The translations under genes and the position numbers were made by a program. The notes beneath the pieces are model-generated. The model searched no databases. It was not told where the DNA came from and saw nothing but the letters and a program-made list of their open reading frames with translations. A stretch of 35,258 bases of DNA, taken from Chloroflexota bacterium (GTDB lineage Bacteria; Chloroflexota; Anaerolineae; Promineifilales; Promineifilaceae). Within the stretch, counting starts at the first letter, position 1. Each line of letters opens with the position of its first letter. The stretch covers positions 1-35,258 of the forward strand of contig RFGV01000150.1 of the NCBI GenBank assembly GCA_003696605.1. Reading direction: 5' to 3'. Below, in pieces: positions 1 to 35,258 of the stretch.

Positions 1-227
1 ATGTCGGGAAGATCGGCGGCCGTAAGAACGGCCGTTACTCCCGGCACAGCCCTGGCATCGGCCGTATCAATCCCCAAAATACGTGCATGGGCATACAAAC
101 TGGTTACAAAACGGGCGTGTAACATACCCGGAATTTGCAAATCTGGCGCAAAACGAAGCTTGCCAGTGACCTTTTCCGGCCCATCTAACAAAGGCATGGG
201 ACGACCAATTTGTTTGAATTCGGTCAT
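1..227 (-). CDS. Molybdenum hydroxylase (xanthine dehydrogenase/CoxL type) large subunit, N-terminal part
   Basis: The first 75 codons are visible; the gene runs off the left edge. The start is ATG at 227, preceded by GAGGAG seven bases upstream. The protein opens with IGRPMPLLDGPEKVTG, followed by GMLHARFVTSLYAHARIL and later VPGVTAVLTAADLPD. This is the normal beginning of the molybdopterin-binding subunit of xanthine dehydrogenase/aldehyde oxidase/CO dehydrogenase enzymes (a/b hammerhead domain). These enzymes hydroxylate purines, aldehydes or CO using a Mo cofactor, with FAD and 2Fe-2S partner subunits. The active-site part lies outside the window, so the substrate cannot be told. It is transcribed divergently from the phosphoesterase gene. 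Confidence 0.82.
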   Translation of the reverse strand, partial: MTEFKQIGRPMPLLDGPEKVTGKLRFAPDLQIPGMLHARFVTSLYAHARILGIDTADARAVPGVTAVLTAADLPD

Positions 228-448
228 GTTTATTCTCCTCTTTCCGGCGGCTGGATGATTTTGTTGCCAAATGGCCCAGTCTCAGATATTGCTTTTTCGG
301 CACAACGCTGTGTTCCATTTGAACACCTGCTGACAAGTTTGCACTGCTTCCAGGCTCCCGTTCTCCATCTTACCGCAGGCACGGCCGTTTTCGCAAACAA
401 ACATTGTTCCGACTGGTCAAAATCAGCCATTTGGTTGAAAATGTGTAC

Positions 449-1285
449 ATGAAAGTCGCTATTCTCTCCGATATTCACGGCAATTTGCCTGCCTGGCAAG
501 CTGTTTGGGCAGATGTGGCTATGTGGCAACCGGAACGGGTAATTATCAATGGGGATGTGGTCAATCGGGGGCCACAATCGGCAGCGTGCTGGCAAGTGGT
601 GGCGCGGGGACAAAAGGAAGATGGATGGCTGGTAGTGCAGGGAAATCATGAACGGTATGTGGCCGAACAGGCACAACAGGATGACGGAAACGGCCGTATC
701 ACCCTGCTCTCGCAATGGACATACCGACAAATGCCCAAAGCGGCCAGCACGTTGGCTCATTTACCCTGGTCAGTTTCCCTGTTTGCCCCGGATGGGAGTG
801 AACTGCGGGCCTGTCATGCAACAATGCACAGCCAGGAAGCAGCCATTTATCCAGATACGCCCGCCAAAGTGATTCGCTCGCAAATGACACCGTTGCCAGC
901 TCTTTTGGCAACAGCACACACCCATATTCCATTTATCCGCACAGTTGGGGATACGTTGTTGGTCAATTCTGGATCAGTGGGGGCGCCAGTGGATGGGGAT
1001 ACGCGGGCGAGTTATGGGCGGGTGTGGTGGCAAAACGGCCGTTGGCACGCAATGATTCGCCGTGTGTCATATGATCGGGCAGCCACAGAACAGCAGTTTC
1101 GTATGTCTGGCTTTCTCACAGAAACAACACCTGTGGCCTGGTTGGTGTTTCATGAGTGGCGGCTGGCACGACAGTTGGTTGTGCCGTGGCGAAAAGCGTA
1201 TGAGGCAGATATTGCTGCGGGGGTGATCGATGAGGAAACGGCCGTTATTCGCTTCCTGACCAGGTACAAACTAACCCGCTTTTAG
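449..1285 (+). CDS. Calcineurin-like metallophosphoesterase
   Basis: A 278-residue protein of the YfcE/MJ0936-like metallophosphoesterase group, which hydrolyses phosphate mono- or diesters with two metal ions. The metal-ligand motifs appear in order: DIHGN (D8, H10), GDVVNRGP (D36), GNHERY (N66, H67) and a C-terminal HTHIP, followed by NSGSVGAP, which is typical of this group. A frame upstream to a TTG at 404 exists, but the ATG at 449 begins directly at the first beta strand (MKVAILSD) and is preferred. There is no strong ribosome site before it. The roughly 90 residues after the catalytic domain are extra and not recognised. The 3' end overlaps the convergent NUDIX gene by 15 bp. The physiological substrate is unknown. 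Confidence 0.85.
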   Translation: MKVAILSDIHGNLPAWQAVWADVAMWQPERVIINGDVVNRGPQSAACWQVVARGQKEDGWLVVQGNHERYVAEQAQQDDGNGRITLLSQWTYRQMPKAASTLAHLPWSVSLFAPDGSELRACHATMHSQEAAIYPDTPAKVIRSQMTPLPALLATAHTHIPFIRTVGDTLLVNSGSVGAPVDGDTRASYGRVWWQNGRWHAMIRRVSYDRAATEQQFRMSGFLTETTPVAWLVFHEWRLARQLVVPWRKAYEADIAAGVIDEETAVIRFLTRYKLTRF

Positions 1286-1798
1286 CCTGGCCAGTAGTTC
1301 CCCCAAGCCAATAATAGTTTTGGCATCTTCAAAGGCGTGTGTGGCCAACATGGCGGGGATTTGCGCCAGAGGCAGCCGCACAATTTCGATTTGCTCATCA
1401 AATTCTGGCTGTTGGGGCACAGGCTTCAGGTCAAAGGCAAGGAAAATGTGCATACGTTCATTGGTAAAACCGGCTGACGTGTAATAGGAAACGGCCGTTA
1501 CCAGCCGCCCGGCCTCATATCCCACTTCCTCTTTCAATTCCTGTTGTGCCCGCTTTTCGGGCAATTCATCTCCTTCCAGCCGCCCGGCAGGAAGTTCCAG
1601 CAAATATTTACCCACAGCAATACGAAACTGGCGAATCAGCACCACCTCCGCCCCCAACACTGGCACTATAGCCACCCCACCTCCGTGTACCACCATTTCC
1701 CTGGAAACAATCAGGCCATCATCCAAAACGGCCGTTCCAGCCACCACCTGAAAAATACGCCCCTCAAAAAACGGCCGTTTCTCCAGCCACCGCTCCAT
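1271..1798 (-). CDS. NUDIX hydrolase, ADP-ribose pyrophosphatase-like
   Basis: A 175-residue NUDIX protein, probably cleaving ADP-ribose or a related nucleoside diphosphate sugar. The start is ATG at 1798, with AAGGAGG nine bases upstream; longer in-frame starts lack a ribosome site. Family features are the strand VVLIRQFR, then LELPAGRLEGDE, which leads into the Nudix box (residues 72-94). The box fits GX5EX7REUXEEXGU except that the arginine of RE is glutamine (Q86, in QELKEEVGY). The glutamates that bind metal are intact, so activity is still likely. The gene overlaps the end of the phosphoesterase gene tail to tail. Substrate assignment rests only on overall resemblance to the ADP-ribose branch. 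Confidence 0.87.
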   Translation of the reverse strand: MERWLEKRPFFEGRIFQVVAGTAVLDDGLIVSREMVVHGGGVAIVPVLGAEVVLIRQFRIAVGKYLLELPAGRLEGDELPEKRAQQELKEEVGYEAGRLVTAVSYYTSAGFTNERMHIFLAFDLKPVPQQPEFDEQIEIVRLPLAQIPAMLATHAFEDAKTIIGLGELLARLKAG

Positions 1799-1948
1799 GC
1801 CACACCTCCTTACAAATCTTAAGTCCATAAGAAAGAATTCTGTACTACCATATGCAATAGGACATATGAGAACCTCTTCCCAAGTAGAGCTGTTTTGCTC
1901 CTGGCGTCGTTTCCCCAACGGCGCCTTTTTTCATGCTCCTATATGGCT

Positions 1949-1973
1949 AATGTCATTCTCTCTAAATGACATT
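1949..1973. promoter_or_regulatory. Inverted repeat between divergent nudix and CBS genes
   Basis: AATGTCATT and AATGACATT form perfect 9-bp arms around a 7-bp spacer, in the 272-bp gap between the divergently oriented NUDIX and CBS genes and about 100 bp before the CBS start. It may be an operator, or a hairpin in a leader. Two CATATG palindromes (1851-1869 region) lie nearby. No regulator can be named. Confidence 0.4.
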
Positions 1974-2070
1974 TGTAACTGGTAACACGCCCCCCCAACC
2001 CTGTACAATGCAATTGATTCACGACAACAAGCAATCATACAACCATGCAGTTGATAAAAGGAGAATCACC

Positions 2071-2493
2071 ATGAAACAGGAACTTGTCAAAGACTGGATG
2101 ACCAAAAATGTCATTACTGTTCGCCCCGACACAACACTACCCGAAGCCCATCGGCTAATGAAAGACCACAACATCCGTCGCCTGCCCGTTGTAAACGAAG
2201 AAGGCAAGCTGATAGGCATCGTCACCCTTGGCGACGTGCGCGAAGCTGAACCATCACAGGCAACCACCCTCAGCATCTGGGAATTAAACTACCTTCTCTC
2301 CAACTTACGCATCAAGGAAATCATGACACCCAATCCCATCACCATCTCTCAGGAAAACACCATCGCTGACGCCGCCCGCTTAATGCTGGAAAACAAAATC
2401 AGCGCCTTGCCAGTGATGGATAACGGAAAACTGGTTGGTATTATCACTGAGTCCGACATCTTCCGTATGGTTGTCAAACATCAATGGGCATAA
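2071..2493 (+). CDS. Two-CBS-domain protein
   Basis: A 140-residue protein made of a single Bateman module. CBS1 starts with VKDWMTKNVITVRPDTTL and ends at GIVTLGDVRE. CBS2 starts with IKEIMTPNPITISQENTI and ends at LVGIITESDIF. Such stand-alone CBS pairs bind adenine nucleotides (AMP, ATP, SAM) and act as energy or redox sensors on partner proteins; which partner is unknown here. The start is ATG at 2071, with AAAGGAGAA upstream; longer in-frame starts are poor. It is followed by a strong bidirectional terminator. Its neighbour pckA is convergent, so co-regulation is not implied. Confidence 0.9.
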   Translation: MKQELVKDWMTKNVITVRPDTTLPEAHRLMKDHNIRRLPVVNEEGKLIGIVTLGDVREAEPSQATTLSIWELNYLLSNLRIKEIMTPNPITISQENTIADAARLMLENKISALPVMDNGKLVGIITESDIFRMVVKHQWA

Positions 2494-2518
2494 CACAATT
2501 CCTCCTCATCTGAGTAAA

Positions 2519-2553
2519 AAAAGGGGCGTAGCCAGTTCGGTTACGCCCCTTTT
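2519..2553. terminator. Bidirectional intrinsic terminator between the CBS gene and pckA
   Basis: AAAAGGGGCGTA pairs perfectly with TACGCCCCTTTT, and the stem continues inward as GCC/GGT around an AGTTC loop. T-runs exist on both strands; the minus-strand run of seven T is longer. It separates two convergent genes and can serve both. Confidence 0.9.
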
Positions 2554-2577
2554 GACTTGCTACTCAATTCTGGTCAA

Positions 2578-4188
2578 TCATCGGGGTTGAGGACCAGCGG
2601 CAATAATTTCGGCCGTTACACCATCCTCAAACTGCTTAAAATTCTCAACAAACATATTCACCAGCTTCATCGCCTGCGCATCATACGCCGCCGGATCAGA
2701 CCAGGTATTCCGCGGATTCAGCACATCATCCGGCACCCCATCAACATGCACCGGAATCTGCAAACCAAAGAACGGCTCCGTAAACGTTTCCACATCATCC
2801 AGTTCACCGTTCAATGCTGCCGAAACCATCCGCCGCGTATAAGCCAGCTTCATACGACTACCTACACCGTATGGGCCGCCAGTCCAGCCGGTATTCACCA
2901 ACCAGACCTGCGCCCCATGCTTGTCAATCCGCTCACCCAACAACCGGGCATATTCTCCCGGATGCAACGGCATAAACGGCGCCCCAAAACAGGCACTAAA
3001 ATTCGGTTGAGGCTCCGTAACACCACGCTCTGTACCAGCCACTTTGGCCGTGTAACCACTCAGAAAATGGTACATAGCTTGTTCTTTGGTCAGCTTACTG
3101 ATAGGAGGCAATACACCAAACGCATCTGCCGTCAAGAAAATAATATGTCGGGCATGCCCGGCCATTCCACTGGGATCTGCATTCGGAATATGGGTGATGG
3201 GATAGCTGGCACGGGTATTTTCCGTGCGCGAATCATCATCCAGATCAACACGACGGGTTTCATTGTCATACACTACATTTTCCAGAATTGTGCCAAAGCG
3301 GCGAGTGGTGGCATAAATTTCCGGTTCGCCGTTGGGATCGAGTCGAATTACTTTAGCGTAGCACCCGCCCTCAAAGTTGAATACTCCATTATCACTCCAG
3401 CCATGCTCGTCGTCACCAATGAGATGGCGCGTGGGATCATTGCTCAAAGTTGTTTTGCCCGTACCGCTGAGGCCAAAGAAAATGGCTACGTCATCCTTAT
3501 CTTTGCCGTAGTTGGCACTACAATGCATACTCATCACACCCCGTTTGGGCAGGTAGTAGTTCATCGCGGTAAAAATACTTTTCTTGATCTCTCCAGCATA
3601 TTCTGTGCCGCCAATGAGTACCAGCTTTTTGCCAAAATCCACCAGAATAAAGGTCTGGCTGTTTGTTCCGTCCACCTCTGGCTCAGCATGAAAACGAGGC
3701 ATGTCAATAACGGTGAATTCGGGAACATGATGCCGCAGTTTTTCGGGGTCGTTTTCGCGGACGAACATGTTGCGGGCGAAGAGATTGTGCCAGGCGTATT
3801 CGGTGATGATGCGGACAGGCATCCGATAGTCTGGATCGGTACCTACGTACCCATCAAATACAAAAATGTCTCGGTTTTGAATGTATCCCAGCATTTTGCG
3901 GTAGAGGCTGTCGAATTTTTCCTGGGAAATCGGCCGGTTGACTTTGCCCCACCAGATGTCTTTTTCGCTGGTTGGTTCCTGAACGATGAATTTGTCGTTA
4001 GGTGAGCGACCGGTGTGATCGCCTGTATTGACGACTATGGGGCCCAGGTGGGCGATGACACCTTCGCGCCGCCGCACGACTTGTTCGTATAACATGGGGG
4101 TGGAAAGGTTCCAATAAACTGTGCCGGCGTTTTTGATGCCGTGGTTTTCTACGCCGTATTGACTGACGACAGGACCAAAGTTTTGCAT
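2578..4188 (-). CDS. pckA: Phosphoenolpyruvate carboxykinase (ATP)
   Basis: A 536-residue enzyme that converts oxaloacetate plus ATP to phosphoenolpyruvate, CO2 and ADP, the entry step of gluconeogenesis. The length is normal for the ATP-dependent family. Visible signatures are the kinase-1a P-loop GLSGTGKTTLS (about residue 250), the metal and phosphate motif GDDEHGWSDNGVFNFEGG, the N-terminal RSPNDKFIV (oxaloacetate-binding RSP), and ENVVYD. The start is ATG at 4188 with AAGGAG nine bases upstream; a TTG six codons earlier is less likely. It is monocistronic and ends at the bidirectional terminator. The dispersed palindrome is almost absent from this gene (one TCGGCCGT near 2611), unlike most neighbours. 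Confidence 0.97.
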   Translation of the reverse strand: MQNFGPVVSQYGVENHGIKNAGTVYWNLSTPMLYEQVVRRREGVIAHLGPIVVNTGDHTGRSPNDKFIVQEPTSEKDIWWGKVNRPISQEKFDSLYRKMLGYIQNRDIFVFDGYVGTDPDYRMPVRIITEYAWHNLFARNMFVRENDPEKLRHHVPEFTVIDMPRFHAEPEVDGTNSQTFILVDFGKKLVLIGGTEYAGEIKKSIFTAMNYYLPKRGVMSMHCSANYGKDKDDVAIFFGLSGTGKTTLSNDPTRHLIGDDEHGWSDNGVFNFEGGCYAKVIRLDPNGEPEIYATTRRFGTILENVVYDNETRRVDLDDDSRTENTRASYPITHIPNADPSGMAGHARHIIFLTADAFGVLPPISKLTKEQAMYHFLSGYTAKVAGTERGVTEPQPNFSACFGAPFMPLHPGEYARLLGERIDKHGAQVWLVNTGWTGGPYGVGSRMKLAYTRRMVSAALNGELDDVETFTEPFFGLQIPVHVDGVPDDVLNPRNTWSDPAAYDAQAMKLVNMFVENFKQFEDGVTAEIIAAGPQPR

Positions 4189-4282
4189 GGTAATTACTCC
4201 TTCCAATCAGGTTGAGAAATAGCAGGTTTTTTGAGTAACTGCCGTGCAGAAATTTGGCAGGCAGAAAAAAGCTGGGGACTTT

Positions 4283-4408
4283 GTAACTATTCAGGTATGG
4301 TTATTATTTCCCGCAAAGGATACCAGGAACACTAAGCAGAATGTTTTCGTTTCTTTGCGCCCTTTGTGTGCTTTGCGGTTAAATTTTTAACGAAGCCTGT
4401 ATAGTTAC
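4283..4408. repeat. 126-bp element bounded by 13-bp imperfect inverted repeats (MITE-like)
   Basis: GTAACTATTCAGG at 4283-4295 and CCTGTATAGTTAC at 4396-4408 are inverted copies with one mismatch. The inside has no gene. It contains CTTTGCGCCCTTTGTGTGCTT, trimmed here to the recurring CTTTG-unit pattern, of a kind I associate with dispersed intergenic repeats in other bacterial genomes. It fills much of the 346-bp gap between pckA and the DUF3592 gene. Target-site duplications are not evident. A related terminus (GTACCTATACAGG, 12 of 13 matches) occurs alone at 21240-21252. Confidence 0.5.
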
Positions 4409-4534
4409 AGTGATTTTTGCTTTTTTCGTGCCGCTTTGTTTCTGTGCAGTTACTTCTCTTGTAGTTTACGACTTTGTGAAATTAAAAACAAATAAAATAA
4501 GGGAGGAATTGGGGGGAAGTGGGGTGGAAGTGGA

Positions 4535-5044
4535 TTATAGGGTGAATACTCGGAGGAATGGTGCGGAAATTTTTCCTATGAAAAGGGCGATGGTGACGAT
4601 GGAAGTGACAGATAAGAAGCATAATCCCATAGCCAGGGGAAAGTAACTGCTCCAGGTAACGCCGGGTTCAAGAACGGCCGTTTCTGGCAACTCCGGATTA
4701 TAATAAACCGTCACCCTCTTTCCCACCGGATACCGCGCCACAACCTCTTCCGCATGACTCCGATCGCTGGAACCATACTCCCCAAAACTAACCGTATCCG
4801 ACACATACCGATGATCATCCACCACATAAGAATAACTCACATCGGCATAATAAGTCGTTCCATCAGAATCCGAACTTGCCCGTACAGAAGAAGCAACCAC
4901 CTCACCAGTCGTAGTCGGCCATCCCTCACTCACACGCGCATTACGCAAAACATTAACCCCTACAATAGTAAGGGTAATACTCGCCACAAAAAACAACCCC
5001 AGAAACAGCACATAAAAACAACCCCAAAAAAGTTTTTGAATCAT
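4535..5044 (-). CDS. DUF3592 membrane protein
   Basis: A 169-residue protein with an N-terminal membrane segment (about residues 8-32), a central extracytoplasmic region and a second membrane segment (about 135-158). The central part, with WPTTTGEVVASS, DVSYSYVVDDHRYVSDTVSFG, and YPVGKRVTVYYNPELPETAVL split over about 60 residues, is the typical pattern of DUF3592. The function of that family is unknown. The start is ATG at 5044; the ribosome site is weak (GGGGTG). It stands alone, with no obvious partner. Confidence 0.82.
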   Translation of the reverse strand: MIQKLFWGCFYVLFLGLFFVASITLTIVGVNVLRNARVSEGWPTTTGEVVASSVRASSDSDGTTYYADVSYSYVVDDHRYVSDTVSFGEYGSSDRSHAEEVVARYPVGKRVTVYYNPELPETAVLEPGVTWSSYFPLAMGLCFLSVTSIVTIALFIGKISAPFLRVFTL

Positions 5045-5246
5045 AACTCATCACCCCAGTTTGTTTAAGACGCCCACATTTCAAGAAATAGCCTCTATTT
5101 GGCCTGCTTTACAAACCTTGTTACGTTTTTATTATGTTTGGCAACAAGTGGGTTTGCAACCTGACTCTTGTACGGTAGGGTATCGTGTCGATGGCAGGAA
5201 AATTTTTGTGGCTTTTTACTGCCTTCATAACACGAAAATTGTTTAA

Positions 5247-5272
5247 CAAGAGAAAAATAACTCTTGTATAAT
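5247..5272 (+). promoter_or_regulatory. Probable -10 box with an abutting inverted repeat, upstream of the CoA-binding protein gene
   Basis: CAAGAG (5247-5252) and CTCTTG (5261-5266) form an inverted repeat that directly abuts a perfect TATAAT at 5267-5272. No good -35 hexamer is seen at the right distance. The dyad occupies the -35/-10 spacer, so it could be a repressor or activator site. The start codon is at 5300, giving a very short leader. Confidence 0.5.
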
Positions 5273-5299
5273 AAATATGCGTTCTGAGGTCGCAAACAT

Positions 5300-5713
5300 A
5301 TGAGCGAAGACAAAATCATCGAAAAAATTTTGAAAAACAGTAAAACCATTGCAGTTGTAGGCTTCTCATCCCATCCGTCACGTGCCGGTTATTATGTTCC
5401 TGCCTATCTTTATGCCCAAGGGTATCGCATCATCCCTGTCAATCCATACTTGCATACCGAGGCATTTGGCGAAAAGCCGCATCCTGATTTGCTTTCTATT
5501 CGGGAGCCGGTGGATTTGGTACTTATCTTTCGCCGCAGTGAGCATGTGTTACCGGTGGTGGAAGAGGCCATACAAATTGGCGCGCGGGCAGTTTGGATGC
5601 AGTTGGGTATTGTGAATGAAGAAGCAGCGGTCTTGGCTCGCAATGCAGGACTGGACGTAGTTATGAATGCCTGTATGTTGGTAGAGCATCGCAACCGCTC
5701 TCATGTATTGTAA
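5300..5713 (+). CDS. CoA-binding domain protein (YccU-like)
   Basis: A 137-residue stand-alone CoA-binding Rossmann domain. The first strand and glycine loop are TIAVVGFSSHPSRAGYYVP. Later come GYRIIPVNP, the DLVLIFRR strand, GARAVWMQLGI and the C-terminal CMLVEHRN, all typical of the YccU/YneT group related to the succinyl-CoA synthetase alpha N-terminus. The precise role in the cell is unknown for the family. The start is ATG at 5300 with GAGGT upstream. A TATAAT box overlapping a dyad lies about 30 bp before it. The next gene, 101 bp downstream, may be separately expressed. Confidence 0.9.
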   Translation: MSEDKIIEKILKNSKTIAVVGFSSHPSRAGYYVPAYLYAQGYRIIPVNPYLHTEAFGEKPHPDLLSIREPVDLVLIFRRSEHVLPVVEEAIQIGARAVWMQLGIVNEEAAVLARNAGLDVVMNACMLVEHRNRSHVL

Positions 5714-5814
5714 GCTGTAACACCCCTTCTGTTTTTCTTGCCTGCTTGCAACTTCTGTTTAGCTTGTCCGTATAGATGGCAGTAACGGACAGGAAGATTG
5801 GAGGTTGCCTGAAA

Positions 5815-6195
5815 ATGAGTGAAGAAATTGAAGCGTTAAAAGAAGCAGAAAAGGAAGCAATGGGAATACCTCGTGGAAATGTTTGTTGGCGCTCTGATTG
5901 GACGGCGGGTGTTGTGTTAATCGGGCTGGGATCGTTGTTTTTATTGCAGCGACTAACAGGGTTTCATTTGCATAATTGGTGGGCGCTGTTTTTGCTGTTT
6001 CCGGCGGTAGGAAGTGTGGGCAAAGCATGGGAGATTTATCAACAGCATGGACATTGGACACGGAAAAGTCGGCAGGCTCTGGGAGGCGCGTTTTTTCTTT
6101 CGAGTGTAGGCGTGGCCTTTTTGTTGGGTATTAGTGAGATATGGCCGGTGATATTGATTGGGTTGGGGATTACGGTTCTTGTGAGTGGTAAATGA
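5815..6195 (+). CDS. Small polytopic membrane protein, LiaF-N-terminus/DUF5668-like
   Basis: A 126-residue protein with a short charged N-terminus (EEIEALKEAEKEAMG) followed by three or four membrane segments: GVVLIGLGSLFLLQRL, WWALFLLFPAVG, GGAFFLSSVGVAFLLG and IWPVILIGLGITVLVSG. The repeated pattern G-x-x-x-I-G-L-G with a following WP-type helix resembles membrane domains found at the N-terminus of LiaF-like proteins; this is a fold resemblance only. The start is ATG at 5815 with GGAGG ten bases upstream; an ATG at 5776 lacks a site. The function is unknown. Confidence 0.72.
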   Translation: MSEEIEALKEAEKEAMGIPRGNVCWRSDWTAGVVLIGLGSLFLLQRLTGFHLHNWWALFLLFPAVGSVGKAWEIYQQHGHWTRKSRQALGGAFFLSSVGVAFLLGISEIWPVILIGLGITVLVSGK

Positions 6196-6216
6196 GGTTG
6201 TTTTGAGGCGCTGTAA

Positions 6217-6711
6217 TTAGTCGTGCAGATTTTTCTCTTCGTTTGGAAGAGGGGATTTGGGGGGTAAAAAGAGGAATCGGGTGGAAACGGCCGTTGTTAC
6301 CCACACACTCATCATTCCCGCCACCAAATACCAAAACGCCACCACCGGCGCATCCACCTCATCTGCCGCCACCATCAAAATATTCAACACCGCCGCAACA
6401 CGCGCTGCACGCACTACCCGCCTCCTATCAGTTACCCCTGCCCACCCCATCACCCCGCCAACCATCCCCCCCAACAACACAGCAAACAACAGCGGCACCA
6501 CCAACGCCCACCAATTAAAATACAGCCGATTACGCAACAACTGCCCTACCAACAACGCCAATGGCAACGGATCTGCGGGCACACGTCCTGGCACCAACCC
6601 ACTCCCCAAACCAGATACCCCCATTCCCAACAGGCCAACTGCTCCCCCAACCAACCACTCCATATAACCAGACAACCATACACGTACACGTTCCAACATC
6701 CACCATAGCAT
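6217..6711 (-). CDS. Hypothetical polytopic membrane protein
   Basis: About 164 residues with four hydrophobic stretches: WLVGGAVGLLGMGVSGLG, YFNWWALVVPLLFAVLLGG, AAVLNILMVAADE and VAFWYLVAGMMSVWV. A small basic loop (TDRRRVVRAARVA) follows the second stretch. No family is recognised. The start is uncertain: ATGs at 6711 and 6699 and near 6660 are possible, and none has a convincing ribosome site. The gene is transcribed divergently from the thioesterase gene. The coding strand is strongly G-rich and the opposite strand C-rich, which gives many open antisense frames here. Confidence 0.5.
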   Translation of the reverse strand: MLWWMLERVRVWLSGYMEWLVGGAVGLLGMGVSGLGSGLVPGRVPADPLPLALLVGQLLRNRLYFNWWALVVPLLFAVLLGGMVGGVMGWAGVTDRRRVVRAARVAAVLNILMVAADEVDAPVVAFWYLVAGMMSVWVTTAVSTRFLFLPPKSPLPNEEKNLHD

Positions 6712-6825
6712 ACCCGCCAAACCCAACCCCAACCGTAGGCCACAACACCTATCATGGCAAATTGCTAGGGGAAAACAATACTGGTAATATCTACCAGCAA
6801 ACAACCCACAGGCAACAGGTGAAAA

Positions 6826-7344
6826 ATGAGCGACTCTGAAAACACACACACCTATCAAGTTAAATGGCACCCACCCCAAAAACAATTACAGGCAGCCCAA
6901 ACAATGAATGGCCTTGATTATTTTCGGGCAATGGTCGCCGGAAAAATTCCGCCACCACCCATTGCCAGCCTGATGGGCTTCACAATGGAAGAAGCAGAAG
7001 AAGGTCGTGTCGTCTTTGCCGTCACCCCCCAGGAAATCCATTACAACCCAATGGGCACCGTACATGGTGGACTGGCAGCAACCTTGCTGGACTCAGCAAT
7101 GACCTGTGCCATTCAGTCCACCCTCCCCAAAGGCATTGCCTCCACAACCATAGAACTCCATATCAACTACATTCGCCCTATCACAAGCCAGACCGGGCGG
7201 TTGCGTTGTATTGGAGAGATTATTCATGTGGGGCGCACCATCGCCACAGCCAAAGGACGTGTAGTGGATGAAAATGACAAGCTGTATGCCCACGGGACAA
7301 CTACTTGTATGGTTTTCTCCATTACACCAGCCCCCCAAAAATAA
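6826..7344 (+). CDS. PaaI-like hotdog thioesterase
   Basis: A 172-residue hotdog-fold acyl-CoA thioesterase. The catalytic segment NPMGTVHGGLAATLLDSAM (HGG motif, with the Asp on the central helix) is typical of PaaI/4HBT proteins, followed by TIELHINYIRPI and the final strand HGTTTCMVF. Such enzymes hydrolyse aryl- or acyl-CoA. The preceding 45 residues are a polar extension rich in Gln and Pro. The start is ATG at 6826 with AGGTG upstream. It appears to be a single gene, with its own region upstream shared with the divergent membrane protein gene. Confidence 0.92.
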   Translation: MSDSENTHTYQVKWHPPQKQLQAAQTMNGLDYFRAMVAGKIPPPPIASLMGFTMEEAEEGRVVFAVTPQEIHYNPMGTVHGGLAATLLDSAMTCAIQSTLPKGIASTTIELHINYIRPITSQTGRLRCIGEIIHVGRTIATAKGRVVDENDKLYAHGTTTCMVFSITPAPQK

Positions 7345-7459
7345 CATAAGGAACTTCAGGAAAGCCGACAACTCAACCAAATAGCATTTTCCACAACAAC
7401 TGTCAGAAAAACTTCTTTGCTCAATATAGCATCAGAAGTACGTAAGATCTCGCAAAATA

Positions 7460-7487
7460 TTGAAAAATGGAACATTTGTGCTATATT
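7460..7487 (+). promoter_or_regulatory. Sigma-70-type promoter for the moaD-like gene
   Basis: TTGAAA at 7460-7465, a 16-bp spacer and TATATT at 7482-7487 lie 37 bp before the MoaD-like start codon. The position and the match to consensus are good. Confidence 0.65.
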
Positions 7488-7523
7488 CGGGGCATTATCT
7501 TGTTCTATTACACAGAGGAAATT

Positions 7524-7799
7524 ATGGCCACTGTAAAATTTACCCGCCATCTGGTCCGTTACTTCCCTGCCCTGAGCGACCGTGTTCAGGCAACCGGATG
7601 CACAGTCGCTGAAATTATTGCTGATCTGGATCGACAATTTCCTGGCCTAGCTGATTATATCGTTGATGATCAGGGGGCGTTGCGCAAGCATGTTAATATT
7701 TTCTTGGGGGGAGACCTTGTCCGAGATCGCCAACACTTGCAAGATCCGGTAAGTGAAACGGATGAATTGTATATTTTTCAGGCGCTTTCCGGTGGCTAA
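7524..7799 (+). CDS. MoaD/ThiS-family ubiquitin-like protein
   Basis: A 91-residue beta-grasp sulfur-carrier-like protein. It starts as MATVKFTRHLVRYFP, contains a region with VNIFLGGDLVRD, and ends in the exposed di-glycine ALSGG that E1-like enzymes adenylate. MoaD and ThiS carry sulfur as a C-terminal thiocarboxylate; some relatives act as protein modifiers. No MoaE, MoeB, ThiF or other Moco genes are nearby, so its pathway is open. The start is ATG at 7524 with AGAGGAA upstream. It is 42 bp ahead of an Asp-box beta-propeller gene, with which it probably forms an operon. Confidence 0.9.
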   Translation: MATVKFTRHLVRYFPALSDRVQATGCTVAEIIADLDRQFPGLADYIVDDQGALRKHVNIFLGGDLVRDRQHLQDPVSETDELYIFQALSGG

Positions 7800-7841
7800 A
7801 TCCGTCTTTATTGACCTTTGTTGACAAGGAGAATTTATCTA

Positions 7842-8942
7842 ATGGCACGAAATCTGCTTATTTTAGGAACCCGTAAAGGGCTGATTTTGTTGCATCGGCA
7901 ACAGGGGGAATGGCGTGTGCGCCAGACTGCTTTTGCTGGTGTGCCAGTTTCGTATGCAATGCGTGATCACCGTACAGGTGTGCTGTGGGTGTGTGCTGAT
8001 CATGGTCATTGGGGACAAAAGTTGTACCGTTCTCAGGATGGTGGCGAAACATTTGCGGAAGTTTCGGCCCCAAAGTTTCCTGAAGGAAGTGTGATTTACG
8101 ATGTGTTCTCTGGGGGGGCAGAAAAACCAGCTTCGCTTTCTTATTTGTGGATTATTGCGCCGGGAGGGGATGATCGCCCGGAACGGCTTTATATTGGCAC
8201 TGAGCCGGGTGGGTTGTTCCGCAGTGATGATGGTGGCGAGAGTTTCCATTTGGTGGAAAGTTTGTGGCAGCATCCTTCGCGAAAGGAGAATTGGTTTGGT
8301 GGTGGGCGCGATCAGGCTGGTGTATGTGCGATTGTTGTAGATCCCCGTGATAGTAATCATTTGTATGTGGGTGTAAGTGTGGGGGGTGTCTATGAGTCTG
8401 TGGACGACGGCCGTTCCTGGGTTGGGCGCAATCAGGGACTTCGTGCCGACTATTTGCCAGACCCATTTTCCGAGTATGGTCATGATCCCCACTTCATGGT
8501 TGCCAGCCCCAGCAACCCCGACATCCTTTGGCAACAAAATCATTGTGGTGTATTTCGTAGTACCAACGGGGGCAAAACCTGGCAAGACATCTCTCAGCCA
8601 AACGGGCCGGTAAAATTTGGTTTTCCCATTGCCGTTGATGCTCATGACCCTGATACCGCCTGGGTTGTTCCCGGCATTAGTGATGAAATGCGCATGCCTG
8701 TCAATCAGGCATTGTTTGTAGGCCGCACAGAAGATGGCGGGAAAACCTGGCAAGAACTACGAAAAGGACTCCCCCAAGAAAATGCGTATGATGTTGTCTT
8801 TCGGCATGCGCTTGACATTGATGAAGAGCAATTGGCATTTGGCAGTACCACCGGCAATTTGTACTACTCATCTAATCGGGGTGATGACTGGTCATGCATC
8901 AGCCATAATCTGCCACCTATTTATTCGGTACGATTTGCTTAG
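7842..8942 (+). CDS. Asp-box (BNR) repeat beta-propeller protein
   Basis: A 366-residue protein with six Asp-box turns of the form S-x-D-x-G-x-x-W/F: SQDGGETF, SDDGGESF, SVDDGRSW, STNGGKTW, TEDGGKTW and SSNRGDDW. They are regularly spaced, as in sialidase or VPS10-type propellers. There is no signal peptide, so it is probably cytoplasmic. No sialidase arginine triad can be assigned, so it should not be called a glycosidase. The start is ATG at 7842 with AAGGAGAA upstream; an earlier frame start is weaker. It sits between the MoaD-like gene (42 bp) and tag (10 bp), probably as one operon. The partner or ligand is unknown. Confidence 0.88.
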   Translation: MARNLLILGTRKGLILLHRQQGEWRVRQTAFAGVPVSYAMRDHRTGVLWVCADHGHWGQKLYRSQDGGETFAEVSAPKFPEGSVIYDVFSGGAEKPASLSYLWIIAPGGDDRPERLYIGTEPGGLFRSDDGGESFHLVESLWQHPSRKENWFGGGRDQAGVCAIVVDPRDSNHLYVGVSVGGVYESVDDGRSWVGRNQGLRADYLPDPFSEYGHDPHFMVASPSNPDILWQQNHCGVFRSTNGGKTWQDISQPNGPVKFGFPIAVDAHDPDTAWVVPGISDEMRMPVNQALFVGRTEDGGKTWQELRKGLPQENAYDVVFRHALDIDEEQLAFGSTTGNLYYSSNRGDDWSCISHNLPPIYSVRFA

Positions 8943-8952
8943 AGAGTATTCG

Positions 8953-9528
8953 ATGAAAAATCGTTGCCCCTGGTGTGGTACAGACTCACTCTACGTACAA
9001 TATCATGATGAAGAATGGGGAGTGCCGATATATGATAGTCGTAAGCTGTTTGCCAAATTGATTTTGGATGGTGCACAGGCCGGGTTAAGCTGGATCACTA
9101 TTTTGCGCAAGCGGGAGAATTATTATCGCGCTTTTGATGGGCTAAATCCGGACATTATGGCTACCTATGGCGAAGAGAAAGTGGCCGAATTGTTACAAAA
9201 TGCGGGTATTGTTCGCAACCAACAAAAAATTTGGGCTGCTGTGCGAAACGCGCAGGCATATGTCAGAATGAGAGAAGCTGGTATTGATTTTGGGGTGTTT
9301 TTGTGGCAGTTTGTAAACGGCCGTCCTGTACAAAACGCCTGGCGTGAACTCTCCCAACTACCCGCACAAACCCCTGCCTCGGAAGCCATGAGCAAAGCCC
9401 TAAAGCAACATGGCTTCTCTTTTGTGGGGCCCACTATTTGTTATGCCTTTATGCAGGCAGTGGGTATGGTAAATGACCACCTGACATCGTGTTTTCGGTA
9501 CGAAGCAGTGCGGGTGTTATCAGGCTGA
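8953..9528 (+). CDS. tag: DNA-3-methyladenine glycosylase I
   Basis: A 191-residue Tag enzyme that excises 3-methyladenine from alkylated DNA, the first step of base excision repair. The zinc-snap ligands of the E. coli enzyme are conserved: C5, H18 (in YHDEEWG), H176 and C180 (in VNDHLTSC). WITILRKRENYYRAF and the helix GFSFVGPTICYAFMQ are also typical. The start is ATG at 8953; a longer upstream frame runs into the propeller gene and is rejected. It follows that gene by 10 bp, so it is probably co-transcribed. Its end overlaps the convergent Usp-like gene by 9 bp. Confidence 0.96.
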   Translation: MKNRCPWCGTDSLYVQYHDEEWGVPIYDSRKLFAKLILDGAQAGLSWITILRKRENYYRAFDGLNPDIMATYGEEKVAELLQNAGIVRNQQKIWAAVRNAQAYVRMREAGIDFGVFLWQFVNGRPVQNAWRELSQLPAQTPASEAMSKALKQHGFSFVGPTICYAFMQAVGMVNDHLTSCFRYEAVRVLSG

Positions 9529-9960
9529 AATTCCCGGCAATACCTGTGTCTGGCAACGTGTGTATTTGCCAATTTTTTGCACCAACTCTTCAGCAGTGGT
9601 TGCGCTGCCCAACCGGGCATAATCGGGCACTAAAATCAGATCAATTTGATGCTGGCGGACGTATTGGGCCAAAGCGCGGGTAGTAGGAATAACGGCCGTA
9701 TCCAGCTTCACCGGCAACGCCCATCCCGACAATCGGGCCTGCGCCCCCTTCAATTCGGCATAAAGCGTTTCCTCCTCTGCCCAGCAATGCGCCCATTCTG
9801 CCCCCGGCCGCAACCGCAGCAAAGTCACCTGCTCCGGCGTTTCTCCCACCCGCGCCAAAGCCATCGCCAAAACCTCTTCCGCCCGACACAGCGTAGGGCA
9901 CAACAAAAGCATGTGGCGCGACCCTACTACGCCACTCCCACGCTTATGCACGCGTCCCAT
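9520..9960 (-). CDS. Usp-like (universal stress protein fold) small protein
   Basis: About 146 residues. The order of elements (HMLLLCPTL strand, a helix, QVTLLRLRP, then ALAQYVRQHQIDLILVPDY and a C-terminal QVLPG strand) matches the HUP/Usp fold, in which the fourth strand is usually ADLIVMG. The ATP-binding G-x-x-G loop of classical Usp proteins is not visible, so nucleotide binding is doubtful. The chosen start is ATG at 9960 with AGAGGGGA upstream; a TTG at 10044 would add 28 residues. It is convergent with tag. The assignment is by pattern only. Confidence 0.55.
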   Translation of the reverse strand: MGRVHKRGSGVVGSRHMLLLCPTLCRAEEVLAMALARVGETPEQVTLLRLRPGAEWAHCWAEEETLYAELKGAQARLSGWALPVKLDTAVIPTTRALAQYVRQHQIDLILVPDYARLGSATTAEELVQKIGKYTRCQTQVLPGISA

Positions 9961-10232
9961 GGTCACATCCCCTCTACCCGGCCAAACAATTGCCCAGGCA
10001 ACCAAAATCCACTCACTTTTAGACAACCTGCCAGAAAAAGACAATTGCTCCCTTGAGGACTATTTGGCAACAGTTCTGCCAGGTACATTATTAGTGTACA
10101 AAAAATGAGGGGCTTAACTCAAGGGGAATACACACCTCTTCAGCTTACATTTATTATCCCCATTCACCACGTTAATTGCCTCACAGCCTGGGGTAAAATC
10201 CCCCGACAAATGGTGAAATCAACCCAATTTAA

Positions 10233-10727
10233 TTACTCTCCACCATTATTTTTGTTACCACCATTCCTCATTTGGCTCTTCAATTGTTTACTAATCGGCC
10301 GTAATCCCTGCAGAACCAGTGTGGCCAAAATCACAGTAAAAATTGAAATAAAATACGCACCTGCACCAACTGCCATACCCACTGCAGACACCAGCCAAAC
10401 TGTGGCCGCCGTCGTCAACCCTTTTACACGATTTTTGGTCTGTAACAGTGTGCCCGCGCCAATAAAACCGACACCACTTACTACCTGAGCCGCAATACGG
10501 GCCGTATCTTGTGCGGCACCTTTTAGAGGAAATCCCTCAATAGAGAGAATGGTAAACAGACAGGAAGCCATTGCAATTAAAATGTTCGTCCGGAGTCCTG
10601 CCGCCCGTCCGTGTACCTCCCGCTCAAAGCCAACAATTCCTCCCAGCAACGCTGCCAGAGTTACTTTTAAGGCGGCTCCCCAACTAAGTGATTGCAAAAA
10701 TACAACCCAGTCTGGATTTTGTGCCAT
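10233..10727 (-). CDS. MgtC/SapB family membrane protein
   Basis: A 164-residue protein with four or five membrane helices. The N-terminal signature ALLGGIVGFEREVHGRAAGLRTN and the following QVVSGVGFIGAGTLL and GLTTAATVWLVSAVGM are diagnostic of the MgtC/SapB integral membrane domain (the first motif is described here in overlapping parts). The family is linked to Mg2+ limitation, acid tolerance and inhibition of F-type ATPase in pathogens; the role in free-living bacteria is unclear. The C-terminal ACT-like domain of long MgtC proteins is absent. The start is ATG at 10727 with GGAGG six bases upstream. It is divergent from the sugar-dehydrogenase-like gene. Confidence 0.93.
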   Translation of the reverse strand: MAQNPDWVVFLQSLSWGAALKVTLAALLGGIVGFEREVHGRAAGLRTNILIAMASCLFTILSIEGFPLKGAAQDTARIAAQVVSGVGFIGAGTLLQTKNRVKGLTTAATVWLVSAVGMAVGAGAYFISIFTVILATLVLQGLRPISKQLKSQMRNGGNKNNGGE

Positions 10728-10804
10728 CTTCAACCTCCCTGTTCAAATTTGGTATTGTGACAAAGGGCTAGTATTTTACCTTGTGTCTGCTCATTGTGAA
10801 TGTA

Positions 10805-10813
10805 TGTTATAAT
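10805..10813 (+). promoter_or_regulatory. Extended -10 promoter element
   Basis: TGTTATAAT, a TGn extension plus a consensus TATAAT at 10808-10813, lies 26 bp before the start codon of the next gene. A TTGTGT at 10781-10786 is too far for an ideal -35 (21-bp spacer), as is common with extended -10 promoters. Confidence 0.55.
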
Positions 10814-10839
10814 GCGGCAAATCACAAGAGGAGTTACCT

Positions 10840-12012
10840 ATGCGAAAAGGGCGGCGGCTATTATGGATTCTGGCAAGTGTGCTGGCCCTGTGTATTGTGG
10901 GAACGGCCGTTGTTTATATGACGTTTCGGCGTCAGGTAAATCTGGCCGGTATGCTTGGCGCAGGTGGCGTGGCAGATATTACCGTGCCGGATGGGTTTAC
11001 AGTCAATCTGTTTGCTACCGGTTTGAATGGCCCTCGCTTTATGGCATTTGGTCCTGATGGTGTGCTATATGTGGCCGACAGACGAAACGATCGGATTGTG
11101 CGCCTGCCGGATGAAGATGGAGATGGTACGGCCGATGCCATCGAAGTATTTGCCGATGGTCTGAATAGTCCCCACAGTCTGGTTTTTCATGAAAACGCCT
11201 GGTATGTGGGCATTCCCAATGGTGTCATCCGCCTGACCGACACCGACGGGGACTATGTGGCCGACAAACGCGAAACATTAATTGACGACTATCCCACAAA
11301 CGGCCATTCCACACGCACAGTCGCTTTTTTGCCAGACGGCCGTATGGTCGTCTCTGTCGGCTCCAGTTGTAATGTATGTGAAGAAGAGGATCCCCGCCGA
11401 GCAGCCATTGTTGTTTATGATGGCCCTGAAGCCACCAACGAACAGATCTTTGCCCGGGGGTTGCGAAATGCAGTTGGGTTGGCTATTCATCCGATAACAG
11501 GTGAATTGTGGGCGACCAATAACGGCCGTGATCTGATGGGGGATGATCTGCCACCAGAAACTGTGTACATTGTGCACGAAGGGGCCAATTATGGCTGGCC
11601 GTATTGCCACAGCGGCCATATCGAAGACCCGGATATGGGATTTGCGGGGGCGTGTGAGGGAGTCGAACCGCCCATTGTAGAGATGCAAGCCCATTCTGCC
11701 CCATTGGGGCTTGTGTTTTATACTGGCCAGAGCTTTCCGGCCACATACCAGAATGGGCTATTTATTGCGTTTCATGGTTCATGGAATCGAAGTATCCCTA
11801 CTGGCTATAAGGTGGTGTTTTTGCCGCTGGATGACAATGAACCATCTGGCCCTCTGATGGATTTTGCCACTGGCTGGCTGGATGAGGCAAATGATTATAC
11901 AGTTTATGGCCGCCCGGTGGGGCTGGCGGTTGGACCAGATGGCGCGTTGTATGTGAGTGATGACAAAGGCGGTTTTGTGTATCGGATACAGTACACGGGA
12001 AACGGCCGTTAA
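10840..12012 (+). CDS. Membrane-anchored PQQ-dependent sugar/sorbosone dehydrogenase-like propeller
   Basis: A 390-residue protein with one N-terminal membrane segment (about residues 6-26, LLWILASVLALCIVGTAVV) and an exported six-bladed propeller of the soluble glucose dehydrogenase/sorbosone dehydrogenase type. Repeated blade motifs include GPRFMAFGPDGVLYVAD, NAVGLAIHPITGELWATNNG, YGWPYCHSG and GLAVGPDGALYVSDD. Two acidic loops, DEDGDGTAD and DTDGDYVAD, look like calcium sites. A cluster CNVCEEEDP follows VVSVGSS. The family oxidises sugars with PQQ, but many members lack tested activity. The start is ATG at 10840 with GAGGAG upstream. It is a single gene driven by an extended -10 promoter. 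Confidence 0.82.
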   Translation: MRKGRRLLWILASVLALCIVGTAVVYMTFRRQVNLAGMLGAGGVADITVPDGFTVNLFATGLNGPRFMAFGPDGVLYVADRRNDRIVRLPDEDGDGTADAIEVFADGLNSPHSLVFHENAWYVGIPNGVIRLTDTDGDYVADKRETLIDDYPTNGHSTRTVAFLPDGRMVVSVGSSCNVCEEEDPRRAAIVVYDGPEATNEQIFARGLRNAVGLAIHPITGELWATNNGRDLMGDDLPPETVYIVHEGANYGWPYCHSGHIEDPDMGFAGACEGVEPPIVEMQAHSAPLGLVFYTGQSFPATYQNGLFIAFHGSWNRSIPTGYKVVFLPLDDNEPSGPLMDFATGWLDEANDYTVYGRPVGLAVGPDGALYVSDDKGGFVYRIQYTGNGR

Positions 12013-12105
12013 GTGTTTGGCAGTTTTATTCTGCTGAAATTTCTATAACAATAAACCACCAAATCTCCAGGTCTCACAGTTTTCTGTTTTGAAGCTGTGG
12101 GACAT

Positions 12106-13110
12106 TTACGCCTCTTCCTGGTCAGTTAACCAAACCACCTGCTTTGTCCGTGCCGATTCGTATAAAGCCAGCACTGTACGGATATGGTTGCGCGTTTCGG
12201 CCAATGTCAGATAGGGCGGTTTCCCGTCCAAAATAGCTGCGTGCATGTCTTCTACTTCACCCAAATAGAGTTCTTGTTCTGGCACAGGGATTACTTCTGG
12301 TGTGCCATCTTTAGGATAAAATACTAACTGACGTTCGGCATCATTAACGCCCACAAACGGCCGATTCAGATATAACCGCCCTTCTGTGCCAATCACTTCC
12401 GCATAGGTGTAAAACGGCGTGCGAAACGAAGAGCTAATCTGCGCCATGCGCCCATCCTGATAATGCAATTGCCCGGCAAAATCCTCATCTACGCCTGTGT
12501 CTCCAAGCCATTGATCTCCCAACACCCATGTTGGAGAACTACCCATCACATATTGGGCAAAGCTGACGGGATAAACGCCCACATCCCACAGACAGCCACC
12601 GCCATATTCTGGTACAAGGCGAATGTTTTGGCGGGAACGAAAGGCAAAGTTGAAGGTGGCGCGCACAAGGGTTATCTGGCCTAAACGGCCGTTTTGTACC
12701 CACTCGCCTACAATTTTCGTCTGTGGATGATGCCGGTACATAAAAGCTTCAGCCAAAACACGTCCGGTCTTTTCGGCCGTTTCTATCATGGCATCCACTT
12801 CGGCCAGAGTTAGTGCCATCGGTTTTTCACACAGCACATGCTTACCCGCTTTCATTGCCCGTATGCTCCACTCGGCGTGCAAATGATTGGGCAGCGGATT
12901 GTAGATAACATCCACTTCGTCTGAAGCTAACAACTCCTCATAGCTGCCAAATGCATGTGGAATGTTCCATTTGGTGGCATAAGATTCGGCCGTTTCCCGT
13001 TGCCGACTGGCCACAGCCACAAGCTCCCCTCGTGCCGATGCCCGAATAGCCGGAATCAAGCGGCGATTGATATTGGCAGTTGAGAGCAATCCCCATCGCA
13101 GTTTCGTCAT
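12106..13110 (-). CDS. Gfo/Idh/MocA-family NAD(P)-dependent oxidoreductase
   Basis: A 334-residue enzyme with an N-terminal Rossmann fold (WGLLSTANINRRLIPAI), the EKPMALT motif carrying the conserved lysine, and the C-terminal region GGGCLWDVGVYPVSFAQYV. That region is typical of the D-xylose dehydrogenase/dimeric dihydrodiol dehydrogenase branch. It probably oxidises or reduces a sugar or cyclic alcohol with NADP. The start is ATG at 13110 with GGAGGTG nine bases upstream; an extension to 13236 has no support. The 93-bp region downstream, before the preceding plus-strand gene, holds only a weak hairpin. The substrate is unknown. Confidence 0.92.
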   Translation of the reverse strand: MTKLRWGLLSTANINRRLIPAIRASARGELVAVASRQRETAESYATKWNIPHAFGSYEELLASDEVDVIYNPLPNHLHAEWSIRAMKAGKHVLCEKPMALTLAEVDAMIETAEKTGRVLAEAFMYRHHPQTKIVGEWVQNGRLGQITLVRATFNFAFRSRQNIRLVPEYGGGCLWDVGVYPVSFAQYVMGSSPTWVLGDQWLGDTGVDEDFAGQLHYQDGRMAQISSSFRTPFYTYAEVIGTEGRLYLNRPFVGVNDAERQLVFYPKDGTPEVIPVPEQELYLGEVEDMHAAILDGKPPYLTLAETRNHIRTVLALYESARTKQVVWLTDQEEA

Positions 13111-13249
13111 CTTGCACCTCCACGTATGCCTTGTATGCCTCCAATTTAACCAAAGTTTTCCCCTTCCCCAAAATACAACAAAAAACGGCCGTATCGCGTT
13201 ACGCACGACACGGCCGTTTCTCTCCCACACTCTCAATCAGAGGCAGTTC

Positions 13250-15733
13250 TTACAACTTCAATCGCCGCAGCCGCAAGGCATTACTCACCACACTAATGCT
13301 GGAAAATGCCATTGCCCCAGCGGCCAAAATGGGATGCAACTGCCGCAAAAAGCTGGGAGCCCAGTCAAACGGCGCCAAAATACCAGCCGCAATGGGAATC
13401 AGCGCCGTATTATAGCCAAACGCCCAAATCAGATTCTCCTTGATATTCCGCATCGTTGCCTTAGATAACTTAATAGCCTGTGGCACACTACGCAAATCAC
13501 CTCGCATTAGGGTCACATCGGCCGTTTCCATCGCCACATCTGTCCCCGTGCCAATCGCAATGCCTACATCAGCCTGGGCCAACGCCGGCGCATCATTAAT
13601 GCCATCACCAACCATGCCGACCACATACCCTTCTGCCTGCAATTCAGCCACCTTTGCCGCCTTCTCGCCCGGCAACACCTCAGCAAACACCCGATCAATA
13701 CCCACTTCACGGGCAATGGCTTCGGCCGTTGCCTGATTATCACCAGTCATCATCACTACCATTAACCCCAACTTGTGCATGGCAGCAATTGCTTCTTTAG
13801 AGCCTTCCTTAATGGTATCCGCCACACCAATCAACGCACTCGCCTGCCCATCCACAGCCAGCCACATCGCTGTTTTGGCCTCATCTTGCAACTGCTGGGC
13901 TTTTGGCTCCAATCCATTCAAATGCACGCCTTCTTTTTGCATCAGCCGCAAGTTCCCTACCAACACCTGATGCCCTTCCACCTCAGCGACAATACCATGA
14001 CCAGCAATCCCCTCAAAGCGAGCCGGTTCACTTAGCGGCAACCCTTTTTCCTGGGCAGCCCGCACAATCGCCTCACCGAGCGGATGCTCCGAACCACGCT
14101 CTGCGCTGGCAGCCAGCCGCAGCCACTCATCTACATTGTCGTTTCCTGTCTGTTCACTCAGCACCACATCGGTTACTGATGGTTCACCACGGGTAATGGT
14201 ACCAGTTTTGTCCAGGATAATCGCGTTGAGCTTGTGCGCCTGTTCCAAAGCGGCACTATTCTTGAACAAGATGCCGTATTCAGCCCCTTTACCAACACCA
14301 ACCATAATAGAGGTAGGTGTAGCCAGCCCCATAGCGCAAGGACAGGCAATAACAAGAACGGCCGTTAACCGAATCAACGCCGGTACAAACCCCGCCCCAC
14401 TCAAATACCAAATCACAAAGGTCAACAGCGCAATGCCTATCACCATAGGCACAAAGTAAGCTGACACCTGATCTACCACCCGCTGAATCGGTGCCTTACT
14501 CCCCTGCGCCTGTTCCACCAGCCGAATAATTTGCGCCAGAGCCGTTTCCTTGCCTACTTTGGTCGCCTCAAATTTAAGCAATCCCTGCTTATTAATCGTC
14601 GCCCCAATCACCTCATCGCCCACACTCTTTTCCACAGGCAGGCTCTCACCGGTGATCATGCTTTCATCCACACTGGAACGCCCTTCAATGACAACACCAT
14701 CAACCGGAATTTTTTCACCAGGCCGGACGATGACAATATCCCCTTTCACCACTTCAGCAATGGGGATATCTTTTTCCACGCCATCACGAACAACACGTGC
14801 CGTTTTGGCCTGCAAACCCATTAGCTTTTTGATCGCCTCACTGGTGCGCCCTTTCGCTCGTACTTCCAGCAGCTTGCCCAATACAATGAGGGTGATGATG
14901 ACCGCTGAAGTCTCAAAATACACGTGCTCACCCAACACAGTCGTCCCCAGTGTTTTGGCAATCATCACGGCTACGCTATATACATACGCCACCGACGATC
15001 CCAATGCCACGAGGACATCCATGTTTGCGCTTTTGTTTCGTAATGCCTTGTATGCCCCCGTGTAGTAGTCCCAACCTACATAGAATTGAACAGGGGTAGC
15101 CAGTGCCCAAAATAGCCAGTTCACCCAATTGGCATGCGCCCATTCGCCTAGCAAACCAAAGTCACGCCCCATGCTCAACAAAAACAGCGGGAGTGAAAAA
15201 ACGACACCAATGAGGAAGCGGCGTTCTTGATGCCTGATTTCCCGTTCACGAGCCAGGGCTTCAGCATCTTCCAGGGTTTCATCTTCGGCCGTTTCTACGA
15301 CGTCGTAACCCGCCTTACGCACCGCTGCCACTAAATCGGCACGTGTTACCATGCCCGGCGTATACGTTACTGTTGCCTTTTCGCTGGCAAAGTTCACGGT
15401 GGCTGCCAACACCCCGTCCACCTTGTTCAGCGTGCGCTCAATCGTATTGGCACAATTGGCACACGTCATCCCCACCAGAGGCAATTCCACAGATGCCGTT
15501 GGAATTTCATAGCCAGCTTTCTTTACTCGTTCAATCACTTGTGTCGTCACAGCCTTGGGATCGGCCGTTGTCGGATCATAAGTGATTGTTACTTTTTCGC
15601 TGGCAAAATTAACCATGGCGTTTTTTACACCAGGTACTTTCCTGGCATTACGCTCAACAGCCGCCACACAGTTGGCACAGGTCATTCCCAATACCGGTAA
15701 TGTGACTTGTTTTTCTTGCGTTGTTTCAGTCAT
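13250..15733 (-). CDS. copA: Cu(I)-exporting P1B-1-type ATPase
   Basis: An 827-residue copper pump. Two N-terminal heavy-metal-binding domains, each with GMTCANC, are followed by eight membrane segments, the actuator motif TGES, the transmembrane CPC motif ([11 protein letters not shown]), the phosphorylation site DKTGTIT, the HP motif (SEHPLGEA) and [20 protein letters not shown] in segment 7 and M-x-x-SS in segment 8 mark Cu(I) specificity. It moves Cu(I) out of the cytoplasm using ATP. The start is ATG at 15733; the ribosome site is weak. It is the last gene of the csoR-copZ-copA operon, separated from copZ by 89 bp that contain a hairpin repeat. Confidence 0.97.
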
Positions 15734-15751
15734 TGTTACCAACCCAATTAT

Positions 15752-15785
15752 GAAGACCTGACCGGTCTTTGCCTGTCAGGTCTTC
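15752..15785. repeat. Inverted repeat/hairpin between copZ and copA
   Basis: GAAGACCTGAC and GTCAGGTCTTC are perfect 11-bp inverted arms around a 12-nt loop that itself holds CGGTC. No T-run follows, so it is not a clear terminator. It lies inside the operon, just ahead of the weak copA ribosome site, and may affect mRNA processing or relative expression, or be a REP-like dispersed repeat. Confidence 0.6.
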
Positions 15786-15822
15786 TTCTCCATTTAGATT
15801 ATTATGTAAGTTTTCAGAAGAA

Positions 15823-16044
15823 TCAATTGACCTGAATCAGGCCTTCGGGAGGATAGTTGATTTCAGTCAGAAGCGCCTGAATCTTCTCCCAGGTAGCTGG
15901 CTCTTGCCACTCTACTGTTACTTGTTTGGTAGCCTGATCCGCCTTGACACTAACGACACCTTCCAATTCGCTCAGTTCCATTTCAATTGTGTGTGTGCAA
16001 TGCCCACAGCTAATATTTGGGACAGTAAAAGTCTTGCTTGTCAT
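15823..16044 (-). CDS. copZ: Copper chaperone CopZ-like HMA-domain protein
   Basis: A 73-residue single heavy-metal-associated domain. The metal site is C13-G-H-C16 within NISCGHCTHTIE; a histidine inside the loop is common in CopZ-type chaperones. It carries Cu(I) to CopA and to CsoR. The rest (GVVSVKADQATKQVTVEW) fits the ferredoxin-like fold. The start is ATG at 16044, with GGAGAT upstream; an ATG three codons earlier is too close to the ribosome site. It is in the operon 24 bp after csoR. Confidence 0.92.
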   Translation of the reverse strand: MTSKTFTVPNISCGHCTHTIEMELSELEGVVSVKADQATKQVTVEWQEPATWEKIQALLTEINYPPEGLIQVN

Positions 16045-16068
16045 TTTGAACATCTCCTCAGAATGAAT

Positions 16069-16347
16069 TTAGAGTTTGTTATGCATATCAAATACGCTGG
16101 TCACTTCCTGCAACATACGTTCCCGCTCGTCAGGATCATCGCCACGAATGGCAGTGGTCATGCAGGTGCGCAGGTGGTTATCCAGCATCATGGCACTCAC
16201 CTTGTTCAAGGCCGCCTGCACAGCTTGAATCTGGCGAATAACGTCAATGCAATAGGCATCTTCGTTCACCATGCGTTCAATGCCTTTCAGGTGACCTGAA
16301 GCACTGGCGAGTCGTTGTAATATGGCTTTGCGTGTTGCATCATCCAT
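16069..16347 (-). CDS. csoR: Copper-sensing repressor CsoR
   Basis: A 92-residue all-helical DUF156-family repressor. The Cu(I) ligands are present at the expected spacing: C33 (in EDAYCIDVI), H58 and C62 (in NHLRTC), as in M. tuberculosis CsoR (C36, H61, C65). Cu(I) binding releases it from DNA. The start is ATG at 16347. It is the first gene of csoR-copZ-copA, and a perfect G/C palindrome typical of CsoR operators lies immediately upstream, between the promoter and the start codon, so autoregulation is very likely. Confidence 0.95.
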   Translation of the reverse strand: MDDATRKAILQRLASASGHLKGIERMVNEDAYCIDVIRQIQAVQAALNKVSAMMLDNHLRTCMTTAIRGDDPDERERMLQEVTSVFDMHNKL

Positions 16348-16364
16348 TTTTGTGTCTCCACCCA

Positions 16365-16378
16365 CCCCCCTAGGGGGG
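16365..16378. promoter_or_regulatory. CsoR-type operator
   Basis: CCCCCCTAGGGGGG is a perfect palindrome; the G-run continues two more bases. CsoR operators are G/C-tract dyads around a short AT centre. It lies 14 bp downstream of the csoR -10 box (minus strand), over the expected transcription start, so a bound repressor would block initiation. Confidence 0.85.
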
Positions 16379-16391
16379 GGATTTGTTGTTG

Positions 16392-16420
16392 ATTATAGAT
16401 AGTTTTGCGTTAAGTGTCAA
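16392..16420 (-). promoter_or_regulatory. Consensus sigma-70 promoter of csoR-copZ-copA
   Basis: Read on the minus strand: TTGACA (16420-16415), a 17-bp spacer and TATAAT (16397-16392). Both hexamers are perfect consensus. The CsoR operator follows directly. Confidence 0.93.
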
Positions 16421-16459
16421 GAAGTTTTGGTTTTTTCGAAAACTGATCGGGGGAAAGTA

Positions 16460-16488
16460 TTGACCGAGTAGGACTATGGTGCTATACT
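16460..16488 (+). promoter_or_regulatory. Sigma-70 promoter of the hydrolase gene
   Basis: TTGACC at 16460-16465, a 17-bp spacer and TATACT at 16483-16488. It points away from csoR. Its start site is expected near 16495, giving a leader of about 70 nt. Confidence 0.85.
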
Positions 16489-16508
16489 TTTATCGGCTCC
16501 CCCCCCCA

Positions 16509-16554
16509 GAGGTGGTTGAACTAGCGCCCGTTAGTTCACCACCTCATTTTTTTT
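16509..16554 (+). terminator. Leader terminator/attenuator before the hydrolase gene
   Basis: GAGGTGG-T-TGAACTA (16509-16523) pairs with TAGTTCA-CCACCTC (16532-16545): 14 pairs with one bulged T and an 8-nt loop. It is followed by A and eight T (16547-16554). GGAAGG and the hydrolase ATG at 16566 come next. The hairpin lies after the promoter and before the gene, so it is placed to attenuate transcription. No alternative anti-terminator pairing was found by eye. Confidence 0.75.
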
Positions 16555-16565
16555 GGAAGGTGATC

Positions 16566-17258
16566 ATGACAGAACAAATGCCACAATTGGTAGATGATGC
16601 TCATACACTGGCAACGGCCGTTCTTGTGCATCGTGTTTTACGTCCCCAAGGTGATGGCCCTTTTCCGACAGTGGTTATGATCCATGGACGGGCTGGCAAT
16701 GAAGATGTGATGTGGATCTTTCGCCGCACATTGCCACAAAATTGGCTGGTTGTTGCCCCACGAGCCATCAAGCCAGATCCAGATGGTGGGTACTCATGGC
16801 ATCCACGCCAGCCAGGTGAATGGCCATCTTTATCCAGTTTTGGCGAAGCAGTAACGGCCGTTTTCCAATTCCTCCATGCCCTCCCCATCCTCTACAACGC
16901 CGACCCCAACCAAATATACCTCATGGGCTTTAGCCAGGGAGCCGCCACCGCCATCGCCACCGCCCTCCAGCACCCCACCCTGGTTCAAGGCATCGCCAGC
17001 CTGGTTGGCTTCATCCCTCCCCACCATCAGACAGCCATCGCCCACCGGCCTTTGCACAACATGCCTGTCTTCATGGCTGTTGGCAAAAAAGACCCCCTCA
17101 TTCCTCTGCACATCTCACGCACATCTGCCACTGCCCTGCGCCAGGCAGGGGCCAATCTCTTCTATCAGGAATACGACACCGGTCACAAATTAAACGTTGC
17201 TGGCATGCGCGACCTGACTGCATGGTGGCAAGCCCGCGCCCAAGCCCTCACCCTCTGA
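16566..17258 (+). CDS. Alpha/beta hydrolase (carboxylesterase/dienelactone hydrolase-like)
   Basis: A 230-residue serine hydrolase of the phospholipase/carboxylesterase group. FPTVVMIHGRAGNED forms the oxyanion region, the nucleophile is in GFSQGAA, the acid is in GKKDPLIP and the catalytic histidine is in YDTGHKL. It has no signal peptide and so is cytoplasmic. The start is ATG at 16566 with GGAAGGTG upstream. Expression starts at a strong promoter divergent from csoR and runs through a terminator hairpin in the leader. No copper link is implied by the protein itself. The substrate is unknown. Confidence 0.9.
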   Translation: MTEQMPQLVDDAHTLATAVLVHRVLRPQGDGPFPTVVMIHGRAGNEDVMWIFRRTLPQNWLVVAPRAIKPDPDGGYSWHPRQPGEWPSLSSFGEAVTAVFQFLHALPILYNADPNQIYLMGFSQGAATAIATALQHPTLVQGIASLVGFIPPHHQTAIAHRPLHNMPVFMAVGKKDPLIPLHISRTSATALRQAGANLFYQEYDTGHKLNVAGMRDLTAWWQARAQALTL

Positions 17259-17297
17259 TTTTCTTGCACCCCAATTTAGTAAACAGACCCTGAATGA

Positions 17298-17328
17298 TTG
17301 TCCAAACCTGGTTATTTTCCTTTATAAT
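17298..17328 (+). promoter_or_regulatory. Possible promoter of the sigma factor gene
   Basis: TTGTCC at 17298-17303 and a perfect TATAAT at 17323-17328, with a 19-bp spacer. It lies about 110 bp before the sigma factor start codon. Confidence 0.45.
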
Positions 17329-17438
17329 GAAAGAAATTGAAACACATCAGCATCATTCAAACGAGCCATTCTCAATACCCAAAATAGACCAAAAGCCTTA
17401 ATCTATATTTAAGGATCATCTGGCATAATCAGATAAGA

Positions 17439-18089
17439 ATGAAAAGACGAACGACACAGGAGTGGATTGACGCCCTTTCCCAACCGGGCAAGGAACAAGA
17501 CCGCGCTATCGCAGACTTGCAAGATTATTTATATCGCGCGGTATGGCTCTATTTGCGCGAAAAACGAGCCAGCCTGAAGTACGAAGAGGCCGATTTGCGC
17601 TCGATGGCTGAAGATTTTGCCCAGGATGCCGTACTCACTATTGTAAACACCATTAACACATTTCGTGGCGACTCTCGTTTCACTACCTGGGCTTATCGCA
17701 TTGTCATCAATACCGCTGTCAGCGAGTTGCGTCGCCGTCGTTATAAAAATCTGTCACTGGAACAGCTGGAAGAAATGGAATCGAATGCATTCCAAAATAT
17801 TGTGCGTGCCGATCCTGAGGATGACCCTGATGTAACCACTGAAAAAAGAGAGGCTATCGAACAGTTGCGCCGCATTTTGGATGAGTCACTAAATGAGCGA
17901 CAACGGTATGCCATTGTCAGTGTTTATTTATTGGAGTGTTCCATGCAGGAAACGGCCGAACAACTGGAAACCAACGTCAACAATTTATACAAACTACTCC
18001 ACGACGCCCGCAAAAAAATTAAACAGCATTTAGATAAGCACCACATGAGTCCAAACGATTTACTTGCACCATTCCGCGGTCAGTGGTAA
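17439..18089 (+). CDS. ECF-like sigma-70-family RNA polymerase sigma factor
   Basis: A 216-residue sigma factor with regions 2 and 4 only. Region 2 includes MAEDFAQDAVLTIVN and the promoter-melting and -10 recognition stretch FRGDSRFTTWAYRIVINTA. Region 4 is a helix-turn-helix around LNERQRYAIVSVYLLEC and MQETAEQLETNVNNLYKLL. The linker is acidic (ADPEDDPDVTTE). The start is ATG at 17439, with only a poor ribosome site. A zinc-finger anti-sigma candidate follows 59 bp downstream, the usual arrangement for ECF pairs. The regulon is unknown. Confidence 0.92.
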   Translation: MKRRTTQEWIDALSQPGKEQDRAIADLQDYLYRAVWLYLREKRASLKYEEADLRSMAEDFAQDAVLTIVNTINTFRGDSRFTTWAYRIVINTAVSELRRRRYKNLSLEQLEEMESNAFQNIVRADPEDDPDVTTEKREAIEQLRRILDESLNERQRYAIVSVYLLECSMQETAEQLETNVNNLYKLLHDARKKIKQHLDKHHMSPNDLLAPFRGQW

Positions 18090-18148
18090 GAATTACCCAA
18101 TCAGTGGCGTCTTATCTATGTGAAGAGTACACAAACGGAGGACTACCG

Positions 18149-18469
18149 TTGACTCCCAAAATTCTCAGTGAGTGGATCCGAAAAATTCAAAACACCCAGG
18201 AAACTGAACCCGATTGCGATTGGGTGAAAGCGTATTTGCCTGCATTCGCGGAAGCCAATTTTACCGGCCAGCCATTTGACAAGGAGGCTCAGGTTCGCGT
18301 TCACCTCAACCAATGCCCTGATTGTGCTGAATTGTATGAGGGTATTCAGTTTTTGCTGCAGCAGGAAGCCGACAACGAGTTGGAATCTATTGAAATCGAA
18401 TCTGAACGGGAAACTGCTGCCCCCCCACCCCATAGTCAAAGCGAAACCTCACCTATTCCCGCGCCCTGA
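18149..18469 (+). CDS. Soluble zinc-finger anti-sigma factor candidate
   Basis: About 106 residues. The motif H-x3-C-x2-C (VHLNQCPDCAELYEGI) is the ZAS/zf-HC2 signature of anti-sigma factors. No membrane segment is present, and the C-terminus is a Pro/Ser-rich tail ending PIPAP, so it would be a cytoplasmic sensor. The best start is TTG at 18149, seven bases after GGAGG. A GTG at 18083 overlapping the sigma gene is possible but lacks a site. It is encoded directly after its probable target sigma factor. The signal sensed is unknown. Confidence 0.75.
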   Translation: MTPKILSEWIRKIQNTQETEPDCDWVKAYLPAFAEANFTGQPFDKEAQVRVHLNQCPDCAELYEGIQFLLQQEADNELESIEIESERETAAPPPHSQSETSPIPAP

Positions 18470-18495
18470 TGCTCTATCTTCGTCACTCACATTGC

Positions 18496-20874
18496 TCATG
18501 GCCTGGCTTGCAGGTTGATGGTTTGCAAGAGCACGTGGTCGGTAACGGCCGTGCCGGCATCATCCAACACCGCCACCCGTTCCCCCGTTGTCGGGTCATA
18601 GAGCCCAACAATCACCATATATTCAGCTAATGGTGCGTGAGTAGCCACAGGAATGGCGTAAGTATCTACAATTACTTCGCCCGCCCGCCATGTGGTGGTA
18701 GGTCTGGTGTTGGCTACTGGTTCATTATCTTGTTGTCCCCAAAGGAAATTCCCTGTTTCGGCGTTAAAGGTATTGCCTTGCAGGTGTGTGAACACTTTGT
18801 ATGGTCGTGTCACGCCTCCTTCGCTTTGCCAGTACAAGGTCAAATGAACTGTCCCGCCAGGAAGTGCGTTGCTTGTATCCAGGTCGTACCCGAGCAGGGT
18901 AATGCCATGGTCAAATGATGTGTTGAGTGGATGAGAAATAGTAACGTCGGCTGGTGTTAAAAAGGTGGCCTGGTTTTGGTGAATTGTGACCTTGCCAAAT
19001 GTTACCATACCTGTGTCTGTGTTTAGGGCAAATGTGTAGGGGCCTGATGGTGCTTCCGGGGGGACGAGTAAGTCTACTTGCTGGCGGATGATGCCGTTGG
19101 TTGGTTGTATGTCGTCGGCCAGGATGGTTATTTGTCGGGTTACCCAGCCAGAACGGCCGTTTTGCGCCACCAATTCTATCTCCGCAGTAATTGGCCTTTC
19201 TGTGCTTTCTGGAACACGCCAATATGTGAATAGTCGAATTGTCTCGCCACTGTGGTAGTCTCGTGTCGGCACATCGTAGCCAACGAGAGATACATTCTTG
19301 TTCAATGCAACGGCCGTTTCGTAACGGGGCGTACTGTTTGTTAGCTGTTGGATATTGGCGGCACGTTCTGGTGTGCGCGCAAAAAAGTACAAGGTTTTAT
19401 CCCCATAGGCAAAAGTGCGTGTGGCGAGTGCGCGCGCTTGTAACCACGCCACCAGCACCCCATTCGGGTCTGTTACAGGGGCATATTGGGTGACAACAAG
19501 CCAAAGGCCATCGTGTTGTTGCCAGATTGGTGTCAGGAATGTTTCGGCCGTTTCTGGTGTTATCTGCCACGATTGGGGCACGCCATACCAAAATTGGGGG
19601 TAATGGTAGGCAAAAATAGGCCAGTCGGTATCCGTTTGCAGGACAACGGCATCCTTATCGTGGCGATAGGCATCAATAGTGGCTGTGAGCGCAATGTAAT
19701 CGTCACGCAAAACACGGCCGTTATGGTAGCCATCCAATCCCAAGAGGGCGACATACACCACAAAACCACCTGCCACCAAGCCAATGAGTTTGTTTTGGTG
19801 AGCAATGGCCGTTATGGCCCAGGCCATCATCACCACATAGGCACCCAGAAAAATAATAAGGTAGCGTGGGGCCATCTGCGGCGCATAGAAGAATGTTTCT
19901 TTGGGCAGAGAAACCAAAAAGACAACGGCTGCCGGAAAAACAAGACCAATCAGAAGCAGGAACAGGATACGGCCGTTCTTTACATCCCGTTGTTGCCAAC
20001 TTTGCCACACCAACATCCCCGTTCCCGCCAAAAAAATGATCAGAACAGGCATCGTGTACGGCGCATAATCGGCCACATTGAGCGGAATACCAGTTGTCAA
20101 TACCGTCCAGTAAATGAGGACAAAATTTTTCAATGTAATAGGCGAAGCCGATGTCCAGGTGGGAATTCGCCCCAGCGCGTAGGCCAGCCAGGGAGCAAAA
20201 AGCAACAGCACCACCCCCTGCCCCAACGACCAGCGCCAAAATTCACGCCATTTTTCTTTGGCACGGGGCAGTACCCACACCAGCCAGGTGAAATTTGCCA
20301 CTACCAGCACCAACACAAAAAGATATAGCGTGTACAGTCCGGCCGTCATAAAAAAGATATAGGCCAGCCAGTCTGTTGGCTTTCCATATTGCCAGATGCG
20401 AATGGATGCCCACAAGGCCAGTACAGCCAGCAGTGCGGCCAGGGCATACATGCGCATTTCTTGCGACCAGGCAATGTCAAAACGGGAAAGGGCAAGGAGA
20501 ATACCAGCAAAAACGGCCGTATTCCGTCCACCTGTCATCTTCCCCAACAAATAAACGGCCGCAATTGTCAGCACCCCTACCAACACAGAGAAATAACGCA
20601 AGGCAAACTCACTATCACCCGTACCAGCACGCCAAAAATGAAGCAACCAAAAGTATAGACCCGGATGCACATCGGCAGCTGTCCATCGAGAAATGGCCAC
20701 CAGAGATTGCCGTGCCGCCCAGGCAGCCAGTCCTTCATCCCACCACACACTTTTGTCACCCAGGCGATGGACTCGCAGCCCAAAGCCTGCAATCAATGTT
20801 GGCAGTAGCCAAAAATACCGGTTGGCTACCAGATAGTTTGCTATTCGTTGCCAGAAGGGTACTACTCTTTGCAT
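18496..20874 (-). CDS. GT39-family (ArnT/PMT-like) membrane glycosyltransferase with C-terminal beta domain
   Basis: A 792-residue protein. The N-terminal half is a GT-C glycosyltransferase with about ten membrane helices. The first extracellular loop carries GDKSVWWDEGLAAWAAR, with the Asp-Glu expected at the catalytic position of GT39 enzymes, and HPGLYFWLLHFW follows. Such enzymes use polyprenyl-phosphate sugars at the outer face of the membrane. The C-terminal 300 or so residues are soluble, with repeated beta-sandwich patterns (VSLVGYDVPTRDYHSGE and ITLLGYDLDTSNALPGG are two copies of one unit). The start is ATG at 20874; the ribosome site is modest. The leader contains a hairpin and T-run. 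Confidence 0.87.
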   Translation of the reverse strand: MQRVVPFWQRIANYLVANRYFWLLPTLIAGFGLRVHRLGDKSVWWDEGLAAWAARQSLVAISRWTAADVHPGLYFWLLHFWRAGTGDSEFALRYFSVLVGVLTIAAVYLLGKMTGGRNTAVFAGILLALSRFDIAWSQEMRMYALAALLAVLALWASIRIWQYGKPTDWLAYIFFMTAGLYTLYLFVLVLVVANFTWLVWVLPRAKEKWREFWRWSLGQGVVLLLFAPWLAYALGRIPTWTSASPITLKNFVLIYWTVLTTGIPLNVADYAPYTMPVLIIFLAGTGMLVWQSWQQRDVKNGRILFLLLIGLVFPAAVVFLVSLPKETFFYAPQMAPRYLIIFLGAYVVMMAWAITAIAHQNKLIGLVAGGFVVYVALLGLDGYHNGRVLRDDYIALTATIDAYRHDKDAVVLQTDTDWPIFAYHYPQFWYGVPQSWQITPETAETFLTPIWQQHDGLWLVVTQYAPVTDPNGVLVAWLQARALATRTFAYGDKTLYFFARTPERAANIQQLTNSTPRYETAVALNKNVSLVGYDVPTRDYHSGETIRLFTYWRVPESTERPITAEIELVAQNGRSGWVTRQITILADDIQPTNGIIRQQVDLLVPPEAPSGPYTFALNTDTGMVTFGKVTIHQNQATFLTPADVTISHPLNTSFDHGITLLGYDLDTSNALPGGTVHLTLYWQSEGGVTRPYKVFTHLQGNTFNAETGNFLWGQQDNEPVANTRPTTTWRAGEVIVDTYAIPVATHAPLAEYMVIVGLYDPTTGERVAVLDDAGTAVTDHVLLQTINLQARP

Positions 20875-20885
20875 CTGCCTGTCCC

Positions 20886-20916
20886 AAAAAAAGACACGGA
20901 CATTTTTGCCCGTGTC
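20886..20916 (-). terminator. Hairpin plus T-run in the leader of the GT39 gene
   Basis: On the minus strand GACACGG pairs with CCGTGTC around a 10-nt loop and is followed by seven T. GGGACAGGCAG and the ATG at 20874 come next. No gene lies upstream on this strand, so the structure belongs to the leader of the GT39 gene itself. The arrangement repeats that before the hydrolase gene at 16566. Confidence 0.6.
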
Positions 20917-21000
20917 ATTTATTTTGTGGCGGATTAGACCAAAAACGGCCGTTTCCGTCAATACAATACACCAGTAAATAAACACACCCACACACAACAA

Positions 21001-21268
21001 TACGCGCCAACCTCAATCCATTATGAGAATACGGCCGTTTTCACCCCTATAGGACCTTTTTCTGCAAAAAGTCAGTAAGAATATCACCCAGGTTTGCGTC
21101 TTATCATACAAACAGCATAGATGACGGCACTGCTCACACCAGACAGCGCCGTTGTTATCCGGCCCGTTTCCTGACAGTTCTCCGGCCTGTAGGGACTGGA
21201 TAACCGGGAAAGTGGCATCGCAGTTTACAATATAGTTTTGTACCTATACAGGAATAAATGATGTCATG
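21001..21268 (+). other. Gene-free region ahead of a terminator; possible small RNA
   Basis: No convincing reading frame is seen between the GT39 leader and prkA. The stretch contains paired segments (GTTATCC 21154-21160 with GGATAAC 21198-21204, enclosing GGCC/GGCC) and ends at a strong terminator at 21269-21302, 40 bp before prkA. Something transcribed rightward may therefore end here, either a small RNA or an attenuated prkA leader. GTACCTATACAGG at 21240-21252 matches the terminal repeat of the element at 4283-4408. No known RNA family was recognised. Confidence 0.3.
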
Positions 21269-21302
21269 AAAGGGTCGCTCTTATCTGGTGCGACCCTTTT
21301 TT
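21269..21302 (+). terminator. Intrinsic terminator upstream of prkA
   Basis: AAAGGGTCGC and GCGACCCTTT are perfect 10-bp arms with an 11-nt loop, and T continues to 21302. The T-run is best on the plus strand. It sits 40 bp before the prkA start codon with no gene upstream in that direction. Confidence 0.85.
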
Positions 21303-21341
21303 GTTTCTAACCTTACAAATACAAAAATAAGAGGTGTAAAG

Positions 21342-23381
21342 ATGGCAACAGGAGCCGCAATTTTAGAAAAAATTGAAAAAATCCAGGACTTAAGTGGATT
21401 CCGGGATTTGCATTGGGAGGGTAGTTTTGCCGAATATCTGGATATCGTTCGGGAAGATCCTCGTGTAGCCCGCTCCTCATTCCAACGTCTATACGACATG
21501 ATCGTATCGCATGGGCAAACGGAATACACCCGAAACCGGGAAAAGCTGATTCACTACCACTTCTTTGATGACCCGTTTGAAAACGGCAAGGATGCCGTCT
21601 TTGGTATTGATAAGCCGCTGATGGAACTGGTACAAATTTTCCGCTCAGCAGCACATCGGTACGGCACAGAAAAACGGGTTATCCTCTTGCACGGGCCAGT
21701 AGGAACAGCCAAAAGCACAATTGTACGATTGCTGAAAAAGGGTCTGGAAGCCTACTCACGCACAGAAAACGGCCGTCTTTATTCCTACTACTGGCAACTG
21801 GAAAACGGCGAACGCATGGACTGCCCCATGCACGAAGAACCACTCCATCTCATCCCCGAAGAATTCCGCCCCGCAGTCCTCGAAGAACTCAATCATGGTC
21901 GCAATGGGCTGGAACGCATCGTTATCGAAGGCGATCTTTGCCCCGTGTGCCGATTCATATTCAACGACCTGTTAGAAAAGCACAATGGCGACTGGCTCAA
22001 AGTAGTAGAGCACGTGCGGGTAAAACGCCTGTTACTCTCTGAAAAAGACAGAATAGGCATTGGCACATTCCAGCCAAAAGATGAAAAAAACCAGGACTCC
22101 ACAGAACTAACCGGTGACATCAACTATCGCAAAATTGCAGAATACGGCTCCGATTCAGACCCCCGCGCCTTCAACTTTGACGGCGAACTGAACATTGCCA
22201 ACCGGGGATTAGTGGAGTTTATTGAAATCCTTAAGCTAGATGTCGCCTTTTTGTACGATTTGTTGACTGCCTCGCAGGAACACAAAATCAAGCCCAAGAA
22301 ATTCGCCCACACAGATATTGACGAAGTTATTTTGGGGCACACAAACGAAGCAGAATACCGACGCCTGCTTAGCAATGAATACATGGAAGCATTGCGCGAC
22401 CGCACCATCAAGATTGATATTCCCTATAATGTCCGCTTTCAGGACGAAGTAAAAATTTACCAGCGGGATTTTAATGAAGAGCGAGTAGTCGGAAAACACA
22501 TCGCCCCCCATACACTGGAACTGGCTGCCTTTTGGGCAGTTTTAACCCGCCTGGAAGAGCCAAAACGAGCGGGGTTATCACTGGTGCAAAAATTACGCCT
22601 GTATGACGGCCGTTCTTTGCCCGGCTTCACCGAAGACACCGTCATCGAACTCCAGGCCGAAGCCAAAAACGAAGGCATGTTTGGCATTTCCCCACGTTAC
22701 ATCCAGGACAAAATCTCCAATGCCCTTGTCAAAGACCAAAGCCGCACCTGCCTCAACCCCTTCATGATCATGCGCGAACTGGAAACCGGCCTCAAACACC
22801 ACTCCCTCATCACCAGCGAAGAAGAACGCAAACGATACCGCGAACTCCTCTCCGTCGTCCGTGCCGAATATGACGAAATCGTCAAAAACGAAGTCCAACG
22901 CGCCATCACCGCCGATGAAGAAGCCATCAAACGATTGGCTGCCAATTACATTGACAACGTCAAAGCCTACACACAACGCCAGAAAGTCCGCAACCCATAC
23001 ACCGGCCAGGACGAACCACCCGACGAACGGCTGATGCGCTCCATCGAAGAAAAAATCGAAATTCCCGAAAGCCGCAAAGATGACTTTCGCCGAGAGATCA
23101 TGAACTACATTGGTGCCCTGGCCATAGAAGGCAAAAAATTCACCTGGGACTCTAATGAACGCCTGCGCCGTGCACTTGAACTCAAGTTATTCGAAGACCA
23201 AAAAGACTCTATCAAATTGACCAGCCTTGTTTCCAATGTCATTGATCAGGAAACACAGGAAAAAATCGAAGTGGTCAAGAGTCGCATGATAAAGAATATG
23301 GGGTATTGCAATGTCTGCGCGACAGATGTTCTGAACTATGTCGCCAGTATCTTTGCCCGGGGAGACACTCAGGAGCGTTAA
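21342..23381 (+). CDS. prkA: PrkA-family AAA+/serine protein kinase
   Basis: A 679-residue protein of the PrkA/YeaG family. The N-terminal PrkA AAA domain has the Walker [17 protein letters not shown], preceded by the family start [20 protein letters not shown]. The C-terminal part corresponds to the PrkA kinase-like domain. The length is close to that of YeaG. E. coli YeaG works with YeaH in responses to nutrient stress; in Bacillus PrkA affects sporulation. The start is ATG at 21342 with GAGGTG upstream. It is the first gene of a compact prkA-yhbH-spoVR operon. A terminator 40 bp upstream may limit its transcription. Confidence 0.95.
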
Positions 23382-23383
23382 CA

Positions 23384-24496
23384 ATGATCTACTTCAGCGT
23401 AGCCCATCGCATTGATCAGGATGCCGGTCGGTTTCGGCAAATTGTACGGGGGCAAGTACGACGCAATTTGCGCAAGTACATGTCCAACGGTGAACTAATC
23501 GGCCGTCAGGGAAAAGACCTGGTTAGCATTCCTGTGCCCCAAATCGAACTACCCCACTTCCGTTTTGGGCAAAAACAAATGGGAGGTGTTGGTCAGGGAG
23601 ATGGGGATGTTGGTACGCCGCTAGGTCCAGGCAATCCGGGCGATGGAAGTGGCGAAGCAGGCGATCAGCCAGGGCGGCACATTCTGGAAGTGGAAATGTC
23701 GCTGCAAGAGCTGGCCGAAATTTTGGGTGAGGAATTAGAGCTGCCCCGTATTCAGCCAAAAGGGAAACGAAATGTAGAAGGGGGAGTCGTCCGTTACACC
23801 GGTATTCGGCGAGTGGGACCGGAAAGTTTGCGGTCGTTTAAGCGGACGTATCGGGCAGCTCTGAAACGACAATTAGCAGCCGGTTTGTATAACCCGGAAC
23901 GGCCGATCGTCATTCCCATTCGAGATGACATTCGCTACCGCTCCTGGGAAGTACACCCTCGCCCCCAAAGCAACGCAGTTATCTTCTATATGATGGACGT
24001 CTCCGGCAGTATGACCCGAAATAAAAAAGAGTTGGTGCGTCTGACTGCATTTTGGATTGATACCTGGCTGCGCGCCAACTATAAAAATCTGGAAGTCCGT
24101 TACATTGTGCATGATGCCGCAGCCAAAGAGGTGGATGGTCATACTTTTTACCATTTGCGGGAGAGTGGCGGCACGCGCATTTCTTCGGCCTATCAGCTTT
24201 GCCGCAAGATTATGACGGAAGAGTATGATCCGGAAGACTGGAATTTGTATGCGTTTCACTTTTCGGATGGAGAGAATTTTGGGGGAAGTGATGATGAGTT
24301 GTGTCGGGAAATTTTGGAAGAGTGGTTGCTGCCTCGCGTGAATTTGTTTGGCTATGGACAAGTGCCCGGAGGATACGGCCGTATGTTCCTCGACACCATC
24401 AAGAAAATCGAAAACGAAAAACTTGCCTACGCCACCATCAAAAACAACGATGCTATTTACGACACCATCAAAACTTTTCTCGGTAAAGGACTGTGA
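23384..24496 (+). CDS. yhbH: YeaH/YhbH family (DUF444) von Willebrand A-domain protein
   Basis: A 370-residue DUF444 protein. The N-terminal third is basic with a Gly-rich stretch (MGGVGQGDGDVG). The C-terminal half is a von Willebrand A-like domain whose metal site DVSGSM (in FYMMDVSGSMTRNKKELV) fits the MIDAS pattern, followed by ESGGTRISSAYQ. It is the conserved partner of PrkA. The start is ATG at 23384 with AGGAGCG upstream, two bases after the prkA stop, so translation is probably coupled. A longer upstream frame inside prkA is rejected. Confidence 0.95.
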   Translation: MIYFSVAHRIDQDAGRFRQIVRGQVRRNLRKYMSNGELIGRQGKDLVSIPVPQIELPHFRFGQKQMGGVGQGDGDVGTPLGPGNPGDGSGEAGDQPGRHILEVEMSLQELAEILGEELELPRIQPKGKRNVEGGVVRYTGIRRVGPESLRSFKRTYRAALKRQLAAGLYNPERPIVIPIRDDIRYRSWEVHPRPQSNAVIFYMMDVSGSMTRNKKELVRLTAFWIDTWLRANYKNLEVRYIVHDAAAKEVDGHTFYHLRESGGTRISSAYQLCRKIMTEEYDPEDWNLYAFHFSDGENFGGSDDELCREILEEWLLPRVNLFGYGQVPGGYGRMFLDTIKKIENEKLAYATIKNNDAIYDTIKTFLGKGL

Positions 24497-24504
24497 GATT
24501 CACC

Positions 24505-25992
24505 ATGATTGCACCTGCCCTCCCTCCCGATCTGGCCGAATTACAGGCAGAAATTGAAGCCTACGCCCGTGAATATGGGTTGGATTTCCCTGAAATTCGA
24601 TACCAGATGCTCGATTACAAAACAATGAACCTCGTAGCCGCCTACGACGGATTTCCAACTCGTTATCCACACTGGCGCTTTGGCATGGAGTATGAACGGC
24701 TCTCCAAAAGCTACGCCTATGGCCTGCACCGTATTTATGAGATGGTCATCAATACCGATCCTTGCTATGCCTATTTGTTGGTCAGCAATTTGCGCGTTGA
24801 TCAAAAGTTGGTGATGGCTCATGTGTGTGGACATGCTGATTTTTTCAAAAACAATCTTTGGTTTGCCCACACCAACCGCAAGATGCTGGACGAAATGGCC
24901 AATCATGCAGCTCGGATTCGTTCGTATATTAATCGGTATGGACTAGAAGCCGTAGAGCAATTCCTGGATGCGTGCCTCTCGTTGGACAATTTGATAGATA
25001 TTCATGCGCCTGGAGTAAAGCGTCGCCCAGAAGTGGAAGATTCTCCCCCCGAAGAAATGACGGCTATTCCTAAACTCAAGGCCAAAGATTACATGGACCC
25101 TTTTATCAACCCACCCGAATATATCGCCGCTCAGCAACAAAAACTTCAGGCCGCCCGCGAACAGCGTAAACAGTTCCCTGAACAACCGGAGCGGGATGTC
25201 TTGTTGTTTCTTATGCATTACGCGCCGCTGGAAAACTGGCAACGTGACATTTTGGGTATTGTGCGCGAAGAAGCGTATTACTTTGCCCCGCAACGTCAGA
25301 CTAAAATCATGAATGAGGGTTGGGCGTCTTATTGGCACAGTACGATTATGACGCAGCGGGCTCTCAAGCCAGAAGAGTTGATCGACTATGCGGATCATCA
25401 TGCGGGGACGATTGCGGCTCATCCTGGTCGCCTGAATCCGTATCGCCTGGGACTGGAGTTGTTTCGGGATATTGAAGACAGGTGGAATCGAGGTGCGTTT
25501 GGTCCTGAATATGAGGCGTGTGATAGTCTGGAAGCTCGCCGTAACTGGGATCGTCAGCTTGGGCTGGGGCGGGAGAAAATATTTGAGGTGCGGCGCATTT
25601 ATAATGATGTGGGCTTTATTGATGCGTTTCTTACAGAAGATTTTGCCCGCGAACATAAGTTGTTTGCTTTTGCTTATAATGAGCGGCAAGAGCAGTATGA
25701 GATTTCTAGTCGGGATTTTCAGGAAATCAAGCGGAAGTTGCTTTTTCAGTTAACTAATTTTGGGCAGCCGATTATTGATGTGGTGGATGCGAATTATGAA
25801 AATCGGGGGGAGTTGTATCTGGTGCATCGGCATGAGGGGATTGATCTGGATGTTCCTTTTGCGGAAGCGACGCTGGAGAATTTGCATTTTATCTGGAATC
25901 GGCCTGTTCATCTGGAAACAGTGGTGCAGGATAGTGGTCGGGTGTTGTTTAGTTTTGGGCCAGATGGCCCACGACAACGGAAGCTGGATTGA
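24505..25992 (+). CDS. spoVR: SpoVR family protein (YcgB-like)
   Basis: About 495 residues, the normal family length. Hallmarks are HVCGHADFFKNN, the WQRDILGIVREEAYYF region, NEGWASYWHSTIM and HHAGTIAAHPGRLNPYRLGL. SpoVR affects spore cortex formation in Bacillus; its biochemical function is unknown. Outside spore-formers it nearly always accompanies PrkA and YhbH, and all three are adjacent here. The start could be ATG at 24505 or a GTG at 24493 overlapping the yhbH stop; neither has an ideal ribosome site. The gene lacks the dispersed ACGGCCGT palindrome, unlike most of the window. Confidence 0.95.
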   Translation: MIAPALPPDLAELQAEIEAYAREYGLDFPEIRYQMLDYKTMNLVAAYDGFPTRYPHWRFGMEYERLSKSYAYGLHRIYEMVINTDPCYAYLLVSNLRVDQKLVMAHVCGHADFFKNNLWFAHTNRKMLDEMANHAARIRSYINRYGLEAVEQFLDACLSLDNLIDIHAPGVKRRPEVEDSPPEEMTAIPKLKAKDYMDPFINPPEYIAAQQQKLQAAREQRKQFPEQPERDVLLFLMHYAPLENWQRDILGIVREEAYYFAPQRQTKIMNEGWASYWHSTIMTQRALKPEELIDYADHHAGTIAAHPGRLNPYRLGLELFRDIEDRWNRGAFGPEYEACDSLEARRNWDRQLGLGREKIFEVRRIYNDVGFIDAFLTEDFAREHKLFAFAYNERQEQYEISSRDFQEIKRKLLFQLTNFGQPIIDVVDANYENRGELYLVHRHEGIDLDVPFAEATLENLHFIWNRPVHLETVVQDSGRVLFSFGPDGPRQRKLD

Positions 25993-25994
25993 TG

Positions 25995-26028
25995 CAAAAA
26001 AGCCCCCTGCTTCTAAAAAGAGGGGGCT
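25995..26028 (-). terminator. Terminator of the minus-strand copper/cytochrome cluster
   Basis: AGCCCCCT and AGGGGGCT are perfect 8-bp arms. On the minus strand the stem is followed by TTTTTTGC, so it terminates the leftward gene cluster. On the plus strand no T-run follows, so spoVR benefits less. Confidence 0.82.
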
Positions 26029-26047
26029 ACCAACGAAAAAATGAGGG

Positions 26048-26551
26048 TTATCGGCGGCGGGTAATGAAGAAAACGGCCGTACCGAACACCAGCAATCCCA
26101 ATCCACCCAAAATCAGCCAGTTCGCCGCATTATTAGAAGATGGCTCTGCTTCCTCGCCAACGCTCTCCGCTTCCATATGCACATCTACATCCACATCCCC
26201 AATACGGCCAAACAAGCGGGCTGAATAGGGGCCATCGGAAAGCATAAATGGCTCAGTCACATAATCGCCGGCCATATCACCTGGCTGAAGGGAAAATTGT
26301 TTGACTTCACCGTTGTGTGTTACCTCAGCCTGCAAACTATTCTCCAGACCAGAAACAGGGTCATTCCCTTCCACAATGCGAAAAACCAGCGCATTTTCCG
26401 CACCGGCTACCGGCGGCTCGTTCTGCCAGCCTAAAATAATGGTGTATGGGTCAACTTCGACAAACCCGTGTGCATAGACGGGCAAAACGGCCGTTATCAG
26501 CCCAGCCAACAAAACCAACATCAATGTTCCTGCCTTTACAAATTTCATCAT
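26048..26551 (-). CDS. Exported membrane-anchored single-domain protein (YtkA/FixH-like), possible copper protein
   Basis: A 167-residue protein with a signal peptide ending VYA, a single beta domain starting HGFVEVDPYTIILGW and a C-terminal membrane anchor (WLILGGLGLLVFGTAVFF) capped by RRR. If cleaved after A27, the mature protein begins with His28, the arrangement of a CopC-type histidine brace. It is paralogous to the protein at 29528-30121: both share VxPYxIxxGWxxEPPxxGxxNALV and ARLFGxIxDVxVDV-type blocks. The ribosome site AAAGGAG precedes tandem ATGs at 26551 and 26548. It is the last gene of the minus-strand cluster. The metal role is inferred. Confidence 0.72.
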   Translation of the reverse strand: MMKFVKAGTLMLVLLAGLITAVLPVYAHGFVEVDPYTIILGWQNEPPVAGAENALVFRIVEGNDPVSGLENSLQAEVTHNGEVKQFSLQPGDMAGDYVTEPFMLSDGPYSARLFGRIGDVDVDVHMEAESVGEEAEPSSNNAANWLILGGLGLLVFGTAVFFITRRR

Positions 26552-26602
26552 CTAACTCCTTTCAACTTCAAATTTTCAGAGCAATACGGCCATAAAACAA
26601 AC

Positions 26603-28930
26603 CTATGGGGATGTTTGTGCACTCAGGCGGCGCACATAATTCACCAGATGCCACGTCTCTTCCTTTGTGAACTTATCACCAAAAGCAGGCATAGCCGAAT
26701 CCGGAATTCCCTCTCGAATCCAGTAATACAAGTCACCATCTGGATGTGTTGCAGTATGACCAGCCGCAAAATCTGCTGGTGGCGGGTTCAAGGTCAACGC
26801 TGCTGGACCATCTCCGTGCCCTTCTGGGCCATGACAAACCACACAGTTTTCCTCATATAATGCTTTACCAATAGCAACAGACTCGGCATCCGGCAGAATG
26901 GGATTTGTCAAAAACTTGGTGGGCGTAAAATCGTTGGTAAAGAAATCTATTGCCTGAAGTGCACCTAGCCAGAAAACCAGCAAACTAATTAACAAAAGTG
27001 GCGCCAGTTGCCATTCATTACGAGCGGCTCGCATAGATAAAATCCCCCACCCAATAGCAAAAAGAATCAACAAAATACCAGTTCCGCCACCACCTGCCAG
27101 GGTCATAAATCGGGCAATGCTTTCCAACGGGTTGTTACGCTGTTCATTAGATCGGATGCTTCCACCCAATCCAGCCTCCAGCCGAAATGGCGCAAATGCA
27201 TCAAATTTATCAGGTCGTCGGATTGCAATTTCTACCTGCCAATTACCAATTAGACTAATATAACTTCCTTCCAATTGGTAAATGCCATTTCCAACAGGCT
27301 CAGCCACTGCCTCCGAAGCGCCAATGGACTGATCCAAAAAGGTAAAGCGAAAAGACAGTTCACGGACATCAGTGACAGGTTGGCCATTTTCATCAGTCAA
27401 ACGTACTTCAAAAGTATTTGGACCGGTAAGTGCTGGTTCTATGGTTAACGTGACATCCAAATCATCAGCCCTGGTGGTTACCGTTGTTTTACCAGGCGCA
27501 TCAGCCAGCAAAGGGGCTTCAACAGCTCGTTGCAAATCCGTCAGAATACCCACCGATAGAAGCACAAGAACCGCAAACAGTGCTTCTCCGCGTGCCAGCC
27601 AGGTAAAACGGTGTATCAGTTTTTGGGTTTGTTCGGTTTCTGGCTGTTCATAGGTAGCATACAGACGCGGCTTGATAACAAGTAAATTAATGGCAGCAAT
27701 TCCAAATGCAGGCAACGCTAGCATGATTTTGCCCAACAAAACAAGCCCATAAGCTGTGCCAACCAATTTTGTCCAGCTATTGACGTGTTGCCAGGCAAGA
27801 TACCCCCCGCTAGCCAATAGAAAGCCAACGGCCGTTGCGGCCATACCGGAAAAGTCAAGCAACAAGTTAAGAGTCAGCCAGGAACGTTCTGCCGAATCGA
27901 GTTCACGTGCCAACCAGAGGGAAATAGCAAGATAGATTAATCCGCCTACCCACAAACTGGCAGCCAGGGTGTGGACAAAATCAACGGTGATGGCCACGGC
28001 TACATTTTCTGACAAGGCAGCACTGTGGCTCACAAAAGAGATGGATACAGCTAATAGCATACTTGTCAGCAAGCCAGCCCACCACCCCCAACCACGGATT
28101 GGGTATGCATCTGCATGTCGTTTGACAGACGGCCGTTTCCTCGCAAAAACCACTTGCCAGACCACGCCACCCAACAATAAAAGCCCCACACGACCAAGCC
28201 AGATACGACCGAACTGTGTCTTTGCCCAGATACCAAAATTGCCGGCAAAAAGAGAATACTGATTATTCTGATCCACCAAAACAAGTATGAGGTTACCAGC
28301 CAACACCACTAACCCACCTATGATCAATTTCGACGTAACCTGAACCAGCCTCCAGTCCACATCCTGCTCATGGCGGGACATTTTAATACGTCGATAACCA
28401 GGGACCCACACCAGTAACCGGAAAGCATACCCACCTGCCAACACCGTTGTTGCCACAACCGCCAGCGAACGTGCCGCTGCACTCAGGGGAGAAAGTCTGG
28501 CAGAAACTGTCGCATCACCAGATGTAGCTGCCAGTTCTTCTACCCCTACACCAAATGAAAATGTACCACTGGTGGTATGTCCATCCACAGTTGAAAGAAC
28601 CTGCCAGCTTACCAGATATGTACCATCGCTGATTTCGGGTAAATCAATAGCCAGGGTACGTCCTTCTGTGTCAATCACCTGAACAGGACTGGCTGGAATC
28701 ACATCTCCAGTTTGGGCAAGCAGGGTGATTCGACTGAGTTCGGGGACAACCGGCTCATTAAAACGAATAATTATTTGCTCTGGCGGCAAATCAAGAATGG
28801 CATTAGGAAGGGGATCAGAAATAACAGGGACAGCATGGGCGAATACACGGGAAACGGCCGTTCCCATCCCCAGCAACACTAACAACACCCATAAAACTCG
28901 TATTTTCATACCCAATCGTTTAATTCTCAT
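26603..28930 (-). CDS. CopC-CopD-YtkA-like-cytochrome c fusion protein
   Basis: A 775-residue multidomain protein. A signal peptide ends VFA, and the mature N-terminus is His32 of a CopC domain (HAVPVISDPLPNA). Its second copper motif, VDGHTTSGTFSF near residue 115, supplies the Asp and His of the Cu(II) site. A CopD-like region of eight helices (about 150-470) follows, then a YtkA/FixH-like beta domain (about 485-590), two more helices, and a C-terminal cytochrome c domain with CVVCH at 696-700 and an SAMPAF methionine. CopC-CopD fusions take up or traffic copper; a heme domain on the same chain is unusual. The start is ATG at 28930 (alternative 28909). Confidence 0.9.
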   Translation of the reverse strand: MRIKRLGMKIRVLWVLLVLLGMGTAVSRVFAHAVPVISDPLPNAILDLPPEQIIIRFNEPVVPELSRITLLAQTGDVIPASPVQVIDTEGRTLAIDLPEISDGTYLVSWQVLSTVDGHTTSGTFSFGVGVEELAATSGDATVSARLSPLSAAARSLAVVATTVLAGGYAFRLLVWVPGYRRIKMSRHEQDVDWRLVQVTSKLIIGGLVVLAGNLILVLVDQNNQYSLFAGNFGIWAKTQFGRIWLGRVGLLLLGGVVWQVVFARKRPSVKRHADAYPIRGWGWWAGLLTSMLLAVSISFVSHSAALSENVAVAITVDFVHTLAASLWVGGLIYLAISLWLARELDSAERSWLTLNLLLDFSGMAATAVGFLLASGGYLAWQHVNSWTKLVGTAYGLVLLGKIMLALPAFGIAAINLLVIKPRLYATYEQPETEQTQKLIHRFTWLARGEALFAVLVLLSVGILTDLQRAVEAPLLADAPGKTTVTTRADDLDVTLTIEPALTGPNTFEVRLTDENGQPVTDVRELSFRFTFLDQSIGASEAVAEPVGNGIYQLEGSYISLIGNWQVEIAIRRPDKFDAFAPFRLEAGLGGSIRSNEQRNNPLESIARFMTLAGGGGTGILLILFAIGWGILSMRAARNEWQLAPLLLISLLVFWLGALQAIDFFTNDFTPTKFLTNPILPDAESVAIGKALYEENCVVCHGPEGHGDGPAALTLNPPPADFAAGHTATHPDGDLYYWIREGIPDSAMPAFGDKFTKEETWHLVNYVRRLSAQTSP

Positions 28931-28949
28931 ATGCCCTCACAACATCCAT

Positions 28950-28986
28950 GCGGGGCGCGGCCTGGTTATACCAGACCACACCCCGC
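28950..28986 (-). other. Very stable 17-bp intercistronic hairpin
   Basis: As minus-strand RNA, two 17-nt arms pair completely (14 Watson-Crick and three G-U pairs) around a 3-nt AUA loop. It lies 14 nt after the stop of the lipoprotein gene and about 20 nt before the start of the copCD fusion. It has no T-run, so it is more likely an mRNA processing or stability element, or a regulator of copCD translation. Confidence 0.75.
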
Positions 28987-29000
28987 TACACATTATTAGA

Positions 29001-29501
29001 TTATTCTTCTACTGTAATGTGAATACTATCCCCTTCTTCCAATTCCTCATGGGAAGGAATCGACATATAAACGGCAATTTCATGTTCACCTGGAGCAAGC
29101 CCAGTCAGAGGCTGATCGGTATTGCCACCCATCACCATACCCCAGGACGAACCATCTACATAGACATGCCAATGGTAACCTTCCTGTGTCAGATCAAAGT
29201 TTTCTACCTCCACTTCTACTACAACTTGTTCGCCAGCCTTAAACACAGCCCCATCCTCTGGTGATATAATCCGAATAACCGCACCTTCGTTGGGAACACG
29301 TTTGACTTCTTCGTGGCTATGTTCCATATCGTGTTCCATATCATGCTCCATGTCATTGCTATGCTCCATGTCCATGCTTTCATTGGTTACAGTTGGTGTT
29401 TCTGCACCTTCTTCATTTGAACCGGAAGCTGTACATGCGACAAGCGCAAAAATCACCACAAACAATATCATCCACATCCTTGTTTTCTTCCAACCAGTCA
29501 T
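29001..29501 (-). CDS. Met/His-rich lipoprotein with Ig-like domain
   Basis: A 166-residue lipoprotein: the signal helix MWMILFVVIFALVAC has the lipobox LVAC. After an acidic linker comes a Met/His array with three MEHD/MEHS-type repeats (SMDMEHSNDMEHDMEHDMEH, 20 residues), a typical soft-metal (Cu) binding segment. The following 90 residues form a beta domain (ISPEDGAVFKAGEQVVVEVE, YHWHVYVDG, LTGLAPGEHEIAVYM), resembling DUF4399-like domains with an HWH pattern. The start is ATG at 29501 with AAAGGAG nine bases upstream. It is part of the minus-strand cluster, just before the copCD fusion. A role as a surface copper buffer is inferred. Confidence 0.82.
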   Translation of the reverse strand: MTGWKKTRMWMILFVVIFALVACTASGSNEEGAETPTVTNESMDMEHSNDMEHDMEHDMEHSHEEVKRVPNEGAVIRIISPEDGAVFKAGEQVVVEVEVENFDLTQEGYHWHVYVDGSSWGMVMGGNTDQPLTGLAPGEHEIAVYMSIPSHEELEEGDSIHITVEE

Positions 29502-29527
29502 CTTCTGTACTCCTTTCTCCTGTTTAA

Positions 29528-30121
29528 TTATGATTTTCTTTGTTGCCAAAAGGCCAAAACAGCCATCAACAATCCAGCTAACCCAATCCCTAAACCAGCA
29601 AGAGCTAACAAACGCGCAGAAGCCAGTTCAGCTTGCAATTCTTCCTGTATCGTTTGTAACTCTTTTTGCAATTCAATAGGGTCTGGCTGTGGCTGCGGAA
29701 AATGTAATCGATCAGCCGGAAAGACTTCTTCCGGTTCAACAACAACATCTACTTCTACATCGTTGATTGCCCCAAAGAGCCGAATCCCATATTGTCCACG
29801 AACAGTGGGGAAAATATCGGCCGTGTACACACCTGGTTCGGCTGTAGGTACCAGGTTTACACGAAACTGACGCCCCCCATAAATCAGTTCCGCATCCAGA
29901 GTTGCCTCTACACCGGTTACTGGCTGTTCATCTTGAGTAATTTCAATGACGAGGGCGTTTCGCTCGCCAATAATAGGTGGCTCTTGAGCCCAACCAACAA
30001 CAATAGCATAGGGGCCTACTTCTGTACGGGTATGGGCGTGTGCCAATTGAACGGCCGTTGTCACCAAAACAACCAGAAATACCACCCATCCGGTTTTCAA
30101 AATATAACGACGCAACATCAT
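29528..30121 (-). CDS. Exported YtkA/FixH-like protein with coiled coil, paralogue of 26048-26551
   Basis: A 197-residue protein with a signal peptide ending AHA and a mature start at His30 (HTRTEVGPYAIVVGW), the same layout as the protein at 26048-26551. The beta domain spans to about residue 130. A Pro/Glu segment, a predicted coiled coil (LQKELQTIQEELQAELA) and a C-terminal membrane anchor follow, the last ending WQQRKS. The predicted N-terminal histidine could form a copper histidine brace, though this is not demonstrated for this family. The start is ATG at 30121 (or 30118) with GGGAGG upstream. It is 26 bp upstream of the lipoprotein gene in the same direction. Confidence 0.74.
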   Translation of the reverse strand: MMLRRYILKTGWVVFLVVLVTTAVQLAHAHTRTEVGPYAIVVGWAQEPPIIGERNALVIEITQDEQPVTGVEATLDAELIYGGRQFRVNLVPTAEPGVYTADIFPTVRGQYGIRLFGAINDVEVDVVVEPEEVFPADRLHFPQPQPDPIELQKELQTIQEELQAELASARLLALAGLGIGLAGLLMAVLAFWQQRKS

Positions 30122-30217
30122 ACAATCCTCCCGTCATCAGGAAACAGACACAAACACTCAACTGGCAATATCCAGCTTGAGCGAAGAAACCAATTAACAA
30201 TTAACTTGTGGAGAAAA

Positions 30218-30610
30218 TTACAGAGGAGGCGGCGTTGGCGGAAGCAAATAAACAAGCCGTGCCTGATACCAGGCCAGCCATAAGGGGAAAATCAGGGCCA
30301 TTACACCAACTAACAAAATAATTCGGGTGTGCCAAAGAGGGTATTCCAAAAAGGCAAAAATGCCAGAAACGGCCGTTTCCGACGGCGACTCATTCCCACC
30401 AGCCACCAGACCAATTCCGGCCTCATGTCCATCATGAGAATATCCCTGGTCTGTATGAGCGTGAGCATGATGGTGCGCATCGTGTGGCACACCCGGCAAA
30501 ACCGAGAGCACACAACCACATACATACACACTCAGTGGTGTTCCCAGCACAGCCAGCCAGGTTATCACCACCAAAAACAGCCTAGAAAACCGCCGTCGGA
30601 AACGTCTCAT
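30218..30610 (-). CDS. Small His-rich membrane protein
   Basis: About 130 residues. After a basic N-terminus (MRRFRRRFSR) there is one membrane helix, LFLVVITWLAVLGTPLSVYV, then CGC, then a His-rich loop, HDAHHHAHAHTDQGYSHDGH (20 residues), and a second helix, IILLVGVMALIFPLWLAWY. The tail is PPTPPPL. The His loop should bind divalent metals (Cu, Zn, Ni or Co); specificity cannot be read from sequence. The start is taken as ATG at 30610, 10 nt after the upstream stop, without a clear ribosome site; translational coupling is likely. No named family is recognised. Confidence 0.62.
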   Translation of the reverse strand: MRRFRRRFSRLFLVVITWLAVLGTPLSVYVCGCVLSVLPGVPHDAHHHAHAHTDQGYSHDGHEAGIGLVAGGNESPSETAVSGIFAFLEYPLWHTRIILLVGVMALIFPLWLAWYQARLVYLLPPTPPPL

Positions 30611-30620
30611 TATCGAATCA

Positions 30621-31202
30621 TTACTGAATAGGTGTACCGACGCCACCACTGCACGCGCCACCACGTTCCGGAGTGGTTGGGCCTTGCCGATACCGCTCAA
30701 TAAACTCCTGCACACGGCCGTCTTGTGCTGACTCCAGTTCCAATTGCACGCCCCACGCAGTCAACACCACCGGACTACGCTGATTTGGGTACGGGCTGAG
30801 AATCAGGTAGGGTTCGCCACGCACCAAATCTTGTAAATACGCCACATCCTCTTCTGGCAAATCCGGCTGGTAGGTAATCCAGACCGCACCATGCTCTAGC
30901 GAATGAACTGCATTTTCCGGGCGTACTGGCTCTGTGTAAATGCCACAGTTCAGCCACCGGCTATTGTGAACACCACCTGGAGGAGGCAACTCGCCATATT
31001 CAATTTCCACTGTATCATCATGGCCTCGTGGCGGACGCGGATAGATGATAACGCCTGGAATGGCCGGAGGCTCACGTAAACTGAAATAAAGTAACAAGCC
31101 CAATCCGGCCACAGCCACCACAACAATGGCGCCTATCAGGAAATTGCGTGTGGAATTGTCTGTTGTTTCTGCTGGTTTTCGTCGTGGTTTGACTTTTGTC
31201 AT
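30621..31202 (-). CDS. DUF3105 membrane-anchored protein (copy 2)
   Basis: A 193-residue protein: basic N-terminus, one membrane helix (FLIGAIVVVAVAGLGLLLYF), then an exported DUF3105 domain. Key motifs are GGVHNSRWLNCGIYTEPV and AVHSLEHGAVWITYQPDLP; the Cys and the H-x3-H pair are invariant between the two copies here and could bind metal. It ends with PERGGACSGGVGTPIQ. The domain function is unknown. It is about 60 percent identical by eye to the neighbouring gene at 31312-31920, so this is a tandem duplication. The start is ATG at 31202 with GGAGAG upstream; it is 10 bp ahead of the His-rich membrane protein gene. Confidence 0.85.
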   Translation of the reverse strand: MTKVKPRRKPAETTDNSTRNFLIGAIVVVAVAGLGLLLYFSLREPPAIPGVIIYPRPPRGHDDTVEIEYGELPPPGGVHNSRWLNCGIYTEPVRPENAVHSLEHGAVWITYQPDLPEEDVAYLQDLVRGEPYLILSPYPNQRSPVVLTAWGVQLELESAQDGRVQEFIERYRQGPTTPERGGACSGGVGTPIQ

Positions 31203-31243
31203 ATGTCTCTCCAATGATTACTGTTTTGGTAGAACGGCCGTTG

Positions 31244-31270
31244 ATTATAACGAATCCCCATCGAGCCCAA
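31244..31270 (-). promoter_or_regulatory. Possible internal promoter before the second DUF3105 gene
   Basis: On the minus strand TTGGGC (31270-31265), a short 15-bp spacer and a perfect TATAAT (31249-31244) lie about 40 bp before the start codon at 31202. The spacer is shorter than ideal. Confidence 0.35.
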
Positions 31271-31311
31271 AGGAGCTAACCAAAAGGACACGGCCGTTTC
31301 TTAAGCGAACA

Positions 31312-31920
31312 TTAAGGCAACGGTGCCCCGACACCACCAGAACACGGCGCCCCTCGTTCCGGCGCACGCGTTCCCCGATACCGGGCAATAAACTGGTCAA
31401 TCCGCTCATCCGTAGCCGATTCAACCGTTAGCTGGGCATCCCACACCGTCAGGGCAATTGGCGCCGACTGGTCAGGATACGGGCTGAGAATCAAATAAGA
31501 CTCCCCGCGCACCTTATCCTGCAAGAGAGCCACCTGATCTGCGGGCAAATCTGGATGGTAGGTAATCCAGACCGCACCATGTTCCATAGAATGAATGGCA
31601 TTTTCTGCTGGAACTGGCTCTGTGTAAATGCCACAATTTAACCATTGCGGCGAATGTACCCCACCCATAGGCGGTAATCCACCCGTCGGGTAGGTCACAC
31701 TGGCATCATGCTGGTTGGGCGGCGCAGCCTCACTAAAAACCACACCTTCAACCTCTGGTTCATTGGCCCGAATAATGATAAAGGCTACCAGGGCAATAAC
31801 CACCAGGGCAATTGGACCCCAGATTTTAAGCATTTGCTGGCGGCGGGCACGTTCTCTTTCTAGTCGCCGCAATTCTCGTTTGCTCATTTTGCGGTCCTGT
31901 TGGTTCGATTTTTTGGACAC
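31312..31920 (-). CDS. DUF3105 membrane-anchored protein (copy 1)
   Basis: A 202-residue protein with a very basic cytoplasmic start (KRELRRLERERARRQQ), one membrane helix (IWGPIALVVIALVAFIII) and an exported DUF3105 domain with GGVHSPQWLNCGIYTEPV and AIHSMEHGAVWITYHPDLP. The C-terminus PERGAPCSGGVGAPLP mirrors copy 2. The start is GTG at 31920, eight bases after GGAGGAG; an ATG at 31887 would remove 11 residues. It is probably the first gene of the minus-strand cluster, behind a promoter at 31976-32004 and a dyad at 31947-31962. Confidence 0.86.
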   Translation of the reverse strand: MSKKSNQQDRKMSKRELRRLERERARRQQMLKIWGPIALVVIALVAFIIIRANEPEVEGVVFSEAAPPNQHDASVTYPTGGLPPMGGVHSPQWLNCGIYTEPVPAENAIHSMEHGAVWITYHPDLPADQVALLQDKVRGESYLILSPYPDQSAPIALTVWDAQLTVESATDERIDQFIARYRGTRAPERGAPCSGGVGAPLP

Positions 31921-31946
31921 AGTTTCTCCTCCAAAATTTTGTTTAT

Positions 31947-31962
31947 GCTACAGGTATGTAGC
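31947..31962. promoter_or_regulatory. Dyad GCTACA-N4-TGTAGC in the leader of the minus-strand cluster
   Basis: Perfect 6-bp arms with a 4-bp centre lie between the -10 box and the start codon of the first cluster gene. The TACA/TGTA arms recall CopY/BlaI-type operators, but those usually have two central bases, so the match is only suggestive. Confidence 0.45.
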
Positions 31963-31975
31963 AATATTGGCAGGT

Positions 31976-32004
31976 ATTATCTCTGTGGAAAGGAAATTCT
32001 TCAA
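31976..32004 (-). promoter_or_regulatory. Promoter of the minus-strand copper/cytochrome cluster
   Basis: On the minus strand TTGAAG (32004-31999), a 17-bp spacer and GATAAT (31981-31976) lie about 55 bp before the GTG start at 31920. Confidence 0.65.
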
Positions 32005-32287
32005 CTTGTCAGGGCGTGGGAGAAACGGCCGTCATTGCTGCCCGTAACGTTTCTGAAGATTGTGGCCCCAAAAAACATTCTATAATAAATACGGCCGTTT
32101 TCATCCAGAACCACAAAATCCGTTTGAATATGAGGAGTTGCCGGGTGTGACTCATAAATTTGGTGAAGTGTATCGTGCACCAACAACGTTTGCATCTCAA
32201 TTGTCTGCCGGGTTGTATGGGCTGACCTTTCATGGTGATTGTTTTATGCAGGCAAGCATGCCATAGACAAAGTAAGCAATCAGGGGG
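32005..32287. other. Intergenic region with weak reading frames only
   Basis: This forms the rest of the 367-bp gap before the plus-strand membrane protein gene. It holds two copies of the dispersed palindrome and a TATAAT at 32081-32086. A plus-strand frame (to the stop near 32266) includes HPEPQNPFEYEELPGVTHKF, and a minus-strand frame includes VVLDENGRIYYRMFF. Neither has a proper start and ribosome site. It may be a gene remnant. No function is proposed. Confidence 0.3.
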
Positions 32288-34249
32288 ATGAACACAGGAT
32301 TGACAAAGAAGCAATGGGGAATCGTTTTTGTTGTATATGTGGGGGTGGCGTTAGCGGTAACATGGCCTCTGGTACGTTTTGCACACAAGATGTTGCCGTT
32401 GGGCAGTGAGGGGACGCCTACTGTACCGCTGTTTAATTTGTGGACGCTGGGCTGGAATGTGAATCGGCTGGCTCATGGGCTGCAAAATTATTGGGATGCA
32501 CCTATTTTTTATCCGGTGCGAGGGAGTTTTGCCTTTTCGGAACCTCAACCATTGACCGGATTGCTGGCTGGCGTGTTTTGGTGGCTGGGACCGGCGTTGG
32601 CGTATAATCTGGTTTTGTGGCTGTTTTTGGTGCTGAATGGGGTGTCGGTATTGGTGTTGTTGCGGCGGCGGGGTGTGCGGACAGGGGTAGCTGTATTGGT
32701 TGGTATGTTGGCTATGTTGTTGCCTTATCTGGCACAGGAGCGGGGTGTGTTGCAATTGCAGCCGTTTTTTGGCGTGGTGATGGCTATTGATGGGTTGTGG
32801 TGGTTAGCAGAACGGCCGTCTCTGTTGGCTGGTATCTGGTTGGGGGTGGGTGTTGCTTCCACATTCCTGACAAGTGAATATTACGCATTGTTTCTGGGTG
32901 TAGTGCTGGCAACGGCCGTTCCTTTTCTGCTGCCTCAATTTCTCCGCCGTTCTGTCTGGTTGCCATTGTTATTGGCGGGGGGAATTGTGGCTGTTTTTGT
33001 GCTGCCCGTTGCTTTGCCCCAACTTCACATTTTGCACCGAATGGGCTTTTCTCGTTCTGAAAACACCATTACCATCGGCTCGGCAAACTGGCGCGATTAC
33101 ACCCAACCACCCCATGTTTTATGGATAAGTGAATATCTACCTACTGTTTCCGGGCGGCATCAACACCTTTTTCCGGGGGGGATGCTGGTTGTTCTGGCCG
33201 GAGTCGGTATATGGCTGGGGTGGCAACAATCATCTCGGCGCCGCTGGATAGCATGGCTGACAACGGCCGTTTTCACCACTTTGCTATTTTCCATAGGCTT
33301 GAACCTGAAAATTGGCGATTGGCAACCTTACCAGTTGTTCCGCGAATTTGTACCTGGATTTGATAACCTGCGTAATCCTTTTCGCTTCGCCCTTTTTACG
33401 CAAATACACTTATTGCTACTGACAACGCCTGCATGGGAGCGACTGGCAAAACGGCCGTTTCCCCACACTCTTCTTATAGCCATCCTCGCGTTAACCGAAC
33501 TCATCCCAAAACCAGCTCGACTAACGCCCATCCCCCCACCCATGCCAACCCAAGACATCACCCCACCAGCCATCTTTCTCCCCTTCCCCCAAGAATCAGC
33601 TACTGCCGCCTATGCTCCCACAACCAGTTGGATGGCTGCGACTATTCACAATCCAATTCCCCTTATCAACGGCTATTCCGGTTACTTTCCGCGCCTGAAT
33701 AGCCAGCTCAAGGAGCTACTTGCCGATTTTCCCACCCCCCTCGCCCTGCACACACTGCGGGCATTGGGAACCAAAACCATTCTTCTTGAACCCGCCTCAC
33801 TTACCACAGAACAAACCGAACGGCTTCAACAGGCAATTGCCAAGGGCGAACTATTACCTGGACCTCAAATCGCCACATGGCAAAGCTATCAATTAACCAA
33901 TTCCCGTTTACACCGGGCAACTGAGTTTGATGGCGGATGGGTATTGCAAGCAACACCAGGAAAAACGGCCGCGCGCGTGGCTGCCTTCGCCGCTATTCCA
34001 GATGCCAGCATCTACCTTGTTTCCCCTTTCACCGCGCCGCTCAATTGGGAACTCCACCTTCAAGCTCCCAACGGAACCACCCAAATTTACCCAATTCGTC
34101 CCACCGGCTCTCTGCTACTTTATCACGGAAGTGACCGCTGGCTTACATTCACCATTCCCCGGCCACAAGCAAACGGCCGTTACACCCTCACCCTATTCGA
34201 CACCAGCACCAACCATCAACTCGCCCACACCAACTTTACCCTCCCCTAA
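32288..34249 (+). CDS. Polytopic membrane protein, GT-C/YfhO-like
   Basis: A 653-residue protein. About ten membrane helices occupy residues 10-400, followed by a soluble C-terminal part of about 250 residues with a beta-rich end. The first external loop (PLGSEGTPTVPLFNLWTLGW, 20 residues) and YWDAPIFYP resemble the loop after helix 1 in GT-C glycosyltransferases and YfhO-like proteins, but no catalytic Asp-x-Asp or Asp-Glu can be assigned with confidence. The start is ATG at 32288 with a GGGGG tract close upstream. The gene contains six copies of the dispersed palindrome. It is monocistronic between two minus-strand units. The function is unknown; a role in envelope glycan synthesis is a guess. 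Confidence 0.72.
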   Translation: MNTGLTKKQWGIVFVVYVGVALAVTWPLVRFAHKMLPLGSEGTPTVPLFNLWTLGWNVNRLAHGLQNYWDAPIFYPVRGSFAFSEPQPLTGLLAGVFWWLGPALAYNLVLWLFLVLNGVSVLVLLRRRGVRTGVAVLVGMLAMLLPYLAQERGVLQLQPFFGVVMAIDGLWWLAERPSLLAGIWLGVGVASTFLTSEYYALFLGVVLATAVPFLLPQFLRRSVWLPLLLAGGIVAVFVLPVALPQLHILHRMGFSRSENTITIGSANWRDYTQPPHVLWISEYLPTVSGRHQHLFPGGMLVVLAGVGIWLGWQQSSRRRWIAWLTTAVFTTLLFSIGLNLKIGDWQPYQLFREFVPGFDNLRNPFRFALFTQIHLLLLTTPAWERLAKRPFPHTLLIAILALTELIPKPARLTPIPPPMPTQDITPPAIFLPFPQESATAAYAPTTSWMAATIHNPIPLINGYSGYFPRLNSQLKELLADFPTPLALHTLRALGTKTILLEPASLTTEQTERLQQAIAKGELLPGPQIATWQSYQLTNSRLHRATEFDGGWVLQATPGKTAARVAAFAAIPDASIYLVSPFTAPLNWELHLQAPNGTTQIYPIRPTGSLLLYHGSDRWLTFTIPRPQANGRYTLTLFDTSTNHQLAHTNFTLP

Positions 34250-34253
34250 AACA

Positions 34254-34282
34254 CAAAGAGCCGGGTAAAACCCGACCCTTTG
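34254..34282. terminator. Weak bidirectional terminator-like hairpin
   Basis: CGGGT-AAA-ACCCG, flanked by CAAAG/CTTTG, lies between two convergent genes. The T-runs are poor, so its efficiency is uncertain. Confidence 0.4.
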
Positions 34283-34315
34283 CGCTGTGAGGTGAAAGTC
34301 GTTTACCGTCTCAAT

Positions 34316-35014
34316 TTAATTACTTTCAGACAAAGTACGCACGTAGCTAATAACCTGCCAAATCTGCTCTTCCGAAAGCGCACCCTTCCAGGCTGGCATC
34401 GCAGAATTAAACGGCTCCATTGCCCCACCCTCATTCACGCGCCAGAAGAGATAATCATCTGTCGTCATGCTCATCATCATACTATCTGCCAGATTCGCCG
34501 GTTTCGGATCCAGGGTAGCCGCTGCCGGGCCATCACCCTTACCTTCTGTCCCGTGGCAAGCCACGCAATAAGTCTGGAAAATCTGTTCACCAGCAGCGAT
34601 AGCATCAGCATCCCCGGCAAACGGATTTGTCTTGCCTGCATATTCTTCTGGCACTTCTGCGTGCATATGGTCCATTCCACCCATATGATCATCGCCATCG
34701 CTATGATCCATACCTTCCATATCACCATGTTCTGCTTCTTCGGAATGGCTATCCATATGGTCATCAGCATGGTCAGCCATATGTTCATCAGTGCTATCTG
34801 CGGCGTGATCATCCGCGTGATCTTCTGCATGTGCATCGGCATGCTCATCTACTGTATGATCATCTTCGTGTTCAGCACTCACAGCCTGTTCTGCATCACC
34901 AGCCAGCGCACCACTCATTTCTACTTCAGCCGTCTGGTTTGCACCACATGCAGCAAGAAACAAAACAGTTACTACGCTTAAAACGAATATTGTCAAAATC
35001 CGGCCTAACTTCAT
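34316..35014 (-). CDS. Cytochrome c lipoprotein with His/Asp/Met-rich N-terminal region
   Basis: A 232-residue lipoprotein: signal FVLSVVTVLFLAAC (lipobox LAAC). Residues 40-125 are a low-complexity stretch of DEHADAH, DHADDHAADSTDEHM and HSDGDDHMGGMDHMHA units, with many His, Asp and Met, likely to bind several metal ions. The C-terminal 100 residues are a class I cytochrome c with CVACH and an axial methionine in SAMPAW. It shares the pattern GKGDGPAAATLDPKPANLAD with the heme domain of the copCD fusion. The start is ATG at 35014 with GAGGAGG upstream. Two tandem dyads lie upstream, beyond which ends a probable response-regulator gene. Confidence 0.9.
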   Translation of the reverse strand: MKLGRILTIFVLSVVTVLFLAACGANQTAEVEMSGALAGDAEQAVSAEHEDDHTVDEHADAHAEDHADDHAADSTDEHMADHADDHMDSHSEEAEHGDMEGMDHSDGDDHMGGMDHMHAEVPEEYAGKTNPFAGDADAIAAGEQIFQTYCVACHGTEGKGDGPAAATLDPKPANLADSMMMSMTTDDYLFWRVNEGGAMEPFNSAMPAWKGALSEEQIWQVISYVRTLSESN

Positions 35015-35116
35015 TGTCAGTCGCCTCCTCGAAATTAAATAATGGATAATATTCCTATGAACTAAGGATAAAAGAACGCCAATTTCTAAGGTAGTGCAAT
35101 CCTTCACATTTACACA

Positions 35117-35152
35117 GGGAAACATGCCCCGTTCACGCGGGACAAATGTCCC
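35117..35152. promoter_or_regulatory. Two tandem 14-bp dyad boxes (DosR-box-like)
   Basis: GGGAAACATGCCCC (35117-35130) and GGGACAAATGTCCC (35139-35152) match at 11 of 14 positions. They start 22 bp apart, that is two helical turns. The second is a perfect GGGACA/TGTCCC dyad. The GGGAC...GTCCC form resembles sites of NarL/LuxR-type regulators such as DosR. They lie about 100-140 bp before the cytochrome c lipoprotein start and directly after a probable LuxR-type gene. Confidence 0.6.
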
Positions 35153-35202
35153 ACCCCCTAATATTCAGAATGGGCTTATTGGTTTATTTCAAACGCAGGT
35201 AT

Positions 35203-35258
35203 TTACTCGTCAGGGGAGTCTTCTGGATCAACCAGTCCTTCGCGCATGGCGTATAATG
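35203..35258 (-). CDS. C-terminal end of a probable LuxR/NarL-type response regulator
   Basis: Only the last 17 codons are visible: LYAMREGLVDPEDSPDE, then TAA. A-x-R-x-G-L-V after a Tyr-Ala is the usual end of the LuxR helix-turn-helix domain in response regulators, followed by a short acidic tail. The rest lies beyond the right edge. Reading toward the cytochrome c lipoprotein gene on the same strand, with the paired dyads in between, it could be the regulator of that gene. The identification rests on very little sequence. Confidence 0.42.
   Translation of the reverse strand, partial: LYAMREGLVDPEDSPDE

Follow-up and report, generated by a model that had tools for sequence, protein, structure and literature searches.

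It is still not well understood how bacterial respiratory oxidases obtain their copper, and the YcnI/YcnJ pair of B. subtilis is the only one of its layout that we found studied in the literature. A seven-gene cluster in a 35,258-nt stretch of DNA from a Chloroflexota bacterium (the window) raises the question of whether its products acquire and deliver copper at the cell envelope, confer resistance to copper, or serve another process. All seven ORFs, which a preliminary description had assigned to a single strand, were found on the minus strand, running from 31920 to 26048. Improved starts were obtained for the second DUF3105 gene g2 (31202), the small membrane protein gene g3 (30610), and the lipoprotein gene g5 (29501). 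The features of the cluster, followed by those of a csoR-copZ-copA locus about 9.7 kb away, are as follows.

31976..32004, minus strand: proposed sigma70 promoter, weak (9/12 match; not above shuffles)
31946..31963: perfect inverted repeat TGCTACA-N4-TGTAGCA between the proposed -10 and the g1 start, a possible operator
31312..31920, minus strand: g1, DUF3105 protein with one N-terminal TM segment (32-50); PF11303, E 5e-44; GTG start, RBS GGAGGAG
30621..31202, minus strand: g2, DUF3105 protein with one N-terminal TM segment; PF11303, E 1.7e-46; 53% identity with g1
30218..30610, minus strand: g3, small protein with two predicted TM segments and a His-rich loop (not conserved in the alignment with its L042 and L087 counterparts)
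29528..30121, minus strand: g4, exported Ig-like protein with predicted mature N-terminal His30 and a C-terminal TM segment (CrdA fold, Z 11.0; YtkA sub-threshold)
29001..29501, minus strand: g5, lipoprotein with lipobox LVAC, a Met/His/Asp/Glu-rich linker, and an HWH/MxMG domain (sequence; homologues in relatives)
26603..28930, minus strand: g6, CopC, CopD (8 TM), YtkA, 2 TM, and cytochrome c (CVVCH) in this order (Pfam; TM count; ligand alignment)
26048..26551, minus strand: g7, shorter g4 paralogue with N-terminal His (cleavage between VYA and H) and a C-terminal TM segment; 38% identity with g4
25995..26028, minus strand: intrinsic terminator downstream of g7 (-18.6 kcal/mol, z -3.5, U tract)
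16365-16380: CsoR-type palindrome at the csoR-copZ-copA locus
16347-16069: csoR
16044-15823: copZ
15742-13250: copA

The cluster had been described as bracketed by a promoter and a terminator. The terminator holds, given its folding energy and U tract. The promoter is unsupported, because the scan yielded 13 sites as compared to 17.7 in shuffled sequence, that is, fewer than by chance. The palindrome at 31946-31963 is missing from relatives and was discarded as a conserved operator. No copper-starvation regulator was identified, YcnK included.

The largest gene, g6, had been considered a CopC-CopD-cytochrome c fusion, and all three parts hold in the Pfam analysis. Its matches to PF04234 (CopC, residues 32-128), PF05425 (CopD, 359-463), and PF13115 (YtkA, 488-568) are all over the cut-off; the YtkA domain (E 2e-7), which lies between the CopD and cytochrome c parts, had been overlooked. 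Thus, as judged from sequence, g6 is the YcnJ domain order plus a cytochrome c. In the CopC domain, H32 (following VFA), D116, and H118 align with the Cu(II) ligands of YcnJ (9c14). In the CopD domain, H302 and H320 are invariant in six sequences, and one of them may correspond to the conserved H295 of YcnJ. The 'heme' part of the initial label for the cluster applies only to g6, through its fused cytochrome c. The Pfam search of the seven cluster genes revealed neither a multicopper oxidase CopA/PcoA nor a CopB domain.

The two exported proteins previously noted as related, g4 and g7, are indeed paralogs (E 4e-29). In all 20 g4-family proteins compared, an AxA-type site is immediately followed by His, and the predicted mature N-terminus is His in g4, g7, and the CopC domain of g6 alike. 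The same pattern is observed in YcnI and CopC (PMC8424229, PMC12362106), and this residue is predicted to resemble known Cu(II) sites in all three proteins of the cluster. The match of g4 to PF13115 (YtkA; E 0.003, 18.5 bits) is under the gathering score of 25.9 bits, five of ten g4 homologues match YtkA weakly, and hhalign of g4 with the YtkA domain of g6 gave a probability of 74% (E 2.7e-5). The best fold match of the g4 ectodomain, modeled from three sequences (pLDDT 75.5 for the whole model and about 88 for the domain), is H. pylori CrdA (VIA-align Z 11.0, 2.4 A, 99 residues; Foldseek E 2e-4), followed by the copper-binding FetP/P19/FtrA. The ectodomain contains neither a conserved Met nor a Met-rich copper motif. 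Since PF07987 (DUF1775/YcnI) has no match in this genome or in 29 relatives, g4 would fill the YcnI slot. A 176-residue exported protein of the caa3 oxidase operon was rejected as a g4 homologue (no Pfam match, hhalign probability 2%).

The core pair of the cluster is g4 and g6, and it recurs across Chloroflexota. The g4 family is present in 81 of 301 Chloroflexota genomes, and 61 of 89 g4-type genes immediately precede a CopC-CopD gene of the same orientation; an adjoining g4 gene accompanies full-length g6-type fusions in 33 cases out of 45. The order of six genes is identical in L042 and L087. A neighbourhood search in relatives had been named beforehand as a check on the cluster, and the recurrence of the arrangement refutes a chance grouping.

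Both g1 and g2 score over the PF11303 gathering score, in agreement with their initial assignment to DUF3105. Our literature search found no publication on this uncharacterised family, and genomic neighbourhoods suggest that it is tied to copper. In 47 of 80 loci, DUF3105 is found within 300 bp of a CopM-type DUF305 gene, a family that has no member in the genome studied here. Other neighbours include copA, SCO, and PCuAC; in other phyla, the neighbours of DUF3105 are copper or metal resistance genes, and on plasmids, metal ATPases. The AF2 model of g2 has pLDDT 95.7. Among re-aligned matches, the DUF3105 fold search yielded only thioredoxin-like chains with Z up to 7.0, where Z below 8 may reflect a common arrangement, and Foldseek gave no match with E below 0.001. 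The only conserved cysteines, C86 and C184, are 98 residues apart and do not form a CxxC; the CxxxC plus His motif of Sco is lacking. No solved relatives of g4 or DUF3105 were found by sequence.

Homologues of g5 were found in L042, L044, L045, and L087. No Pfam family is over the cut-off for g3, and its His loop, pointed out in the preliminary description, is missing from both positional homologues (L042 and L087), so that a conserved His-loop metal carrier was rejected.

The genome encodes two CuA oxidases, both with the CuA motif intact, and neither Sco nor PCuAC is detectable in it; the single weak Sco match (E 3e-4) proved to be a thioredoxin of the AhpC/TSA type, for which PF00578 is a far better fit. 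The suggested respiratory target is plausible, given the YcnJ precedent (PMC13344008) and the presence of two such oxidases without Sco or PCuAC, and the target itself remains a predicted one. From its distribution, the module cannot be said to replace Sco or PCuAC, because genome G303 has the cluster plus six Sco and five PCuAC matches, and at the family level no significant association between the cluster and Sco/PCuAC was observed (Fisher p 0.53). Replacement of PCuAC across the family was rejected on the same ground.

The copper role of the cluster is strongly supported, and its initial interpretation as an envelope copper system is borne out by recurrence in relatives and by copper-type domains. 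With moderate confidence, we consider it an envelope module for copper acquisition and delivery around the Chloroflexota counterpart of YcnI/YcnJ. The direct basis is gene content, conservation, domain order, predicted folds, the pattern of N-terminal His residues, the copper genes in the neighbourhoods, and the absence of Sco/PCuAC matches; metal binding, direction of flow, the role of the cytochrome, and the oxidase as target are predicted steps of the following scheme. Copper captured outside the membrane by a Cu(II) site at the mature N-terminal His of g4 and g7 would next reach CopC of g6, and from there CopD would transport it across the membrane or into it. Together with g4 and g7, the YtkA part of g6 may load CuA of the cytochrome oxidases with copper, and the fused cytochrome c may either supply the electron for reduction of Cu(II) to Cu(I) or dock g6 to the oxidase chain. 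Buffering of copper at the membrane would be the task of g3 and the Met/His lipoprotein g5. The two DUF3105 proteins would be membrane-anchored accessory proteins whose invariant His/Cys/Glu set is predicted to bind copper or to protect a copper-binding thiol, with H61, H79, C86, H100, E103, and H104 as candidate ligands.

Another scenario, possible but doubtful, is copper resistance, with the cluster sequestering or oxidising excess copper outside the membrane alongside CopA export, in a CopC/PcoC- and CopM-like manner. In its favour, csoR-copZ-copA is immediately upstream of the cluster in L042, and in L088 the DUF3105 gene begins about 24 bases after copA. DUF305/CopM (PMC4335983), the frequent partner of DUF3105, and CrdA (PMC9182242) are resistance determinants, as the plasmid association with metal ATPases would also suggest for DUF3105, and the His/Met-rich g5 and g3 suit sequestration. 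However, a search of the promoter region of the cluster, both in the window and in L042, revealed no CsoR-type operator. The cluster, initially described as separate from csoR-copZ-copA, is separate at the promoter level only, because these genes adjoin it in L042, and copA adjoins DUF3105 in L088. The lack of CopB and of a multicopper oxidase among the seven proteins also argues against resistance, as do the link of the CopC-fused CopD of YcnJ to copper import (PMC13344008) and the phylum-wide g4-g6 core, which usually occurs without the resistance genes tested for. Between the two, acquisition and delivery are tentatively favoured.

It is very improbable that DUF3105 acts with DsbA, VKOR, and cytochrome c primarily to maintain envelope thiols, such as the CuA cysteines, with copper being secondary. 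DsbA is directly upstream of DUF3105 in L104, L107, L109, and L126 and is located between g5 and g6 in L044 and L045, with VKOR also present in L044; the thioredoxin-like core and two invariant cysteines of DUF3105 fit as well. At the same time, the fold scores are low enough for a common arrangement, CxxC is absent, and copper families dominate the neighbourhoods. A tentative alternative, of about the same weight as resistance and compatible with our explanation for g4-g7, is that two units with separate roles, DUF3105-g3 for copper stress and YcnJ-like g4-g7, are placed side by side. Most Chloroflexota genomes carry DUF3105 and g4-g6 far apart, and L043-L046 have g4-g6 without DUF3105. Nevertheless, the window, L042, and L087 share the gene order, and in L050/L051 DUF3105 is within 3 kb of YtkA-like and CopC genes.

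The acquisition and delivery reading has a bolder, unlikely extension, in which g6 would be an electron-coupled copper importer/reductase, g1-g7 a CuA metallation route for the two oxidases in a host free of Sco and PCuAC, and DUF3105 a new copper family. The cluster links DUF3105 to copper, and its host is a naturally occurring example of a bacterium that has CuA oxidases but no detectable Sco or PCuAC. A phylum-wide, cytochrome c-fused variant with a different N-terminal-His partner offers a test of the coupling of import to reduction.

Among known systems, the CopABCD/PcoABCDE resistance operon differs from the cluster in having the multicopper oxidase CopA/PcoA and CopB. The DUF3105-DUF305 pairs of Actinomycetota and Deinococcota share the DUF3105 family and nearby copper or metal genes, and CopM/DUF305 confers copper resistance (PMC4335983); here, in contrast, DUF3105 is duplicated and adjoins YcnJ-like genes, with DUF305 absent. 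H. pylori CrdA is the closest to g4 in fold, yet with about 10% identity; CrdA contains no His, has a Met-rich copper site (PMC9182242), and belongs to an efflux system, whereas in g4 the N-terminal His is invariant and a Met-rich motif is lacking. CtaK/YtkA, involved in CuA assembly in B. subtilis, is related through the YtkA domain of g6 and the weak YtkA match of g4, but CtaK is a lipoprotein (PMC13344008, PMC9145763), while g4 and g7 are TM-anchored and under the Pfam cut-off. The closest counterpart is the B. subtilis ycnKJI operon, although the cluster has no identified YcnK, g4 is YtkA/CrdA-like rather than DUF1775, g6 carries two additional TM segments and cytochrome c at the C-terminus, and the DUF3105 pair, g3, g5, and g7 are added. 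The order of CopC, CopD, and YtkA and the CopC Cu(II) ligands are shared with YcnJ. Both YcnI and g4 have an N-terminal His and a C-terminal TM anchor (PMC12362106 for YcnI) and neighbour a CopC-CopD protein. When copper is limiting, YcnJ supports both Qox and Cta, the latter requiring all three YcnJ domains (PMC13344008), and a similar link to heme-copper oxidases is predicted for the cluster.

The cluster comprises seven genes, identified as open reading frames on the minus strand from 31920 to 26048:

g1, minus strand, DUF3105 protein (PF11303, E 5e-44)
g2, minus strand, DUF3105 protein (PF11303, E 2e-46)
g3, minus strand, small protein with two transmembrane (TM) segments
g4, minus strand, exported protein with a C-terminal TM segment
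g5, minus strand, lipoprotein with a linker rich in Asp, Glu, His, and Met
g6, minus strand, CopC-CopD-YtkA-cytochrome c fusion
g7, minus strand, shorter paralogue of g4

The seven genes agree with the preliminary description, except that g6 also contains a YtkA domain. The terminator proposed there is real, and the proposed promoter is indistinguishable from chance. The g1 leader contains a perfect 7+7 inverted repeat, TGCTACA-N4-TGTAGCA (31946-31963), a possible regulator site that was not found in relatives. A second cytochrome c gene (34316-35125, minus strand), with 44% identity to the g6 cytochrome domain, is located 2.4 kb upstream of the cluster, past a plus-strand membrane protein gene.

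The g4-g6 core recurs in the phylum and in the window's family, and therefore the envelope copper system initially suggested is not refuted by lack of a conserved neighbourhood. The g6 search in 301 Chloroflexota genomes revealed 45 matches outside the window, from 43 genomes, covering essentially the whole protein including cytochrome c; the g4 profile has matches in 81 of the 301. As lower bounds (places were compared between match tables, and contigs are broken), at 61 of the 89 g4-family places found outside the window a CopC-CopD match follows directly, within 1.5 kb and on the same strand, and a g4-type gene adjoins 33 of the 45 full-length fusions. Within the family, 7 of 18 genomes have a clear g4 homologue, each with an adjoining g6-type gene. 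The full order DUF3105-DUF3105-small TM protein-g4-g5-g6 is present in loci L042 and L087, and two other loci, L044 and L045, have g4-g5-DsbA-g6 without DUF3105, L044 also having VKOR between g5 and g6.

The favoured explanation is an acquisition and delivery module working like YcnI/YcnJ of Bacillus subtilis. Cu(II) would be captured by g4 and g7 and taken over by the g6 CopC domain; CopD would move copper, and the YtkA domains would pass it to CuA, with cytochrome c as an electron source or docking point. Homology to tested proteins suggests the first steps; the roles of cytochrome c and DUF3105 we infer. The predicted g6 topology (signal, CopD with eight TM segments, YtkA outside, two TM segments, cytochrome c outside) is consistent with this mechanism. 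An alignment to the CopC domain of YcnJ, which binds Cu(II) (9c14), shows that the g6 CopC domain retains H32, D116, and H118, H32 being the predicted first mature residue. The mature N-terminal His is a Cu(II) ligand in CopC and YcnI, and YcnI has a mono-histidine brace made up of His27 and Glu50 (PMC8424229). In 20 of 20 g4-family proteins, from the window's family to distant classes, His directly follows the AxA-type signal cleavage site, as read from sequence. In g4, Glu47 is also invariant.

The window's genome, estimated as 100% complete in 705 contigs, has two COX2 genes whose CuA motifs are intact, one in each of the following oxidase operons:

contig C207, caa3-type oxidase operon with CtaG and a SURF1-like gene
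contig C607, ba3-type oxidase operon

CuA assembly at low copper generally requires Sco plus PCuAC or a CtaK-type protein (PMC9145763). In the family, COX2 is present in 18 of 18 genomes, Sco in 16, and PCuAC in 15; neither Sco nor PCuAC was found in the window's genome in this search of 18. The ba3 locus of the relative G303 (contig C308, L186) contains an Rrf2-Sco-Sco-PCuAC block, with two Sco genes and one PCuAC gene preceding COX2; the window's genome has the flanking genes but not the block between them (C607, 2031-2552, L182). The YtkA-type domains of the cluster are a candidate substitute for Sco/PCuAC in CuA assembly; within the family, the association of the cluster with Sco/PCuAC absence is not significant, and G303 has the cluster as well as Sco and PCuAC.

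Copper resistance is a serious rival to acquisition and delivery, because CopM/DUF305 confers resistance (PMC4335983) and DUF3105 neighbourhoods in other phyla resemble resistance islands. Plasmids of Arthrobacter, Deinococcus, and Rubrobacter carry DUF3105 adjacent or close to DUF305, in the company of metal ATPases and ArsR-type regulators. More generally, its neighbours link DUF3105 to copper. Among 80 named loci retrieved by DUF3105 alone, 47 have a DUF305 (CopM-type) gene no more than 300 bp from DUF3105; the number is 49 at up to 2 kb, with none at 5-7 kb, and 56 of the loci have some copper family within 5 kb. DUF3105 occurs together with Sco, PCuAC, DUF305, and a P-type ATPase in L050 and L098/L100, and in L050 also with CopC and a YtkA-like protein. 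Locus L088 has the order csoR-copZ-copA-DUF3105, with approximately 24 bases between the last two genes. In L042, csoR-copZ-copA immediately precedes the entire cluster, although the intervening DNA contains a terminator-like hairpin and lacks a CsoR palindrome.

Residues H79, C86, H100, E103, H104, E179, and C184 are invariant in 58 DUF3105 sequences, and H61 is present in 98%; one Rubrobacter plasmid copy lacks C86. The DUF3105 model is very confident (pLDDT 95.7), and the top rows of its structural comparison are all thioredoxin-like. This modelled fold assignment is tentative, because Z is 7.0 or less. In four Anaerolineae loci (L104, L107, L109, and L126), DUF3105 directly follows a DsbA-like gene.

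Elsewhere in the window, csoR is preceded by a perfect consensus promoter (16420-16392) and, between the two, by a CsoR-type operator, CCCCCC-TA-GGGGGGGG (16365-16380); L042 has a similar site ahead of its csoR. Genes for PrkA kinase, DUF444, and SpoVR in a row (21288-25992, plus strand) form a widespread yeaGH-spoVR type operon. A second copper cluster of the genome (C141, 38000-57000, L185) contains CopC, CopC-CopD, and multicopper oxidase genes. The highly iterated palindrome ACGGCCGT, like cyanobacterial HIP1, occurs 51 times in 35 kb, where base composition predicts 0.5, and AACGGCCGTT has 27 copies in the window versus 0.03 expected likewise. The palindrome ACGGCCGT is also found in contigs C207, C305, C607, and C141 of the same genome and in relatives L042, L043, L044, and L087, and is absent from L045, L091, and L050.

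No report of DUF3105 was found in the literature searched, and none of a CopC-CopD-cytochrome c fusion in the titles and abstracts covered by targeted searches; neither absence is proof of novelty. The domains and Cu(II) ligands of YcnJ are common to g6, to which cytochrome c is added. The model of the g4 ectodomain (residues 28-133), built from three sequences, best fits Helicobacter pylori CrdA (Z 11.0, 2.4 A, 99 residues), followed by one DUF4426 protein and then the copper-binding FetP, P19, and FtrA proteins. The g4 and g7 proteins have the CrdA fold but lack the CrdA Met site. Neither was recognized as DUF1775, and both fall below the Pfam YtkA threshold; they may function like YcnI while belonging to another family.
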